This document shows positions 1 through 64,000 of a stretch of 64,000 nucleotides of DNA, piece by piece. Under the pieces are notes generated by a model. The model did no database searches, was not told the DNA's origin, and worked only from the letters and a program-made list of their open reading frames with translations. Source of the stretch: Nitrospinota bacterium. Lineage in GTDB: Bacteria; Nitrospinota_A; UBA7883; JACRLM01. The DNA is taken from assembly GCA_016208975.1 (NCBI GenBank), contig JACQXA010000004.1:1551015-1615014 (forward strand), given 5' to 3'. Each line of letters begins with the position of its first letter. Position 1 is the stretch's first letter. The translations under genes were made by a program, and so were the position numbers.

Positions 1-305
1 CCTCCATGACCCCGGAGGGGCTTCTGGCAAGGCTCAAACAGATCGAGAAACAGATGGGCCGGATAGACACCGGCCGGTGGGGCCCCCGGGTGATAGACAT
101 GGATATTATCTTCTACGATGGGCTTGTAATGGACACGGCGGAGCTTAAAATACCCCATCCGCTGGCCCATGCGCGCAGGTTTGTTATGGCCCCGCTGGCG
201 GACATGGCGCCGGAGTTCGTACACCCCGCGCTGGGGCGTACCGTAAAAGGGATACTTTCTTCCATCGCGGACGATGGACAAACCGTAAGAGTGTTCAAGG
301 AATGA
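1..305 (+). CDS. folK: folK, 3' part: 2-amino-4-hydroxy-6-hydroxymethyldihydropteridine pyrophosphokinase
   Basis: This is the C-terminal part of HPPK, which transfers pyrophosphate from ATP to the hydroxymethyl-pterin in folate synthesis in the cytoplasm. The reading frame is open from base 3, so the gene is cut by the window edge, and the ATG at base 6 is internal rather than the start. The residues match the family signature: GRWGPRVIDMDIIFYDG is the HPPK R-W-G-P-R-x-I-D-x-D-I block that binds ATP and two metal ions, followed by the IPHP...R-FV-APLADMAP block. The stop overlaps the next start by four bases (ATGA at 302-305), so the two genes are translationally coupled. Confidence 0.93.
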   Translation, partial: SMTPEGLLARLKQIEKQMGRIDTGRWGPRVIDMDIIFYDGLVMDTAELKIPHPLAHARRFVMAPLADMAPEFVHPALGRTVKGILSSIADDGQTVRVFKE

Positions 306-946
306 AACGAAAAGCCAGGTATATCGCCGTTGAGGGCCCGATAGGGGTTGGCAAGACAAGCCTTGTACACTCGCTGTGCCGGAAGTTCGGCGTGGAGCCT
401 GTGCTGGAGGACCTGGAGGACAACCCTTTCCTGGAACGGTTTTACAAGGACCAGGCCAACTATGCGTTCCACACCCAGGTGGCCTTCCTCATCTCCCGCC
501 ACCGACAGCTGGCGGAGCTAAAGCAGGTTGACCTTTTCAACCGCCTGATTTTCAGCGATTACATTTTCGAGCGGGACATGGTTTTCGCCAGGCTCAACTT
601 GAACCAGAACGAGCTGAGGCTGTATAGTGAGATTTACAGGATCCTGCAAAGGGATGTGCCAAAGCCGGATCTTGTGATTTATCTCCAGTGCGACACGCCC
701 ACGCTGATGAGGCGTATAAGGGCCCGCGCCAGGGATATGGAGCGCACCGTCCCGGAGGAGTACATAGAGAAGGTGAACGGGGCGTTCAACGAGTTTTTTT
801 TCAACTATCGTGAAGGCCCGTTGCTTATAATAAACACGAGCCATATAGACTTCGTGATGAATGACGACGACCTGGAGAAAGTTTCGGAGAAAATATTCTC
901 CGACGTGAAAGGACAGGAGTATTACAACCCGCTTGGATCGGTATAA
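302..946 (+). CDS. deoxynucleoside kinase (dNK/dGK family)
   Basis: This 214-residue cytosolic kinase phosphorylates deoxynucleosides in the salvage pathway. The N-terminal P-loop VEGPIGVGKTSL lies at residues 10-21. The ERD motif of the family follows in FSDYIFERDMVFARLNL, and an Arg-rich lid (MRRIRARARDME) lies near residue 140. Length is normal for the bacterial dAK/dGK group. Substrate choice (deoxyguanosine or deoxyadenosine) cannot be read with confidence. It overlaps folK by four bases, a folK-dNK-panB arrangement seen in several phyla. Family assignment is sure; the exact substrate is open. Confidence 0.88.
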   Translation: MKRKARYIAVEGPIGVGKTSLVHSLCRKFGVEPVLEDLEDNPFLERFYKDQANYAFHTQVAFLISRHRQLAELKQVDLFNRLIFSDYIFERDMVFARLNLNQNELRLYSEIYRILQRDVPKPDLVIYLQCDTPTLMRRIRARARDMERTVPEEYIEKVNGAFNEFFFNYREGPLLIINTSHIDFVMNDDDLEKVSEKIFSDVKGQEYYNPLGSV

Positions 947-1194
947 CGGCCGGGACGGGGAGGAATAAAGAAGAAACAAAGCCTTATTTAGGCGGCGCGG
1001 CAAGGCCCCGCCTGGATCCGGATTTATACGGACCGGGACGGTATTCCTTACAAAGAGCGCATGGCGGCCATCTAAAAGGCCGCAATGAAGCCAGTCACCG
1101 GCTTTATGTCCGCCGGTGGAGGAACGCCATTCCATCACCCATCATAAATCCATATCCAGCCAGGCCCGTTTCGCGCGAAATGGGAGTTTTTACA

Positions 1195-2025
1195 ATGAGC
1201 GCTGGAAAAGTGACCGTCACCCAACTTAAGCAGATGAAAGAGGCCGGGGAGAAAATAACCGCCGTGGCGGTGTTCGACTACGGTTTCGGAAAGCTGGCGG
1301 ACATGGCCGGGGTGGACGTGGCGCTGGTGGGGGACTCCCTGGGAATGACGTTCCGGGGCGAGGAAAACACCCTTACCGTAACCGTGGACGAGATGGCCTA
1401 TCACACAAAAGCCGTACGCCGCGGGGTGAGCCGCGCTCTGCTGGTGGGGGACATGCCGTTCCTGTCATGCCACCTGGGGGTGGAGGAGACTCTGAAAAAC
1501 GCCGGAAAGCTGGTGGCCGCCGGGGCCGAGGCCGTGAAGGTTGAAGGTGGCGGGAAGATGATAGCCGTGGTGGAGGCGTTGGTTTCCGCAGGAATACCTG
1601 TTATGGGGCATCTGGGGCTGACGCCACAATCCATCCATCAACTGGGCGGTTACAAGATACAGGGACGCGGCAAGGAAAAAGCGCTCCGCATGATGGAGGA
1701 GGCCCAGGCGCTGGCGGCGGCGGGTGTTTTCTCGCTGGTGCTGGAATGCGTTCCGGCCCAACTGGCCGAAGAGATAACCCGCGCCATACCCGCTCCCACC
1801 ATAGGCATAGGCGCCGGGCCCGCCTGCGATGGCCAGATACTGGTGGCCTACGACCTGTTGGGGATGCCTTCCAAGGTTACCCCGAAATTCGTCAAAAAAT
1901 ACGCTGACCTTGCCGGGGTGGCAAGCCATGCCATGGGGGAATATATTGCTGAGACAAAACATGGGGTTTTTCCCGGCGAGGAACACAGCTACACCACCCA
2001 GCCCAGGCATCTTAAGGCTATCTGA
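1195..2025 (+). CDS. panB: 3-methyl-2-oxobutanoate hydroxymethyltransferase
   Basis: PanB makes ketopantoate from alpha-ketoisovalerate and methylene-tetrahydrofolate, the first committed step to pantothenate and CoA. Family blocks are clear: VFDYGFGKLADMAGVDVALVGDSLGM near the N-terminus (metal-binding Asp in VGDS), then VMGHLGLTPQS and TIGIGAGPACDGQILVAYDLLG. An in-frame ATG lies at 1180, but a good Shine-Dalgarno (GGGAG, 1182-1186) sits eight bases before ATG 1195, so I start there (276 residues). The 248-base gap from the kinase gene holds no ORF; several GC-rich self-complementary stretches there suggest a structured leader, but I recognise no known riboswitch. Confidence 0.93.
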   Translation: MSAGKVTVTQLKQMKEAGEKITAVAVFDYGFGKLADMAGVDVALVGDSLGMTFRGEENTLTVTVDEMAYHTKAVRRGVSRALLVGDMPFLSCHLGVEETLKNAGKLVAAGAEAVKVEGGGKMIAVVEALVSAGIPVMGHLGLTPQSIHQLGGYKIQGRGKEKALRMMEEAQALAAAGVFSLVLECVPAQLAEEITRAIPAPTIGIGAGPACDGQILVAYDLLGMPSKVTPKFVKKYADLAGVASHAMGEYIAETKHGVFPGEEHSYTTQPRHLKAI

Positions 2026-2153
2026 TGGGGGGGGGCGATAAAGAGCGTGGCATTTTAACTCCCGCGCATGTGGGAATAGCCGCCAAGTACAAAGAAATGT
2101 AGAGGTTTTCTACCCCGGAGTTATGCAAGCAATTATGCGTCCTGTGCGCTTTG

Positions 2154-2231
2154 AATGATTATGATAATAATTTCTGAAAAAACCAGAAGTGATTAATCTT
2201 GGCAAGGGAAGGAAAAAAGGGAATAATCATT
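2154..2231. promoter_or_regulatory. inverted repeat, candidate operator of the restriction-modification operon
   Basis: AATGATTAT at 2154-2162 is repeated in inverse as ATAATCATT at 2223-2231. The right arm covers most of the proposed -10 box of the restriction-modification promoter. The neighbouring methyltransferase carries an N-terminal helix-turn-helix, and related methyltransferases (SsoII/EcoRII group) repress their own operon. The link is inference. Confidence 0.45.
2199..2227 (+). promoter_or_regulatory. sigma70-type promoter of the restriction-modification operon
   Basis: TTGGCA (2199-2204) and AATAAT (2222-2227) are separated by exactly 17 bases; each box matches five of six consensus positions. 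The start codon lies about 44 bases downstream. The surrounding DNA is notably richer in A and T than the flanking genes. Confidence 0.6.
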
Positions 2232-2270
2232 GTCAGTTTGTCATATTAAAGTCCTAGCGGGGCAATATTG

Positions 2271-3530
2271 ATGAAAAATGAAAATCCATTAACAAAGATT
2301 CTGCGCAAGGTGAGTTCCCTTTACTCTCATAATGAGGTCGCCAATTATCTTGGGGTGGAGCCAAGAACAGTACATAGATGGAAAATAGGGGAATGCACTC
2401 CGCCGCCTTATGCAAAACGGTCACTTCAACAGCTTCTTTTGCCGATAAATCCATCCATGCATGATCAATGTGGAGACTTCACTTTTATAGACCTTTTTGC
2501 AGGGATAGGTGGTATCCGCTTGGGTTTTGAGTCTCAAGGCGGAGTTTGTCTCTTTACCAGCGAATGGGATGAACGCGCCAATGATACTTACCGGGCAAAC
2601 TTTAGTGATAACCACCCTATAGTGGGCGACATTACCAAAGTTCCCATCCAACTCATTCCTGACCATGATGTGCTGTTGGCCGGTTTTCCGTGCCAGCCGT
2701 TCTCAATAGCGGGTGTTTCCAAAAAGAACTCCCTTGGCCGGGAACACGGTTTTAAATGCCAAACCCAAGGAACCCTCTTTTTTGATGTGGCGCGGATAAT
2801 CGAGGCAAAACGCCCTGTCGCTTTTCTGCTGGAAAACGTGAAAAATCTGGTAAGCCACGACAAAGGTAATACCTTCAGGGTAATCAAGGAAACTTTGGAG
2901 AAAGAGCTTGGCTACGAACTCCACTACAGGATTATTAATGGCCAGCATTTTGTACCACAGCACCGGGAAAGGATTTATATGGTCGGTTTCAGGGAAAAAA
3001 CCGATTTCTCATGGGATGTCCTTAAGCTTGCGCCTTTAGGCAAAGGCCCCAAAATTGAAAGTGTTCTTCATCCGGAAGACTGTTCGGAAGCCCCTGAAGC
3101 GCCTTACACCAAGGACAAAACCGGGTCAGTCAGCGAAAAATACATTCTTAGTGATCATCTCTGGAAGTACTTGCAGGATTACGCCGCAAAACACCGGGCA
3201 AAAGGAAACGGCTTTGGTTTTGGACTTGTGAAAAATGGGGGGGTAGCGAGAACCCTTTCCGCCCGTTATTACAAGGACGGTTCAGAAATTCTTATAGATC
3301 GTGGCCGGGGCAAAAATCCGCGCCGCCTTACCCCCCGCGAATGCTCCCGCCTGATGGGATTTGACAACAGGAAGAAAAAGTTCCAAATCCCCGTTTCGGA
3401 TACACAGGCATATAGGCAATTCGGCAATGCCGTGGTAGTGCCGGTTATAAAAGAGATTGCCCGCATTATGAAGCCTCATGTGATGGCAATTAAGGCCAAG
3501 ACAGAGTCAAAATCCAGAAAGTACGCTTAG
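2271..3530 (+). CDS. DNA (cytosine-5-)-methyltransferase with N-terminal HTH (Dcm/EcoRII/SsoII-like)
   Basis: This methylates cytosine at C5 in a specific sequence. Residues about 15-55 form a helix-turn-helix (NEVANYLGVEPRTVHRW). The methyltransferase motifs follow in order: motif I FIDLFAGIGGI (residues 72-82), catalytic FPCQP with Cys141, ENV at 188-190, QHRER at 230-234, a variable target-recognition region, and QFGNAVVVPV near the C-terminus. The ENVKNLVSHDKGNTFRVI block resembles Dcm, suggesting a CCNGG-class target. TTG at 2268 could start translation, but ATG 2271 is more natural. The HTH probably autoregulates, as in SsoII-type enzymes. Its lower GC than neighbours points to acquisition by transfer. 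Vsr starts five bases later. Confidence 0.93.
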   Translation: MKNENPLTKILRKVSSLYSHNEVANYLGVEPRTVHRWKIGECTPPPYAKRSLQQLLLPINPSMHDQCGDFTFIDLFAGIGGIRLGFESQGGVCLFTSEWDERANDTYRANFSDNHPIVGDITKVPIQLIPDHDVLLAGFPCQPFSIAGVSKKNSLGREHGFKCQTQGTLFFDVARIIEAKRPVAFLLENVKNLVSHDKGNTFRVIKETLEKELGYELHYRIINGQHFVPQHRERIYMVGFREKTDFSWDVLKLAPLGKGPKIESVLHPEDCSEAPEAPYTKDKTGSVSEKYILSDHLWKYLQDYAAKHRAKGNGFGFGLVKNGGVARTLSARYYKDGSEILIDRGRGKNPRRLTPRECSRLMGFDNRKKKFQIPVSDTQAYRQFGNAVVVPVIKEIARIMKPHVMAIKAKTESKSRKYA

Positions 3531-3535
3531 CAGGC

Positions 3536-4006
3536 GTGGTTGATATTGTCGATTCCGCAACCAGAAGCAGGATTATGTCCCGGATTAAGGGTAAAGACAC
3601 CAAACCGGAAATCCTCATTCGCAAAGCACTATTTAAGCAAGGTGTTCGATTCCGCATCCAGGGCAAGTCCCTTCCCGGCAAACCCGATCTAGTATTAAAA
3701 AAGTACAGCACGGTTATCTTTGTTCATGGCTGTTTTTGGCATGGCCACGATTGCTCCCATTTCAGGATGCCTTCCAGTAACCGTGTCTTCTGGAAAAAGA
3801 AAATCCAAGGGAACAAGCGGAACGACATGCAGCACCTTGCAACACTTCGAGAAAACGGGTGGCGCGTTCTATGGATATGGGAATGCTCCATAAGGCGAGC
3901 TGATTCTGATGCCGCTGAGAAGGTGGCGCATAAAGCGGTAAAATGGCTCCTGACTAAAAGTGCCTTTAAGGAAATAAAAGGGGGAGCAAATGTCACGAAG
4001 CGCTAA
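3536..4006 (+). CDS. vsr: very short patch repair endonuclease Vsr
   Basis: Vsr nicks 5' of the T in T:G mismatches that arise when 5-methylcytosine deaminates, protecting the methylated sites from mutation. All key residues fall at exactly the E. coli numbering when translation starts at GTG 3536: Asp51 (GKPDLV), His64, Cys66, His69, His71, Cys73 and Cys117 (zinc ligands and catalysis). Length is 156 residues, typical. The gene follows the methyltransferase by five bases and overlaps the next gene by 17 bases, so the three form one operon. Its presence supports m5C (not N4-methyl) as the modification made by the upstream enzyme. Confidence 0.95.
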   Translation: MVDIVDSATRSRIMSRIKGKDTKPEILIRKALFKQGVRFRIQGKSLPGKPDLVLKKYSTVIFVHGCFWHGHDCSHFRMPSSNRVFWKKKIQGNKRNDMQHLATLRENGWRVLWIWECSIRRADSDAAEKVAHKAVKWLLTKSAFKEIKGGANVTKR

Positions 4007-5342
4007 TAGCCTCTATTCGGAGTGGTCAAGAGACCTGAAAGCACTATTGCGCATGTTCAGTGAGAAAGGGGGGCGCAGATTTTATTTCAAGTATCTTGCC
4101 GAGAATGACAACTCCAAGAATCAGGTTTATTTCGGCTCCAGTTTTGAATCATTAAACATCATTCCTTTTGGGAACTTGTATGCGGAGCATAAGAATTCAA
4201 ATCCGATATTCAAAGCGGAGGTGAACTTTGCATGGATAAGTGGGGATGGGGTGGAATGCGAGGCTCCCAATTCCCGATTGATTCTTTATCCGCAATATCC
4301 CGAGGTCCGATTTTCGGGTTTTTTGCAGGACTGCGCCAACCCTCCGTCTTCTCTGATGGCGGGAAGAATCATTGGGCGGGTGCTGTTCTTCTCAATCACC
4401 AGCGAAGGAAAGGTGTTGGGACATGTAATTGGTAGAAGTAATCCGCTTAAGCGGGAATTGGATGATCTTTTTAGGGCAAGGGACGAGAAAGCGGTTTTTA
4501 CTGAAATCCCTTACGAGGGAGAGCGCCTGATTGGTGACACCGAAGCTGAATTGTTAAGGGAGCTTTTGCGAATCAACCGGAAGGGATGGATAAAGTCCAA
4601 GAGGCTTGGTCCGTGTGGGGAAATTGCCCCCTGCAATGCGTCCAACTGCGGGGGATACACCCTTGAGGCCGAGCTGGGTATCACTCCTAATGGCTACTCT
4701 GAACCTGATTTTTTGGGCTGGGAGGTTAAGCAACATGCTGTGTCAGCTTTCGACAGGTTCAGGTCCGGTGTGATTACCCTGATGACTCCTGAACCGACCG
4801 GTGGGGTTTACAAGGAAAAAGGGATTGAAGAATTCATTAGAAAGTACGGCTACCCTGATAAAAATGGCAAACCTGATCGACTGAACTTTGGTGGTATTCA
4901 CAAATTCGGAGAAATGCAGAGAAACACCGGCCTCACACTTTCTTTAATGGGTTACGACGCACAGAATGGAAAAATTAAAGATGCTTCCGGGGGTATTGCG
5001 CTCCTAACTTCCAAAGAAAAAGTTGCGGCCGCATGGGATTTCAGCGGATTAATAACACACTGGAATCGTAAACATGCTCAAGCCGTTTATGTGCCTTCAA
5101 TGAAGGAGAGCTGTCCAGAATTGAGGTACAGCTACGGAAATGTTGTTCGGCTCTGCACCGGCACAGACTTCCTCCGACTATTAAAGGCCATCGTTAGAGG
5201 CAGTGTTTACTACGATCCCGGCATTAAATTGGAGAACGTTACCACTAAGCCAAAACCAAAAAGGCGCAGCCAATTTCGCATCCATTCAAAGGATATCCCC
5301 ACTCTCTATGAAACCACACGGGAAAAGAACCTTTTTGAGTAG
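3990..5342 (+). CDS. MvaI/BcnI-family type II restriction endonuclease with long N-terminal extension
   Basis: The C-terminal half carries the MvaI/BcnI fold: GGYTLEAELGI (Glu226), then PDFLGWEVK, where Asp240, Glu245 and Lys247 form a PD-(D/E)xK site, then ITLMTPEPTGGVY. MvaI and BcnI cut CCWGG and CCSGG as monomers and are about 240 residues; this protein is 450. The first 190 or so residues are an added region that I cannot assign (aromatic-rich, beta-like; possibly an effector or extra DNA-binding domain). A GGGGGAG ribosome site precedes ATG 3990. It is co-transcribed with the methyltransferase and Vsr. Family confidence is high; the exact target is inferred. Confidence 0.88.
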   Translation: MSRSANSLYSEWSRDLKALLRMFSEKGGRRFYFKYLAENDNSKNQVYFGSSFESLNIIPFGNLYAEHKNSNPIFKAEVNFAWISGDGVECEAPNSRLILYPQYPEVRFSGFLQDCANPPSSLMAGRIIGRVLFFSITSEGKVLGHVIGRSNPLKRELDDLFRARDEKAVFTEIPYEGERLIGDTEAELLRELLRINRKGWIKSKRLGPCGEIAPCNASNCGGYTLEAELGITPNGYSEPDFLGWEVKQHAVSAFDRFRSGVITLMTPEPTGGVYKEKGIEEFIRKYGYPDKNGKPDRLNFGGIHKFGEMQRNTGLTLSLMGYDAQNGKIKDASGGIALLTSKEKVAAAWDFSGLITHWNRKHAQAVYVPSMKESCPELRYSYGNVVRLCTGTDFLRLLKAIVRGSVYYDPGIKLENVTTKPKPKRRSQFRIHSKDIPTLYETTREKNLFE

Positions 5343-5403
5343 CCTTCCTTTGAATTATTTTGTTCCATGAGGACGATTCTGAAAAATTGTCTGTGAAATG
5401 GGC

Positions 5404-5673
5404 TTATATCTCCACGTCCGGGTAAAACCGGTCCATCTCGTAGCTGACGAGGCCGGATTGAATTAACGGGTCGCCCTGTAACAGCGCTTCCGCTTTTACA
5501 GGGTCATCGGCTTTTAAAATAACCATTCCGCCCGCCGCGCCCCATCTGCCCGCTTGGACTATTTCACCTGAGGCGATTTTGTTTTTCGTCCACTGGATAT
5601 GGGCCGGTACAGCTTCCGCCAGCCCCGCCTTGCCCGCGCCGGGCAGGACCTTGTTCACCACCAGAAAGTACAT
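5404..5673 (-). CDS. YciI-like (YCII-related) protein
   Basis: This small soluble alpha/beta protein of 89 residues belongs to the YCII-related family: MYFLVVNKVLPGAGKAGLAEAV...HIQWTKNKIASGEIVQAGRWG...GGMVILKADDPVKAEALLQGDPL. Members carry a conserved His-Asp pair and a ferredoxin-like fold; few have a proven reaction. A TTG lies nine bases earlier but sits directly against the ribosome site AGGGAGG, so ATG at 5673 is the better start. It follows the MarR regulator gene by about 40 bases on the same strand, so the regulator probably controls it. Confidence 0.8.
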   Translation of the reverse strand: MYFLVVNKVLPGAGKAGLAEAVPAHIQWTKNKIASGEIVQAGRWGAAGGMVILKADDPVKAEALLQGDPLIQSGLVSYEMDRFYPDVEI

Positions 5674-5716
5674 TTCAAACAACCTCCCTAACGACAGGTT
5701 CCCATGGCCGTCAATG

Positions 5717-6154
5717 TTATTCCCCAGGCGGCTCTTTTATGGCCGCAAGTTTTTCCAGGGCGTGCGCCGCGTTTTTCAGGTCGCGGCTTGAGAGGGATTC
5801 AAGCCACCGCCTGTTCCATGCCTCAAATTCCTCCATCCCGCTGTTCACCACCCCCTCGCCTTTCTGGGTGGTCACAAGCAGGGTGGCCCTGCCGTCTTTC
5901 AGCGAGCGTTTCATTCTCACGAGGTTTGCGGAAACGAGTTTGCTTACTATTTTGGATACGTTGGACTTTTCCAGCAAAAGATCTGAACAGACATCTTTCT
6001 GCGTTACCGGCCCCTTTTCCTGTATCTCCTTGAGGGTTACGAACTGTTGCTGGGTGAGGCCATGCTTTTTCATAAGCCGGTCCCCCTGCCTCTGGAGACT
6101 GGCGCCCAGCCGCAAAAGGTTTTTTACTATCCGCCCGCTTCCGTTTCCCGCCAT
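5717..6154 (-). CDS. MarR-family transcriptional regulator
   Basis: This 145-residue protein shows the MarR winged-helix: LTQQQFVTLKEIQEKGPVTQKDV, recognition helix LEKSNVSKIVSKLVSANLV, and wing RSLKDGRATLLVTTQKGEGV. Such proteins bind DNA as dimers and release it on binding a phenolic or oxidant ligand. It is first in a two-gene unit with the YciI-like gene. No ribosome site precedes the ATG, and a candidate -10 box lies only five bases upstream, so the transcript may be leaderless. The ligand is unknown. Confidence 0.88.
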   Translation of the reverse strand: MAGNGSGRIVKNLLRLGASLQRQGDRLMKKHGLTQQQFVTLKEIQEKGPVTQKDVCSDLLLEKSNVSKIVSKLVSANLVRMKRSLKDGRATLLVTTQKGEGVVNSGMEEFEAWNRRWLESLSSRDLKNAAHALEKLAAIKEPPGE

Positions 6155-6159
6155 GGCTT

Positions 6160-6189
6160 AGTATCGCCGTATAATGGTTTCCGTGTCAA
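6160..6189 (-). promoter_or_regulatory. candidate promoter of the marR-yciI unit
   Basis: On the minus strand TTGACA (6184-6189) and GATACT (6160-6165) are spaced by 18 bases. The -10 box ends five bases before the ATG at 6154, so transcription would begin at or within the start codon. Confidence 0.45.
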
Positions 6190-6290
6190 CTAAATTTCCG
6201 CTCGCCTCAATGCGGAGGCGGCGCGTATCAAGCGCCACGGCGGGTAACCATCCATGCCGGGCGGCGCTGAATAATTAACCCTCATTAACG

Positions 6291-6319
6291 TTGACTTGCG
6301 GGAGGGGGGAATATATTTT
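6291..6319 (+). promoter_or_regulatory. promoter of the glycolytic gap-pgk-tpiA-secG operon
   Basis: TTGACT at 6291-6296 is followed, after 17 bases, by TATTTT at 6314-6319 (an overlapping TATATT lies at 6312-6317). This leaves a leader of about 70 bases before gap. Confidence 0.5.
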
Positions 6320-6394
6320 ATCCGTATGCGCTTAACGCATGGGGTGGTTCGCCCTGAGGCTCTTTAAGTATAAGAATGGGAGGGTTTTGACTGT

Positions 6395-7402
6395 ATGTCC
6401 ATAAAGGTTGGCATCAACGGATTTGGCCGGATAGGCAGGAACTTCTTCAGGGCTTGCCAGGGCCATTCAGATATCGAGATAGTGGCGGTTAACGACATCA
6501 CCGACGCCAAGACCCTGGCCCATCTGTTAAAGTACGACTCCACTTTCGGTGTGTACAGCGCCGACGTGAAGGCCGAAGAGGGCGCCATAGTGGTGGACGG
6601 TAAGAAGGTGCGGATCACCGCCGAGAAAGACCCCGCCAAGCTTCCCTGGAAGGAGATGGGGGTACAGGTGGTGGTGGAGTCCACGGGGCTGTTTACCAAG
6701 AGGGCCGACGCGGCCAAGCATCTGGAGGCGGGAGCCAAGAAGGTCATAATCTCCGCCCCGGCCACCGATGAAGATCTAACCGTGGTCATGGGGGTCAACG
6801 AGGACAAATACGATCCGGCCAAGCATCACGTGCTCTCCAACGCCTCTTGCACCACCAACTGCCTTGCGCCGGTGGCCAAGGTCCTGCTGGAGAACTTCGG
6901 CATAGTCAACGGCCTGATGACCACCATCCACAGCTACACCAACGACCAGCGCATACTTGACCTGCCGCACAAGGACCTGCGCCGGGCCAGGGCCGCGGGG
7001 CTTTCGATGATACCCACCACCACCGGCGCGGCCAAGGCCGTGTCTCTGGTGCTTCCCCAGCTCAAGGGCAAAATGGACGGCCTTTCCATCCGCGTGCCCA
7101 CTCCCAACGTGTCGCTGGTGGACCTGACGGCCGTCACGGAGAAGGCCACCACCAAGGACGAGATCAACGCCGCCATGAAAAAGGCCGCCGAGGGGCCGCT
7201 GAAAGGCGTGCTGGAGTATTGCGACCAGCCGCTGGTGTCCAGGGATTTCGTCGGCAATCCGGCTTCGTCCATATTCGACTCCGGCGTGACGTACGTTGTG
7301 GGTGGAACCACGGTGAAGGTCATGTCCTGGTACGACAACGAGTGGGGTTATTCCTCCAGGGTGCGCGACCTGCTCAAGTTCGTGGCTTCCAAAGGTCTTT
7401 AA
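6395..7402 (+). CDS. gap: glyceraldehyde-3-phosphate dehydrogenase, type I
   Basis: GAPDH converts glyceraldehyde-3-phosphate, NAD and phosphate to 1,3-bisphosphoglycerate in the cytoplasm. At 335 residues it has normal length. Visible are the Rossmann start [14 protein letters not shown], the VNDI strand whose acidic residue favours NAD over NADP, the catalytic [12 protein letters not shown] with Cys about residue 151, and the C-terminal [13 protein letters not shown] signature. The ribosome site GGGAGGG lies ahead of ATG 6395. It is first in a run gap-pgk-tpiA-secG with gaps of 39, 56 and 87 bases, a common lower-glycolysis operon. Confidence 0.97.
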
Positions 7403-7441
7403 CAGGCGGCCTTAATTTTAGCTGGAGGGGGATCGGGGGCC

Positions 7442-8626
7442 ATGGACAAGCTGTCTATCGACGAAGTCGAGCTTAAGGGAAAACGGGTTTTCATCCGGGT
7501 GGACTTCAACGTGCCCGTGGAGAACGGGCGCGTCACCGACGACACGCGGATAAGGGAAGCCGTCCCCACCATTAAGTTCGCCGCCGAAAAAGGCGCCAGG
7601 GTTGTCGTGGCATCCCACCTGGGCCGCCCCAAAGGGGTGACGCCGGAGTTTACGCTGAAGCAGGTACTGTCCACGTTCTCCGGCCTGCTGGGCAAGCCGG
7701 TGGCCTTCGCGGAGGACTGCGTGGGCGAAAAGGCCGAGGCGGCCGTGGCGGCCATGAAAGACGGCGACGTGCTTCTGCTGGAGAACGTCCGGTTCCACAA
7801 AGAGGAAGAGAAGAACGACGAGGCTTTTTCCAAAAGCCTCGCGAAACTGGCCGACGTGTACGTCAACGACGCGTTCGGCACGGCCCATCGCGCCCATTGC
7901 TCCACCGAGGGGATTACCAAATTCGTCCCGGTGTCGGCGTCCGGGTTCCTGATGAAAAAGGAGATCGACTATTTCAACAAGTCGATGACCGCGCCGGAGC
8001 GCCCCATGGCGGTGATCCTCGGCGGCGCCAAGGCATCCACGAAGCTTGCGGCGCTGGAACACCTGGTGGAAAAATGCGACATCATGATAATCGGCGGCGG
8101 TATGGCTTTCACCTTTCTGAAGGCCCTGGGCCGCGAGGTGGGAAAGAACATCCTGGAAGAGGATATGATCCCCAAGGTCACCGACATCATGGTGAAAGCC
8201 AAACAAAAGGGGGTGCGGCTGTATCTTCCGGTGGACTTTGTCGTGGCCGACAAGATCGAAGACGGCGTTCCCACGGAACTGGTGACAAGCCAGGAGCTTC
8301 CGGCGGACAAGGTGGCGCCGGATATCGGCCCGGCCACCATAGCCCTTTTCAAGCTGGCCATCCGGCCCGCCAGGACCATAATATGGAACGGGCCCATGGG
8401 GGTGTTCGAGAAGAAAAGTTTTTCGGCGGGCACCATGGCCATGGCCCACGCCATGGCGGATTGCGGCGCCCTTACGGTGGTAGGCGGGGGAGACTCGGTG
8501 ACGGCGGTGAACGTGGCTGGCCTGGCGGACAAAATGAGTTTCATGTCCACCGGCGGCGGCGCGTTCCTGGAACTGCTGGAGGGCAAGACCCTGCCCGGGC
8601 TGGCGGCGCTTACGGACAGAAAATAA
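7442..8626 (+). CDS. pgk: phosphoglycerate kinase
   Basis: Pgk transfers the acyl phosphate of 1,3-bisphosphoglycerate to ADP. The 394-residue protein starts with the N-domain signature GKRVFIRVDFNVPVENG, continues with ASHLGRPKG, and has the hinge and nucleotide-binding blocks AVILGGAKASTKL, NGPMGVFE and the C-terminal VVGGGDSV...FMSTGGGAFLELLEG. ATG 7442 follows a strongly purine-rich ribosome site. Its position between gap and tpiA fits co-expression of the triose steps. Confidence 0.97.
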   Translation: MDKLSIDEVELKGKRVFIRVDFNVPVENGRVTDDTRIREAVPTIKFAAEKGARVVVASHLGRPKGVTPEFTLKQVLSTFSGLLGKPVAFAEDCVGEKAEAAVAAMKDGDVLLLENVRFHKEEEKNDEAFSKSLAKLADVYVNDAFGTAHRAHCSTEGITKFVPVSASGFLMKKEIDYFNKSMTAPERPMAVILGGAKASTKLAALEHLVEKCDIMIIGGGMAFTFLKALGREVGKNILEEDMIPKVTDIMVKAKQKGVRLYLPVDFVVADKIEDGVPTELVTSQELPADKVAPDIGPATIALFKLAIRPARTIIWNGPMGVFEKKSFSAGTMAMAHAMADCGALTVVGGGDSVTAVNVAGLADKMSFMSTGGGAFLELLEGKTLPGLAALTDRK

Positions 8627-8682
8627 GCCGCCGGTTTGAAGAACGCGGACATTGAAAAACAGCCCTTACAAGGAGTGACCAG

Positions 8683-9453
8683 GTGGCTCGAAGATTGTTA
8701 GTGGCCGGCAACTGGAAGATGAACAACACCGTCGGCCAGTCTCTGGACCTGGTGGAATCGCTGAAGAAGGAGACCCGTGACATCCACAAGGTGGACATAA
8801 TCGTGGCCCCGCCGTTTACTGCCATAAAACCTGTTTACGACATCCTGGAGAACTCTTCCATCCAGATTTCCGGCCAGAACGTTTTTTGGGAGGAATCCGG
8901 CGCCTACACCGGCGAGGTCTCGCCGATGATGCTAAAGGAGGCCGGGTGCAAATGGGTGATTGTGGGCCATTCGGAACGGCGCCAGTATTTCGGCGAAACC
9001 GACGAAACGGTGAACCGCCGTTTGAAGGCCGCGGCCCCCGCCGGGCTGAAGGTGATAGCCTGCGTTGGGGAAACCCTCGAAGAGCGCGAAAAGGGAGAGA
9101 CCATGGCCGTCCTGGAGCGGCAGGTGAAAGGCGCTATGGCTGGCGTTAGCCATTCGGAGATAGAAAAAGTGGTGATAGCCTATGAGCCTGTATGGGCCAT
9201 AGGCACGGGCAAGACCGCCACATCGGACCAGGCCGAGGAGGCCCACGCTTTCATTCGAAGCGTTGTGGCCGGGCTGTACGACGTGGGAGTGGGGGAATCC
9301 ACCCGCATACTCTACGGCGGGTCTGTAAAAGCGCAGAACGCTCAGGAGCTTTTCAGCCGAGCCAACGTGGACGGGGGGCTTGTGGGCGGGGCCAGTTTAA
9401 AGGCCCAGGAGTTTATAGCCATCATCCGCGCCGCCCTGGAATCGTCCGAATGA
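8683..9453 (+). CDS. tpiA: triosephosphate isomerase
   Basis: TpiA interconverts dihydroxyacetone phosphate and glyceraldehyde-3-phosphate. The TIM-barrel residues are all present: Asn-x-Lys in AGNWKMNNT, the catalytic His in VIVGHSERRQYFGE, the catalytic Glu in AYEPVWAIGTGKTA and the phosphate loop ILYGGSVKAQNA. It has 256 residues and starts at GTG 8683 with AAGGAGTG just upstream. It sits between pgk and secG. Confidence 0.97.
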   Translation: MARRLLVAGNWKMNNTVGQSLDLVESLKKETRDIHKVDIIVAPPFTAIKPVYDILENSSIQISGQNVFWEESGAYTGEVSPMMLKEAGCKWVIVGHSERRQYFGETDETVNRRLKAAAPAGLKVIACVGETLEEREKGETMAVLERQVKGAMAGVSHSEIEKVVIAYEPVWAIGTGKTATSDQAEEAHAFIRSVVAGLYDVGVGESTRILYGGSVKAQNAQELFSRANVDGGLVGGASLKAQEFIAIIRAALESSE

Positions 9454-9540
9454 TGTTCCCGCGGGTTTAGATTTAACTTTACATGGGGCCATCTGTTTTG
9501 GTAGCATTTCACGCTTATTGATAACTTGAGCTGATTTTTA

Positions 9541-9987
9541 ATGCTTTACGGTCTGGTAGTAGCGGCGCATCTGTTAGTGGCGCTGATCCTTATAATCATA
9601 GTCCTCTTGCAACAGGGCAAGGGCGCGGCCATGGGCGCTTCGTTTGGCGGATCCAGCCAAACCATATTCGGCTCCCGCGGGCCCGCGTCGGCGCTGGCCA
9701 AGGTAACCACCGGCGCCGCCATTGTTTTCATGTTCACGTCGATAGCGCTTTCGATGATGTCGAACACTTCCGTGGAATCGTCGGTAATGCCGGCCGGGTC
9801 CGAACCGGCCCAGTTGCCAGTCGATCTCCCCGCGCAGGTTCCGGCGTCCGAGGCGACGAAAAATACACCAGCTCCTGTAGGGGCGGTTCACGAATCGGGA
9901 GGCCCGCAGGAACAGTCCGCCGGGTCGAAACCTGAAGCGATTGGGCCGGTAGATGCAGGCAAGGTTGGTGGAAAAACTGGAGGATAA
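9541..9987 (+). CDS. secG: preprotein translocase subunit SecG with Ala/Pro-rich tail
   Basis: SecG is the small membrane subunit of the SecYEG channel. Two membrane segments are visible (about residues 3-22 and 55-75), joined by the conserved cytoplasmic loop LLQQGKGAAMGASFGGSSQTIFGSRG. After residue 80 comes a low-complexity tail rich in Pro, Ala, Glu and Gly, which lengthens the protein to 148 residues compared with about 75-110 in most species. The tail is seen in several phyla and is probably disordered. The gene closes the glycolytic operon, a common tpiA-secG pairing. Confidence 0.92.
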   Translation: MLYGLVVAAHLLVALILIIIVLLQQGKGAAMGASFGGSSQTIFGSRGPASALAKVTTGAAIVFMFTSIALSMMSNTSVESSVMPAGSEPAQLPVDLPAQVPASEATKNTPAPVGAVHESGGPQEQSAGSKPEAIGPVDAGKVGGKTGG

Positions 9988-9993
9988 AGGATA

Positions 9994-10221
9994 ATGAAGA
10001 AGGCTCTTACTGTTTTGGCCGCTTTGGCCACCGTTGGTATGGTTGCTTGCACGCAGACCGAAGCCCCGGCTCCGGCTCCTGCTCCGGCTCCCGAGGCCGC
10101 TCCGGCCCCGGCTCCGGCTCCCGAGGCCGCTCCGGCTCCTGAAGCCGCCGCTCCGGCCGCTCCCGAAGCCGCCGCTCCGGCCGCTCCGGCCGCCGCCCCG
10201 GCCGCTCCCGCTGGCAAATAA
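9994..10221 (+). CDS. small Ala/Pro-repeat lipoprotein
   Basis: This is a 75-residue predicted lipoprotein. Residues 1-18 form a signal peptide, and the lipobox VGMVAC places the lipid-bearing Cys at residue 19. The mature part is almost entirely Ala-Pro and Glu-Ala-Ala-Pro repeats ending in Gly-Lys. Such sequences form stiff, extended rods and may span part of the periplasm. The gene lies six bases after secG and six bases before the next lipoprotein gene. The repeat-bearing antisense frames are codon artefacts. Function is not known to me. Confidence 0.75.
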   Translation: MKKALTVLAALATVGMVACTQTEAPAPAPAPAPEAAPAPAPAPEAAPAPEAAAPAAPEAAAPAAPAAAPAAPAGK

Positions 10222-10227
10222 GTATCA

Positions 10228-11913
10228 ATGCGTCGAGGGTGGCTGTGTTTAACGGTCATCCTCAGCGTTTCTTTGCAGGCATGCCAGGCTCCCGAGGGAA
10301 CAAAGGCGCCGGACTCGCCGCAAGGGATATCCAGCGAATCTGAGACCTCCGCGAAGGGTTCGCCCTCCGCGGAGGATTTTGGTGACATCTTCATCACGGC
10401 GTCCATCGGCGACGCTTCAAACCTGATCCCTTACCTTTCAGCAGACAGCGCTTCGGCGGACATCGCTGAAATGGTTTTCGCAAGCCTGCTTACAGCGGAT
10501 AAAAATTTAGACCTCACCCCGGAAATAGCCGAGAGCTGGGAAATTTCCAGCGACCAGAAGACCATTACGTTCCATTTGCGGAAAAACGTCAAATGGCACG
10601 ATGGCCAGCCCTGCACCGCCAAAGATTTTCTTTACCAGTACGAGATGATGATTCATCCGGACATGCCTTCCGGTTACAAGGAGGATTTCCTCCAGGTAAG
10701 CCGCGCGGAAGCGCCGGACGATTATACGTTCAAGGTCACGTTCAAGGAGCCTTACGCCCCGGCGCTTGTGCGCATAGGAGGCATGACCGGCCTGCCCCGC
10801 CACCTTTTAAAAAACGTGAAACCGGCGGACATAATAAAATCGCCCCTGGCCAGAAAACCCGTTGGCAACGGCGCCTGGCGGTTTGTGGAGTGGAAAGACC
10901 AGACGCACATTATCCTGGAGTCCAACCCCGGCCATTACGACGGCAAGCCAATGATGGCAAGGACCATCACTAGGGTCATTCCCGATACGGCCACGCAGTT
11001 TCTGGAGCTGAAATCCGGCGGGATAGACATGATGGGCCTGCAACCGCTCCAGTATTTGAAGCAGACCGGCTCGCCGGAGTTTTCCGGAAATTACGCGAAA
11101 TACAAATATCTGGCCAGCGCTTACACCTACCTGGGGTACAACCTGAAACGCCCCATGTTCGCCGACAAGCGTGTCCGCCAGGCCATCGCCGCCGCCATAG
11201 ACAAAAAAGAGCTTATAGACGGCGTACTGATGGGGCTGGGGCAAGAGGCCGTGGGGCCATACAAACCGGGAACGTGGGCTTACAAGGCGGACACCCAGTC
11301 CATCAAGTACAACCCCACCAGGGCCAGGGAGCTTCTAAAAGAGGCTGGCTGGGCCGATAGCGACGGCGACGGCATGGTGGATAAAAACGGCAAGCCTTTC
11401 GAGTTCGAGATAATAACGAACCAGGGGAACGCCATGCGGGCCAAGACCGCCGAGATAATCCAGCAAAGGCTCAAGCAGGTTGGGGTCAAGGTGAACATCC
11501 GCATCGTGGAGTGGTCTTCGTTCATAAACAACTTCATCAATAAAAGGAACTTCGATGTATGCCTTCTGGGCTGGACCATAGGGCTGGACCCGGACCAGTA
11601 CAGCATATGGCACTCGTCCAAAACCGGCGAGCAGGAGCTAAACTTCATCTCATACTCCAACAAGGAGGTGGACGGTATCCTGACGGCCGCAAGGAAAACC
11701 TTTGACCGGGAAGAGCGGGAAAAGCTTTATTACAGGTTTCAGGACATCCTGGCCGACGAGCAGGCCTATACCTTCCTTTATGTGCCTGAAGCCCTGCCCA
11801 TAGTGTCCAAACGCGTCCGGGGGATAGACCCCGGCCCCGCTGGCATAGCCTATAATTTCAACAAGTGGTGGATTCCCAAGGCGGAGCATAAACGCCCGCT
11901 GATGGCCCAGTAG
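10228..11913 (+). CDS. peptide/nickel-type ABC transporter substrate-binding lipoprotein (SBP family 5)
   Basis: This 561-residue protein has a lipoprotein signal (LSVSLQAC, Cys near residue 19) and then the family-5 solute-binding fold: LIPYLSADSASADIAEMVF, LTPEIAESWEISSDQKTITF, HLRKNVKWHDGQPCTAKDF, YNLKRPMFADKRVRQAI and the C-terminal WTIGLDPDQYSIWHSS block. Family members deliver oligopeptides, dipeptides, nickel or heme precursors to an ABC importer at the inner membrane. No permease or ATPase gene lies alongside, so the partner is encoded elsewhere. The ligand cannot be read from the sequence. Its end is seven bases from the convergent mreD. Confidence 0.9.
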   Translation: MRRGWLCLTVILSVSLQACQAPEGTKAPDSPQGISSESETSAKGSPSAEDFGDIFITASIGDASNLIPYLSADSASADIAEMVFASLLTADKNLDLTPEIAESWEISSDQKTITFHLRKNVKWHDGQPCTAKDFLYQYEMMIHPDMPSGYKEDFLQVSRAEAPDDYTFKVTFKEPYAPALVRIGGMTGLPRHLLKNVKPADIIKSPLARKPVGNGAWRFVEWKDQTHIILESNPGHYDGKPMMARTITRVIPDTATQFLELKSGGIDMMGLQPLQYLKQTGSPEFSGNYAKYKYLASAYTYLGYNLKRPMFADKRVRQAIAAAIDKKELIDGVLMGLGQEAVGPYKPGTWAYKADTQSIKYNPTRARELLKEAGWADSDGDGMVDKNGKPFEFEIITNQGNAMRAKTAEIIQQRLKQVGVKVNIRIVEWSSFINNFINKRNFDVCLLGWTIGLDPDQYSIWHSSKTGEQELNFISYSNKEVDGILTAARKTFDREEREKLYYRFQDILADEQAYTFLYVPEALPIVSKRVRGIDPGPAGIAYNFNKWWIPKAEHKRPLMAQ

Positions 11914-11920
11914 CTACGGC

Positions 11921-12451
11921 CTAATCTAAAAACGGGCTTGAACCGTATCTCCCGCCGGTTCCCCGGATCAGGTTATTAAACCGCGCTTCGGCCTTCTCCA
12001 GAAGGCCCATGACCGGCAGGGCGAAAGCCACGTTCAGCAGTGAAAAGAAAAACCCCATCTTCCATGCGGAAGTTATGGAGGACACCCCGGCGAAGGTCTC
12101 CGTAAGCGTTTTGTACAGGACCACGTCTATTATTGAAAAGGTGAGCGTAAGGGCTATGCGGGAGATGGGAGAGTCGTTTATGTATTTTTCCCGGAACTTT
12201 CCCACGGCGAACCCGCAAAGGGTTTTGGAAATAGTATTGGTTCCCATGGAGCCGTAGGACAGCATGTCTTCCAGAAACCCCGCCGCAAGCCCGGTCTTTA
12301 GCCCCCCCAGTTTATGAAGCTTGAGCCCCGCGTAGATGGAGATGACCAGCGCCAGGTCCGGCCATATCCCATAACCGCCGGTGAAGTGGAAGGCCGTGGT
12401 CTGAGCGATCAAAACCACCAAGACGGCGGACAGGAAAAACAGGGTTCTCAT
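11921..12451 (-). CDS. mreD: rod shape-determining protein MreD
   Basis: MreD is the multi-spanning inner-membrane partner of MreC and MreB in the elongasome. The 176-residue protein is strongly hydrophobic with about five membrane segments (FFLSAVLVVLIAQTTAFHF, then YGIWPDLALVISIYAGLKL, and others) and includes the family's PDLALVISIYAGL-like block and GLKTGLAAGFLEDMLS. The frame is open upstream, but ATG 12451 overlaps the mreC stop by four bases and gives a normal N-terminus. It is the last gene of mreB-mreC-mreD. Confidence 0.87.
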   Translation of the reverse strand: MRTLFFLSAVLVVLIAQTTAFHFTGGYGIWPDLALVISIYAGLKLHKLGGLKTGLAAGFLEDMLSYGSMGTNTISKTLCGFAVGKFREKYINDSPISRIALTLTFSIIDVVLYKTLTETFAGVSSITSAWKMGFFFSLLNVAFALPVMGLLEKAEARFNNLIRGTGGRYGSSPFLD

Positions 12452-13302
12452 TTGACTTCCGTAAACTCCTCCTCCTCGGGGCCGGGCCATTGCGCCTTGA
12501 GTATCAACGCCTCCTCCAGACGCGTAAAATCCTCCGTGGGGCGGATCCGCGCGGTCATGAACAGGCTTCCGGAAACGCTCTTGGCCTCTTCCACAACCCC
12601 GATAACGAGCCCCTTGGGGAAAACGCCCCCAAGGCCGGATGAGATTACAAGGTCGCCATTTTTCACTCCGGCGTTGAATGGGAGGTATTTGGCCTCCAGC
12701 GTAGATTTGTTGTCCCCGGCGGCCACCAGGCTGTCGCGCGATTCTAAGGCTATGGCGTCCACCGCCGAACGGACGTCTGTTATCAGAAGCACCTTGGAGG
12801 ATGCCCTGGCCACGCTCACCACCCGGCCCACCACGCCCCGGTGGGTAACCACCGCCATGTTCTCGGCCACCCCTTGGGCGTAGCCCTTGTTGACCACAAG
12901 CATTTTGGCCCGGTCCGCCGGATCCCGCCCTATCACCTGGGCCACCTCGAATGGGACTTCCGCGAGCCTCGGAAATGTCAAAAGGCCATCCAGCCGCTGG
13001 TAGGTTTTAAGCCGCTCCACCAGTTGAAGGTTGTCGAAAGCAAGCTTGTCCAGCGCGGCTTTCAGCCGCTGGTTTTCCTCTTGTACCCCGACCAGGGAAA
13101 TATAGCCGTTCCAGATGTTGGACAGGCTGGAGACGCTGAACGCCGTGACCTCCTGGAACGGGGCGACCACGGTCATGGCCGCTTTTTCCATGAAGTTGAG
13201 GGTCTTCTTCCGCCGGAGGTTGGAGGAGAGCATGAAAAGCGAGAGGGCCAAAAGCGCCACCAGGACTATCATGTCCTGATACCTGCGCATAAAATCGTTC
13301 AT
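12448..13302 (-). CDS. mreC: rod shape-determining protein MreC
   Basis: MreC is a bitopic inner-membrane protein whose periplasmic part organises the peptidoglycan elongation machinery. Residues 10-27 form the membrane anchor, about 60-105 a coiled coil (EENQRLKAALDKLAFDNLQLVERL is the core), and the rest the beta domain with VIGRDPADRAKMLVVNKG, VTHRGVVGRVVSV and LISSGLGGVFPKGLVIG-like blocks. The 284-residue length is normal. It lies 99 bases downstream of mreB and overlaps mreD by four bases. Confidence 0.93.
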   Translation of the reverse strand: MNDFMRRYQDMIVLVALLALSLFMLSSNLRRKKTLNFMEKAAMTVVAPFQEVTAFSVSSLSNIWNGYISLVGVQEENQRLKAALDKLAFDNLQLVERLKTYQRLDGLLTFPRLAEVPFEVAQVIGRDPADRAKMLVVNKGYAQGVAENMAVVTHRGVVGRVVSVARASSKVLLITDVRSAVDAIALESRDSLVAAGDNKSTLEAKYLPFNAGVKNGDLVISSGLGGVFPKGLVIGVVEEAKSVSGSLFMTARIRPTEDFTRLEEALILKAQWPGPEEEEFTEVK

Positions 13303-13401
13303 TCGCCCACCGTTTCCCGGAAAGCCCTAGCACACGGCGATAAAACCACGCGGCCCGCCGGGCGCCCTGGCATGAGCGTGTATGCCATGGCCTGTAAAGC
13401 C

Positions 13402-14559
<1,158 letters not shown>

Positions 14560-14600
14560 CTAAACGATACCATTATCAGAACGAAATTTACAGTTCTTTT

Positions 14601-14748
14601 GGTGGTGTCTCAGTTTGAATCTCAAATAATAGACAGTTCCCTCACTTCGCTTGCGCTTCGCTCAGGATGACAATGTTATCAACGGCTTTTAGATTGTCAT
14701 TCTGAGCGCAAGTGAAGAATCTCCCCTGTACTTTCAAACTGAGACACT
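14601..14748. mobile_element. MITE-like inverted-repeat element
   Basis: The 419-base gap between mreB and rnhA has no gene but holds a non-coding element. Perfect 15-base terminal inverted repeats GTGTCTCAGTTTGAA (14605-14619) and its complement (14733-14747) enclose a second near-perfect inverted pair, CTCAGGATGACAAT (14661-14674) and ATTGTCATTCTGAG (14694-14706 region). Near-identical 11-base flanks ACAGTTCTTTT (14590-14600) and ACAGCTCTTTT (14749-14759) may be a target duplication with one later change. This suggests a miniature transposable element moved by a transposase coded elsewhere. Confidence 0.6.
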
Positions 14749-14843
14749 ACAGCTCTTTTAAGCCTGTTTGCGGCTTTTTAGCGCTGTGTTTTAACGGGTC
14801 GTCACGTAGCCTGGCGGGAGCGCGGGCAACCAGCCTGGGGATT

Positions 14844-15293
14844 TTACCGCTGGGCTTTTTTATGGCTTTCGTCTATGGCGCGGTTGGCCAGCTGGTCGGC
14901 CCGTTCGTTCTCCGCGTGCCCTGCGTGCCCTTTAATCCATTCCCACTTTACATGGTGGGTGGAGGACACTTCTTCCAGCTTGCGCCATAGCCCGGCGTTT
15001 TTAACCGGCTGTTTGCCGGAGGTCTTCCAGCCGTTCTTCTTCCAGCTGTGGATCCATTCCTTCATCCCCTTCACAAGGTAGTTGGAGTCCGTAACCAGCC
15101 GCACTTTGCAGGGGCGTTTTAAGGCCGACAGCGCCTCGATGGCGGCGGTCAGCTCCATCTCGTTGTTGGTGGTGTGGGCCTTGAACCCGTAAAGCTCTTT
15201 TTCATTGTCGCCAAAGCGGAGTATTGCCCCCCAGCCGCCTGGCCCCGGGTTCCCCTTGCAGGCTCCATCGCAGAAGATTTCAACCGTATTCAT
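14844..15293 (-). CDS. rnhA: ribonuclease HI
   Basis: RNase HI cleaves the RNA strand of RNA-DNA hybrids. The catalytic DEDD set is visible: Asp in [17 protein letters not shown], Glu in [14 protein letters not shown], Asp in [12 protein letters not shown] and Asp in [13 protein letters not shown], with the flexible-loop His in [10 protein letters not shown]. The Trp-rich basic handle ([20 protein letters not shown]) that grips hybrids is present, so this is the E. coli type. Length 149 residues is normal. It stands alone between the repeat element and the outer-membrane protein genes. Confidence 0.96.
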
Positions 15294-15368
15294 TTGTATG
15301 CGCGGAAATAAAAAGGGATGGCGGACACGTTTAAATGGCGGCCCGCCATCCCCGATAAAGCCGGTTGG

Positions 15369-16109
15369 CTAGAAATCAATGTCGAACTGGATGGTTACCG
15401 TATCTTCACCGGCCAGCTTGCGTTCGTTGTACACGTCGTAACCGAGTATGGCGCTTATGTTCGGCGAGAAACGCCAGGAAATGCCGAAATTCAGAGAGCC
15501 GTAAACGTTCTGCCCCCCCATGTAGTCTATGCCGAACCAGAGCTTGTTGTTTATCTCGGCCATCACCCTGTCGAAAGAGAGAAGCACGCCGTCGTTTTCC
15601 TTGTTGCCGCTGGCGTCGCGCAACAGAGTGTCGTTACCCACGTAATAGCCCACAGCGAACCGGCCCACGGGCGCCAGGGTTTTAGCCATTTCGAGGTAGA
15701 AGATGTTGTAATCGGTGGTTCCGGACTTGGTTCCGAAATCGTACCCGCCCACGGCCACAGCCGGGAAAAAACCGAACAGTGAATCCTCTTTTATCTGCAA
15801 CTTGGCGTTGAGATACAAAGGATCGTCGGTGGGCTCCCGCAGGTCCACGCCAATTTCCGCGCCGATGACAGAGGTGTCCGCCGCGCCCACTGTAACGCCC
15901 ATGGTGACGGGCAGGGCGTGGCCGCCATCCTCTATTTTCTTGAACACGGTGGTGTAATTGTCCACCCCCAGGTGGACCGTGCCGAAAGGCTGGGTGTCTG
16001 TTGATGGTATCCATATCTGGGTCGAAGGGGTGGCGCCGGCCGTGGAGGGCCAGGCGCAAAGGGCCAGGGCGAAAAGCCCGGCGAGCGTGTTGATAACTTT
16101 CCGCGCCAT
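15369..16109 (-). CDS. predicted outer-membrane beta-barrel protein, function unknown
   Basis: The 246-residue protein begins with a signal peptide (VINTLAGLFALALCAWPSTA, cut near Ala-Gly-Ala) and then alternates polar and apolar residues in short strands, many ending in aromatic residues, typical of small outer-membrane barrels. The last residues (TVTIQFDIDF) end in Phe, the usual signal for barrel assembly by BamA. I recognise no conserved catalytic motif. It is 23 bases downstream of another barrel-like gene, so the two are probably co-transcribed. Function cannot be given. Confidence 0.7.
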   Translation of the reverse strand: MARKVINTLAGLFALALCAWPSTAGATPSTQIWIPSTDTQPFGTVHLGVDNYTTVFKKIEDGGHALPVTMGVTVGAADTSVIGAEIGVDLREPTDDPLYLNAKLQIKEDSLFGFFPAVAVGGYDFGTKSGTTDYNIFYLEMAKTLAPVGRFAVGYYVGNDTLLRDASGNKENDGVLLSFDRVMAEINNKLWFGIDYMGGQNVYGSLNFGISWRFSPNISAILGYDVYNERKLAGEDTVTIQFDIDF

Positions 16110-16132
16110 TGTGTCTCCTTAAATTACTCTGT

Positions 16133-16924
16133 TCAGAACCGGACTGCCAAACCGGCGAAAGCGCCGTTCCATTGCGTGTCCGCCTTTTTGTCCTCAATAT
16201 CCACGTTTATGCGGATGGTGCGATAACCCACGGTAAGCCCAACGTTGGGCATGGGGTTGATGTCGAAATAAAGGGAAGCGTCGTACACTGTGGATTTGTC
16301 GTATCCCACACCGGCGATGTCCGCTGTGAACGAGAGCCAGTCCGTGGCGCACAGGCGGCCCGAAAGCCCCACCACCGGCGCCGTGGCGCTTACCGAGGCG
16401 CTGTTGGACAGCACCCCGCTGGCCACGATGGAGGCATTGGCGTAAACATAATCCGCCGCAAGCCGGAAGGCGATATAACCACCAGTATCGCGGAAAATGT
16501 CATATTCATAACTCAGCTTCATATCCCTCAACTCCAGGTTGGTTTTCACCTGGGAGCTTACTGGATAGGTGATGCCGTTGAAGATGATCTCCTTGGACAC
16601 CGCCTTGTCACCGGAATAGGTGAAGCTTGTATAGTCGAACCGTATTTTGTGCCGGTCGGCGAATTTTATGATCACCTCCGCCACGGGAAGCCCCTTGGAA
16701 CTGTCCAGCCCAAGGTCTGAAACCAGGTCTATTTCAGTGCCTGTCAAGGCGCCCGCGTCGCTTCTTACGGTGTTGCTCAGGGTTGGCATCCAATATTGCC
16801 CCCGCAACTCGAAATTGAACTGTTCACCCAAGGTCCTGTCACCCTCGGAAGCCTGGGCAAAAGCGGGAGCGCTGTATAGGGACATTACAATAGCGGCGGC
16901 GAAATGGATTATTTTACTGTTCAT
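16133..16924 (-). CDS. predicted outer-membrane beta-barrel protein, function unknown
   Basis: The frame opens at 16987, but ATG 16924 starts a clean signal peptide (MNSKIIHFAAAIVMSLYSA, cut after AFA); ATG 16930 is also possible and no clear ribosome site separates them. The 263-residue product contains FELRGQYWMPTLSNTVRSD and repeated amphipathic strands and ends in VRF, a C-terminal Phe as in BamA substrates. It resembles a 10- to 12-strand OmpW/Omp85-independent barrel only in general character. It is upstream gene of the pair with 15369-16109. Confidence 0.7.
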   Translation of the reverse strand: MNSKIIHFAAAIVMSLYSAPAFAQASEGDRTLGEQFNFELRGQYWMPTLSNTVRSDAGALTGTEIDLVSDLGLDSSKGLPVAEVIIKFADRHKIRFDYTSFTYSGDKAVSKEIIFNGITYPVSSQVKTNLELRDMKLSYEYDIFRDTGGYIAFRLAADYVYANASIVASGVLSNSASVSATAPVVGLSGRLCATDWLSFTADIAGVGYDKSTVYDASLYFDINPMPNVGLTVGYRTIRINVDIEDKKADTQWNGAFAGLAVRF

Positions 16925-17017
16925 ATACATACAAATATTGTGTTTAAAAGTATTAGAATTGTACGCCAGTAGTACAGGAATCGTCAACAGGAAAGGAGGT
17001 TAATGGAACTCCTTGGT

Positions 17018-17046
17018 TTGTGCGACGAGGGAGCCCATGTTAGAAT
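17018..17046 (+). promoter_or_regulatory. candidate promoter of tRNA-Ser
   Basis: TAGAAT (17041-17046, five of six) lies 17 bases after TTGTGC (17018-17023). The predicted start is about ten bases before the tRNA. Confidence 0.45.
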
Positions 17047-17063
17047 CGGAGTCTGCTTTTTTC

Positions 17064-17153
17064 GGAGAGGTGTCCGAGCGGCTGAAGGAGCCGGTCTCGA
17101 AAACCGGTGTGCGGGGAACCGTACCGTGGGTTCAAATCCCACCCTCTCCGCCA
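17064..17153 (+). tRNA. tRNA-Ser, anticodon CGA
   Basis: The acceptor strands GGAGAGG (17064-17070) and CCTCTCC (17143-17149) pair fully, followed by discriminator G and an encoded CCA. The anticodon stem CCGGT...ACCGG encloses loop CTCGAAA, so the anticodon is CGA and reads UCG. The T loop is GTTCAAATC. A long variable arm (GTGCGGGGAACCGTAC region) marks a class II serine tRNA. Length is 90 bases with CCA. Confidence 0.95.
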
Positions 17154-17187
17154 ATTATTTACCTGGCGTTTCTTCGTGTACATCGCT

Positions 17188-17505
17188 ATGGCTTGGTTAT
17201 ATCTTGCGCTGGCCGGGGTTGTGGAGATAGGCTGGGCGGTGAGCCTTAAATACACCGAAGGTTTCACAAGGCTGTGGCCCAGCGCAGGGTCTTTGGCGCT
17301 GGCGGTGGTCAGCGTTTACCTGCTATCCGTGGCCATTAGAACCATTCCCATCGGCACGGGTTACGCCGTGTGGACCGGCATAGGGGCCGCGGGCACGGCC
17401 ATTATCGGCGTGATGTATTTTGAGGAGCCCCGGGACGCGGGCCGGTTGTTGTGTATCGGGATTATCATCGCCGGGATAGCCGGGTTGAAGTTTTATTCGA
17501 GGTAA
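17188..17505 (+). CDS. gdx: SugE/Gdx-type small multidrug resistance (guanidinium) exporter
   Basis: This is a 105-residue, four-helix inner-membrane protein of the SMR family. The SugE subgroup signature is clear: ALAGVVEIGWAVSLKYTEGF (central Glu is the coupling residue; WAVSLKYT distinguishes SugE/Gdx from EmrE), then IPIGTGYAVWTGIGAAGTAI. Proven members exchange guanidinium for protons. The frame is open into the tRNA; ATG 17188 gives the usual start. No guanidine riboswitch can fit in the 34 bases after the tRNA, so expression may rely on read-through from the tRNA promoter. Confidence 0.9.
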   Translation: MAWLYLALAGVVEIGWAVSLKYTEGFTRLWPSAGSLALAVVSVYLLSVAIRTIPIGTGYAVWTGIGAAGTAIIGVMYFEEPRDAGRLLCIGIIIAGIAGLKFYSR

Positions 17506-17556
17506 GATTCAAACCTTGAATTCCTGGTTCCCCCGGTCAAGCGAAACGTAGCGTAG

Positions 17557-17625
17557 ATGTCATGCTGAGCCCGCCGAAGCATGACTGCGAGTTGATGGAC
17601 AGGGCTTCGACAGCCTGACAGCGGC
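17557..17625. repeat. intergenic GTCATGCT...AGCATGAC palindromic repeat
   Basis: GTCATGCT and AGCATGAC (17559-17585) form perfect eight-base arms around GAGCCCGCCGA, followed by GGCTTCGACAG, a broken copy of the same motif. It resembles the inner part of the element at 14601-14748 (ATGACA...TGTCAT with CTGAG), so both are probably members of a dispersed repeat family. Confidence 0.5.
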
Positions 17626-17714
17626 GGTTCCCTAAAAAATCCTTTTCTTTTCCCAAACAGGCTAGTAGGTATTAAAATAGCTCCTTTGTTTCACATTATT
17701 TTTCAGGAATTGCG

Positions 17715-18926
17715 ATGGCGAAGAAAATAAAAAAAGTGGTGCTGGCCTACTCCGGCGGGCTGGACACGTCGGTAATAGTCCGCTGGCTCATTGAACATTA
17801 CAATTGCGAGGTTATCTGTTTCGCCGCCGACCTGGGCCAAGGGGAAGAGCTGAAACCACTGCACCAAAAGGCCAAGGCCGCCGGGGCTTCAAAACTGGTT
17901 ATCCGGGACTTGAAAGAGGAGTTCGCCAGGGACTTCGTGTTCCCCATGCTCCGCGCCAACGCGGTTTACGAGGGGATATATCTTCTCGGCACCTCCATCG
18001 CCCGCCCCCTGATAGCCAAGGAGCAGGTGGCCATCGCCAAAGAGTTCGGGGCCGACGCGGTATCCCATGGCGCCACCGGCAAGGGGAACGACCAGGTGCG
18101 GTTCGAGCTTACCTATGGGGCGCTCAACCCGTCGTTAGCCTGCATCGCCCCCTGGAGGGAGTGGGAGTTTAATTCCCGCGAGAGCCTGCTCAATTACGCG
18201 GCCAAGTGGAACATCCCCGTATCCGTCACCAAGAAAAAACCCTGGAGCATGGACCGCAACCTGCTTCACCTCTCTTTTGAAGGTGGCATTCTGGAAGACC
18301 CTTGGGCCACGCCGCCGGAGGAGATGTTCGTGCTGTCGGTGTCGCCTAAAAAGGCGCCCGATAAAGAAACGGTCATCACAGTGGGTTACGAAAAGGGGAA
18401 CCCTGTATCGTTGAACGGCAAACCCATGACCCCGGCCAAGTTGCTGGCGAGGCTGAACACCCTGGGTGGGCAGAACGGAATCGGCCGGGTGGATCTGGTG
18501 GAGAACCGGTTCGTGGGGATGAAATCCCGCGGGGTGTACGAAACCCCCGGCGGCACTATCCTGCATGTGGCCCATCGAGCGGTGGAGTCGCTCACCATGG
18601 ACCGGGAGACGCTGAAACTGCGCGACGGCCTGATACCCCAATACGCCGCCATGGTGTACAACGGTTTCTGGTATTCGCCCGAGCGGGAAGCCTTGCAGAC
18701 CTTCATGGACAAGGCGCAGGAGAACGTGACCGGCGAAGTGAAGCTGGGGTTGTACAAAGGCAATGTGCGGGTGATGGGCAGGCGGTCGCCCAATTCGCTG
18801 TTCGATCCGGCGTTCGCCACCTTCGAGGCCGACACGGTGTACAACCAGGCCGATGCCGAAGGGTTCATACGGTTGAACGCGTTGCGGCTTAAAATCCGGG
18901 CGCTGGCCAAGAGCAAGAAGAGATAG
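17715..18926 (+). CDS. argG: argininosuccinate synthase
   Basis: ArgG joins citrulline and aspartate using ATP in arginine synthesis. The 403-residue protein begins with the pyrophosphatase P-loop [18 protein letters not shown] and has the citrulline/aspartate blocks [16 protein letters not shown] and, later, [23 protein letters not shown]. Length and motifs match the common bacterial type. It is a single gene ended by a strong terminator at 18937-18967; argH is not nearby in this window. Confidence 0.97.
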
Positions 18927-18936
18927 TTTTAAGCAG

Positions 18937-18967
18937 GGGAGGATGGCGGTTGTCATCCTCTCTTTTT
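18937..18967 (+). terminator. Rho-independent terminator of argG
   Basis: GAGGATG (18939-18945) and CATCCTC (18954-18960) pair, extended by two more base pairs (one G-U), and a run of five T follows at 18963-18967, just after the argG stop. Confidence 0.85.
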
Positions 18968-18994
18968 ATTACATAATCCTCCGAAAAACGAACC

Positions 18995-19519
18995 ATGCGA
19001 AAGTATTTATTCCCGGCGCTGGCGCTGGCCGCCACGATAGTAGCTTCCTGCGCCTCCACCACAAAACGGGTGGCCGATAACACCGAGGTAAAGCTGGAGC
19101 GGGCGCATGTGGAAAACCCCATGGCCCAGGGTTTTAACGTAATTAAAGAGCTGGCCGGGGCCATGATAGGCGCCCCTTCCTCCACCCGGGATAACGACCT
19201 GCGGGTGGATATTATGCTCTACCTCAAGAACAAGAACGATTTCGCCCTGAACGTGATGAAGGTCACATACACTTTTTCCGTGGAAGGGAAAACCGTGGCC
19301 ACCGGAAGCCGTGAGGGGAAAACCGGTGAGCTGGTTCTAGATGCCGGTTCTGAAAAAACCGTGTCGCTACCTTTAAAAGTGTTTACCCGGGAACTGATAG
19401 GCCACACGCTTGCAGGCATGGTGAAGAAAGGCGCCAAGCTTAACGTGAAAGGCAACCTTAGCTTCGACACCATGTTCGGCCAGGTGACGTTCCCCTATTC
19501 GGTGGACCAGACGATTTAG
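18995..19519 (+). CDS. LEA14/WHy-domain lipoprotein
   Basis: The 174-residue product has a lipoprotein signal (LALAATIVASC, Cys near residue 18). The rest reads as one LEA type-2 (water stress and hypersensitive response) domain: LRVDIMLYLKNKNDFALNVMKVTYTFSVEGKTVATG, then the strand pair VSLPLKVFT and LNVKGNLSFDTMFGQVTFPY. Bacterial members are periplasmic or outer-membrane proteins linked to desiccation or envelope stress; no reaction is known. It stands alone between two terminators. Confidence 0.82.
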   Translation: MRKYLFPALALAATIVASCASTTKRVADNTEVKLERAHVENPMAQGFNVIKELAGAMIGAPSSTRDNDLRVDIMLYLKNKNDFALNVMKVTYTFSVEGKTVATGSREGKTGELVLDAGSEKTVSLPLKVFTRELIGHTLAGMVKKGAKLNVKGNLSFDTMFGQVTFPYSVDQTI

Positions 19520-19550
19520 GTTTACCCGGGCAGTAGCTTGCGGCAATAAA

Positions 19551-19578
19551 AAAGGGGCGGTTTTTTAACCGCCCCTTT
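19551..19578. terminator. bidirectional Rho-independent terminator
   Basis: A perfect 12-base stem, AAAGGGGCGGTT (19551-19562) with AACCGCCCCTTT (19567-19578) and a TTTT loop, sits between the convergent lipoprotein and htpX genes. A/T-rich tracts on both sides allow it to act on both strands. Confidence 0.9.
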
Positions 19579-19598
19579 CGTTTTGGCGAAATTGGCGT

Positions 19599-20438
19599 CT
19601 AGGTGAACAACAGCTTCCGGAGCGCCTCCACCCGTTTTTCCACCGGCGGATGGGTGGAGAAAAGCGAGGCGAAATCGGATCCGGTAAGGGGGCTTACGAT
19701 GAACATGTGCGCCGTGGCAGGCTCCGCGTTCATAGGTATGCCCGCCGCCGCGCTGTGGATTTTCACCAGCGCCCGGGCCAGCGAGTCCGGATTCCGGGTA
19801 AGCTCGGCTCCGGTCCTGTCCGCCTGGTATTCCCTGGCGCGGGATATGGCCATTTGCACCAGCATCGCCGCTATGGGCGCAACCAGCATCATCACCACGG
19901 CCACCGCCGGGTGTACGTCCCGTTCGTCGCTCCTGCCGCCGAACATCAGGGCCCATTGGGCCATGTTGGCTATCATGGAGATGGCGCCCGCGATGGTGGC
20001 CGCCAGCGTGCCGATAAGGATGTCCCGGTTTTTCACATGGGCTATCTCGTGGGCCAAAACCCCCGCCAGCTCCTCACGGTTCAACACCCGCACGATACCC
20101 TCGGTAACCGCCACGGCGGCGTGTTCCGGGTTCCTGCCGGTGGCGAAAGCGTTCGGCTGGTCTGTGGGGATTATGTAAACCTTGGGCATGGGTATCCCGG
20201 CCCGCATGGTAAGCTCCCGCACCGTCTGGAACAGCCAGGGCGACTCGTACTCGCTGGTTTCCCGGGCGTTGTACATGCGGAGCACCAGCTTGTCGCTGTA
20301 GAAATAAGAGAAGAAGTTCATGCCAACGGCCAAAACAAAGGCGAAAATCATGCCGCTTCTACCGCCGAGCGCCGCCCCGATGAGAATGAAGATAAGGGTT
20401 AACGCCGTCAACAACAAAGCAGTGCGGAACGTATTCAT
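19599..20438 (-). CDS. htpX: HtpX-like membrane zinc metalloprotease (M48B)
   Basis: HtpX degrades damaged inner-membrane proteins. The 279-residue sequence has two N-terminal membrane segments, the zinc site VLAHEIAHVKNRDI (HExxH), two more membrane stretches, and the third ligand region with SRAREYQADRTGAELT (Glu). The YIIPTDQPNAFATGRNPEHAAVAVTEGI block is diagnostic. Its own promoter with an overlapping palindromic leader lies at 20464-20538. Convergent with the LEA14-like lipoprotein. Confidence 0.94.
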   Translation of the reverse strand: MNTFRTALLLTALTLIFILIGAALGGRSGMIFAFVLAVGMNFFSYFYSDKLVLRMYNARETSEYESPWLFQTVRELTMRAGIPMPKVYIIPTDQPNAFATGRNPEHAAVAVTEGIVRVLNREELAGVLAHEIAHVKNRDILIGTLAATIAGAISMIANMAQWALMFGGRSDERDVHPAVAVVMMLVAPIAAMLVQMAISRAREYQADRTGAELTRNPDSLARALVKIHSAAAGIPMNAEPATAHMFIVSPLTGSDFASLFSTHPPVEKRVEALRKLLFT

Positions 20439-20463
20439 CTAAATTAGCGTCCTCCAATAGGTA

Positions 20464-20538
20464 AACTGGTTGGTTCTTTAAAATCAACCAGTTCGTAAGT
20501 TCTTTATAAAGTATAAAATCGCCTTGGGGGGTTGTCAA
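20464..20538 (-). promoter_or_regulatory. htpX promoter with palindromic 5' leader
   Basis: On the minus strand TTGACA (20533-20538) and TATACT (20510-20515) are exactly 17 bases apart, an almost perfect sigma70 promoter. Downstream, AACTGGTTG (20464-20472) and CAACCAGTT (20485-20493) form an inverted repeat extendable to 12 pairs, lying about 17-46 bases after the start. It could be an operator or a leader hairpin. Confidence 0.7.
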
Positions 20539-20578
20539 TGCCGCCCCCAGGTTTATAAAACGCGTACAATAATTATTA

Positions 20579-20923
20579 TCACCCCTCCAGCCCGCCACGG
20601 AACATGAAATATGCCGCCCCGGAAAGGCAAAGCATGGCCCAAAGGTAGTCCAGTTTCAGCGGCTGTTTCATATAAACCCAGGCGAACCCGGCGAATACCG
20701 TCATGGTTATTATTTCCTGGATAACCTTCAGTTGGCCCAGTGTGAAATATTGGGCGCCTATCCTGTTGGCGGGCACCTGGAGGACATATTCGAAGAAGGC
20801 GATTCCCCAGCTTATGAGGATAACGAAAAAAAGGGGCTGGCTCCCCATGCTTTTCAAGTGCCCGTACCAGGCGAAGGTCATAAAGCAGTTGGAGAGCATC
20901 AGCAATAAAACAGTCTGCCACAT
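20579..20923 (-). CDS. DMT-superfamily membrane protein, DUF486
   Basis: This 114-residue protein has four membrane helices: LLLMLSNCFMTFAWYGHL, FFVILISWGIAFFEYVL, ITMTVFAGFAWVYM and WAMLCLSGAAYFMF. The block VPANRIGAQYFTLGQLKVIQEIITMTVF is the hallmark of DUF486, a short relative of drug/metabolite transporters that probably works as a dimer. The substrate is unknown. It lies 140 bases upstream of htpX on the same strand, but the htpX promoter separates them. Confidence 0.85.
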   Translation of the reverse strand: MWQTVLLLMLSNCFMTFAWYGHLKSMGSQPLFFVILISWGIAFFEYVLQVPANRIGAQYFTLGQLKVIQEIITMTVFAGFAWVYMKQPLKLDYLWAMLCLSGAAYFMFRGGLEG

Positions 20924-20986
20924 TTCTTAAATCAATCCTTGGATTGTGATTATTTGCGCAAGCCGGTCCAGTTGAAGCCAGCTCCG

Positions 20987-23953
20987 TCAGGCGTTGAGAG
21001 GGAACATCAGGGTAACCTGGGTTCCCCTGTGCTCGCCGGAGCTGGAGATGGAAAGCCTGCCGCCGAGCCGTTCCATGATCATCCGGGCCACCGTAAGCCC
21101 CAGTCCTATGCCGCCACCTTTGTATTTGTACATCCCGGTGGAATGGCGGAGCGGGTCTTCCAGCGCGAAATACGGCTCGAAAACATGCTCAAGCCTTTCG
21201 CGGGAGATGCCCAGCCCTTCGTCCTTGATGTCCAGAATGGCCAGCCTGGGAAGCACCCGGCCGGTGATGTAAATGTTCTTCCCGTCGGGGGTGTACTTGA
21301 TGGCGTTGGAGATTATCTCCATGATGGCCATGCGCATCATTTCCATGTCCCCGTAGATCATGGTTTCCGCCGGAAGGTTCTCCAGGCTGGCCTTTATTAT
21401 AACGTTGCGCTTTTCCATGCGGCTCATGTCCTCGGCGCTTTCCACGCAAGACTGCGCCGCCGAATACAGGTAAACCGGGTTCCTTGCCGGCTCCAACCCG
21501 CCAACGATGAGCTTGGAGATAAGCTCTGTCATGGAAACTATCCTGTGGAAGTTGTGGAAAGACTCTTCCAGCACGTCCATGGTTTGGGCAAACTTGCCCT
21601 CTTCCTCCCCCTCCGCCGCCTTGCGCAAAAGTATCCTGGCCAGTTCCAGCTTGGCCAAAGGTGTTCGCATCTCATGGCTTGTGATGGAGGTGAAATATTC
21701 GCGGGCGCGGGTGAGCATGGCCTCCCGCGTAATGTCCCTCTGCACGGCCACGTAGTTTATTACGTTACCGTCGGCCCCCAGGGTGGGAGAGATGGTGCTG
21801 TCCACCTCGAAAAGATCACCGTTCTTCCTGCGGTTGACTATTCTGCCGGACCATACATTGGCCGACGCCAGCCGCGCCCACATGTTGTGATAAAAGGAAT
21901 TATCGTGCAATCCGCTTTTCACTATGCTCGGCTTTTTGCCCATGGCTTCGTCTTTTGAAAAGCCGGTGACCCGCTCGAAGGCTGGATTGACGTACAGGAT
22001 TACGCCAGTCTCGTCGGTGATAACCACCATTTCGGCGGATTGCTCTATGCCCTTGGCCAGCCGTGCCCGCTCCTCGTCCCCCTTTTTCCGCTCGGAAATG
22101 TCTCGGATGGCCGCCACCCTGGCGGGCTTGCCCTCCCACATCACGTTCCGGCTGGTGACTTCCGCCAGAAACGTCCCGCCCCCCTTGCGCAGGATGGTTA
22201 TTTCGTAAGGTGTGTCCAGCCGCTCTCTTATTTGCGCGCTTACGGCGGCCCTGCTTTCCGGAGCCACGAAATCCAGCACGTTTTTCCCTATGGTTTCCTC
22301 TATCCTGTATCCGGCCATCAGGGCAAGGGTTTCGTTGGCCATCAGGATGGTTCCATTGTCGTGCACCAGTATCCCCTCGAAACTGGCGCCGGAAAGCTGG
22401 CGGAACCGCTCCTCGTTTTCCCACGCCATGGTTTCGGCCGCCTTGCGCTCCGTCACATCGGTGATAACCGAAATGATTCCGGCCACCTGTCCGTCCTTGT
22501 CTTTCCTGTAACACCAGTCCACCTGGGCGTTTTTCGGGGGCCTGTCTTGCCGGTTTATCTTGATGTCGTACCTGGAGGGTAAAGGTCTTTGAAGGATGAG
22601 CATCTCGTGGAACACGCGGTTGGCGTTGCGTTCGGTCTTGTCGCCGTAAATGTCCCAAACCTTGGAGCCGACCACCTTTTCCCGGGGCGCGCCCAGCAGA
22701 TCCACAAAAGCCTTGTTGGCGAATGTAATGGAGCCGTCCAGTCCGCTCTCCACGATACCGTGCGGGATCATATCTATGAGTGTCCGGTATTTCTCCTTGT
22801 TCTCTAAAAGCTCGTCCTGGGCTTTTTTCCGGTCGGTGACGTCTTCCAGCACCCATATGGCGCCTTTGGACGGGTCCGCGTAATCCACCGGTTTGCCGAA
22901 AAGGCGGCAGGTGAAAAAAGAACCGTCGCGCCTGCGCATGGGGGTTTCCACCAGGTATGGTTTTCCCTGCGCGAAAGAGCGGCTTATGGCTTCGCCGGTT
23001 TTCTGGAAATCCTCTTCTGATGTGTATGAAAGCGAGGTGGAAAATCCATCAACCATTTCCTCGCCGGAATAGCCGAAAAGCTCTTTGCATTTCTGGTTGG
23101 CCCAAATAAGCTTCCTGTCAACGATGAAGGACACGCCCACCACGGCGTTGTCCAGCACGGTACGCTTTTGGGCCAGGGCCGTGGCCAGTTCCTCCACCGC
23201 CCGCTTTTTGGCCTCCCGCGCGCGAATGGCCGCCACGCCGTATGCCAGGTTGGAGGAAAGCTCTTCCAGGAACTCCATTTCAGCCCGGCCGAAAGCCTCT
23301 TTCCGGTAGCAGTAAATGACCAGTACACCCATCACCTGCCCGTCGTTTTGCAAAGGGACGGCCACTACAGATAAATTATCCGGCCCATTGGGATCCATGG
23401 GTGGCAGGCTGTCATTATCCCGGCTGAAGGCAGGGGCTCGTGTTTTAACCGCCGCTTGGGACAGGGCCACGCCTGCCTCCTCCACGGCGCTTTCGATAGT
23501 GAAAAAATCCGGCAGATACCCTTCAGTAAACCCTTTCCGGGCTACGATGGTTATTTTGCTTTCATCATTCTCCGGGCAAAGCCCGATCCATGCCTTGGGG
23601 AATTCGCCGGAATCCAGAATGGCGGTTACGCATTGGGACACAAGCTCCTTTTCACCGGGCGCCCGGGCCACAATGGCGTTGATGGAGCCCAGCAGGCTGG
23701 CGAAACGGCCGGAAAATTCCGCCTCGCATTTCAGCGCCATGATCCTGCCGAACCATATGGTTGTCATGTAGTAAATGATTACAGACGTGACCGCCATGAA
23801 CCCGACACCTTTTACCGACTGGTAGAAAGATATCTGGGGCTGGCTTAAGGAGAGGATATCCATGATCCTGTCGGACAAGACTATCCAGGCGGAGCCCACC
23901 ACCAGATAAACAAGCGCTATCTGTTTGGGGCCTGAGGAATTTTTGTCACTCAT
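20987..23953 (-). CDS. membrane PAS/GAF sensor histidine kinase
   Basis: The 988-residue protein has two N-terminal membrane helices (about 11-27 and 45-68), a GAF-like domain (about 80-250), four PAS domains between 260 and 750 (e.g. VDGFSTSLSYTSEEDFQKTG; KVWDIYGDKTERNANRVFHE), then a kinase core. The phospho-acceptor is in ITSHEMRTPLAKLEL (His near 759). The N box is MEIISNAIKYTPDGKNI, with G boxes DIKDEGLGIS and GIGLGLTVA, so it is an active HWE-unlike HisKA kinase. No receiver domain or response-regulator gene is adjacent, so its partner is elsewhere. The signal is unknown; the PAS set may sense redox or small ligands. Confidence 0.92.
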   Translation of the reverse strand: MSDKNSSGPKQIALVYLVVGSAWIVLSDRIMDILSLSQPQISFYQSVKGVGFMAVTSVIIYYMTTIWFGRIMALKCEAEFSGRFASLLGSINAIVARAPGEKELVSQCVTAILDSGEFPKAWIGLCPENDESKITIVARKGFTEGYLPDFFTIESAVEEAGVALSQAAVKTRAPAFSRDNDSLPPMDPNGPDNLSVVAVPLQNDGQVMGVLVIYCYRKEAFGRAEMEFLEELSSNLAYGVAAIRAREAKKRAVEELATALAQKRTVLDNAVVGVSFIVDRKLIWANQKCKELFGYSGEEMVDGFSTSLSYTSEEDFQKTGEAISRSFAQGKPYLVETPMRRRDGSFFTCRLFGKPVDYADPSKGAIWVLEDVTDRKKAQDELLENKEKYRTLIDMIPHGIVESGLDGSITFANKAFVDLLGAPREKVVGSKVWDIYGDKTERNANRVFHEMLILQRPLPSRYDIKINRQDRPPKNAQVDWCYRKDKDGQVAGIISVITDVTERKAAETMAWENEERFRQLSGASFEGILVHDNGTILMANETLALMAGYRIEETIGKNVLDFVAPESRAAVSAQIRERLDTPYEITILRKGGGTFLAEVTSRNVMWEGKPARVAAIRDISERKKGDEERARLAKGIEQSAEMVVITDETGVILYVNPAFERVTGFSKDEAMGKKPSIVKSGLHDNSFYHNMWARLASANVWSGRIVNRRKNGDLFEVDSTISPTLGADGNVINYVAVQRDITREAMLTRAREYFTSITSHEMRTPLAKLELARILLRKAAEGEEEGKFAQTMDVLEESFHNFHRIVSMTELISKLIVGGLEPARNPVYLYSAAQSCVESAEDMSRMEKRNVIIKASLENLPAETMIYGDMEMMRMAIMEIISNAIKYTPDGKNIYITGRVLPRLAILDIKDEGLGISRERLEHVFEPYFALEDPLRHSTGMYKYKGGGIGLGLTVARMIMERLGGRLSISSSGEHRGTQVTLMFPLNA

Positions 23954-24034
23954 TTATTTCAAGCGTATCGCCCGGGCGGCCTGTGCCGCTTAAATACATA
24001 AAATTTACAGGCAGGCCAATTTAACGCCCAAGTG

Positions 24035-24071
24035 TGGGAACAACCACCATGTTGGGAGCGTTATGTTCCCA
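24035..24071. repeat. inverted repeat TGGGAACA...TGTTCCCA
   Basis: Perfect eight-base arms (24035-24042 and 24064-24071) 21 bases apart lie in the 158-base gap between the porin-like gene end and the kinase start. This could be an operator for the kinase gene or part of a weak terminator of the porin gene. Confidence 0.35.
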
Positions 24072-24111
24072 TTAATTTTACAGGAAAAACGCCATCAAGA
24101 AAACGCGCCTT

Positions 24112-25305
24112 CTAGAAAAAGGCCCTTAGCTCCATTGAAACGCCTTCGGGCAACGACCCGAACTGGCTTTGGACACCTTCCATTCCTGGTTCCGTTCCCC
24201 ATGGGACATAGCCTGAAAACGCCAGGTCCGACTCGTCCCCAACGGAGTAAACCAGGGTGGCCGATATTATCCCCGAACCGTCCCCGAAGTTGATGACCCC
24301 AACCGTTTCGCCAGTTAAAAGGGGGGTGAATTCGTAGCTTGCGCCAAGACCGGCGTATTCCCTGGCCGGATATGGTTTATCCAGATCATATAGGGCTGGA
24401 GACGCGGCCCCCGCGCCGTTTAAAAAGTATTCGCCACGCAGAATGAGCGTATTTTCGAACCGCCGCTCCAGCTGGGCCGATACGGCTCCATAACCTGTGG
24501 AGCCGGTGGTTTTATAATGCCCCTCCGCCCTGTAACCGATGTTGAACACCGTTTCTCCCTGCACCGCCCCGCCAGCCACCATCTCGCCCCGGAGCGACCC
24601 TCCCAGCAACACCACCTCCAAATTCTGGAAAGCATGGGAGAGCCTGCCCAGGTAAGAGGCCAAACCGCCATCGGGGCTTCGCTCAAAGCTTCCCGGGTTT
24701 TCCAAATCCCGTTCATATCCCGCCACGGCCATCAGGCTGGCTTGGGTGAGGTTGTCCAGCCGGGCCTCCATACGCAACGCGTCCACGCCGGGTTTGTAGG
24801 CCCGGTAAAACGAGTTGAAGGAGAAGGGCGCGAAAAAATCGTTGGGGGTGAAATGGTAGCAGGTGGCCAGGTTTATCGCCTGCCGCCCGGCGATGATGTC
24901 CACAGCCCCGGCGGAATGGCGTACCGAAAACCTGTCCAGGCCGAAATCCGCCCGGGATGTATCGTCGCGCCGCTGGGCCTGATTAAAAATGGCGCTTCGC
25001 TCAATAGCGGCCGGGGCCGCCGTGTATGGGGTTCCAGCCCGCGCGCGCCATGCCTGAACGGCGTGTATATCGTAATGCCATTCCGCGGCTCCTCCTTCAA
25101 GGATAAGCCGGGCGGTGGTCAGGGTCTCCTGCGACTTTTCTTTCATACCCGGCAGTTGAAACCCCGGTGCGGGGCCAGTGACCGATAGGGACTCCGAAAA
25201 GAAAACATGGATAAAATCGGGCCAGAACAGGCTTTCGCCCCCGGCGGCCCAGGCTGGGGACGCGATGAGCAGGGCCGCCACCAAGCATATGGCGCCTCTG
25301 GTCAC
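24112..25305 (-). CDS. predicted outer-membrane porin-like protein
   Basis: The 397-residue protein starts at GTG 25305 with a signal peptide (AICLVAALLIASPAWA, cut before GGES). The rest is rich in amphipathic strands with aromatic girdles (YRAEGHYKTTGSTGYGAVSA; LERRFENTLILRGEYFLNG) and ends in ELRAFF, a C-terminal Phe typical of barrels. I cannot name a known porin family. The start overlaps the stop of the ABC ATPase gene by four bases, so the two are translationally coupled. Confidence 0.72.
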   Translation of the reverse strand: MTRGAICLVAALLIASPAWAAGGESLFWPDFIHVFFSESLSVTGPAPGFQLPGMKEKSQETLTTARLILEGGAAEWHYDIHAVQAWRARAGTPYTAAPAAIERSAIFNQAQRRDDTSRADFGLDRFSVRHSAGAVDIIAGRQAINLATCYHFTPNDFFAPFSFNSFYRAYKPGVDALRMEARLDNLTQASLMAVAGYERDLENPGSFERSPDGGLASYLGRLSHAFQNLEVVLLGGSLRGEMVAGGAVQGETVFNIGYRAEGHYKTTGSTGYGAVSAQLERRFENTLILRGEYFLNGAGAASPALYDLDKPYPAREYAGLGASYEFTPLLTGETVGVINFGDGSGIISATLVYSVGDESDLAFSGYVPWGTEPGMEGVQSQFGSLPEGVSMELRAFF

Positions 25306-26024
25306 CCTTTGCCCGCTTCAGCTACGGCCTCATCGGAAACCACACGCCCGTCACGCATGGTGATTATCCTGTGCGCCCGGTCTATAACCCGTTTGTCGTG
25401 GGTGGAGAACAGGAACGTCACCCCGTCCTCGTGGTTGAGTTTCTCCATGATGTCCAGCAGGGAGTCGGCCGTGGCCGAATCCACGTTGGAGGTTGGCTCG
25501 TCCGCCAGCACTATGGCCGGGTTGTGGGCTATGGCGCGGGCGATGGCCACCCTTTGCTGTTGCCCGCCGGAAAGCTCTGAAGGGCGCCGCCTCTCCAGCC
25601 CTGCCAGCCCCACTTCGTCCAGCACGCTCAAAACTTTTTCACGGCGCTGTTTTTTAGGGACGCCCTGCAGGGACAGGACGAACTCGGCGTTCTCGAACAC
25701 GGTAAGGGTAGGTATAAGGTTGTACGCCTGGAAAACGAAACCTATCCTATCCCGCCTCAGCCTGGCCACTACCGAGCGGGAGAGCAGGTTTAGCTCCTGC
25801 CCCTCCAGCGATACCTTGCCCGAAGATGGCGCGTCCAGCGCGCCGATAAGGTTCAACGTGGTGGTTTTGCCCGAGCCGGATGGGCCGCACAGCACGGCGA
25901 ACTCCCCCTTCTCCACCGCCAGGCTCACCGCCGAAACCGCGTTGATTACAACCTCCCCGTTTATATACGAGCGGGTGACGTTGTCCAGTAAAACTATGGC
26001 GCCGCCGGAGGAGGCCTGGCTCAT
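25302..26024 (-). CDS. LolD/MacB-type ABC transporter ATP-binding protein
   Basis: The 240-residue ATPase has Walker A CGPSGSGKTTTLNL, Q-loop VFQAYNLIPTLT, signature LSGGQQQRVAIARA, Walker B AIVLADEPTSNVD and H-loop STHDKRV. The GFVFQAYNLIPTLTVFENAE block marks the LolD/MacB/FtsE group, which powers lipoprotein release or export with FtsX-type permeases. No permease gene is next to it; its neighbours are a DUF3592 membrane protein (4 bases away) and a porin-like gene (4-base overlap). The permease is either elsewhere or replaced by something I cannot see. Confidence 0.9.
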   Translation of the reverse strand: MSQASSGGAIVLLDNVTRSYINGEVVINAVSAVSLAVEKGEFAVLCGPSGSGKTTTLNLIGALDAPSSGKVSLEGQELNLLSRSVVARLRRDRIGFVFQAYNLIPTLTVFENAEFVLSLQGVPKKQRREKVLSVLDEVGLAGLERRRPSELSGGQQQRVAIARAIAHNPAIVLADEPTSNVDSATADSLLDIMEKLNHEDGVTFLFSTHDKRVIDRAHRIITMRDGRVVSDEAVAEAGKG

Positions 26025-26028
26025 AAGG

Positions 26029-26616
26029 CTACTTGCTTTTCCCCATATGAAGTATTACCGCCGCAAGGATTCCCCCCATGCTTATAAGGGTCAAAATCAC
26101 CCCGGCGAAAATGAAGTATTCCGCCGTGACCGCCAATGGCTTCTCCAGAAATACGCCGTTCTGGTTTAGAGGGTCGTAAAACGCCTTAACCTTGGCCCCC
26201 ACGGTGTATTTGCGCGCCTTGGCCTCCGCCTTTTCGCGGGTTTTGTAAGTAAGTTTTTCCCCGTCAGGCAGTAATGCCTCCGACCGGAGCCCCGTGCCGT
26301 TCATCATGTATGTATAGGCCACTCTGGGGCTGAACGAGCCACCTGTTTCCACCACATCGGAGTTTGTGACCACCGCTTCCACCTCCGGCAACCCCACAGG
26401 CATGGCGGCAATCATCACCTGCCGGAAACCGAACAGGATAAGCCCCACGCCCACCAGCGCCAGTACGATGAAAAACACAGGCAGTCCCTTTTTCTTTTTT
26501 ATGTCCTGCCTGGCCTCTTTTGCCCCGGTCTTCGGGGCCATGGGCTTTTGCGCCGGAGCGGGCCTTTGGTCCGCGGGCAGTTTTATTTTCGGTTTCCGTT
26601 TAGATTTGGTCTTCAC
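26029..26616 (-). CDS. DUF3592 membrane protein
   Basis: This 195-residue protein begins with a Lys/Pro-rich cytoplasmic arm (about 45 residues), then a membrane helix FFIVLALVGVGLILFGF, an extracytoplasmic beta-rich domain (VEAVVTNSDVV...GSFSPRVAYTYMMNGT...VGAKVKAFYDPLNQNGVFLE) that matches DUF3592, and a second membrane helix YFIFAGVILTLISMGGILAAV. Function is unknown. It lies at the head of a three-gene set with the ABC ATPase and the porin-like gene. Confidence 0.8.
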   Translation of the reverse strand: MKTKSKRKPKIKLPADQRPAPAQKPMAPKTGAKEARQDIKKKKGLPVFFIVLALVGVGLILFGFRQVMIAAMPVGLPEVEAVVTNSDVVETGGSFSPRVAYTYMMNGTGLRSEALLPDGEKLTYKTREKAEAKARKYTVGAKVKAFYDPLNQNGVFLEKPLAVTAEYFIFAGVILTLISMGGILAAVILHMGKSK

Positions 26617-26837
26617 TTCGGCTCCAGGAAAAACATTTGGGTGTTTAAATAAACTACATCATCCGGCGTCCCGCCAGTTCATCGTAAACGCCAGGCTATG
26701 GGGCCCTGCCTGATTGCAAAGCCAATCGTATCATTATAATCGCAATGGCGATAAACCGGGTTTTTGAACCTGGGAATAATTAAAAACAGGAGGGGATAAA
26801 AAAGGTGAGCGTGAAAAGTGGTTTATCGCGCGAGGCT

Positions 26838-26872
26838 GGCGCGGCGGATATGAGAGGTATATCCGCCACGCC
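26838..26872. terminator. GC-rich hairpin downstream of the sulfite reductase gene
   Basis: GGCGCGGCGGATAT (26838-26851) pairs with ATATCCGCCACGCC (26859-26872) in 13 of 14 positions. It sits nine bases past the stop of the minus-strand sulfite reductase gene. There is no T run, so it may be an mRNA-stabilising 3' hairpin rather than a true intrinsic terminator. Confidence 0.5.
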
Positions 26873-26880
26873 AAACCACG

Positions 26881-29115
26881 TTACGACTTCTTTAAACGAA
26901 GCAGGAACCTTCCCCCCTCGTAAGGGGTGATGGATAAAACCAAGTGACCCTCGTTCTTCAGGCTTTCCGGCACGTTTTTAATAGGCGCTCCTTCGTCCAG
27001 AATAACGTCCATCTGCGCACCAACCGCCAGCCCTTCCAGCGCCAGCTTCACCTTAACGAAGTTATAGGGGCACTTCACACCGGTCAGGTCCAGTACATCC
27101 ACCTTCTTGGTTTCCACGGCGGGTATTGCGCCGCCGTTTAGCGACCCGTACACCGCCAACACGTTCTGGTGGAACGATTCCGCCGCGGTCAGCCTTTGAG
27201 CGGCGATAGCCTCACCCTCGCCCGGTTCGGACAAAAGCTCCGCGAAAACGCCATCCGCCAAGGCTCCACGCGACGCGAACTTGGCGTTGAACTCGTTTAG
27301 TAGCTCCTGCTCGGTAACCGGGTCCAGCCCATAGGCCGCCAGCAATCCGCGCACGCCGTTTATGGCGGAGCTTTTCGTTTGGCGGCGGACCAGCGCCAGG
27401 TCTCCACTGGCCAGGGCGGCTTTCGCCTCCGCAAGGCTCAGGGCCGACTGGTTGAACAACCCCTCAATAAGCTCCTGGGCGGCCCCGGCGCATTCGCCCG
27501 GTTTCACACCCTCCAGGCTGAACTCCTCATCAGCGTCCCAATCCACGTAAATTTGCGAAGTGTCATCCGGCGAGGCGAACGGCTTCAAAATCTCCTCGAA
27601 GCTTTTCGCGCCCAGCCTTTTGAAAACATCCGCTACGCTCTCACCTGAATTCCGTTCGGCAAGGATCAGTTTCAATACCACCTCCAGAGCCTCCGGCGCC
27701 CGCCTTGCTAAAACCCGGCCCGCTTGCGCGGCGAATTTCGGCTCCGGCCCGGATCCAATGCCGCCCAGGTAGAACTGGTAATGGGGCGCCAGCTTGCCAT
27801 CCACCTTCCTGGCGGCGCCTTGCAGGCCGATGTCGGCCGTGTGGTGCCGCGCGCAGGAGTTGGCGCATCCGCTAACAGCCACGGAAAGATTCATAAATCC
27901 GTCCAGCGCGGAGTATTTCCGCACAATCCCGTCTATCTGCTTTGTAAGCCCCTGGGAATTGGTTATGCCCTCGTTGCACGAGGAGGAGCCTCTGCACGAC
28001 AGCAGGCACGCCCCGCAGTTTTTAACCTGGGGAACCAGCCCGGCGTTGATGAGCCCCGACCGGAAGGATTGGGCCTTCAGCGGCTCGACGCCATAAAATA
28101 TAAGCCCTCCGGCTTTTGATATCCGGGTGTAAACACCGTTGTTATCGCCCAGAAGCAGACCAATCTGTTCCATCTGCGCCGAAGAGACATCCCCGGCCAG
28201 CGGATTTACCTCGATGGTTTCTCCCAAAGTCGCTGGCGAAGAGCCCAATGCAACTTTTAAAGGCGGAAGGGCGCCTTGGGCGGCCAGCTCCTGCCGGTAC
28301 AGGCCCTTGAAATTCTCGAACCCCACGGTTTCCAGGTAATACTTCAGCCTGGCCCGGCTCCGGACTGTCCTCTGGCCGTTCCGGTTGAAAACTTTCAGCA
28401 CCGCCAGCGCCGCTTCATGAACTTTATCCGCAGGCACGAATTCTTCCAGTGTCTTGCCGAGACGCGGGGCGGAGCCTTGCCCGCCACCCACCAGCATCCT
28501 GAATCCATGTCTGTGGCCGCCATCTTTGGGCTGTACCGCCACAAAGCCGATGTCGTCCACAAAGGCCCCCGCGGCGTCCGTTGGGCTGGCCGAAAAGGTG
28601 ATTTTTATTTTCCTCGGCAGGCCCTTGGAAAGGGGGCTTTCCAGCAGGTAGTCCGACAAAGCCCGGGCCAATGGGCCCACGTCGAAAAGCTCATCGCCAT
28701 AAGCCCCGGAGGGGTGGCTGGTGGTGATGTTGCGCACGGTGTTACCCCCCGCGCCCACAGTTTTTATCCCGGCGTGGTAAAGGGATGTGATCAGCGGCGC
28801 AAGCCCCTCCAGTGGCACGTAATATATTTGTATGTCCTGCCGCGTGGTCAGGTGGGCCTTCCCGTCACCATATTCTTTTGCGGCGGCGGCCATTGTGAAA
28901 AAAGCCTCCCTGGCGATAAGGCCGGAGGGTATCTTGGTGCGGACCATGTAATACCCGTCCTGGCGCTGGGCGTAGATACCGAATTTTAACCGTTCAGCCT
29001 TGAACTGCTCGCGGTTGATGCGGCCAGCCGCAAAATCGTCCACAGCGGCGTAAAGCTCGTTTAATTCAGCGGCCCTGGCTGTTTCCGGCTGGGCCAATGC
29101 TGTGACGGCGCTCAT
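26881..29115 (-). CDS. siroheme sulfite (or nitrite) reductase fused to a TusA-like domain
   Basis: This is a 744-residue fusion. The N-terminal 480 or so residues form a ferredoxin-type nitrite/sulfite reductase: a ferredoxin-like half-domain (LTTRQDIQIYYVPLEGL), then the siroheme/4Fe-4S site CRGSSSC (about residue 372) and SGCANSCARHHTADIGLQG (about 415). A linker of about 170 residues follows, and the last 75 form a TusA/SirA domain beginning VLDLTGVKCPYNFVKVKLAL. TusA normally has CPxP; here it is CPYN, keeping only the sulfur-carrying Cys. The APS reductase gene is 202 bases upstream on the same strand, so sulfite is the likely substrate, giving sulfide for cysteine and Fe-S assembly. 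Nitrite reduction cannot be excluded. Confidence 0.85.
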   Translation of the reverse strand: MSAVTALAQPETARAAELNELYAAVDDFAAGRINREQFKAERLKFGIYAQRQDGYYMVRTKIPSGLIAREAFFTMAAAAKEYGDGKAHLTTRQDIQIYYVPLEGLAPLITSLYHAGIKTVGAGGNTVRNITTSHPSGAYGDELFDVGPLARALSDYLLESPLSKGLPRKIKITFSASPTDAAGAFVDDIGFVAVQPKDGGHRHGFRMLVGGGQGSAPRLGKTLEEFVPADKVHEAALAVLKVFNRNGQRTVRSRARLKYYLETVGFENFKGLYRQELAAQGALPPLKVALGSSPATLGETIEVNPLAGDVSSAQMEQIGLLLGDNNGVYTRISKAGGLIFYGVEPLKAQSFRSGLINAGLVPQVKNCGACLLSCRGSSSCNEGITNSQGLTKQIDGIVRKYSALDGFMNLSVAVSGCANSCARHHTADIGLQGAARKVDGKLAPHYQFYLGGIGSGPEPKFAAQAGRVLARRAPEALEVVLKLILAERNSGESVADVFKRLGAKSFEEILKPFASPDDTSQIYVDWDADEEFSLEGVKPGECAGAAQELIEGLFNQSALSLAEAKAALASGDLALVRRQTKSSAINGVRGLLAAYGLDPVTEQELLNEFNAKFASRGALADGVFAELLSEPGEGEAIAAQRLTAAESFHQNVLAVYGSLNGGAIPAVETKKVDVLDLTGVKCPYNFVKVKLALEGLAVGAQMDVILDEGAPIKNVPESLKNEGHLVLSITPYEGGRFLLRLKKS

Positions 29116-29228
29116 AATGATAAATCTCCAATCCGTCCAGGCGTCTTTAACCGGGCGCCCGGATCCGGAGGTTTTTAGCGGGGTAAACGGTTTTATAACC
29201 GCTCACCCAAGGTCTTTTTTAATTTCCA

Positions 29229-29283
29229 GCCATAGGGGACGACGGTGGCGGAGGGCTTTCGCCCCTCCATCGGCCCCTATGGC
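29229..29283 (-). promoter_or_regulatory. intercistronic stem-loop in the cysH-sulfite reductase gap
   Basis: GCCATAGGGG (29229-29238) pairs perfectly with CCCCTATGGC (29274-29283), with an inner stem GGAGGG (29250-29255) and CCCTCC (29263-29268). It lies between the two reductase genes. It may stabilise the mRNA or act as a leader element of the downstream gene; it does not match a riboswitch class I know. Confidence 0.45.
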
Positions 29284-29317
29284 CGGGTTAAGAACGTTGG
29301 CGGAAACGGCCCTGGCC

Positions 29318-30049
29318 TTAAGCCGGGGTGGCCGCTTCCTTCTCCTTCTTAAGAGGCTGGGTGTGGATACCGCACTCGCCTCCGCACTTGGAGGTGTTTA
29401 TCCACCTCCCGGCGCGCTCGTTCTCGTCGGCGGTGATGTGCGTGCAGGGGGCGCATCCCAAAGAGCGGTACCCCACGCCGTAAAGCTGGTTCACCTTCAC
29501 CCCGTAGATCGCCAGGTACTGCCAAACCTCCCGCTCCTTGAAAAGGAGAATGGGATTTAGCTTAATAAGCCCCTTGTCACGCTCTTCGATTTCCTTAAAA
29601 TCGGTGCGGGTCCTGCCCTCGGTGCAACGCAGGCCGGTTATCCAGCAGGAGACGTCCATCTCCTCCACGGCGCGGCGCACCGGTTCCACTTTCAGCAACT
29701 GACAGCAGAGGTCCGGATTGGTTTTGTAAAGGTCGCCCACTTCCTTGTCGGATTTGTATATTTTCAGCCCCGGGTTTTCCTTCACCAGGTCGTTCATGAA
29801 ATCTATGGTCTCCACCGGCTTGAACTGGGTGGTGACTATGAAACCCTTCACGTCCGGGTTCACCTTTTTGGCCAGGTCCCAAACCACCATGGAGTCTTTG
29901 CCGAGACTGTTGGCCACCACGGCCTGATCCCCATAGTTTTCGAACGCCCAGGCCAAAAGCTTTTTGGCCCGCTCCACCTTCTCCGCGAAATGGAGGGAAT
30001 CCACCAGCGTAGTCAGACTTTGTTCTTCATTTCCAAATGGCCCCGCCAT
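29318..30049 (-). CDS. cysH: assimilatory APS reductase (Fe-S type CysH)
   Basis: The 243-residue protein reduces adenylylsulfate (or PAPS) to sulfite. The PAPS/ATP-binding loop is VVANSLGKDSMVVWDL. The 4Fe-4S ligands unique to APS-type enzymes are present: CC in PDLCCQLLKVEP (about residue 115) and SLGCAPCTH (about 199), and the catalytic Cys is in the C-terminal GECGIHTQP. The reading frame is open upstream, but ATG 30049 has GGAGGT six bases ahead, so I start there. Its promoter region (30092-30131) is divergent from an Rrf2 regulator gene, whose product likely controls it. Confidence 0.93.
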   Translation of the reverse strand: MAGPFGNEEQSLTTLVDSLHFAEKVERAKKLLAWAFENYGDQAVVANSLGKDSMVVWDLAKKVNPDVKGFIVTTQFKPVETIDFMNDLVKENPGLKIYKSDKEVGDLYKTNPDLCCQLLKVEPVRRAVEEMDVSCWITGLRCTEGRTRTDFKEIEERDKGLIKLNPILLFKEREVWQYLAIYGVKVNQLYGVGYRSLGCAPCTHITADENERAGRWINTSKCGGECGIHTQPLKKEKEAATPA

Positions 30050-30091
30050 AACCATACCTCCAAAAATATAATTCCGATGATTTATATATGA

Positions 30092-30131
30092 ATTATAGAT
30101 TAAGGCTGATTTCCCTGTTTTGTCAACAGGG
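30092..30131 (-). promoter_or_regulatory. cysH promoter with palindromic operator
   Basis: TATAAT lies at 30092-30097 on the minus strand. The expected -35 position is poor (AAACAG at 30115-30120) but is covered by a perfect palindrome CCCTGTT-N5-AACAGGG (30113-30131). This suggests control by a bound regulator, most simply the Rrf2 protein encoded divergently. Confidence 0.45.
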
Positions 30132-30211
30132 TTTTTGAAAAAAACTATGGGCCTAACCATATGAGAAAGCGGTTAATTTCATATATAAGTGAAAATCAAT
30201 AAGTTGCGGAT

Positions 30212-30241
30212 TTGCAAATTTACGAAAAGATATGCTACAAT
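30212..30241 (+). promoter_or_regulatory. promoter of the Rrf2 regulator gene
   Basis: TTGCAA (30212-30217) and TACAAT (30236-30241) are 18 bases apart; the predicted start is about 25 bases before GTG 30273. The intergenic region is strongly A/T-rich. Confidence 0.5.
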
Positions 30242-30272
30242 TCCTATGTAAATTTATAAGGAACATGGCGCC

Positions 30273-30743
30273 GTGAAATTTTCAGCCAAGTTTGAATATG
30301 CCTTGCTGGCTCTTCTATATCTAAAATGCGAGCCCGACGAGGCTCCGGTTTCGGGTAAAACGCTTTCGGAAAAGCTGAACATCCCATACCGGTTTTTGGA
30401 ACAAATCCTGTCCGACCTTAAAAAGGCCGGGCTTACGAGAAGCGTGCGCGGATACCAGGGGGGATACACCTTGAACCGTGGCCCGGAGGAGATTTCCCTG
30501 TACGACATTTTCCAGGTAACCGAAGGGAAGATGGAACCTTGGGATTGCGGGATAACATCCTCCGCCAAATGCGGCCAGGACCATAACTTCTGTGTGATAA
30601 ACCAGTTTTACGCCGATTTTAAGAGCACCTTCAGCGACCTTCTCAAAAGCTACACCCTGGCCCGCCTGTGCGCCCAGAACCAGGCGCTGAAGATGAGCGC
30701 CGGGCTGATGCGCGTGGCGGCCCCGGTGGTGGTGGGAGGTTAG
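30273..30743 (+). CDS. Rrf2-family transcriptional regulator
   Basis: This 156-residue winged-helix protein belongs to the Rrf2 family (IscR, CymR, NsrR): KFSAKFEYALLALLYL, recognition helix LNIPYRFLEQILSDLKKAGL and wing RSVRGYQGGYTLNR. Three cysteines follow in the C-terminal part (WDCGITSSAKCGQDHNFCV), as in members that bind an Fe-S cluster or sense thiols. GTG 30273 with AAGGA upstream is the start. It is divergent from cysH, so it probably senses sulfur or cysteine status (CymR-like) or Fe-S/redox state and controls sulfate assimilation. Confidence 0.88.
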   Translation: MKFSAKFEYALLALLYLKCEPDEAPVSGKTLSEKLNIPYRFLEQILSDLKKAGLTRSVRGYQGGYTLNRGPEEISLYDIFQVTEGKMEPWDCGITSSAKCGQDHNFCVINQFYADFKSTFSDLLKSYTLARLCAQNQALKMSAGLMRVAAPVVVGG

Positions 30744-30787
30744 CCTCTTGCCCCCTCTTTACCGGCCACGGGGGGATTTTATTTCTG

Positions 30788-30816
30788 TTGACAGGTTTCC
30801 AAAAAAACCGTACCTT
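30788..30816 (+). promoter_or_regulatory. candidate rho promoter
   Basis: TTGACA (30788-30793) and TACCTT (30811-30816) are spaced by 17 bases; the -10 box is weak. It would give a leader of about 215 bases. Confidence 0.4.
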
Positions 30817-30860
30817 CTTACTTGGTAACGACCATTACTGTCCAGCGGCGAACCGTTCGG

Positions 30861-30940
30861 CTATCAACAACACATTAACAAAAGCTTTGCTTTTCACCTA
30901 TCGGCCTTAACTCAACACATAGGATACACTTCACGCGGTC
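30861..30940 (+). promoter_or_regulatory. C-rich, G-poor rho leader, candidate rut site
   Basis: This 80-base stretch has 24 C and 9 G and little self-complementarity, as expected of a Rho-binding (rut) site. In E. coli, Rho limits its own synthesis by terminating in its leader. Confidence 0.45.
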
Positions 30941-31036
30941 ACACCGGCCGGCATCAATTCCCATTCCGGCATTGCGACGCGGCGAGTTTTCATAAATAAC
31001 GCGACACAAAAAACCCTTCTATTTAAAGACAAGGAC

Positions 31037-32365
31037 ATGGCTGTAAAAAACGACCAACCAAAAGAGACCGAAACCGAAGAGAGCGGCCCGGTAGTGGCCA
31101 CCGCCTCGCATGGCCTGCTGAACATAGGCTCGCTGAAGGATAAAACCATAAACGAGCTTACCGACATAGCCACCCAGTTCAACATCGAAGGCATCCGCGG
31201 CCTGCGCAAGCAGGAGCTGATGTTCAAGATACTGGAGGCGCAGACCGAGCAGGAGGGGCTAATTTACGGCGAGGGCGTTCTGGAGATCCTGCCGGACGGT
31301 TTCGGGTTCCTGCGGGCCCCTTCCTTTAACTATCTGCCCGGCCCGGACGACATTTACGTTTCCCCCAGCCAGATAAGGAAGTTCGACCTGCGCACCGGGG
31401 ATACCATCTCAGGCCAGATCCGCCCCCCCAAGGAGAACGAGCGCTATTTCGCCCTGTTGAAGGTGGAAACGATAAACTTCGAAGTCCCCGAGGCCCAGAA
31501 AGACAAGATACTTTTCGACAACCTGACCCCCATCTATCCCCACAAGCGGTTTGTGATGGAATCCGCGCCGGAGAACATGTCCGGCCGGGTGCTGGACCTG
31601 GTTTGCCCCATCGGCAAGGGCCAGCGGGCGCTTATAGTTTCGCCGCCCCGGGCCGGTAAAACCATGCTGATGCAGTCCATAGCCAACTCCATCACGAAAA
31701 ACCATCCGGACTCCGTCCTGATAGTCCTGCTCATAGACGAGCGGCCGGAAGAGGTGACGGACATGGAGCGGAGCGTCAAGGGGGAGATAATCAGCTCCAC
31801 CTTCGACGAGCCCCCCACCCGCCACGTGCAGGTGGCCGAGATGGTCATAGAAAAAGCGAAAAGGCTGGTGGAGCGCAAAAAGGACGTGGTTATCCTGCTG
31901 GACTCCATTACAAGGCTGGCCCGCGCCTATAACACCATCGTACCCCCGTCGGGCAAGGTGCTTTCAGGCGGTATAGACTCCAACGCGCTCCAGCGCCCAA
32001 AACGCTTCTTCGGCGCGGCCCGCAACCTGGAGGAGGGGGGCTCGCTCACCATAATCGCCACGGCGCTGGTGGACACCGGCTCCCGGATGGACGACGTTAT
32101 TTTTGAAGAGTTTAAGGGCACCGGCAACATGGAGGTGCATCTGGACCGCCGCTTGGCTGACCGGCGCGTGTTCCCGGCCATAGACATAAGCCGCTCCGGC
32201 ACCCGCAAAGAGGAGCTTCTGCTGGATCAAGACGACCTGCGCCGGGTATGGGTGCTAAGGAAGGTGCTCCAGCCGATGGACTCCATAGAGGCCATGGAGC
32301 TTCTGATAGACAAGATGCGGAGCGCCAAGACTAACAAGAAATTCCTGGAGTCAATGAACGCTTAA
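31037..32365 (+). CDS. rho: transcription termination factor Rho
   Basis: Rho is a hexameric RNA helicase that terminates transcription. The 442-residue sequence has an acidic N-terminal arm, the Rho N-domain (IKDKTINEL-like start, [10 protein letters not shown]), the cold-shock RNA-binding fold ([19 protein letters not shown]), and the RecA-type motor with Walker [16 protein letters not shown] (about 205), [13 protein letters not shown] and [19 protein letters not shown]. Its length is standard. The gene is followed closely by rpmE and prfA, a common order. Confidence 0.96.
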
Positions 32366-32434
32366 CATGGCCCCCGGTTTTTGCTATACTAAACGTTTTT
32401 GGAATTGGAACCGTGGAGGTTTAAAGGACAGGTT

Positions 32435-32656
32435 ATGAAAAAGGATATCCATCCGGAATATATAGACTGCGAAATTCACTGCGCCTGCGGTAGCGCCGTG
32501 AAGACCAGGGCCACCGTGCCCGTGATGAAGGTGGACATTTGCTCCGCCTGCCATCCGTTCTATACCGGCAAGCAGAAGCTTATCGACACCGCCGGGCGCA
32601 TAGAGAAATTCCAGCGCAGATACGGCAAGTCCCAGGACGCGGCGGCAAAGGCTTAA
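32435..32656 (+). CDS. rpmE: 50S ribosomal protein bL31 (zinc type)
   Basis: This 73-residue protein starts [19 protein letters not shown] and has the bL31 block [27 protein letters not shown]. The cysteine pairs (CEIHCAC and CSACH) form a zinc ribbon, so this is the C+ form. The frame is open 12 codons upstream, but ATG 32435 with AGGACAGG ahead is the natural start. It lies between rho and prfA. Confidence 0.95.
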
Positions 32657-32714
32657 CGGCCTTAAGCCGCGCTGGCTTTCCCCCCATTCAAGGCTCCTCT
32701 TACCCTAAAGAAAC

Positions 32715-33803
32715 ATGTTCGCCGCGTTAGACAGCATCGAAAGAAAGTTCGACTCCATCAACGAGAAGATGGCCGACCAGGCCATCGCCTCCGATCCTTC
32801 CGCCTACGAGAAGCTGGCCAGGGAGATAAAAGAACTGCGCCCCGTGGTCACTTTCTACCGGGATTACCGCAAGCAAAAGGAGAAGCTGGACGAGGCGCTG
32901 GCGGTGATAAACGAAGGGGTGGATAAGGACCTTATGGAACTGGCCGCCGAGGAAAAAGCCGAACTGGCCCCCATAATTGAGAAAATGGAGCGGGACCTGC
33001 GGTTGATGCTCCTGCCCAAAGACGAAAACGACGAGAAGAACGTTATCCTTGAAATCCGCGCCGGAACCGGCGGGGACGAGGCGGGACTTTTCGCGGCGGA
33101 ACTTTTCCGCATGTACTGCAGGTACGCCGAACGTCAGAAGTGGAAGGTGGAAATACTCTCCATCAACGAGACGGGCATCGGCGGGTTGAAAGAGGTCATC
33201 GCCTCCATCAACGGGCGGGGGGTCTATTCCCGGCTGAAATTCGAGAGCGGCGTCCACCGCGTCCAGCGCGTTCCGGCCACCGAGGCGCAGGGGAGGATCC
33301 ACACCTCGGCGGTGACGGTGGCCATCCTGCCGGAGGCGGGAGAGGTGGATGTGGACATAGACCCCAACGACCTGCGGATAGACGTGTTCCGCGCCGGGGG
33401 GCATGGCGGCCAGTCGGTTAACACCACGGACTCGGCGGTGCGCATCACCCACATCCCCACGGGGCTGGTGGTGTCCATGCAGGACGAGAAATCGCAACAC
33501 AAGAACAAGGCCAAGGCCATGAAGGTGCTGGCGGCCCGGTTGAAGGATCAAAAAGAGCGGGAAGAAGCCGCCAAACGCTCCGCCGAGCGCAAGAGCCAGG
33601 TGGGTACCGGCGACCGGAGCGAACGCATCCGCACCTATAACTTTCCCCAGGGCCGGGTGAGCGACCACCGGATAAACCTGACCCTATACAAGCTGGAAAT
33701 ATTCATGACCGGCGAGATAGACGAAATGCTGGACGCGTTGACTTTCGCCAGCCAGGAAGCGGCGTTAAGGGCCCAGGCCGACAAGGAAACGGCAGGGGTC
33801 TAA
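32715..33803 (+). CDS. prfA: peptide chain release factor 1
   Basis: RF1 releases the finished protein at UAA and UAG. The 362-residue protein has the PxT tripeptide in [17 protein letters not shown] that reads the stop codon, and the universal GGQ in [19 protein letters not shown] (about residue 231), which is methylated by PrmC on Gln. The C-terminal [23 protein letters not shown] is typical. A Rho-independent terminator ends the gene. Confidence 0.97.
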
Positions 33804-33811
33804 CTTTTCGG

Positions 33812-33836
33812 CTGGCGGCGCGCCGCCGGTATTTTT
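33812..33836 (+). terminator. Rho-independent terminator of the rho-rpmE-prfA unit
   Basis: CTGGCGG (33812-33818) pairs with CCGCCGG (33823-33829) around CGCG, followed by TATTTTT. It sits just after prfA and overlaps the stop of the convergent HD-GYP gene. Confidence 0.75.
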
Positions 33837-35286
33837 AATGCCCGTCGGCGTATGTCCTGGCTATCTCGGAAAATTCGGTTTCGGCCCGCTGGAAAGCCTC
33901 TATAACGGCGGGGTCAAAGTGGTTTCCCCTTCCTTCCATTATTATCCCGCGGGACTTCTCGTGGGTGAACGCCTCCTTGTAAACCCGTTTGCTTATCAAA
34001 GCGTCATACACATCGGCCACGGCCATCAGCCGCGCCGATAGGGGTATCCGCTCCCCGGTCTGCCCGTCGGGATACCCTTTTCCATCCCAGCGCTCATGGT
34101 GACCCCCGGCTATTTCCCGCGCCAGCCGCAAAAAAGAGTTGGAGCCCAAACGCCCCTCCGCCCGTAACAGCGCCTCCCGCCCCATGCTGGCGTGGGTCTT
34201 CATTATGGTGAACTCGTCATCCGTAAGCTTGCCGGGCTTTAGCAAGATCGCGTCGGGTACGCCTACCTTGCCGATGTCGTGCAACGGGGCGGACTTGAAA
34301 AGAAGCTCTATATAACCATCATCCAGCAACTCGGGATGATTGTGGCCATCCATGTCACGCAACCTCAGCGCCAGCGCCTTTATATAACGCTGGGTTCGTA
34401 ATATGTGGGCGCCTGTCTCGTTGTCCCTGGTTTCCGCCAGGGAGGCCAGCGAATGTATGGTTACATCCTGGGTGAGCGCCACCTCCCGCGTGCGCTCTTT
34501 TAGCGCGGTTATCATAATATTGGTATATTCGCCCATAACGCCGAACTCGTCCCGGGTGCTCACTGGCACCCGCGACTCCAGCTCGCCCCGGGTTACTGCC
34601 GAAAGGGCGCCATTCTGATGGGTAAAGAAGAGCTTCAGGTTCCTGGAATAGGAGAAAATAATGTTGATAGCCTCCGCCAGCGCCACGGCGCCCACCAGGG
34701 CGATTTCCGCCAGCACCACCATGGCGGGCATCATGAGGTTGTCGCCACGCTCATATTCCACCAGCCACTCCATATCTTTCACCACCACGAGGAATAGCGT
34801 GCCGGACCAAAGGGTAACCAGCGCCACGGCGGTCAAGGCAAACCGGGTTGTGAGAGGAAAAAGCCGTTCGCCGGAGACTTGTATGGAAAGGCCAGAGGCG
34901 GCCAGTTGACCGGAAATCATCCTTTCCCGCTCCAGCGCCAGGTCCAGCGCGGCGAAAAACCCCGGGGTCAGGAAGCCTAATCCCATTTTCAGGGCGCTGG
35001 CCAAAGGAAAATGGTGAGCAAGGGTGTTATACGTTATCAGGAGGCCGCCGGCCATCAAGAACAGCCCAAAGTCCAGTATGAACTGGCGGCGGACACGCCG
35101 GTCGAATTCCACCGACTCAATGAAATGTTTTACCAGCCCGCCCCGGATGGCGAAAGTGGCGCCAAGGGAGGCGGAAAGTATAATGATCCACTCGCCCGGG
35201 TGCATCCCTTCCACGAAAGGGCAAACCTGGGCGCCATAAAGGGTAAGAAAAGACAACGTGACCATGTAATGGACGAAAGCCCTCAT
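33835..35286 (-). CDS. HD-GYP cyclic-di-GMP phosphodiesterase with membrane and HAMP region
   Basis: The 483-residue protein has an N-terminal membrane region of several helices (FVHYMVTLSFLTLYGAQV and following), a HAMP-like linker (GELESRVPVSTRDEFGVMGEYTN), and a complete HD-GYP domain: TRDNETGAHILRTQRY, SAPLHDIGKVGVPDAIL (metal-binding HD near residue 334), HHERWDGKGYPDG. These residues hydrolyse c-di-GMP to GMP or pGpG. The gene sits on the opposite strand between prfA and prmC, which are usually neighbours, so it seems inserted. Its sensory signal is unknown. Confidence 0.92.
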   Translation of the reverse strand: MRAFVHYMVTLSFLTLYGAQVCPFVEGMHPGEWIIILSASLGATFAIRGGLVKHFIESVEFDRRVRRQFILDFGLFLMAGGLLITYNTLAHHFPLASALKMGLGFLTPGFFAALDLALERERMISGQLAASGLSIQVSGERLFPLTTRFALTAVALVTLWSGTLFLVVVKDMEWLVEYERGDNLMMPAMVVLAEIALVGAVALAEAINIIFSYSRNLKLFFTHQNGALSAVTRGELESRVPVSTRDEFGVMGEYTNIMITALKERTREVALTQDVTIHSLASLAETRDNETGAHILRTQRYIKALALRLRDMDGHNHPELLDDGYIELLFKSAPLHDIGKVGVPDAILLKPGKLTDDEFTIMKTHASMGREALLRAEGRLGSNSFLRLAREIAGGHHERWDGKGYPDGQTGERIPLSARLMAVADVYDALISKRVYKEAFTHEKSRGIIMEGRGNHFDPAVIEAFQRAETEFSEIARTYADGH

Positions 35287-35403
35287 AACAACACCCTCAT
35301 GTTTTGGCGATGGCCGGTACAGATTCTTCTACTATATTTCAGGATCTTGGGTTAATCCATTCTTTGTGAACCGGGGGCCCGGGAGAAGGTAAACTGTAAA
35401 GCG

Positions 35404-36285
35404 ATGGAAACGAAGATGGAAGAATCCGGCGGGGAGCCAAAAACCCTATTAAAGCTGTTGGCCGATGCCGATGGCCTGTTGCGCCAGGCTGGCGCGCCCA
35501 CCCCCAGGCTGGACGCGGAGATATTGCTTTGCCACGCTTTGGGTTGCGAGCGGGCCTGGCTTTTCACACATATGAACGATGTGGCCCCGGAAGGAATAGC
35601 GGAGAAATATTCCGCCATGGTCTCCCGTCGGGAGAAACGGGAGCCTGTGGCCTACATCCGGGGTTTCAAGGAATTTTATTCGTTGACGTTCAGGGTGGCT
35701 CCCGAGGCGCTCATCCCCCGGCCGGAGACGGAGCTGATAATTGACGAGGCGTTTAGGTTGTTCCCCGCCGAGTCGGAAATAAACGCGCTGGACATAGGCG
35801 CAGGCTCCGGAGCCATAGCGGTGACGCTGGCCTATCACAGGCCAGGCTGGGCCATAGACGCCGTGGACATCTCGCCCGGCGCCTTGGCGCTGGCCTGTTC
35901 CAACGCCCTTTCGCACGAGGTGGGCAGGAGAATAAATTTCCAACTGTCCGACCTTTATGAAGCCATTGGGGACAAGCGGTACAACCTGATAGTCTCGAAC
36001 CCCCCATATATTCCCGAAGAGTCGGCGGAGGTGGCTCCGGACGTGACGAAGTTTGAGCCCCATAAGGCGCTTTTCGCAGGGGATGGGGGATTGGCGATAA
36101 TAAAACGCATAATAAAAAACGCTCCCGCCCATCTGGAGGAAAACGGTAAACTCATCCTCGAGATCGGTTTCGGCCAGGCTGATGAAGTGGAGCGGCTGGT
36201 AAAGGAGACCGGAGCCTTGAGGATTTTAAAGATGACTCCCGATTACGCCGGGATTACCCGCACGGTTGTGGCGGAACCTATTTAG
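35404..36285 (+). CDS. prmC: release factor glutamine methyltransferase PrmC
   Basis: PrmC methylates the Gln of the GGQ motif in RF1 and RF2 using SAM. The 293-residue protein has an N-terminal helical RF-binding region (LLRQAGAPTPRLDAEILLCHALG), SAM motif LDIGAGSGAIAVTL, and the catalytic NPPY in IVSNPPYIPEESAEV (about residue 199). It is separated from its substrate gene prfA by the opposed HD-GYP gene. It is 12 bases upstream of murA. Confidence 0.95.
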   Translation: METKMEESGGEPKTLLKLLADADGLLRQAGAPTPRLDAEILLCHALGCERAWLFTHMNDVAPEGIAEKYSAMVSRREKREPVAYIRGFKEFYSLTFRVAPEALIPRPETELIIDEAFRLFPAESEINALDIGAGSGAIAVTLAYHRPGWAIDAVDISPGALALACSNALSHEVGRRINFQLSDLYEAIGDKRYNLIVSNPPYIPEESAEVAPDVTKFEPHKALFAGDGGLAIIKRIIKNAPAHLEENGKLILEIGFGQADEVERLVKETGALRILKMTPDYAGITRTVVAEPI

Positions 36286-36297
36286 AACTGGAGACCA

Positions 36298-37566
36298 ATG
36301 GACGAGATAGTAATTGAAGGCGGCAGGCCGTTGAAAGGCGTTGTCCGCGTATCCGGCGCGAAGAACTCCGCGTTACCCATTTTCGCCGCAACCCTGCTTG
36401 CGCCGGGTGAGTTTGACATCACCAACGTGCCGGACCTTATGGACGTGCGCACCATAGTGAAGATAATCCGCGAGTTCGGCGCCGGTGTGGAGAAGACCGG
36501 CGAGTCTTCCTACAAGGTGAATAGCGACAACATAAACAACCACGAAGCCCCGTACGAACTGGTGAAAACCATGCGCGCCTCGTGCCTGGCGCTGGGGCCC
36601 CTGCTGGCGCGGCTGGGCCGGGCGAAAGTGAGCTTGCCGGGAGGGTGCGCCATTGGCGAACGTCCCATAGACCAGCATTTAAAAGGGCTGGCGGCGCTGG
36701 GGGCGCATATAGACCTGGCCCATGGATATGTGGACGCCCGGCTGGATGGAAGGATGAAGGGCACACGCATCACCATGGACCTGGTAACCGTCACCGGCGT
36801 GATGAACATCATGATGGCCGCAGTGTTCGCTGACGGCCAGACGGTGATTGAAAACGCCGCACGGGAACCGGAAGTGGTGGCGCTGGCGGATTTCCTGAAC
36901 AGCATGGGAGCCCACATCACGGGGGCGGGTTCGCCTCACATAGTTATAGAAGGCGTAAGGGAGTTGAAAGCCATGCCGGTGAGAAACATAGCTGACCGCA
37001 TAGAGGCTGGCACATTCATGACCGCCGCCGCCATTACGCGGGGGGATGTTATGGTCTCCGGCGTGGATCCGGTGAATGTGGCGGCCCTTTCCGACAAACT
37101 CAAGGAGGCCGGTTGCCAGATCACCGAGACGGGGGAGGACATAAACGTAAAAGGCCCCGAGGTGGTAAAACCTGTCGATGTCACCACTGCGCCGTTCCCA
37201 GGGTTCCCCACCGACATGCAGGCGCAGATAATGGCCCTGATGTGCGTATCCAGTGGGGCCTCGGTTATAACCGAGACCATTTTCGAAAACCGTTTCATGC
37301 ACGTGGCGGAGTTGCGGAGGATGGGGGCGGACATATCCGTTCACGGCCATACTGCCACAGTAAAAGGGATAAAGAACCTATCGGGCGCGCCGGTTATGGC
37401 GACGGACCTCCGGGCATCGGCCTCGCTGGTGGTGGCGGCGCTGGCGGCGGAAGGGCAATCGGTTATATCCCGGGTCTATCATCTGGACCGGGGATATGAG
37501 CACATCGAGACCAAGCTGGCGGGACTGGGGGCCACCATCCATCGCAGGAAAGGCGGGCACGTATAA
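36298..37566 (+). CDS. murA: UDP-N-acetylglucosamine 1-carboxyvinyltransferase MurA
   Basis: MurA transfers enolpyruvate from PEP to UDP-GlcNAc, the first committed peptidoglycan step. The 422-residue protein shows Lys22-region GAKNSALPIFAATLL, the active loop LPGGCAIGERPIDQHL with the catalytic Cys (about residue 117), so it should be fosfomycin-sensitive as regards this residue, and FPTDMQAQ near the C-terminal lobe. It closes the prmC-murA unit and overlaps a minus-strand terminator. Confidence 0.96.
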   Translation: MDEIVIEGGRPLKGVVRVSGAKNSALPIFAATLLAPGEFDITNVPDLMDVRTIVKIIREFGAGVEKTGESSYKVNSDNINNHEAPYELVKTMRASCLALGPLLARLGRAKVSLPGGCAIGERPIDQHLKGLAALGAHIDLAHGYVDARLDGRMKGTRITMDLVTVTGVMNIMMAAVFADGQTVIENAAREPEVVALADFLNSMGAHITGAGSPHIVIEGVRELKAMPVRNIADRIEAGTFMTAAAITRGDVMVSGVDPVNVAALSDKLKEAGCQITETGEDINVKGPEVVKPVDVTTAPFPGFPTDMQAQIMALMCVSSGASVITETIFENRFMHVAELRRMGADISVHGHTATVKGIKNLSGAPVMATDLRASASLVVAALAAEGQSVISRVYHLDRGYEHIETKLAGLGATIHRRKGGHV

Positions 37567-37592
37567 AAATCGGCCTCGCCCGCCGGGGAGGC
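37564..37592 (-). terminator. terminator of the nif operon (minus strand)
   Basis: On the minus strand GCCTC (37588-37592) and GAGGC (37573-37577) pair with an inner CCC/GGG extension, followed by CG and ATTTTTAT. It sits downstream of the last nif-operon gene and overlaps the murA stop. Confidence 0.6.
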
Positions 37593-37617
37593 TGATTCAG
37601 TCCGGCGGGCCGGTACG

Positions 37618-37971
37618 TTACGCCACCAGGCTACGCCATTCCCGTTCCACCTTGTCCACCACGGCCTCGGGTTTTGAGGCGGCGAAATCGTCGTCGAACA
37701 GATACTCGTCGGTTTTGGCCAGGTCGCCCCGGGCCAGACGCACCTGGGTGTAGAACTTGGCGAACCTGCTCATGAACTTCACGGCGTCATCGGAGGTTAT
37801 CCCCCATTTGGTTTGAAGCCCGCCGCTGACGCTGTATTTTATCCGCGAAATCTCGTGCCCGGTCTTGGAGGAGACCACGCCCAGCATGGCGCATTGGCCT
37901 GCCGCCGCCCTGCATGTGAGAACATAGGTGTTCCCGTCATGGTCGAAAGATTCCGCGCTAATATCCTTCAT
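37618..37971 (-). CDS. unknown 117-residue protein, last gene of the nif operon
   Basis: This soluble 117-residue protein is not recognised. It has no signal peptide or membrane segment. It starts MKDISAESFDHDGNTYVLTC and has two cysteines (in LTCRAAAGQCAMLG), a mixed alpha/beta pattern, and a charged Asp-rich C-terminal region (AKTDEYLFDDDFAASKPEA). A strong ribosome site (AAGGAAAGGA) precedes the ATG. It lies 32 bases after the HesA-like gene on the same strand and before a terminator, so it is co-transcribed with nifB-nifT-nifV-hesA. Its operon place suggests a role near nitrogenase cofactor synthesis or control; this is inference only. Confidence 0.6.
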   Translation of the reverse strand: MKDISAESFDHDGNTYVLTCRAAAGQCAMLGVVSSKTGHEISRIKYSVSGGLQTKWGITSDDAVKFMSRFAKFYTQVRLARGDLAKTDEYLFDDDFAASKPEAVVDKVEREWRSLVA

Positions 37972-38003
37972 CGTTCAAATTCCTTTCCTTCTTCAATTCT
38001 GTT

Positions 38004-38747
38004 TCAATCCGGTTTCCCCCTGCCGCACACCTGGCAGGCCGGGTCCGGCCTCAACGGGAAACGGCGCGTAGCATAATCGTTCAGGCTTATAGTCACAAGC
38101 CTGCCGCCAGCCTCGCCATAACCCGACAAATACTTTATGGCTTCCATCCCGGCCATCGCCCCGATGGTGTGGGCCACCGCGCCGAAGACGGGAAACCCGA
38201 AGGGGTCCCAGTCCGGCGGGTCGCCGGGATAAAGACAGTCCAGACACCCGGTTTTTCCCGGGGCAAACAGAGCCATCTGGGCGAAAAGCCCATCCATGGC
38301 CGCGTAAAGAAGCGGCGTTCCAGTGAACACAGACATCCTGTTCAATGTCCTGCGTTCGGGGAAGTTGTGCCGGGCGTCTATTACCAAATCCACGCCCGCC
38401 ATAAGTGGCTTTATAACCTCCTCCGTCACCGGCGCGTCATGCGACTCCACCTCCACCAGCGACGAGAATTCCCGCAACCGCTCCGCCGCCGTCTCCACCC
38501 GTGATTCGTCCAGGGCCGACTCGCTCATGAGTGTCTGGCGGTTAAGGTTCGACTCCGTCAGAGGCCCCGAATGGACCAGCGTAATTTTCCCAACCCCCGC
38601 TCCGGCCAGCGCGTAGGCTATGGCCCCGCCCAATCCGCCGATGCCAGCCAGCAGTACCTTCGATTTTCGCAACCGCCGCTGATTCTCCACGGTAAAACCG
38701 GGATGGATCAGCTGTCTGCGGTACCGTTCGGTCTCTTTCGATGTCAT
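38004..38747 (-). CDS. hesA: HesA/MoeB/ThiF-family E1-like adenylyltransferase
   Basis: The 247-residue E1-like enzyme has the ATP-binding loop LAGIGGLGGAIAYALAGAGVG, the Arg in NLNRQT, an acidic residue in DLVIDARHNFPERR, and a zinc site formed by CLDC and CQVC near the C-terminus. Such proteins activate the C-terminus of a ubiquitin-like sulfur carrier by adenylation. In diazotrophs HesA is often next to nif genes and is thought to help with cofactor or sulfur delivery. The operon context (ten bases after nifV) supports HesA rather than MoeB, but sequence alone does not settle it. Confidence 0.78.
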   Translation of the reverse strand: MTSKETERYRRQLIHPGFTVENQRRLRKSKVLLAGIGGLGGAIAYALAGAGVGKITLVHSGPLTESNLNRQTLMSESALDESRVETAAERLREFSSLVEVESHDAPVTEEVIKPLMAGVDLVIDARHNFPERRTLNRMSVFTGTPLLYAAMDGLFAQMALFAPGKTGCLDCLYPGDPPDWDPFGFPVFGAVAHTIGAMAGMEAIKYLSGYGEAGGRLVTISLNDYATRRFPLRPDPACQVCGRGKPD

Positions 38748-38756
38748 ATCGCCTCA

Positions 38757-39869
38757 TCAGTTGAACATCCTTGACGCAATCGAAAGTATATCCGAATCGG
38801 TAAGCCCCCCCTTCCTGTTCCCTGCGGCTTTTCTTATCATTTCCACCGCGCAGGATTCCGAAAAACCGTTCAGATCAAAACCCAGCTCCCGCAACCGTCT
38901 TTTTACGGCCTTCGGGCCGGAGTGTTTGCCGATAACTATCCTGCGGCAGGCCCCCACCAGCGAAGGATCGAACGGCTCGTACAGCCTGGGGTCTTTCATC
39001 ACGCCGTCCACGTGGATGCCGGACTCGTGGGTGAACACATCCGTCCCCACGATGCTTTTGGAGCGGGGCAGGGTGCGGCCCGCGGCCCTGGCTACAAACT
39101 CGGCCAGTTTTTTTAGCATCAATGGGTTGACGCCGGTTTTTATCTCCATCACCACTTCCAGCGCCATCACCACCTCTTCCAGCGGCGCGTTGCCAGCCCG
39201 TTCACCCAGGCCCGTTATGGTGGTGTCTATCAGGGTGGCTCCGGCCTTCACTCCCGCCAGGGCGTTTGCCGTGGCCATGCCGAAATCGTTATGGGTGTGA
39301 ATCTCCAGCGGTATGCGCGCGCCAATTAACAGCCGCTCCACATTATCCCTAAGCGAGAAAGGCTCGGATACCCCCACCGTGTCGCAATAGCGTAGCCTGA
39401 CGGCGCCGCAGGATTCGGCGGCGGCGATGTATTCTTTCAGAAACGACTGGTCGGCCCGGGTGGCGTCTTCCGCGCCCACGGAGACTTCAACGTTCTCAGA
39501 CTTGGCCAGGGCCACCATGGAGGCCATGGTCTCTATGATCTTGTTCCGGTCATACCCCATTTTCCGCCGGATCATGAAATCCGACACGGGGAGGGATATA
39601 TGGACGTTCCTTGCGCCGATGGAAAGCGATTTTTCGATGTCTTCCCGCGTGGCGCGGTTCCACATGATAACGCTGGCCCGCAGGCCCATGCCGTTTATCT
39701 CCCGGATGGCTTCAAGTTCCCCATGGCCCATGGCCGGGGAACCCGCCTCTATGTAATGGACCCCAGCTTCGTCAAGCATGGCGGCGATGGCCATTTTCTC
39801 TTCCACGCTGAAAGCCACCCCCGGTGTCTGCTCGCCGTCGCGCAGGGTTGTGTCCACTATGCGGATCAT
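38757..39869 (-). CDS. nifV: homocitrate synthase NifV
   Basis: NifV condenses acetyl-CoA and 2-oxoglutarate to homocitrate, the organic ligand of the nitrogenase iron-molybdenum cofactor. The 370-residue protein begins VDTTLRDGEQTPGVAFSVEEK (TIM barrel with metal-binding Asp/Arg), and has EIHTHNDFGMATANALAG and TITGLGERAGNAPLEEVVM, family signatures for homocitrate and isopropylmalate synthases. Short length and lack of the LeuA regulatory domain, together with the neighbours nifT and nifB, make NifV the clear choice over LeuA. Confidence 0.92.
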   Translation of the reverse strand: MIRIVDTTLRDGEQTPGVAFSVEEKMAIAAMLDEAGVHYIEAGSPAMGHGELEAIREINGMGLRASVIMWNRATREDIEKSLSIGARNVHISLPVSDFMIRRKMGYDRNKIIETMASMVALAKSENVEVSVGAEDATRADQSFLKEYIAAAESCGAVRLRYCDTVGVSEPFSLRDNVERLLIGARIPLEIHTHNDFGMATANALAGVKAGATLIDTTITGLGERAGNAPLEEVVMALEVVMEIKTGVNPLMLKKLAEFVARAAGRTLPRSKSIVGTDVFTHESGIHVDGVMKDPRLYEPFDPSLVGACRRIVIGKHSGPKAVKRRLRELGFDLNGFSESCAVEMIRKAAGNRKGGLTDSDILSIASRMFN

Positions 39870-39871
39870 GG

Positions 39872-40072
39872 CTATAACTTTTTCGCCTCCAGGGTGAGGG
39901 GCAGTTTGGGAATGGAGGTTTGAGGCTCCAAGTAAATTTTCATGCCGCCCTGAAGCTCCAGCGCCCCGCCGAACACGTGGGCCGGGTCTGTGGCCACAAC
40001 TTTGGCCTCCAGGTCTTTCTTGGGGATGTACACGCTAAACCCGTCCCCCTGGGCGCGGATGGTTACCTTCAT
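39872..40072 (-). CDS. nifT: NifT/FixU family protein
   Basis: This 66-residue protein matches NifT: MKVTIRAQGDGFSVYIPKKD, then a Gly-rich turn (HVFGGALELQGG) and the C-terminal LPLTLEAKKL. NifT is small, cytoplasmic and of unsettled function; mutants often show only weak defects in nitrogenase maturation. Its start overlaps the nifB stop by four bases and nifV follows two bases later, so all three are coupled. Confidence 0.9.
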   Translation of the reverse strand: MKVTIRAQGDGFSVYIPKKDLEAKVVATDPAHVFGGALELQGGMKIYLEPQTSIPKLPLTLEAKKL

Positions 40073-41493
40073 TTGAACGCTCCTTTTGTAAATTCCACCC
40101 GCGCGGTATCAATGCCCGGTATTGCCGCTACCTTTTCCATTTGCCGGGCCGCCTCCACCACCGCCTGCTCCAGAGGGATGTACGGAGTGTCGGTGACCGG
40201 AGTTATGCCCGCTGACACCAGTGATTTATGCGGGCCGTAACCCACCCGCAGGCATACCACCGCCTGGCAATCTTTAATCGTGTTAATTATGTCGTCAAGG
40301 GTCGCTGGGCTGTCATCGCAGGTGTCCGGCCCGGCGCAATAGTTGTTTTTCACCTTGCGCACGTTCAACAATCGCGGCTCGCCGCCCGCCACCTTGTAAA
40401 CGTAAAACTCCTTTGCATGGCCGAAATGCTGGTTCACCAGCCCCATCCCTTTGGTGCAGGCGGCTATTAAATATTCGCTCTTGGTCCTACGCTCGGGGCC
40501 GCAATCAGCCTTTGTCGCCATCCTCTGTCTCGTCACAAAATCCTGCGCCTGGGCGCGCCATTTTTCCCGGGCCAGCGCCCCATTGTCCCCAGGCAAAGAA
40601 GCCTCGCCCATTTCCTTGATGGAGAACGCGGAGAACCTGTCCTCGGAAAGTTTCCCCACAGCGTCGGCCCGGCACTGCCTGCAATGGGCCATCTGCTTTA
40701 TGTCGCCGCAGGATGAACGGACATGTTCCAGCTGGGCGGGGGAAGGCTCCGGCCAGTTTAATAGTCCGAATGCCGTCCCGTGCGCCGGGTTGGAGATGAG
40801 CGGCATGATGTTATGCATATGGGCGCCCATCAGTTTTATCTTTTTCGAGAGGGTCTCAAGCTCGTGGTCGTTTATTCCTGGGATGAGCAGGGAGTTCACC
40901 TTTACCAGCGCCCCCATTTCCGCCATTTTCCTCAACCCTTCCTGCTGACGGGCAAGAAACTCCGCCATGGCCGCAGGCCCCGCGCATTTTTCGCCGTCAA
41001 TGAGAACCCAGCTGTATATTTTTGCGGCGGTGGCCGGGTCGGACGTGTTCATGGTGACGGTTATGTGCTTTACACCCAGCCTGTGAAGCTCCTCGGCGTA
41101 CTCTGGCAAAGCCAGCCCATTGGTGGAAAGGCAAAGAGTGAGATCCGGAAAATGTTCTTTTATCAGCCGCAGGGTTTTCATAGTCCCGCGTGGGTTGGCC
41201 AAAGCGTCCCCGGGCCCGGCTATACCTATCACCGAAAGCTCTTTAACCTTCGCCGCCACGTGGTAAACTTTCCGGAGAGCCTCTTCCGGCTTGAGCCGCT
41301 CCGACACCACGCCTGGCCGGCTTTCGTTGGCGCAGTCGTACTTCCGGTTGCAGTAATTGCACTGGATGTTACACGCCGGGGCCACGGCAAGATGCATCCG
41401 CGCGAACATGTGATGGGCCTGCGTGGAATAGCAGGGATGAGTGTCTGTCGCGCCGCCGGAAAGGGGCCCGGGCTGATTATGACAACCGCTCAC
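40069..41493 (-). CDS. nifB: nitrogenase cofactor biosynthesis protein NifB (radical SAM with NifX domain)
   Basis: NifB makes NifB-co, an 8Fe-9S-C precursor of the nitrogenase cofactor, from two 4Fe-4S clusters and SAM. The radical SAM site is CNIQCNYCNRKYDC (about residue 40, the CxxxCxxC plus extra Cys of NifB), followed by ESRPGVVSERLKPEEAL. After about residue 340 a NifX/NafY-like cofactor-carrier domain is fused, as in the larger NifB group. The ORF is open to a TTG at 41544, but GTG 41493 has GGAG ten bases upstream and gives 474 residues, so I start there. It is the first gene of the sigma54-controlled nif operon. Confidence 0.94.
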   Translation of the reverse strand: MSGCHNQPGPLSGGATDTHPCYSTQAHHMFARMHLAVAPACNIQCNYCNRKYDCANESRPGVVSERLKPEEALRKVYHVAAKVKELSVIGIAGPGDALANPRGTMKTLRLIKEHFPDLTLCLSTNGLALPEYAEELHRLGVKHITVTMNTSDPATAAKIYSWVLIDGEKCAGPAAMAEFLARQQEGLRKMAEMGALVKVNSLLIPGINDHELETLSKKIKLMGAHMHNIMPLISNPAHGTAFGLLNWPEPSPAQLEHVRSSCGDIKQMAHCRQCRADAVGKLSEDRFSAFSIKEMGEASLPGDNGALAREKWRAQAQDFVTRQRMATKADCGPERRTKSEYLIAACTKGMGLVNQHFGHAKEFYVYKVAGGEPRLLNVRKVKNNYCAGPDTCDDSPATLDDIINTIKDCQAVVCLRVGYGPHKSLVSAGITPVTDTPYIPLEQAVVEAARQMEKVAAIPGIDTARVEFTKGAFK

Positions 41494-41540
41494 TTCGCTA
41501 AAACTCCATTTGGTTGAGCAAAAGACAATGATTGACCTGT

Positions 41541-41554
41541 GCAAGGCCGATACC
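41541..41554 (-). promoter_or_regulatory. sigma54 (-24/-12) promoter of the nifB operon
   Basis: On the minus strand the sequence reads GG-TATCGGCCTT-GC, which is exactly the GG-N10-GC pattern of sigma54 promoters; the -12 part CTTGCA matches the consensus well, the -24 part only partly. It lies about 48 bases before the nifB start. A NifA-type site is 80-90 bases upstream. Confidence 0.6.
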
Positions 41555-41632
41555 CTCCAGGGAATAAATGCCCGGGGAGTGTTGAGGCGATTGAATTATC
41601 AGCGGAAAAGCGGCCAGCGCCAGCGGGGCTTT

Positions 41633-41648
41633 TGTAGCGTTCCCTACA
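41633..41648 (-). promoter_or_regulatory. NifA-type upstream activator site TGT-N10-ACA
   Basis: TGTAGCGTTCCCTACA matches TGT-N10-ACA exactly and is itself palindromic (TTGTAG...CTACAA). It is 86 bases from the -24 element of the nifB promoter, the usual distance for NifA. It is also close to the draT start, so it could affect both. Confidence 0.6.
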
Positions 41649-41666
41649 ATTTGTAACGGTCCCCAC

Positions 41667-42464
41667 ATGTCTAATGCCCACCTTTTACACACCAACCTAA
41701 TAGGGGCGCCCACAAACTTCTTCGCCTCGCCCGCTTTCAACGTCTCGCCTGTCCCGATACACATTAACGGTGTGAGGGAGATGAACCACCAGCTGTTCGA
41801 GACGCTCAAAAGGTTCGGCAGGGAAGACGCCACCGGGGTTTTCATGGAACACATGCGGGTGATGTTCGACCTGGAGCCGGATGAGGAGAAAAAAGTGGGC
41901 AAACGGGTTTTCCGGGCCAGTTACCTGCGGCTTTTGCGCGGCTGGCTGTTCGATTCCAACCGGCCCGAGGGCGCGGTGATGAAAGGATGGGCGGAGTCCC
42001 GTTTCGGCCTGCTCCCCCTGTACCACGGCGAGCCCATCCAGGGGATAAATTCCCCCTCCTACTGGAGCTACATGATGGACAGGATGAGCCCCAGGTTCCA
42101 CAACAACTCCATATTCGCCCAGTTCGACCTGTTATACGAGTTCGCCCAGTATTACTTGGAACGGTTTGTGGACGGGGAGGGGAAGGTAACTCTGTACCGG
42201 GGCGCCAACGATTTGAAACGGGAAAGCCAGATCGTGGAGAAACGGGAGAAACGGCTCTGGATAGTGCGCAACAACAGTCTGGCCAGCTATACCTCCAGCC
42301 TTGAACGGGCTTCCGAGTTCGGCGACACTATTTTGAAAATCGAAGCGCCCCATTCGAAGATCCTCTGCTTTCCGGAGCTTCTGCCGGAACGTATCCCCAG
42401 GTCGGAAAACGAATACATAATCCTGGGCGGGGATTATATTTCAGAAGTGGTGGACATACTGTAA
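41667..42464 (+). CDS. draT: NAD(+)-dinitrogenase-reductase ADP-D-ribosyltransferase DraT
   Basis: DraT switches nitrogenase off by ADP-ribosylating an Arg of NifH when ammonium or darkness signals arrive. The 265-residue protein matches: HTNLIGAPTNFFASPAFN, IHINGVREMNHQLFETL, VTLYRGANDLKRES (NAD-binding Arg), NSLASYTSSLERASEFG (Ser motif), and the Glu-containing SENEYIILGGDY near the C-terminus, the R-S-E set of arginine ADP-ribosyltransferases. It is divergent from nifB. The partner glycohydrolase DraG and nifH are not in this window. Confidence 0.92.
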   Translation: MSNAHLLHTNLIGAPTNFFASPAFNVSPVPIHINGVREMNHQLFETLKRFGREDATGVFMEHMRVMFDLEPDEEKKVGKRVFRASYLRLLRGWLFDSNRPEGAVMKGWAESRFGLLPLYHGEPIQGINSPSYWSYMMDRMSPRFHNNSIFAQFDLLYEFAQYYLERFVDGEGKVTLYRGANDLKRESQIVEKREKRLWIVRNNSLASYTSSLERASEFGDTILKIEAPHSKILCFPELLPERIPRSENEYIILGGDYISEVVDIL

Positions 42465-42482
42465 CCGCAGGAAATACGTGGG

Positions 42483-42806
42483 TTAACTCTCCCGCCCTGA
42501 AATATGCAACCCAGCCACGCCGGTGATAATCATCACCACAAAGAACAATCTGGCCAATGTCACCGGCTCCCGGAACCAGGCCATGCCAATTATTACGATT
42601 AAAGCCGTGCCCAGCCCGCTCCATATGGCGTAGGCCACGGACACGTCTATCCGCTTCAAGGCCATTGTAAGGGCCGCCAGGCTTAAGCCGTAGAACACGA
42701 ACATCACAACCGAGTAGAGCGGTTTTGTGAACCCCTCCGCCATCTTGGCGGACGTGGTTCCGCATACCTCCAGCAATATGGCGAGGGTCAGGTATGTCCA
42801 ACTCAT
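42483..42806 (-). CDS. EmrE/Qac-type small multidrug resistance transporter
   Basis: The 107-residue, four-helix inner-membrane protein belongs to the SMR family. The first helix carries the coupling Glu in LTLAILLEVCGTTSAKMAEGF, then VSVAYAIWSGLGTALIVIIGMAWFREP. The TSAKMAEGF block places it with EmrE/QacE drug exporters rather than with SugE/Gdx (the other SMR gene at 17188-17505). It is convergent with draT. Confidence 0.88.
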   Translation of the reverse strand: MSWTYLTLAILLEVCGTTSAKMAEGFTKPLYSVVMFVFYGLSLAALTMALKRIDVSVAYAIWSGLGTALIVIIGMAWFREPVTLARLFFVVMIITGVAGLHISGRES

Positions 42807-42946
42807 ATTTACTCCTGCCGATAAATTTTAAGTGAGCCGAAGTTTCAGATATTACATATACCGGCCGACCAGCCGGGGGGGCAAATAAAAAACCGTACCC
42901 GGGTTTAGCCCCCGTCCCATAGCAGGGTTTATAAGCGCCTCGTCAT

Positions 42947-42996
42947 TTGACAGCCGCCCCAAAAGGGCCTAAATGTAAGTTAGCGCTCACTTACAT
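42947..42996 (+). promoter_or_regulatory. promoter and TetR operator of the exporter operon
   Basis: TTGACA (42947-42952) is followed 17 bases later by TAAATG (42970-42975). A perfect palindrome ATGTAAGT-TAGCGCTC-ACTTACAT (42973-42996) overlaps the -10 box and start region. The next gene is a TetR regulator with AAGGAGG, so self-repression is the likely arrangement. Confidence 0.75.
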
Positions 42997-43011
42997 AACA
43001 AAGGAGGCGTT

Positions 43012-43629
43012 GTGGCGGGAAAACCGGCCAAGGCGGGGGAGGCCAGCAGGGCCCGGATAATATCGGCGGCCATGGCCATAATCGGCAGGCGCGGGGTGTC
43101 CGGCCTTACCACTGCTCTTATCGCCCGCCAGTCCCGAATGTCCGAGGCCAACCTTTACAGGCATTTCAAAGGGAAAGATGACATTTTGCGCGCCACGCTG
43201 GAAAAGGTGTGGCGGGACATAATGGGCAACCTCTCAAAGGCGGCGGAGGAGGCGCGGCCCCCTTCCGAGGCGTTAAAACTTTTTATACAGCGTCATTTTG
43301 AATATGTGGAAAAAAACCGGGCTGTCCCCAAAATCATATTCTCCGACGAAATCCATGTTCTAAACGCGGGTCTCCGGAGAGCTCTAAACGCCAACATGGG
43401 CAAAGTGTCCTGGGCCATGGGCCAGATAATCCGGGAAGGCCAGGAGAAGGGGGAGTTTCGTGACGATGTGAGGGCCGAGGAGCTGGCGATGATGTTCATC
43501 GGGCTGGGCCAGTCGGTGGCGTTGCGGTGGTCGCTGGGCGGGCGCCGGGAATCCATCCGGGAGATGGGGCTTTCAATGTGGCGCAATTACGAAAAACTGG
43601 TATGCGTTCCCGGCGCTGGCAAGAGTTGA
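43012..43629 (+). CDS. TetR/AcrR-family repressor
   Basis: The 205-residue protein starts at GTG 43012. Residues about 10-60 form the TetR DNA-binding domain: ASRARIISAAMAIIGRRGVSG, then LTTALIARQSRMSEANLYRHF, KGKDDILRATL. The rest is the ligand-binding, dimerising part (CecR/YbiH type). It is the first gene of an operon with tolC-, hlyD-, ABC- and permease genes, which matches E. coli ybiH (cecR) next to ybhGFSR. It probably represses the pump until a drug or other ligand is bound. Confidence 0.9.
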   Translation: MAGKPAKAGEASRARIISAAMAIIGRRGVSGLTTALIARQSRMSEANLYRHFKGKDDILRATLEKVWRDIMGNLSKAAEEARPPSEALKLFIQRHFEYVEKNRAVPKIIFSDEIHVLNAGLRRALNANMGKVSWAMGQIIREGQEKGEFRDDVRAEELAMMFIGLGQSVALRWSLGGRRESIREMGLSMWRNYEKLVCVPGAGKS

Positions 43630-43634
43630 ATATT

Positions 43635-44966
43635 ATGTTCTGGACAATAAAAGCGGTGGTTTTGGGCGTTGCGCTGGCCGCAATTCCGGCGGCGGCCCTC
43701 GCGGAGGATTTGGGGGCGCTGGCGCTGGAGGATGTGATACGCATAGGGATGGAGCGGAGCCCGCAGGTTAAAGCCGCGGATGAGGGGGTCACAGTGGAGG
43801 CGGAATCCGAAAACGTGGCACGGGGTGAACGGTGGTTCCGGGTTGACGCCCAGGCGGCGGCCACCAGATACCGGTACGACTCTCCGTTAACGCCCATCTC
43901 CGGAATCCCCGGTCCCGGCTCCACTTTCCCGGACTTCGCCAATCCGGTGTATGACGCCGTCCTGTCATTTTCGTTCCCGCTTTACCGGGGCGGCAGGCTG
44001 GAGCGAAACGTGGCCATCGCCGGATTACGCAGGGATGTGGCGGAGAACATGGCCGTCCTGGCCCGGGAGGAGCTTAAGTTCAACCTGACCAGCGTTTATT
44101 ACAAGATCTTGCAACTTCAACGCTCCAGGGTCTCCGGCGAATCCACGGTGAAACAGCTGGATGCCCATTACAGGGACACTGGGCTTTTCGTAAAAAGCGG
44201 GGCCGCGGCCAGGCTGGACCTTTTAAAGACCGACGCCGAGCTGAAACGGGCGCAACACAACCTGATATCCATAGAGAACGGCATATCCGCCACCATGGAG
44301 ACGTTGCGGGCTCTGATGGGGATGGACGATTCCATCACTTTCACTCTCAAGGAAGCCGAAGGGGAATTCACGCAGGCTCCGGGGTTCGAGGAAGCTTTAG
44401 GCAAAGCGCTTGCGGCCCGGCCGGAAATTTCTGCGGCCAGGAGCAGGGGCCGCATATTAGAGGAAAAAGCCGAGGCCACCTGGGGCAAACATCTGCCATC
44501 TGTGACGGTGACGGCGGATTACGGCGGCCGGGCGGCGGATGATGGAAAATTCAACGAGAACTGGACGGCGTCCCTGAAAATGGCCGCGCCGGTGTTCGAC
44601 GCCGGAATGACCAGCGCGGAAGTGGCGCGGGACAGGGCGGAGCTTATGAGAGCCAGGGAGGAGTTGAGAGGGCTGGAGCTTAACGTGAGAAGAGAGGTCA
44701 AAGAAGCGAGCCTCATGATGGATACCTCCGGGAAAAAAGTGGAAGTGGCCCGGGCGGCGGTACAGTCGGCGGCTGAGGCGTTGAGCGTGGAAAACCTTAA
44801 ATATGCCGCCGGGGCGGGATCCACCCGGGATGTGTTGGACGCTTCGGCGACCCTGTCCCGCGCGGAAGCGGAATATCACCAGGCGATATACGAAAAGAAT
44901 GTGGCCGGGGCCATGCTGGAGAAGGCCATGGGCGGCGGGTTGGATGCGACTGGAGGCTCCCGATGA
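43635..44966 (+). CDS. TolC-family outer-membrane efflux protein
   Basis: The reading frame is open into the tetR gene, but ATG 43635 begins a signal peptide (WTIKAVVLGVALAAIPAAALA). The 443-residue product has the two TolC repeats: LEDVIRIGMERSPQVKAADEG, LTSVYYKILQLQRSRVSGES, and in the second repeat AARPEISAARSRGRILEEKAE, with the coiled-coil helices that form the periplasmic tunnel. It is the exit channel of the following HlyD-ABC pump. Translation of the next gene overlaps by four bases. Confidence 0.9.
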   Translation: MFWTIKAVVLGVALAAIPAAALAEDLGALALEDVIRIGMERSPQVKAADEGVTVEAESENVARGERWFRVDAQAAATRYRYDSPLTPISGIPGPGSTFPDFANPVYDAVLSFSFPLYRGGRLERNVAIAGLRRDVAENMAVLAREELKFNLTSVYYKILQLQRSRVSGESTVKQLDAHYRDTGLFVKSGAAARLDLLKTDAELKRAQHNLISIENGISATMETLRALMGMDDSITFTLKEAEGEFTQAPGFEEALGKALAARPEISAARSRGRILEEKAEATWGKHLPSVTVTADYGGRAADDGKFNENWTASLKMAAPVFDAGMTSAEVARDRAELMRAREELRGLELNVRREVKEASLMMDTSGKKVEVARAAVQSAAEALSVENLKYAAGAGSTRDVLDASATLSRAEAEYHQAIYEKNVAGAMLEKAMGGGLDATGGSR

Positions 44967-45952
44967 AAAAGAAAGCGGTTGTTCCCGCGTTGGCGTTGGC
45001 GCTGGCCTTGGCCCTTGTGGCCGTGTATCTGGTCACGCGGGATGGGGCTGGCGGCAATTCCATGAGCCTTACGGGCAACGTGGAGGTGGTGGAGGTGGAC
45101 GCCGGGTTTAAAACCGCCGGGCGGGTGGCGGAGCTATTCGCGGACGAAGGGGCGCAAGTTAAAAAAGGCGGCGCCCTGGCCCGTCTTGAGAGCGAGGAAC
45201 TGGCCCAGGCCGTGGAGCTGAGCCGGGCGTCGCTTATGGAGTCGCAGGAGCGGCTGGCGGAGCTTAAAAAAGGCTCCCGGCGGCAGGAGATAGAGCAGGC
45301 GAAGGCCGCGCTGGGCCAGGCCGAGGCGGACCTTACGCGGGCGGAGAAAGAATTTGAAAGGGCCCGCTACCTGTTTGAAAGCGGCGCCGTGGCGGAACAG
45401 AAACTGGACGACGCGCGCCGGGCGATGGATGTGGCGGTTATGGCGCGCAAACGGGCCGCCGAGGCGTTGAACCTTGTCGAGGAAGGGCCGCGCAAAGAGA
45501 TCGTGTCCGCGGCGGATAACCGGGTGAAACAGGCTGAAGCGGCGTTGAAGATGGCCGAGGTGCGGTTTAAGGATTCCACACTTGTTTCGCCGGTGGATGG
45601 GGTGGTGACCAGAAAGCATGTGGAGTCCGGCGAAACCATATCCGGCGGCGCGGCGGTTTTCACCATAGCGGACCTGCAAAAACCGTGGGTGAGGGTTTAT
45701 GTGAGCGAGGAGCGGGTAGGGCAGGTGAAGCTGGGCCAGAAGGCGGAGGTTTCCACGGATTCATATCCTGGCAAGAAATATCCGGGGGAGATAACCTACA
45801 TAGCTTCCGAGGCGGAGTTTACGCCAAAAAACATACAGACAAAAGAAGAGCGGGTGAAGCTTGTGTTCGCCGTAAAGATAAAGGTGAAGAACGACAAACA
45901 GGAGCTAAAGCCCGGGATGCCCGCGGACGTGAGGCTTTTGCCCAATGAATGA
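44963..45952 (+). CDS. HlyD/YbhG-type membrane fusion protein
   Basis: The 329-residue adaptor has an N-terminal signal/membrane anchor (VPALALALALALVAVYLVT), the biotinyl-lipoyl motif around VVEVDAGFKTAGRVAELFADEG, a long coiled-coil hairpin (ELAQAVELSRASLMESQERL and following), and the C-terminal barrel DSTLVSPVDGVVTRKHVESG. It links the inner-membrane ABC complex to the TolC channel. It overlaps tolC by four bases and the first ATPase gene by eight. Confidence 0.9.
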   Translation: MKKKAVVPALALALALALVAVYLVTRDGAGGNSMSLTGNVEVVEVDAGFKTAGRVAELFADEGAQVKKGGALARLESEELAQAVELSRASLMESQERLAELKKGSRRQEIEQAKAALGQAEADLTRAEKEFERARYLFESGAVAEQKLDDARRAMDVAVMARKRAAEALNLVEEGPRKEIVSAADNRVKQAEAALKMAEVRFKDSTLVSPVDGVVTRKHVESGETISGGAAVFTIADLQKPWVRVYVSEERVGQVKLGQKAEVSTDSYPGKKYPGEITYIASEAEFTPKNIQTKEERVKLVFAVKIKVKNDKQELKPGMPADVRLLPNE

Positions 45953-46868
45953 GGATTACGCCATCCGGGTGGAGGGGCTGGGAAAAAATTTCGGTTCCGT
46001 GGCCGCCGTGAAGGATTTGAACATGGCGGTCAGAAAAGGGGAGCTTTTCGGGCTGGTGGGGCCAGACGGGGCCGGGAAGACCACTGTGATGCGCTTGTTG
46101 GCCGGCATTATGGAGCCCACGGCGGGAGAGGCGTGGATAGCAGGTTTCCCCGTGACAAAGGAACCGGAAAGAGTGAAGGAGCGCATCGGCTACATGTCCC
46201 AGCGGTTCGGCCTTTACGAAGACCTGACCGTGGAGGAGAACCTGGAGTTTTACGCCGACCTGTACGAGGTTCCAAAAAGTGAACGCCCCGCTCGAAAGGA
46301 GCGCCTGTTAGGGTTCAGCAATCTTGCCCCCTTCAAGGATAGGCTGGCAGGGGCCCTGTCCGGCGGGATGAAACAAAAACTGGGGCTGGCATGCGCCCTC
46401 ATCCACACCCCGGAGGCGCTATTGCTGGACGAGCCGACTAACGGGGTGGATCCGGTGTCCCGCCGGGATTTCTGGCGCATCCTTTACGGATTGCTCAAGG
46501 AAGGGGTTACCGTCATCGTCACCACCGCGTATCTGGACGAGGCGGAACGGTGCGGAAGGGTGGGGTTTTTAAGCGGCGGTTCGATAATCGTGACCGATGA
46601 CCCGAAGGCCCTTAAAAAATCCCTGGGCTGTCCGATGGTGGAGATAAACACCCCGTCGGCCCGGTCCGCCGAATCGCTTATTAAAAACCTGGCGCCGGTG
46701 AAAGCGGTGAACGCTTATGGCGACCGGTTTCATGTGGCGCTGGACCGGATGGAAAGCCTGGGGGAAGTGACAGGCGTTTTGGAGAAAGCCGGGATGAAAG
46801 TGGAGGGCGCACGGGAAATCACCCCGTCGCTGGAAGACATTTTCATATCGCGGGTGGGCGGGGAATGA
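45945..46868 (+). CDS. ABC exporter ATPase, first half of a split YbhF
   Basis: This 307-residue ATPase has Walker A LVGPDGAGKTTVMRLLAGI (about residue 41), signature LSGGMKQKLGLACAL, Walker B LLLDEPTNGVDPVSRRDFW and a C-terminal regulatory tail ending LEDIFISR. GPDGAGKTT is typical of the first nucleotide domain of YbhF. In E. coli YbhF is one fused protein; here the two domains are separate genes that overlap by four bases. With the next ATPase it would form an asymmetric motor. Confidence 0.92.
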   Translation: MNEDYAIRVEGLGKNFGSVAAVKDLNMAVRKGELFGLVGPDGAGKTTVMRLLAGIMEPTAGEAWIAGFPVTKEPERVKERIGYMSQRFGLYEDLTVEENLEFYADLYEVPKSERPARKERLLGFSNLAPFKDRLAGALSGGMKQKLGLACALIHTPEALLLDEPTNGVDPVSRRDFWRILYGLLKEGVTVIVTTAYLDEAERCGRVGFLSGGSIIVTDDPKALKKSLGCPMVEINTPSARSAESLIKNLAPVKAVNAYGDRFHVALDRMESLGEVTGVLEKAGMKVEGAREITPSLEDIFISRVGGE

Positions 46869-47791
46869 ACAACAACCAACTGGCCGTTACCGTAGAGGGG
46901 CTAACCCGCAAGTTCGGTAAATTCGTGGCGGTGGACAATATAAACCTGGCCGTGCGGCGGGGTGAGATATTCGGGTTTCTCGGCCCCAACGGCGCGGGTA
47001 AATCCACCACCATAAAGATGCTTTGCGGGATTCTCAACCCTTCCGCCGGGAAAGGGGAGGTGGGCGGGCTGGACATCATGACCCAGTCCGAGGAGATAAA
47101 GAAAAACATCGGCTACATGTCCCAGCGGTTCTCCCTGTATGACGACCTGACGGTGGAGCAGAACCTGGATTTTTTCCTGGGTATATACAACGTGCCCAGG
47201 GAAAAAGGAGAGCCGCGGAAGGATTGGGCGCTATCCATGGCCAGCCTTGCGGACCGGCGGGGCGCGCTAACCGGGATATTGCCCGCTGGGGTAAAACAGC
47301 GGCTGGCGCTGGGGTGCGCCATTCTCCACGAGCCTGCCATACTTTTCCTGGACGAGCCCACCTCCGGGGTGGACCCGATTTCCCGCAGGAACTTCTGGGA
47401 CTTAATCTACGCCATGGCCGAGGCGGGCTCCACCGTGTTCGTGACCACCCATTATATGGAAGAGGCGGAGTATTGCGACCGGCTGGCCCTGATATACCGG
47501 GGAAAGATAATCGCCGAAGGGACGCCCAGGGGTTTGAAAGCCGAACGCATGAAACGCAGTGTGCTGGAGGTTTACACCGGCAACCCCGTGGAGGCGCTGG
47601 AGGCGGTGAGCCGGGCGGGGCTGGAGGCGGCCATTTTCGGCAGTTCCCTTCACGTTATCGTGGAAGACCGCGCAATGGCCGAGCCGCTTATCCGCGAGGT
47701 TCTCCAGGGGGCGGAGGTGGAATTAAGCCATATGGCTGTTATCAGCCCCTCGCTGGAAGATGTTTTTGTGACGCTCATTGAAGAGGCGTAA
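46865..47791 (+). CDS. ABC exporter ATPase, second half of a split YbhF
   Basis: The 308-residue ATPase has Walker A FLGPNGAGKSTTIKMLCG, Walker B ILFLDEPTSGVDPISRRNFW and the C-terminal LEDVFVTLIEEA. Its signature motif is degenerate: the expected LSGGQ reads LPAGV (in ILPAGVKQRLALG). E. coli YbhF domain two shows a similar change (LPLGF), so it is a family trait rather than damage. One composite ATP site would therefore be weaker. It overlaps the first ATPase by four bases. Confidence 0.92.
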   Translation: MNNNQLAVTVEGLTRKFGKFVAVDNINLAVRRGEIFGFLGPNGAGKSTTIKMLCGILNPSAGKGEVGGLDIMTQSEEIKKNIGYMSQRFSLYDDLTVEQNLDFFLGIYNVPREKGEPRKDWALSMASLADRRGALTGILPAGVKQRLALGCAILHEPAILFLDEPTSGVDPISRRNFWDLIYAMAEAGSTVFVTTHYMEEAEYCDRLALIYRGKIIAEGTPRGLKAERMKRSVLEVYTGNPVEALEAVSRAGLEAAIFGSSLHVIVEDRAMAEPLIREVLQGAEVELSHMAVISPSLEDVFVTLIEEA

Positions 47792-47794
47792 GCC

Positions 47795-48904
47795 ATGAAT
47801 GCCGCGCGCGCCCTGGCGGTGGCCAGGAAGGAGTTGATCCAGATCCGGCGCGACCCGCTTAGCATGGCGCTGGCGTTCCTGCTTCCGCTCATGCTCCTGT
47901 TCATTTTCGGCTACGCCATATCCATGGACATCAACCATATTAAAACCGTGGTGTGCGACCGGGATTCAAGCCCCGAAAGCAGGTTGGTGATAAACAGCCT
48001 CAGCGCCACGGGCTATTTCACCATTACAGGGTACGAGCGGGATTGCGGCAAGATAGACCGGTATCTGGATTTTGGCCGGGCCAGGGTGGCTATCGTGATT
48101 CCCGGCGATTTTTCCAGCGCGCTAAAAACCGGCAAGACAGCCGAGGCGCAGGCCATTGTGGACGGGTCCGACGCCAACACCGCCACCATAGCGGTGGGCT
48201 ATCTGACGGCGGCGTCGGAGCTTGTCGCTGGCAGGCTGTCTGGGGCCCGTTTAAAGCCTGCGGTGGAGCCTAGGGTGCGCGTGTGGTACAACGAGGACCT
48301 CAAATCCAGAAACTTCATAATCCCCGGCCTTATCGCCGTCATCATGGCGGTTATCGCCGCCCTGCTTACGTCCCTCACCATAGCGCGGGAGTGGGAGCGG
48401 GGCACCATGGAACAGCTTATCTCGACGCCGGTGAAAACGCCGGAGCTTATTTTAGGAAAGCTCATCCCTTATTTCCTCATCGGATTTGTGGACGTGTTGT
48501 TCGCCGCGCTGGCCACCATATTCATTTTCGGCGTGGAGCTTAAGGGAAGCGCGATATTGCTTATGGCCCTCTCCAGCCTGTTCCTGTTCGGAAGCCTTAG
48601 CCTGGGGATACTCATATCCGGAGCCGCGAAAAACCAGCTGGCCGCCAGCCAGGTGGCGCTGGTGTCCACATTCCTGCCGGCATTCATCCTGTCCGGGTTC
48701 ATGTTTTCCATACTAAACATGCCTTACGCCATACAACTTGTTACCCATGTGATACCCGCCAAATATTTTGTGGCCATTCTCAAGGGGATTTTCCTGAAAG
48801 GGAGCGGATTGAACCTGTTGATGACCGAGGCGGCCGTGCTTCTGGTTTTCGGCGCGGCGGTGTTCGGAGCCGCCAACGCGGCTTTCAAGAAACGGATGGG
48901 CTGA
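47795..48904 (+). CDS. ABC-2 type exporter permease, YbhS-like
   Basis: The 369-residue permease has an N-terminal helix (FLLPLMLLFIFGYAISMDI), a large periplasmic part with a conserved VVCDRDSSPESRLVI, then five membrane helices with IIPGLIAVIMAVIAALLTSL and EWERGTMEQLISTPVKTPELILG, the ABC-2 hallmark. The next permease is its likely partner. It lies four bases after the second ATPase. Confidence 0.9.
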   Translation: MNAARALAVARKELIQIRRDPLSMALAFLLPLMLLFIFGYAISMDINHIKTVVCDRDSSPESRLVINSLSATGYFTITGYERDCGKIDRYLDFGRARVAIVIPGDFSSALKTGKTAEAQAIVDGSDANTATIAVGYLTAASELVAGRLSGARLKPAVEPRVRVWYNEDLKSRNFIIPGLIAVIMAVIAALLTSLTIAREWERGTMEQLISTPVKTPELILGKLIPYFLIGFVDVLFAALATIFIFGVELKGSAILLMALSSLFLFGSLSLGILISGAAKNQLAASQVALVSTFLPAFILSGFMFSILNMPYAIQLVTHVIPAKYFVAILKGIFLKGSGLNLLMTEAAVLLVFGAAVFGAANAAFKKRMG

Positions 48905-48906
48905 AC

Positions 48907-50019
48907 ATGATCGAGCGGATCAAACGGATGGTGATAAAGGAGTTCATCCAGATATTCCGGGATCCTAGGATGAAGGCCATGGTGCTGGGCGCGCCGCTGA
49001 TGCAGATGCTACTTTTCGGCTACGCGGTTACTTTCGACGTGAGGAACGTGCGGCTGGCGGTTTACGATGGCGACATGACATATGAAAGCAGGGAGCTTGT
49101 CCGCAGGTTTGAGGCGTCGGGCTATTTCACCCTGACCCGCCGGTTGGAATCGGCTGGCGAGGCGCGGGACACTCTGGACAGGGGCGGCGCCACGATAGTC
49201 CTTGTAATGGAGCGCGGATTCTCGGAAGACATCAAAGCCCGCAAGACCGCCATGGCGCAGGTATTGGCCGATGGGACGGATTCCAACACCGCCATGATAG
49301 CCATAAGCTACGCCACGGGCATTATAGGCCGTTTCGGAACGGATACGGGCGGGGCGAAGATAGCCGCCATGGCGCGCCCCATGGAGCTTAAAACCCGGGT
49401 CTGGTACAACCCGGATTTAAAAAGCAGAAACTACAACGTGCCCGGCGTTATCGCCTTCGTGATAATGCTCCTTAGCCTTCTCCTCACTTCCATGGCCATT
49501 GTGCGGGAGAGGGAGATAGGCACCATTGAACAGTTGATGGTAACACCGCTAAAACCCGTGGAGCTTATTCTGGGCAAGACCATACCATTCGCCCTCATAG
49601 GCTTTCTGGACATGTTTGTGGTGATAACGGTGGCGGTGTTCTGGTTCGACATACCCATAAAAGGTTCCATAACCCTGCTGGCCGGATGCACCGCCATATA
49701 TCTGCTTTCAACTTTGGGGATAGGGCTTTTCATATCCACCATCGCCGCCACCCAGCAACAGGCGTTGATGGCCACTTTCCTGATTTTCGCCCCGTCGGTG
49801 CTTTTGTCCGGCTTCATGTTTCCCGTGGAGAACATGCCGGTGTTCTTCCAATATGTGACACTGGCAAATCCGTTGAGGCATTTTCTGGTTATCATCCGGG
49901 GGATTTTCCTTAAGGGTATCGGGCTGGAAGCGTTGTGGCCCCAGGCGCTGGCGCTATTATTGCTCGGAACCATCTTCCTCACATTAAGCTCCATGAGGTT
50001 CCGCAAGAAGCTGGGTTAA
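48907..50019 (+). CDS. ABC-2 type exporter permease, YbhR-like
   Basis: The 370-residue permease parallels its neighbour: MLLFGYAVTFDVRNVRLAVY, NVPGVIAFVIMLLSLLLTSM, then REREIGTIEQLMVTPLKPVEL and membrane helices to the end. The paired permeases and paired ATPases make a heterotetrameric ABC-2 pump with HlyD and TolC. The exported compound cannot be read from sequence; E. coli relatives export cationic drugs and some sugars. It ends eight bases from the convergent sufU gene. Confidence 0.9.
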   Translation: MIERIKRMVIKEFIQIFRDPRMKAMVLGAPLMQMLLFGYAVTFDVRNVRLAVYDGDMTYESRELVRRFEASGYFTLTRRLESAGEARDTLDRGGATIVLVMERGFSEDIKARKTAMAQVLADGTDSNTAMIAISYATGIIGRFGTDTGGAKIAAMARPMELKTRVWYNPDLKSRNYNVPGVIAFVIMLLSLLLTSMAIVREREIGTIEQLMVTPLKPVELILGKTIPFALIGFLDMFVVITVAVFWFDIPIKGSITLLAGCTAIYLLSTLGIGLFISTIAATQQQALMATFLIFAPSVLLSGFMFPVENMPVFFQYVTLANPLRHFLVIIRGIFLKGIGLEALWPQALALLLLGTIFLTLSSMRFRKKLG

Positions 50020-50027
50020 AGCGGGGA

Positions 50028-50483
50028 TTATACGGTTTCCACCACGCCGGTCCTGTCCAGGGCGCACACCAGCGCGTGCCACGCCAGGGTGGCGCATTTT
50101 ATCCGGGAGGGATATTTTCGAACGCCGTCGAAAATAGTGAGTTTCCCCAATAGGCTCCATCCGCCGGGAGGGGCGGCCTCCCCCAGTGTCATGCCGTGGA
50201 ACTGGCCGAACATCCGCCTCGCCTCATCTTCGGTTTTCCCCTTCACCGAGGCCGTCATCATGGAGGCGCTGGCCTTGGATATGGCGCAACCCGAACCGGT
50301 GAAACTTACTTCGTCTATAACTCCATCGGCGTTTAGCCGCACATAAACCGAAAGCCTGTCGCCGCAAAGTGGGTTGTACCCCTCGCAATGGTGGGTAGCC
50401 TCCGCAAGCTCGTGGAAGTTTTTCGGTTTCCGGTTGTGGTCCAGAATCACCTGCTGGTACAGGTCTTCGCTGTAACGGGTCAT
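50028..50483 (-). CDS. sufU: SufU-type Fe-S scaffold/sulfur-transfer protein
   Basis: The 151-residue protein has the three conserved cysteines (NPLCGD, GSGCAI, IKCATL) and the extra stretch between the second and third (TEDEARRMFGQFHGMTLGEAAPPGG region), which mark SufU rather than IscU. SufU accepts sulfur from SufS in a zinc-dependent way. The frame is open 43 codons further upstream, but ATG 50483 overlaps the sufS stop by four bases, a coupled start. It is the last gene of the SUF operon. Confidence 0.9.
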   Translation of the reverse strand: MTRYSEDLYQQVILDHNRKPKNFHELAEATHHCEGYNPLCGDRLSVYVRLNADGVIDEVSFTGSGCAISKASASMMTASVKGKTEDEARRMFGQFHGMTLGEAAPPGGWSLLGKLTIFDGVRKYPSRIKCATLAWHALVCALDRTGVVETV

Positions 50484-51721
50484 CTGAATATCTCCACAAC
50501 GGTCCTTATCCCGGCGGCCAGCTCCGAAATTTCCGCGAAGGTGTTGTAGAACGCCATGGAGGCGCGGGTGGTGGCCGGAACACCGAACCGGTCCATCAGC
50601 GGCTGGGCGCAATGGTGGCCGCCGCGCAGGGCCAGGCCCCGCCCGTCCAGGATGGTGACCACATCGTGCGGATGCACGCCTTCGAGGGTGAATGAGATGA
50701 TAGCGGCTTTCCGCCTGGCCTGGCCGATGATGGCAAGCCCTGGTATCTTTTCAAGCTCCGCGTGACCGTATTCAAGGAGGCTCCGCCCGTATTCCTCGAT
50801 GTTATCCATGCCCAGGGCCTGCACGTATTTTATGGCCTCGGCCAGCCCTATCACCTGCGTTATCGGCGGCGTTCCCGCCTCGAACCGCCCCGGTGGTTTC
50901 TTGAAGGTGGTCTTCTCGAAGGTTACGCGCTCTATCATGTCCCCTCCGGTGACGTATGGCGGCATAATGTCCAGCGTCTCCATCCGCCCGTACAAAACAC
51001 CCAGCCCAGTGGGGCCATAAAGCTTGTGGCTGGAGAACGCGTAGAAATCGCACCCTATGTCCTGTACGTCCACCTTCATGTGGGGCGCGGCCTGGGCTCC
51101 GTCCACAAGCGTGTAGGCCCCATGCTCCCTGGCCATGGCTACGATTTCCTTGACGGGATTTATAGTGCCCAGGACATTGGACACATGAGTCACCGCCACT
51201 AACTTTACCCTCGGGTTGAGCATGCTACTGTAAATGTCCATGTCCAGCTCGCCGTCATCGGTGACTGGAATGATTTTCAGCGTCGCGCCTTTGGTTTCGC
51301 ATATCCTCTGCCACGGCACGATGTTGGCGTGATGCTCCATCCCGCTAATAATCACCTCGTCACCTTCGCGCAGGACAAGCCCGCCCAGCGAAACCGCCAC
51401 AAGGTTTATGGACTGGGTGGCGCCGCTGGTGAAGATTATCCCGTCCGGGCTGGAGGAGTTTACAAACCGGCCCACCATGCGGCGGGTTTCCTCGAAAAGT
51501 TCAGTCGCCTCCTCCCCCAGCCGGTAGGAACCCCGGCGGACTGTGGCGTATTTGCCGGTCTCAAAAGCGTACATCCTTTGCGTCACGCTCAACGGCTTCA
51601 ACGCCGTGGCGGCGTTGTCCAGATATACCAGCCGCGCGCCGTTCATGGTGGCGCGGAGCATCGGGAAATCCCGTCTTGTCCGCTCCACGTCGAAGGTTTG
51701 TTTCACAGCTGTTTCATTCAT
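50480..51721 (-). CDS. sufS: cysteine desulfurase SufS
   Basis: SufS takes sulfur from cysteine with PLP and passes it to SufU. The 413-residue group II desulfurase shows the PLP-Lys in SSHKLYGPTGLGVLYG (about residue 232), the active Cys in ALRGGHHCAQPLMDRFG (about 370), and FTSGATQSINLVA. Gene order (sufD upstream, sufU downstream) and the HHCAQ motif mark SufS. It overlaps sufD by eight bases. Confidence 0.95.
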   Translation of the reverse strand: MNETAVKQTFDVERTRRDFPMLRATMNGARLVYLDNAATALKPLSVTQRMYAFETGKYATVRRGSYRLGEEATELFEETRRMVGRFVNSSSPDGIIFTSGATQSINLVAVSLGGLVLREGDEVIISGMEHHANIVPWQRICETKGATLKIIPVTDDGELDMDIYSSMLNPRVKLVAVTHVSNVLGTINPVKEIVAMAREHGAYTLVDGAQAAPHMKVDVQDIGCDFYAFSSHKLYGPTGLGVLYGRMETLDIMPPYVTGGDMIERVTFEKTTFKKPPGRFEAGTPPITQVIGLAEAIKYVQALGMDNIEEYGRSLLEYGHAELEKIPGLAIIGQARRKAAIISFTLEGVHPHDVVTILDGRGLALRGGHHCAQPLMDRFGVPATTRASMAFYNTFAEISELAAGIRTVVEIFR

Positions 51722-53048
51722 GGCCTAACTCTATTTTCTCGAAGAGTGTTTCCCCTATTCCGGCGGCCCATTCCGGGAACCGCGCCAGAGCCTCGCGCAG
51801 GAAGCTTTCCACCAGGGCTTTTATCGCACGTTTCTCCGGTATCCCCCGGGACTTCAGATAGAACAACTGCTCGTCGCTCAACCGCCCTACCGTGGCGCCG
51901 TGGGAGCACTTGACGTCGTCGTTGTATATCATCAGGTTCGGTTTGGCGTCGGCCCTGGAACCCTTTGAAAGCAGAAGGCCGTAGACCGTCTGGCGCGACT
52001 GGGCTCCGGTGGAGCCCTTGGCCACTATCACTGTGGTGTCCACGCTGGCCCTGGACTGGCCGGAAACGGCGTTGCGGTAGAACTGGTTGCTTACACAGTT
52101 GGGCGCGTCATGGTAAACCCTGGCGTAAACATGGGCCTGGCTTTTCCCGCTCACCGCCGTTACCCCTGTTACCTCGGCGCTGGCGCCCGGGCCCGCCAGA
52201 TGGACCTCCAGGTTGTCTCTGGTGAAGCCTGGGCCGCTGAAGGCCATGGAGCCGTTAAAACTTCCTTCCTCCGCTACGGCCACCGATATTTTCGAGAAAT
52301 TCCAGGAGCCCGCCCCGCACATCCCTTGGGACATTTGCCGCGCCAATGCGCGAGGCCCCAGCGTAATATCCACCACGGCGCTGGATAGGCATTTGGCGTC
52401 GCCGGAGCTTGTGAACATTAATCCGGCTTCCGCCCCTTCGCCAAGCTCCACATAGACCCGGGGGAATGTGGATCCGGTGGAGCCGGGTTTTGGGGCGAAA
52501 ATACTTTTTATTGTCAGGGGCCGGTCCAGCCTGGCGCCAGGGGACACGAAAACGGCCGCGCCGTCCCGGAAATATGCGGCGTTGAGGGCGGCGAAATAAT
52601 CTGTCTCCCGCTGGACGCTCTCCATTATGCGGCGGCGGACGGCGAAGTTTTTTATGGCCTCGCTGAGCTGGATAACTTTTACCGCGCCAGCGAAAGCCGA
52701 GACATCCGACAAGGTTGCGCTGTAAAAACCGTTGATGAACGTTATGGTTGTATCTCCACCGGAGGATAACCGCATGTGCTTTTCCAGCCGTTCCAGCGCG
52801 GCGGCGTGGGGGAAATAAAGCCCTTCCACCTCCATCTGAGGCAGACCGGAAACATCCGCGAATGTGAACATCTCGTGCCGCCTGCCGGGGAATCCCAATA
52901 TCCTTAACCGTTCCAGCGCGGCGTTGTTTATCTCCTCGAACGCGGGCTCCAGCAGGCCCTGCTCCTTCATAAGGTGGAAGCCCCCAATGGTAGCCCACTC
53001 CCTGCCCACAGGCTCTTTTTCGTTGATGCTCATTACTGTTGTATTCAT
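51714..53048 (-). CDS. sufD: Fe-S assembly protein SufD
   Basis: SufD is a beta-helix partner of SufB in the SufBC2D scaffold and needed for iron entry. The 444-residue protein has the family's right-handed beta-helix repeats (DTTVIVAKGSTGAQSRQTVYG) and the C-terminal DDVKCSHGATVGRLSDEQLFYLKSRGI with the conserved His/Cys pair. The final helix (AIKALVESFLREAL) is typical. It overlaps sufC by four bases and sufS by eight. Confidence 0.92.
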   Translation of the reverse strand: MNTTVMSINEKEPVGREWATIGGFHLMKEQGLLEPAFEEINNAALERLRILGFPGRRHEMFTFADVSGLPQMEVEGLYFPHAAALERLEKHMRLSSGGDTTITFINGFYSATLSDVSAFAGAVKVIQLSEAIKNFAVRRRIMESVQRETDYFAALNAAYFRDGAAVFVSPGARLDRPLTIKSIFAPKPGSTGSTFPRVYVELGEGAEAGLMFTSSGDAKCLSSAVVDITLGPRALARQMSQGMCGAGSWNFSKISVAVAEEGSFNGSMAFSGPGFTRDNLEVHLAGPGASAEVTGVTAVSGKSQAHVYARVYHDAPNCVSNQFYRNAVSGQSRASVDTTVIVAKGSTGAQSRQTVYGLLLSKGSRADAKPNLMIYNDDVKCSHGATVGRLSDEQLFYLKSRGIPEKRAIKALVESFLREALARFPEWAAGIGETLFEKIELGHE

Positions 53049-53803
53049 GGCGCCACTCCGGCTCCGGCCAGGATGCCTTCATAACCTTCGGCCTCCAGCC
53101 TTGCAACAAGCTCCATGCCGCCGGAAGCCACAATCCGCCCTTCACCCAGTATGTGTACGAAATCCGGCCGGATGAGGGTTAATATCCGCTGGTAATGGGT
53201 TATCACCACCAGCGCCGTGTCCGGCCCCTTCAGCGTGTTCACCCCGGTGGCGGCCATTTTCAAAGCATCTATGTCCAGCCCGGAATCCAGCTCGTCGAGG
53301 ATGACCAGCCTGGGGTTTAACAGGGCCATTTGAAGTATCTCGTTCTTTTTCTTCTCACCGCCGGAGAACCCGTCGTTGACGCCTCGTTCCCTAAACTTCT
53401 CGTCTATCCCCAGCGCGGCCATTTTCTCGTCCATCTGGCCGGCGAAATCCAATGGATCCAGCTCTTCTTCACCCAGGCGCGCGCGCCGGGCGTTAAAAGC
53501 CATTCTCAAGAATTCGGCGTTGGGCAGGCCGGGTATCTCTACCGGGTTTTGCCACGACATGAAAATGCCTTCCAGCGCCCGCTCTTCCGGCTCCATGGCG
53601 AACAGGTCTTTGCCCTCGTAAAACGCCGACCCGCTGGTGACGTGGTATGACGGGTGACCCGCTATCACCTTGGCCAAGGTGCTTTTGCCGGACCCGTTGG
53701 GGCCCATGATGGAATGTATCTCTCCCGCCTTTACGGTGAGAGAAATCCCATTAAGAATGTCACTGCCGTTGAACCCGGCCTTAAGTCCTTTTATCTCTAA
53801 CAT
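53045..53803 (-). CDS. sufC: Fe-S assembly ATPase SufC
   Basis: SufC is the ABC-type ATPase that drives SufB-SufD opening. The 252-residue protein has Walker A IMGPNGSGKSTLAKVIAG, signature FSGGEKKKNEILQMALL, and Walker B LVILDELDSGLDIDALKMA. The short length without membrane domain and the ELDSGLD in Walker B are SufC marks. It follows sufB by nine bases. Confidence 0.96.
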   Translation of the reverse strand: MLEIKGLKAGFNGSDILNGISLTVKAGEIHSIMGPNGSGKSTLAKVIAGHPSYHVTSGSAFYEGKDLFAMEPEERALEGIFMSWQNPVEIPGLPNAEFLRMAFNARRARLGEEELDPLDFAGQMDEKMAALGIDEKFRERGVNDGFSGGEKKKNEILQMALLNPRLVILDELDSGLDIDALKMAATGVNTLKGPDTALVVITHYQRILTLIRPDFVHILGEGRIVASGGMELVARLEAEGYEGILAGAGVAP

Positions 53804-53812
53804 CGCTTCCCC

Positions 53813-55276
53813 TCACGCTATGGCGTTTTCCAGCCGCAGGGCCAGAAGCTTCCTGGCTTCCACGGCGAACTCCATGGGCAGTTGGTTGAACACTTCCTTG
53901 CAGAACCCGTTAATGATGGCCGACACCGCCTGCTCCCGGGATATGCCCCTTTGCTGGAGGTAAAAGAGCTGTTCCTCGCTTATCCGGGATGTGGATGCTT
54001 CGTGCTCCACCTGGGCGGTTTGCGCCGCCCCTTCTATGTATGGGAACGTGTGGGCAGAGGCGTTGGAGCCTATTATCATGCTGTCGCACTGGGTGTAGTT
54101 CTTGGCCCCGGCGGCGTTGGGGCTCATCCTCACCATCCCACGGTAACTGTTGGAGGCGTAGTCCGCCGAGATTCCCTTGGAGATGATCAGCGACCGGGTG
54201 TTCTTGCCCAGGTGGATCATCTTCGTGCCCGTGTCGGCCTGTTGATGACCGGCGGTGAGCGCAACCGAGTAGAACTCCCCGGCGGACCCTTCCCCTTGCA
54301 GGATGCAGGAGGGGTATTTCCAGGTGATGGCCGAGCCGGTCTCTATCTGCGTCCAGGATATGCGCGAGTTCTTGCCCAGGCACCGGCCCCGCTTGATCAC
54401 GAAATTGAATATGCCGCCTTTGCCGGAATCGGGGTCTCCGGGGTACCAGTTCTGGACGGTGCTGTACTTTATGGATGCGTCGTCTAGAGCCACCAGCTCC
54501 ACGATGGCGGCGTGCAACTGGTTTGTGTCGAACTGGGGGGCTGTACACCCCTCTATGTACGACACCCGGCTCCTTTCGGCGCAAATTATAAGCGTCCGCT
54601 CGAACTGGCCCACCTCTTCGGTGTTGATGCGGAAATAGGTGGAAAGCTCCATTGGGCAAACCGTGTCCGGCGGAACGTATACGAACGATCCGTCGGAGAA
54701 CACGGCGCTGTTCAGCGCGGCGTAGAAGTTGTCCCCCTGCGGAACCACGGAGCCCAGGTATTTGCGGACCAGCTCCGGATATTCCCGCACCGCCTCGGAG
54801 ATGGAGCAGAAAATCACCCCGGCCTCCATTAAGCGCCGTTTGTGGGTGGTGGCAACGCTTACGGAGTCGAACACCGCGTCCACCGCCACGTTGGATAGCC
54901 GTTTTTGCTCCTCGATGGGGATGCCCAGCCGCTCGAAAGTTTCCCGTATCTCCACCGGCACTTCTTCTATGCTGGAAAGCTTTTTCTTCGGCTTGGGCGC
55001 GGAGAAGTATGAGATGTTGTCAAAGTCTATGTCTGGAAGTCTTAAATTGGCCCATCTGGGATGTTTCATCCCCTTCCATATCCGGTAGGCGTCCAGCCGG
55101 AAGTTTAACAGCCAGTCCGGTTCATTTTTCCGGGCGGATATGGCGCGGATGACCTCTTCCGAAAGCCCTTTTGCGAATATGTCGGACTCTATTGCGGTCT
55201 TGAACCCGTATTTATATTCCCGCCTGGCGGCCACGGCCTCTTCCAGGCCCGGCGCTGTTTGCGGTTCGTTTCTCAT
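53813..55276 (-). CDS. sufB: Fe-S assembly protein SufB
   Basis: SufB is the scaffold on which the 4Fe-4S cluster is built. The 487-residue protein has the SufB-specific C-terminal [20 protein letters not shown] and [23 protein letters not shown] with conserved His and Cys, and an N-terminal [26 protein letters not shown] region that includes the sulfur-accepting surface. It is 16 bases downstream of the NifU-like gene and nine bases upstream of sufC. Confidence 0.94.
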
Positions 55277-55291
55277 TACTGTCTCCTGGGG

Positions 55292-56053
55292 TCATAGGTA
55301 TGTCCCCGTGGGCGTTATGGTAAGCCCCGGATATATCCGGGAGCGCAGGTTGTCTTCAATTATGGCCAGCGTCATGCCCGTGGATGATGCGCAATGGCCG
55401 CATACTCCCTGCCACTCCACTATCACTTCCCGGCCATCCTTTACGTCGCGCACGATGATGTCGCCCCCTTCGTTGTGCAGGTAATCCCTTATCTCGCCAT
55501 CCAGGGCCGCCTCTATCTGGTCAATCTGCTCGTCCCTGGAAAGGCCCATCCAGCGGGTTTCAGCCTCCGCCACCAACTCCTTAAGGTCCTTGGCGGCTGT
55601 CCCTTTTTTATTACCCGCCTCCAGGGCGGCCAGGGCTTGGGCCTTGGCCATGGGCCATGACTGCCCCATGCTTCGAACCAGTTCGTCGGCCAGGATGAAA
55701 AGCTCCCGCCGGTTTTCCGGAGCCGAGGAGATTACGGGATTGTCCCGCAAAATCAGGTCCACATCCTCCCCGGTCAGCTCCAAGGCTTCGGACATGGTTT
55801 TCTTTTCCGCCAGCGAGCAAAGCACTTCCGCCACAGCGTTGGATTCCATCCCGCCATAAGCGAAAAACCTGGCCCCGGTGATGACTTCGGTAAACGGGTC
55901 CACAATCCAGAAAAGCTTTACGTCGCGGCTCCTGCCTTCCAGCAAGGCCCGGCCTAATGGCTTGGCGTCGTCTTCAAAAAAAGCGCCCCGCCTGTAAGGG
56001 TTTAGCCCCGCTTCCCTGAACTTGGATGAATAGGTTTCAACATCCGTGGGCAT
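55292..56053 (-). CDS. NifU-like fusion: cysteine-free IscU-like domain plus Nfu domain
   Basis: The 253-residue protein is the first gene of the SUF operon. Residues about 1-130 follow the IscU fold (WIVDPFTEVITGARFFAYGG, then AEKKTMSEALELTGEDV) but all three scaffold cysteines are replaced: the GCGSA region reads GGMES and the third Cys is replaced by APENRRE. A helical linker follows. The C-terminal 80 residues are an Nfu domain with GVCGHCASSTG, the CxxC pair that carries a 4Fe-4S cluster. A GTG lies three codons upstream, but ATG 56053 has the better ribosome site. It is probably a cluster carrier in which the first domain kept only a binding role. The IscU part is an assignment by pattern. 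Confidence 0.75.
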   Translation of the reverse strand: MPTDVETYSSKFREAGLNPYRRGAFFEDDAKPLGRALLEGRSRDVKLFWIVDPFTEVITGARFFAYGGMESNAVAEVLCSLAEKKTMSEALELTGEDVDLILRDNPVISSAPENRRELFILADELVRSMGQSWPMAKAQALAALEAGNKKGTAAKDLKELVAEAETRWMGLSRDEQIDQIEAALDGEIRDYLHNEGGDIIVRDVKDGREVIVEWQGVCGHCASSTGMTLAIIEDNLRSRIYPGLTITPTGTYL

Positions 56054-56193
56054 GAACCTCACCTCTTCCCGATTCGGTTATCAATACTTGATTGAGAAAT
56101 GAAGCATAGAGCGGGCCAAAGAGTAACGTCTTGTAACTGCGGGAGTTATTGCGCTTTTATGAGCCGGGATAGCGACAGATTTGTCAATCTAGC

Positions 56194-56214
56194 GCCTGTT
56201 GCGCCGCAACAGGC
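56194..56214. repeat. perfect 21-base palindrome upstream of the SUF operon
   Basis: GCCTGTTGCG-C-CGCAACAGGC has ten-base perfect arms and lies in the 213-base gap between the transglycosylase gene end and the SUF operon start. It may end the transglycosylase transcript (no T run) or bind a regulator of the SUF operon. Confidence 0.5.
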
Positions 56215-56266
56215 TTTGCAGGCTGGAAAAGAGAGGAAATATTAAAGAAACAGGGTCAAGAAAAGC

Positions 56267-57058
56267 TCAGTCCACCAGCACCCGTTTTTTACCAACGGGT
56301 CTATCTGTAAACACCTGTTCGCCGGAACCGTTTTTATAGGTGTAGAAAACCGCTTTCCGGGGTTTTTTGTAACCGCTCTGGGCGTTGGCGTCATCGCTGG
56401 CCACTGGCAACGAGGTGGTAACCACCGCATCGCTCATGCCTATCCTGCCCGCCACCGACGAGTAATGGTAAAGCACCTTGGAGACGTAATCCACCGTCTC
56501 CCGGTAAGGGGGGACGCCCCGGTACCGTTTTACCGCTTCAGGCCCGGCGTTATAGGCCGCAACGGCCAGCCGGAGGTTGCCGCCGAACTCGTTCATCATC
56601 ATGCGAAGGTATCTGGCGCCACCGTTAATGTTCTGGTCCGGCTCGTAAGGGCTGGAGACGTTCACAAGCCTGGCCGTATCCGGCATCAGTTGCATAAGCC
56701 CCATGGCGCCCTTGGAGGAGCGGGCGTAGCGGTTGAAGTTGGATTCCACCTTGATTACCGACCGGATAAGCCGGGGATCAATCCCGTGGCGCGACCCGGC
56801 GGCGTTGATCAGGCTGTCGTAATTGGTTGTGAATATCGGCCCCCGCCCGCCGGGAGAACGGTAAACCACCCCGCCTTTTTGCCCCTGGAATCCGTATTTT
56901 TTAAGAACGGTGAAGTTGCGGGGGTTTTCCGGGAGATGGTCGGTGAAAAACACTACGCCGCGGCTGTCTTTTAGCATGTAAACCTCGGCCCCGGAAGGCC
57001 TGGCCACCAGAAAAAGGGCCGCAAAAAGCAGGGCCGCCGCGGAAAATTTCACCACCAC
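56267..57058 (-). CDS. lytic transglycosylase (SLT family) with DUF4124-like N-terminus
   Basis: The 263-residue protein cleaves glycan strands of peptidoglycan to leave anhydro-muropeptides. After a signal peptide (FSAAALLFAALFLVARPSGA), a short DUF4124-like region (VYMLKDSRGVVFFTDHLP) precedes the lysozyme-like SLT domain: the catalytic Glu in IRSVIKVESNFNRYARSS, GAMGLMQLMPDTAR, and AVAAYNAGPEAVKRYRG. It acts in the periplasm. The Lys-rich tail (VFTDRPVGKKRVLVD) may be another DUF4124 piece. Confidence 0.92.
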   Translation of the reverse strand: MVVKFSAAALLFAALFLVARPSGAEVYMLKDSRGVVFFTDHLPENPRNFTVLKKYGFQGQKGGVVYRSPGGRGPIFTTNYDSLINAAGSRHGIDPRLIRSVIKVESNFNRYARSSKGAMGLMQLMPDTARLVNVSSPYEPDQNINGGARYLRMMMNEFGGNLRLAVAAYNAGPEAVKRYRGVPPYRETVDYVSKVLYHYSSVAGRIGMSDAVVTTSLPVASDDANAQSGYKKPRKAVFYTYKNGSGEQVFTDRPVGKKRVLVD

Positions 57059-57210
57059 ACCATTGAAAAAGCTAAGTTTATTTGCACAATTATAGCTTAT
57101 TTCGCGCGTTATGGCAAGGTGTGTTGCTTCGGATGGGCCCGTTATTTATAATCAGGTCTTTCTTGCGGGGGCAATGCCGCCCCCTGAACGCACAGGTTGG
57201 GGCAAAATAA

Positions 57211-58614
57211 ATGAACGAAACTTACGGCGCCGGCGTAGTCCGGGAGCGGCCCAGCGGCCGGATACCGCCCCAAAACCTGGAGATGGAGCAGTTCGTGCTG
57301 GGCGCCATCCTGCTGGACAACGAGGCTCTTCCCAAGGTAATCGAGGCCCTCACAAGCCCGGAGGATTTCTACAAGCCAGCGCACCGGAAGATCTTCGAGA
57401 CGATCCTGGAGCTTTACGAGAAGAACGAGCCGGTGGACTTGATGACCCTGGCTGAAGGGCTCCGCAAGAAAAACTACTATGACGATATCGGGATAGATTA
57501 CCTGGCGGAGCTGGTGGACATGGTTCCCACCGCCGCCAACGCCCGGGTGCATGCGCGCATCGTCCGCGAGAAGGCCATACTGCGCAAGCTTATCACCGTG
57601 GCAGGCGAGGTGGTGACCCTGGCCTACGAAGAGGCCGAAGAGGTTGACACCCTGCTGGATAGGGTGGAGACCATGGTGCTGGACATCTCCCAGCAAAGGG
57701 CACGCAAAAGCCTTTTGCCCATAAAGAGCATAATCAAGGATTCGATAAAGACCGTCGAAAACCTTTACGCCAGCAAGCAGTTGGTAACCGGCACCCCCAC
57801 AGGCTATAAGGAGCTGGACGAGAAGACAGCCGGGCTCCAGCCTTCGGACCTGATAATCGTCGCCGGACGGCCATCCATGGGTAAAACGGCGTTCGCCATA
57901 AACGTGGCCCAGAACATGGCCATGCTGGAGGAGGACAGGGTGGCGGCGATATTCTCGCTGGAAATGTCCGCCGAACAGTTGGTGCTCAGGATGCTCTGTT
58001 CCGAGGCGAAAGTGTCCGGCCACAGGTTGCGCACGGGTTACCTGGCCCAGAGCGACTGGCCAAAACTTACCGCCGCCGCCGGGCGGTTGCACAAGAGCAG
58101 GATTTATATAGACGACACCCCCGGCCAGACGGTGCTGGACGTGCGCGCCAAGGCCCGCCGCCTTCTTCACGAGGTGGGCAGGCTGGACCTGGTGATAATA
58201 GACTACCTACAGCTTATGACCAGCAGGGGCCGGGTGGAGAGCAGGACGCTGGAAATCTCGGAGATCACCCGTTCGCTAAAACACCTGGCCAAGGAGCTCA
58301 ACGCGCCGGTTATCGCCATATCACAGCTTTCCCGTAAAGTTGAGGAGCGCCAGCACAAACAGCCCCAGTTGTCGGACCTGCGCGAGTCCGGCAGTATCGA
58401 GCAGGACGCCGACCTGGTTCTTTTCGTGTACCGCGAAGAGGTGTACGAAAAGGAGAAGAAAGACGCCCAGGGCACGGCCGAGATTATAATCGGCAAACAA
58501 AGGAACGGCCCAATAGGCACGGTGAGGCTTACATTCCTCAAGGAATTCACGCGGTTTGAAGACCTGGCCCGGGAAGAGCCTACGGAATATGCGGGCTATG
58601 ACGAAGGCTTTTAA
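57211..58614 (+). CDS. dnaB: replicative DNA helicase DnaB
   Basis: DnaB unwinds DNA at the replication fork as a hexamer. The 467-residue protein has the N-terminal primase-binding domain (PPQNLEMEQFVLGAILLDNEAL), a linker, and the RecA motor with Walker A IVAGRPSMGKTAFAINVA (about residue 225), Walker B LVIIDYLQLMTS and the arginine finger region VIAISQLSRKVEERQHKQPQLSDLRESG. Its usual neighbour rplI is not seen here. The alr gene follows 48 bases later. Confidence 0.97.
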   Translation: MNETYGAGVVRERPSGRIPPQNLEMEQFVLGAILLDNEALPKVIEALTSPEDFYKPAHRKIFETILELYEKNEPVDLMTLAEGLRKKNYYDDIGIDYLAELVDMVPTAANARVHARIVREKAILRKLITVAGEVVTLAYEEAEEVDTLLDRVETMVLDISQQRARKSLLPIKSIIKDSIKTVENLYASKQLVTGTPTGYKELDEKTAGLQPSDLIIVAGRPSMGKTAFAINVAQNMAMLEEDRVAAIFSLEMSAEQLVLRMLCSEAKVSGHRLRTGYLAQSDWPKLTAAAGRLHKSRIYIDDTPGQTVLDVRAKARRLLHEVGRLDLVIIDYLQLMTSRGRVESRTLEISEITRSLKHLAKELNAPVIAISQLSRKVEERQHKQPQLSDLRESGSIEQDADLVLFVYREEVYEKEKKDAQGTAEIIIGKQRNGPIGTVRLTFLKEFTRFEDLAREEPTEYAGYDEGF

Positions 58615-58662
58615 TGGGGCGGACTGCGCTGGCCGCCCGGCGGCCGTAAGCGGGCGCCGCCT

Positions 58663-59769
58663 GTGAAACCCTTTCATCCCCTGTTCGCCGGGATAAGCCT
58701 GGACCGGCTCCATCATAACGTCTCGGTGATCCATAAGGCCGCCGGAGTTCCGCTCATGCCGGTGATAAAAGCCAACGGATACGGCCATGGCGCGGTAAAA
58801 CTGGCCAGGGAACTGGCCGGAAGAAAAGAAGTGGCCGCGTTGTGCGTGGGAACAGTGGCCGAGGGGGTGGAGCTTCGCGTAGCCGGATATAAAGGGCGTA
58901 TCGTGTTACTGGACTGGGCGTTCCCCCAGCAGGCGAAGGTTGTGGCGGAACAAGGGCTGGAGGTCACCGTAAGCTCCGTCGAGGGGGCCAAAGCCATCGC
59001 CAGAAAAGCGCCAAAAGGGAAACCCGCGCCGGTACATGTGAAAATCAACACAGGCATGACGCGCCTTGGGGCCGACGCGGACCACGCCGTGGATATGTAC
59101 GGGCGCATAGCCGGGCTTAAAGGGGTGAAGATCGTTGGGATAATGACCCATCTGGCCGACTCTTCCAACGGCGGCGGATTCACCGGCAAACAGATAAATC
59201 TTTTTGATGACACGCTGGCGTCAATCCGCGCAAAGGGCCATATCCTGCCGCCACGCCATGTGGCCAACAGCGGCGGCATATTCCTTCATCCGGAATCGAG
59301 ATACGACCTTGTCCGCCCAGGCATCAGCCTGTATGGCGTTCAGGAGTTTGACGGAGGAAACGCCGGATTAAAGCCAGTCTTGGGCCTGAAAGCCCGAGTG
59401 AGCCTGGTGAGGGATGTGAAAAAAGGGGGCACTGTCTCCTACGGCATGCGGTGGGTGAGCCCCGGAAGGCGCAAGGTGGCGGTGGCCTCCATCGGATACG
59501 CCGATGGTTACCAGAGAGCGGCAAGCGGCAAGGCCCGTGCTATCATTAACGGAGAATACGCCCTGCAGATCGGCACGATTTGCATGGACAGCTCCATGTT
59601 CGACGTTACCGGCATAGATGTGAAGGAAGGCGACATAGTCACCCTCATCGGCGAGGAGGGGCGGAAAAAAGTGACCGCCCTGGAGCTGGCGCGCCATGCG
59701 GGAACCATAGCGTACGAGGTTCTTTGCGGGCTCGGGCGCAGGGTTACAAGGGTATATTCGCGGGATTAA
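58663..59769 (+). CDS. alr: alanine racemase
   Basis: Alr makes D-alanine for peptidoglycan using PLP. The 368-residue protein has the PLP-Lys in MPVIKANGYGHGAVKLA (about residue 35) and the second catalytic Tyr in TVSYGMRWVSPGRRKVAV, with the barrel blocks VHVKINTGMTRLGAD and HVANSGGIFLHPES. It starts at GTG 58663. The dnaB-alr order is common in many phyla. Confidence 0.95.
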   Translation: MKPFHPLFAGISLDRLHHNVSVIHKAAGVPLMPVIKANGYGHGAVKLARELAGRKEVAALCVGTVAEGVELRVAGYKGRIVLLDWAFPQQAKVVAEQGLEVTVSSVEGAKAIARKAPKGKPAPVHVKINTGMTRLGADADHAVDMYGRIAGLKGVKIVGIMTHLADSSNGGGFTGKQINLFDDTLASIRAKGHILPPRHVANSGGIFLHPESRYDLVRPGISLYGVQEFDGGNAGLKPVLGLKARVSLVRDVKKGGTVSYGMRWVSPGRRKVAVASIGYADGYQRAASGKARAIINGEYALQIGTICMDSSMFDVTGIDVKEGDIVTLIGEEGRKKVTALELARHAGTIAYEVLCGLGRRVTRVYSRD

Positions 59770-59829
59770 CGAGGTTTTCAGCGGATAAACCTTCGCGTTC
59801 CATGGCCTTTCAAACTTGAGGCGAAACGG

Positions 59830-60468
59830 ATGGAAGCCATATTAAAACTGCTGGTCTCCGCCATTTTCGGCGCCCTTATCGGCGTAGAGCGGCAGATCCG
59901 GGGCAGACAGGCGGGCTTTCGCACACAGATTCTGGTTTGCCTGGGTTCCTGCCTTTTCACAATAGTATCAATCCACGCTTACGAAGTTTACGGGGCAGTA
60001 ACCGATCCCGGCAGAATAGCCGCGCAGATCATCACCGGAATAGGTTTCCTTGGCGCGGGGGCCATATTGAAAACCGGCGCCCTGGTTCGGGGGCTTACCA
60101 CCGCCGCGTCCCTCTGGATAGTGAGCGCCATCGGCATGGCGGTGGGGTTCGGTGAGTATGGATTGGGCGCCGCGGCCACGGCCTTCGCCATTTTAAGCCT
60201 TGTGGCGCTCAAGAACATGGAGTCCGTCCTTTCGCAGGACAACTACGCGGAGATAATGATAAGGACAAGCGGCGCCGAGGAGTTGGACGTGAAAGCGCTG
60301 GTGAAGGATTTCGGAATGAAAGCGCTGGAGAGCAAGCACCGCTTCCTCAAAGAGGAAAAGATCACCGAGCAGACCATATCGCTGAAATATACAAATCCAG
60401 AGAACCTTACCGGCTTTTACCGCCAGATGAAAGAAACGCCGAACCTGATAGAGCTGAGGATATTGTGA
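59830..60468 (+). CDS. MgtC/SapB-family membrane protein
   Basis: The 212-residue protein has four to five membrane helices in the first 130 residues, beginning with the MgtC hallmark LIGVERQIRGRQAGFRTQ and TGIGFLGAGAILKTG, then LGAAATAFAILSLVAL. The C-terminal 80 residues form an ACT-like domain (EIMIRTSGAEELDVKALVKD). MgtC-type proteins act in magnesium or phosphate homeostasis, and in pathogens in survival in macrophages; the role here is open. The stop overlaps the next start by one base (TGATG). Confidence 0.88.
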   Translation: MEAILKLLVSAIFGALIGVERQIRGRQAGFRTQILVCLGSCLFTIVSIHAYEVYGAVTDPGRIAAQIITGIGFLGAGAILKTGALVRGLTTAASLWIVSAIGMAVGFGEYGLGAAATAFAILSLVALKNMESVLSQDNYAEIMIRTSGAEELDVKALVKDFGMKALESKHRFLKEEKITEQTISLKYTNPENLTGFYRQMKETPNLIELRIL

Positions 60469-60893
60469 TGAAGCTCGATTTATCCGCTTTGAAAAACGCC
60501 ATAGCCGCGCTGGAGAAAAGCCTGAATTATCTTAACTCGGATTTGGCCAAGGACCCGGATTTGCGCGAACAATTCCGCGCCGCCGCGATACAGGCTTTTG
60601 AATTCACCCATGAGGTGGCGTTCAAAATGCTTAAACGGTGGCTGGAAAAGGCGGTGGCCGGCCCTTCGGTGATAGACATGATGAATTATATGGATGTGAT
60701 CCGGGCGGGCGCAGAAGCGGGATTTTTAACGGATGTGGCAAGATTCAGGGACTATCGAGAGAAGCGGAATATCACCAGCCATACTTACGATAACGCCAAG
60801 GCCGAGCAAATAGTTTCCGTGTTAAGCGATTTCCGTAATGACATGGTTTATGTGCTTTCCGAACTGGAGCGGCGCAACCTTGCGGACGATTGA
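60468..60893 (+). CDS. hepT: HepT-like HEPN toxin, RX4HXY type
   Basis: The 141-residue helical protein belongs to the HI0074 / HEPN family. It carries the ribonuclease motif RX4HXY exactly: R-NITS-H-T-Y in REKRNITSHTYD. Such toxins (type VII toxin-antitoxin) cleave RNA when free and are silenced when the adjacent MNT enzyme adds AMP to the motif Tyr. It starts at ATG 60468, one base into the mgtC stop, and overlaps the antitoxin gene by 14 bases, toxin first as in Shewanella hepT/mntA. Confidence 0.85.
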   Translation: MKLDLSALKNAIAALEKSLNYLNSDLAKDPDLREQFRAAAIQAFEFTHEVAFKMLKRWLEKAVAGPSVIDMMNYMDVIRAGAEAGFLTDVARFRDYREKRNITSHTYDNAKAEQIVSVLSDFRNDMVYVLSELERRNLADD

Positions 60894-61200
60894 TATCAGC
60901 CCCGGCGATATGGAAACGGTGATGGGCATTTTGCGCGTCCATGCGCCGGGCAGGGAAGTGTGGGTGTTCGGCTCCCGTATTACCGGTTCCGCCAAACCAT
61001 TTTCCGACCTGGACCTGGCCGTGATGGGAGACAAGCCATTGCCGTCATCCGCGCTGGCGGAGATGAAAGAGTCTTTCAGCGAGTCCAATCTGCCCTTCAA
61101 GGTGGACGTGGTGGAATGGGCGGACACCAGCCCTCAATTCCGGAAGATAATAGAGGATAGGCATGAAGTATTACAGGAAGCCGCTCAAACACATGGATAA
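60880..61200 (+). CDS. mntA: MntA-like minimal nucleotidyltransferase antitoxin
   Basis: The 106-residue protein starts at TTG 60880 inside the hepT 3' end (ATG 60910 is a shorter alternative). The nucleotidyltransferase motif GSX10DXD is complete: FGSRITGSAKPFSDLDLAV, followed by a third acidic strand (FKVDVVEWAD). In studied pairs MntA transfers AMP units to the Tyr of HepT and neutralises it. The next gene begins 28 bases later. Confidence 0.85.
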   Translation: MRTIDISPGDMETVMGILRVHAPGREVWVFGSRITGSAKPFSDLDLAVMGDKPLPSSALAEMKESFSESNLPFKVDVVEWADTSPQFRKIIEDRHEVLQEAAQTHG

Positions 61201-61227
61201 CTATCGGATGCTAATAGGATAAGACAA

Positions 61228-62229
61228 ATGAAAACCAACTCTCTTGGCCAATTGCAGAGGATGGATTTACGTGAGATCTGGGACAGCGAATCTGGGGAGT
61301 TCACACCATGGCTGGCTCAGGACGAAAATATAGCCCTTCTAGGCGATACTATCGGGATTGAACTTGAGTTGGAAGCCCAGGAAAAGAATGTAGGCCCATT
61401 TAGAGCGGATATTCTGTGCAAAGATATATCAAATGATTCATGGGTTCTAATTGAAAACCAGCTTGAGGCTACCGATCATAAACATTTAGGGCAACTGCTT
61501 ACTTATGCCGCCGGGTTGAAGGCTGTAACGATTGTCTGGATAGCCCAAAAGTTTACTGATGAGCATCGAGCTACCATGGATTGGCTTAATCAGATCACTG
61601 ATGAAAATTTTAACTTTTTCGGGTTGGAAGTTGAATTGTGGCGCATAGGGGGCTCTTTGCCGGCTCCCAAGTTTAACGTTGTTTGCAAACCGAATGATTG
61701 GGCCAAATCGGTCGCTGATTCAAGAAAGAGAATCGAGGAGGGCGAACTAAACGAATATAGACAAACGCTGATTGAATATTGGGCCGGGTTTAGTGATCTG
61801 GCAAAAACGAGGAGCAAACTTATAAAGCCTCAAAAACCGCTACCGCAACAATGGACGAATGTTGCTATTGGAACCTCTAACTTTTGCCTTCTCGCTTCCG
61901 TGAACAACCAGAAACAATTTATAACGGCCCATTTAGGGATATACGGGCCTCACTCAAAGTCTAATTTCAAGGAATTATTTGCAGAAAAGCATGATGCGGA
62001 AAAGCAATTTGGCTGTGATCTGGACTGGCGTGAAATGCCGGATAAAAAAGAAAGTAAGGTTTTGATCAAACTAGATAAAACAAATCCAACAGACAGGAAT
62101 GATTGGCCCCGGCAACATCAGTGGCTATTAGATAATCTGGAAAAGCTTCACAAGGTGTTTTCCAAACGAGTCAAAGCTTTAAAACATGCCAAATTTAACG
62201 GCAGTGATGATTCTGATGAGGGAGAGTGA
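61228..62229 (+). CDS. DUF4268 protein with PD-(D/E)xK-like N-terminal domain
   Basis: The 333-residue protein has an N-terminal domain of restriction-nuclease type: GDTIGIELELEAQEKNVG, then PFRADILCKD and WVLIENQLEATDHKHLGQ, where Asp and the Glu-x-Gln (in place of Glu-x-Lys) fit a PD-(D/E)xK core. The rest matches DUF4268 (EYWAGFSDLAKTRSKLIKPQ; WLLDNLEKLHKVF). Its function is unknown, but such proteins often travel with defence genes. The gene is richer in A and T than its neighbours, a sign of transfer, and stands between two HEPN/MNT pairs. Confidence 0.75.
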   Translation: MKTNSLGQLQRMDLREIWDSESGEFTPWLAQDENIALLGDTIGIELELEAQEKNVGPFRADILCKDISNDSWVLIENQLEATDHKHLGQLLTYAAGLKAVTIVWIAQKFTDEHRATMDWLNQITDENFNFFGLEVELWRIGGSLPAPKFNVVCKPNDWAKSVADSRKRIEEGELNEYRQTLIEYWAGFSDLAKTRSKLIKPQKPLPQQWTNVAIGTSNFCLLASVNNQKQFITAHLGIYGPHSKSNFKELFAEKHDAEKQFGCDLDWREMPDKKESKVLIKLDKTNPTDRNDWPRQHQWLLDNLEKLHKVFSKRVKALKHAKFNGSDDSDEGE

Positions 62230-62238
62230 TAAGCAGGA

Positions 62239-62619
62239 ATGACCACTCCTGAACGATGGGCTGATCAGGCCCGTTATGATATTGACACCGCCAAGGCCAT
62301 GCTTGAGGCAAAGCCGTTCCCTTACGTTCTTTTCATGCGCCAGCAGGCGATCGAGAAGGCTTTGAAAGCGATTGTTATCCAGGTTACAGGCAAAATGGCC
62401 CCGCGAATTCACAGCCTTGTCAAACTAGGCGAGCTGGCGCAGTTGAAACTTTCGGCTGAGCAGGAAAAATTCTATGCCGAACTAGTTTCATACTATATCG
62501 GCTCTCGCTATCCTGAAGATTTGCTGGCGATGTCGAAGAGGGTTTCGCATCAAAAAGCCAAGGAGGCGCTCGATAAATCCGAGGAGGAAATCCAATGGCT
62601 GTTGTCTCTATTGAAATAG
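62239..62619 (+). CDS. HEPN-domain protein lacking the RX4HXY motif
   Basis: The 126-residue helical protein matches the HEPN family PF05168: ERWADQARYDIDTAKAML, RQQAIEKALKAIVIQVTG, PRIHSLVKLGELAQL, and SRYPEDL. It has no RX4HXY motif, so it is unlikely to be an RNase like the HepT protein at 60468-60893. It lies ten bases after the DUF4268 gene and overlaps the next MNT gene by 25 bases. Its role is unknown; it may be a partner domain of the nucleotidyltransferase. Confidence 0.8.
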   Translation: MTTPERWADQARYDIDTAKAMLEAKPFPYVLFMRQQAIEKALKAIVIQVTGKMAPRIHSLVKLGELAQLKLSAEQEKFYAELVSYYIGSRYPEDLLAMSKRVSHQKAKEALDKSEEEIQWLLSLLK

Positions 62620-62942
62620 AAAAGCGTATTAAGGAAGCCATGCTGGATTTGAACAGGTCATCAAAAGTTACAGCTGTGTACATTTTCGGTTCGCAAATAA
62701 ACGGCACGGCGGATGAATGGAGCGATGTGGATATAGGCGTATTTGCCGAAGGTGTGGAGAACTGGGATTTTGAACGATTCACCGAGGAATTCGTAAACGT
62801 ACAAATTAAATATGGTCATGATCTTGAACCCCATTTCTTCCCCGCCAGCGTTTTCGACAATCCGGAGCCGGGGAGTTTCGCCGAGTTCGTGAAAGAAAAC
62901 GGCGTGCGTATAGATTTGAGCCCGGAACCTCCCGCAAAATAA
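62595..62942 (+). CDS. minimal nucleotidyltransferase (MNT), partner of the HEPN protein
   Basis: The 115-residue protein has the complete GSX10DXD motif: FGSQINGTADEWSDVDIGV. It differs from the MntA at 60880-61200 in its C-terminal half (FERFTEEFVNVQIKYGHDL). ATG 62595 is within the HEPN 3' end and has GGAGGAAA ahead. The pair resembles HEPN/MNT modules, but the HEPN lacks the known modified Tyr motif, so the target of nucleotidyl transfer is unknown. Confidence 0.8.
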   Translation: MAVVSIEIEKRIKEAMLDLNRSSKVTAVYIFGSQINGTADEWSDVDIGVFAEGVENWDFERFTEEFVNVQIKYGHDLEPHFFPASVFDNPEPGSFAEFVKENGVRIDLSPEPPAK

Positions 62943-62967
62943 ATTTACCCGCCTCCCTCCGATAGTG

Positions 62968-63113
62968 TTCTTTCCCCCGCCTATTTTGGTATGATTGCGC
63001 GATGGAAAAAATCCGTGATCAGGCGGTCACGGGGTAGCCAGGGGATATGTAGTCTGGATGCCTCGCCGAAGCTTCGGGAATCTGCCGCCGGGCTCCGCAT
63101 GGAAGTAAGGTAA
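62968..63113 (+). promoter_or_regulatory. candidate promoter and structured leader of the Mla operon
   Basis: TTCTTT (62968-62973) and TATGAT (62990-62995) are 16 bases apart. A leader of about 110 bases follows with short hairpins: CCGTGA/TCACGG and the palindrome CCGAAGCTTCGG. A short open frame ATG 63002 ends after 11 codons. I see no known riboswitch. Confidence 0.4.
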
Positions 63114-63908
63114 TTGATCAAATTCAGCGTCGCTGTCATAGAGGCCGTGGTGGGCAACATCGGCCTGTGGGTGATTTGGACCGCCCACTCGGTGGGGGAG
63201 CTTTCCATGTTCACCTGGCAGGTGCTCAAATGGCTTGTCCGCCCGCCATTGCGCATCCGCGCGGTTTTCGAGCAGATGCAGGAGATCGGCTACAACTCGG
63301 TGCCCGTGGTGGCCATTACGGCGCTGTCCACCGGTGGCGTGCTGGCCTTGCAAAGCTACATCGGTTTTAAACGGTTCGGCGCCGAGAGCATGGTGGGCAC
63401 CGTGGTGGCCCTTTCCATGACCCGCGAGCTGGGGCCGGTGCTTACCGGCATAATGGTGGCGGGCCGGGCGGGCTCCGCCATGGCCGCCGAGCTTGGCACA
63501 ATGAAGGTGACCGAGCAGATCGACGCTTTGTACACCCTGGCGGCCAACCCCATTAAATACCTTATCGTGCCCCGGTTCATCGCAGGGGTGCTGATGCTTC
63601 CCATGCTGTCGGTGGTGGGGGATGTGCTGGGCATAATGGGCGGAGCGGCCATAGGGGTGGGCACGCTGGAGGCCAACCCGGTGGTTTACATGAAAAAGAC
63701 TTTCGAGTTCCTGGAGTTGAACGACATTTACTCCGGCCTGTTCAAAAGCATGGTGTTCGGGGGCATCATAGCCATAGTCTGTTGTTTCCAGGGATTCGCC
63801 ACGGAAGGGGGCGCCGAGGGTGTGGGAAAGGCCACCACGCGGTCGGTGGTGATATCGTCCATCCTCATACTTGTTACGGACTACGTTATGACCGCGTTCC
63901 TGTTCTAG
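63114..63908 (+). CDS. mlaE: MlaE-family ABC lipid-transport permease
   Basis: MlaE is the inner-membrane permease that moves phospholipid between the two membranes of Gram-negative cells. The 264-residue protein has five to six membrane helices and the signature MTRELGPVLTGIMVAGRAGSAMAAELG (shown here in part: MTRELGPVLTGIMVAGRAGS) and EQIDALYTLAANPIKYL. It starts at TTG 63114 with AAGG upstream, as the stop TAA lies just before. The MlaF ATPase gene begins 17 bases later. Confidence 0.93.
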   Translation: MIKFSVAVIEAVVGNIGLWVIWTAHSVGELSMFTWQVLKWLVRPPLRIRAVFEQMQEIGYNSVPVVAITALSTGGVLALQSYIGFKRFGAESMVGTVVALSMTRELGPVLTGIMVAGRAGSAMAAELGTMKVTEQIDALYTLAANPIKYLIVPRFIAGVLMLPMLSVVGDVLGIMGGAAIGVGTLEANPVVYMKKTFEFLELNDIYSGLFKSMVFGGIIAIVCCFQGFATEGGAEGVGKATTRSVVISSILILVTDYVMTAFLF

Positions 63909-63924
63909 ACAAAGGCTAACTGGC

Positions 63925-64000
63925 ATGGCGGACGACACGATAATAGAGCTGATAGACCTCCACAAGGCTTTCGGGCCCAAGAAGGTGCTGGACGGGGCCA
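63925..64000 (+). CDS. mlaF: MlaF-like ABC ATPase, 5' part
   Basis: Only the first 25 codons are in the window: MADDTIIELIDLHKAFGPKK, then VLDGA, the usual start of MlaF (Ttg2A) ATPases just before Walker A. The order permease then ATPase differs from the proteobacterial mlaF-mlaE order but is common elsewhere. The rest of the gene lies beyond the window. Confidence 0.8.
   Translation, partial: MADDTIIELIDLHKAFGPKKVLDGA

Follow-up and report, generated by a model that had tools for sequence, protein, structure and literature searches.

Between alr and mlaE (63114..63908), the window (the whole stretch of DNA analyzed, 64,000 nucleotides from a Nitrospinota bacterium) carries a gene for an MgtC-family membrane protein (59830..60468; PF02308, 3.3e-38) followed by a block of five genes, all on the plus strand. 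The block opens with HEPN1 (60465..60893 from a GTG start, or from an ATG at 60468; PF08780, 1.6e-29), an HI0074-type HEPN and predicted RNase toxin, and MNT1 (60838..61200; PF18765, 3.4e-12; PF01909, 1.6e-10), a minimal nucleotidyltransferase and predicted adenylylating antitoxin. The gene for a DUF4268 protein (61228..62229; PF14088, 4.8e-27), a predicted PD-(D/E)XK-fold nuclease, separates this pair from a second one, consisting of HEPN2 (62239..62619; PF05168, 5.2e-22), a Class II HEPN lacking RX4-6H, and its partner minimal nucleotidyltransferase MNT2 (62595..62942; PF01909, 4.6e-9). Overlaps of 4 bp (mgtC/HEPN1), 56 bp (HEPN1/MNT1) and 25 bp (HEPN2/MNT2) are found, together with gaps of 27 bp between MNT1 and the DUF4268 gene and 9 bp between the latter and HEPN2. 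An earlier note on this DNA had described the same layout: one strand, overlaps or short gaps, between mgtC and mla. Reading frames and motifs are intact across all five genes. The HEPN gene comes first in both pairs; phylum-wide, the order among detected pairs, a few cross-pairings included, is MNT-first in approximately 33 versus HEPN-first in approximately 14. No repeats, promoters or terminators above chance level were found in the block.

The genes lie within a 3.3-kb insertion at the alr-mlaE junction (59770..63113). In ten relatives of the same order alr and mlaE are still neighbours. Nine have them directly adjacent, 36-104 bp apart; the tenth, from another genus (G009), has cargo between them: its gap measures 2.2 kb and contains genes for a D12 adenine methyltransferase and an endonuclease of the SacI type (L062:8225-10287). 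Variable defence-type cargo at a single site in relatives is the mark of an insertion hotspot, represented in this case by only two genomes in which the site is occupied. The block is acquired cargo at this junction. The mgtC gene, which has a counterpart (41% identity) in just one of the 23 further genomes searched from the phylum, is also foreign to the site and was acquired with the block or earlier, its stop overlapping the HEPN1 start. DUF4268 is absent from all 23. The GC content of the window is 0.57, and that of the backbone genes dnaB, alr and mlaE 0.59-0.60; the corresponding values are 0.51 and 0.56 for HEPN1 and MNT1, 0.43 for the DUF4268 gene, and 0.50 and 0.46 for HEPN2 and MNT2. 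The DUF4268 gene, with a GC3 of 0.44, is indeed A/T-rich, as had been remarked earlier, and the differences in composition between the modules fit separate acquisitions. A search for insertion-end repeats at the block found none, and integration at a tRNA gene was rejected, the sole tRNA in the window being 43 kb off. In a loose sense the description of the block as a small defence island is justified: the site holds a type II restriction-modification pair elsewhere, and the modules are of toxin-antitoxin and defence-candidate kinds. This type of cargo makes a defence role for the block plausible.

HEPN1 passes the TIGR01987 (HI0074) model with 70.3 bits against a cut-off of 55.8, and its closest solved relative is HI0074 (PDB 1jog, 3e-19). 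It possesses a complete RX4HXY motif (RNITSHTY), and MNT1 a complete GSX10DXD motif (GSRITGSAKPFSDLD), in agreement with what the earlier note had read for the first pair. Class I HEPN/MNT toxin-antitoxins are defined by a PF01934 or PF08780 HEPN with RX4HXY beside a PF01909 MNT with GSX10DXD (PMC7641770); HEPN1-MNT1 combines PF08780 and PF01909, each with its motif, and is filed as Class I by this motif definition, not as an NCBIfam equivalog. The HepT/MntA equivalog cut-offs of NCBIfam (60 bits) are not reached by HEPN1 (16 bits) or MNT1 (45 bits), so the names hepT and mntA apply to these genes by likeness only. In Class I members elsewhere, adenylylation of the toxin is established (Yao 2020, PMC7641770). 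The best PADLOC match of MNT1, far better than any in Pfam, was to the first 102 positions of the type I specificity model PDLC03138 (1.9e-24). This model seems to contain MNT-HsdS fusions or mis-joined genes, and the match suggests that such pairs or fusions are common.

The second HEPN-MNT pair reported in the earlier note is also present, but its motifs place it in Class II rather than making it another hepT-mntA. RX4-6H was looked for in HEPN2 and is absent; MNT2 has the complete GSX10DXD motif (GSQINGTADEWSDVD). A PF05168 HEPN without RX4H is thus found beside a GSX10DXD MNT, the Class II arrangement, for which Yao and co-workers knew of no biochemistry (PMC7641770). No relatives of HEPN2 were found on plasmids at 1e-5.

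The DUF4268 protein consists of 333 amino acid residues, with the DUF4268 domain in its C-terminal half. Pfam analysis revealed only this domain and a weak PDDEXK_4 match, with no DUF262 and no DUF1524. Alignment with 29 homologues (30-56% identity) reveals that E52, D61, E76-N77-Q78, H86 and Y93 are invariant. The E..D..ENQ core reads as the ExQ variant of PD-(D/E)XK, with Q for K; ExQ is also present in some active restriction enzymes (BglII). The AlphaFold2 model of the protein has a mean pLDDT of 88, and Foldseek matches to it were assigned to the two halves by fold type and domain order. The N-terminal half matches NucS of Pyrococcus abyssi (2vld), a repair endonuclease, with a probability of 1.00 and, less strongly, SfsA (4dav) and archaeal Hjc (2wiw), while for the C-terminal half the matches are to chaperone folds like those of ExsC and YbjN. 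The combination of fold and acidic core is that of the PD-(D/E)XK superfamily, with K replaced by Q, and the invariant columns and the fold comparison bear out the PD-(D/E)xK-like core recognized earlier. On conserved residues and modeled fold, the protein is likely a nuclease. The model of the DUF4268 domain (residues 180-316) resembles chaperones of the ExsC/SicP type and YbjN with a probability of about 1.0, and this chaperone-like fold is a possible clue to partner binding. PADLOC matches the protein at near full length (residues 1-317 on positions 1-312 of 313; 2.7e-125) to PDC-S11, a single-gene phage defence candidate, which makes it a member of this group and, as regards phage defence, a database candidate. 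No experiment on phage protection by PDC-S11 was found in the literature searched.

One critical question is whether these genes travel together. The flanks of 46 DUF4268 loci (681 kb) were searched with an MNT profile made from the 13 MNT genes of this genome. In 44 of them the flanking sequence retrieved contained no MNT. In the other two (L150 and L151) an MNT lies approximately 0.5 kb from DUF4268, and these count as one event because the flanking genes are common to both. Neither reproduces the order of the block, since L150 has MNT then HepT downstream and L151 has an opposite-strand ORF inside the DUF4268-MNT gap. Among seven plasmids and one provirus carrying DUF4268 the neighbours varied, with an MNT in one archaeal case, 2.8 kb away, and a scan of viral contigs produced one partial locus. 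Of the 107 genes immediately adjoining DUF4268, no more than two belong to any one Pfam family. In the neighbour-family tallies, where genes were called by simple longest-ORF rules and some neighbours are missed or false, no dominant partner emerged around DUF4268 or around HEPN/MNT. Seen from the HEPN side, the flanks of 51 loci in the phylum and of 30 HEPN2-like loci in Pseudomonadota contain no DUF4268, whereas an MNT is found in 51/51 and 29/30, respectively. Sixteen of 399 Pseudomonadota genomes possess DUF4268, 28 a relative of HEPN2, and none both. As roughly one such genome was expected (1.1), this zero is weak alone, and it is the locus counts that carry the argument against co-travel. 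The load of pairs is high in this genome, whose 3 Mb include 13 small MNT genes, many of these adjoining a HEPN gene, and HEPN/MNT pairs are plentiful in relatives without DUF4268. The co-occurrence and kept neighbourhood of a conserved HEPN/MNT and DUF4268 system are thus not seen.

We consider it likely (probability about 0.75) that the block is not one system but a small, opportunistic assemblage of modules that reached the alr-mlaE site independently. In the first module, MNT1 would very probably adenylylate the tyrosine of the RX4HXY motif of HEPN1, silencing the predicted RNase. The DUF4268 protein, standing alone, would make up the second; it is predicted to cut DNA by means of a PD-(D/E)XQ active site, and its DUF4268 domain probably serves to recognize a substrate or partner. 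The third would be the Class II pair, in which HEPN2 is without the RNase motif. From the common strand and short gaps we surmise that the genes are probably co-transcribed from upstream, which does not imply a shared mechanism. Against independent modules, five genes on one strand with overlaps and short gaps would be in keeping with an operon whose genes share a role, and HEPN/MNT pairs accompany nuclease or restriction genes at two other kinds of locus, on Acetobacter plasmids and in a genome of the same family.

These loci have a bearing on an unlikely alternative, a loose pairing in which a Class I HEPN RNase would act as a second line when the adjoining DNA nuclease fails or is inhibited, like PrrC beside type I restriction, the partners being interchangeable and their order not fixed. 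On the Acetobacter plasmids an HI0074-type HEPN and then an MNT, in the same order as in the block, are situated between the hsdM and hsdS genes of type I operons. In a relative of the same class (G015), hsdR, hsdS and hsdM of a type I system are interspersed with two MNT-HEPN pairs (L207:5-6131, G015:C39), and the match of MNT1 to the N-terminus of the type I specificity model of PADLOC (1.9e-24) points the same way. Restriction-modification linkage is among the commonest bacterial HEPN contexts, and HEPNs so linked have been proposed as a suicidal second line (Anantharaman 2013, PMC3710099). Most HEPN/MNT pairs of this phylum, however, lie beside housekeeping genes, restriction genes being a handful among 79 neighbours, so that the restriction link is a tendency at best; and DUF4268 rarely has a HEPN/MNT pair nearby.

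The parallel within the family comes from G001, the only other family genome sampled, in which HEPN-MNT, a nuclease-like gene and MNT-HEPN follow one another on one strand (L209:190-2590, G001:C306). This locus adjoins dapF/lysA and is unrelated to the block; one of its HEPNs is related to HEPN2 (35%, 3e-20). The nuclease-like gene encodes GGRLDLLL...YEVEIQLG and a weak DUF5655 tail, and its comparison with the DUF4268 protein by hhalign (probability 13.5%, E 0.002) is no more than suggestive of homology. A nuclease or nuclease-like gene between two HEPN/MNT pairs is therefore seen twice in the family. That such pairs repeatedly flank interchangeable PD-(D/E)XQ nucleases in this family (DUF4268, the DUF5655-tailed protein of G001 and, in the class relative, around hsdS), as a guard killing the cell if the nuclease is neutralized, strikes us as decidedly doubtful.

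Less probable again is the reading put forward in the earlier note, in which the block forms one system with the DUF4268 protein as the nuclease effector. In its fullest form this would be a dedicated five-gene defence system, the DUF4268 protein cutting DNA and the HEPN/MNT pairs sensing infection or restraining the effector by nucleotidylation. It has in its favour the gene order, overlaps and common strand, the intact motifs of both MNTs and the predicted active nuclease core. The search of other genomes for DUF4268 beside HEPN/MNT, which the note itself had proposed as a check, revealed that the genes do not travel together, the outcome named there as fatal to the claim. With 44 of the 46 DUF4268 loci lacking a nearby MNT, DUF4268 at none of the 51 and 30 HEPN loci, no genome among 399 with both (1.1 expected) and three modules differing in composition, the five-gene system is very improbable, and largely refuted by the lack of co-travel. 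A neutral history, in which addiction modules and a mobile nuclease of the homing or repair type piled up at a permissive site and play no part in defence, would suit the wide scatter of HEPN/MNT pairs in the genome and the varied neighbours of DUF4268 on plasmids and a provirus, but is made a most unlikely account by the intact motifs and frames of all five genes and by the fact that another genus carries restriction-modification genes at this site.

Taken as a cluster of independently acquired modules, the block is a further case in which toxin-antitoxin pairs have gathered with a candidate nuclease at a permissive chromosomal site, and the comparison across genomes indicates that tight packing on one strand is insufficient for calling a joint system. 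DUF4268/PDC-S11 can now be better described as a predicted ExQ nuclease resembling NucS and Hjc, with a chaperone-like tail and, in most cases, no fixed partner.

By comparison with known systems, the DUF4268 protein shares a C-terminal DUF4268 domain with GmrSD, some of these type IV restriction enzymes being known to carry one (PMC4619093), but it has neither DUF262 nor DUF1524, one or both of which characterize GmrSD. It resembles PDC-S11, itself a candidate, over the whole model, with no difference seen. HEPN2-MNT2 is like other Class II pairs (PF05168/PF01909) in its HEPN without RX4-6H and its MNT with GSX10DXD, and differs in sequence divergence and HEPN-first order, nothing more. HEPN1-MNT1 shares with HepT-MntA (Yao 2020, PMC7641770) the RX4HXY and GSX10DXD motifs and adjacent, overlapping genes; HEPN1, however, is of the HI0074 type (PF08780) and not of the PF01934 type found in S. 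oneidensis, and the HEPN gene leads, whereas MNT is usually first (PMC3710099). With NucS, archaeal Hjc and SfsA, the DUF4268 protein has in common the fold of its N-terminal half and the conserved E, D and E-x-Q residues, from which it departs in having ExQ for ExK and in the added DUF4268 domain, with its predicted YbjN/type III chaperone-like fold.
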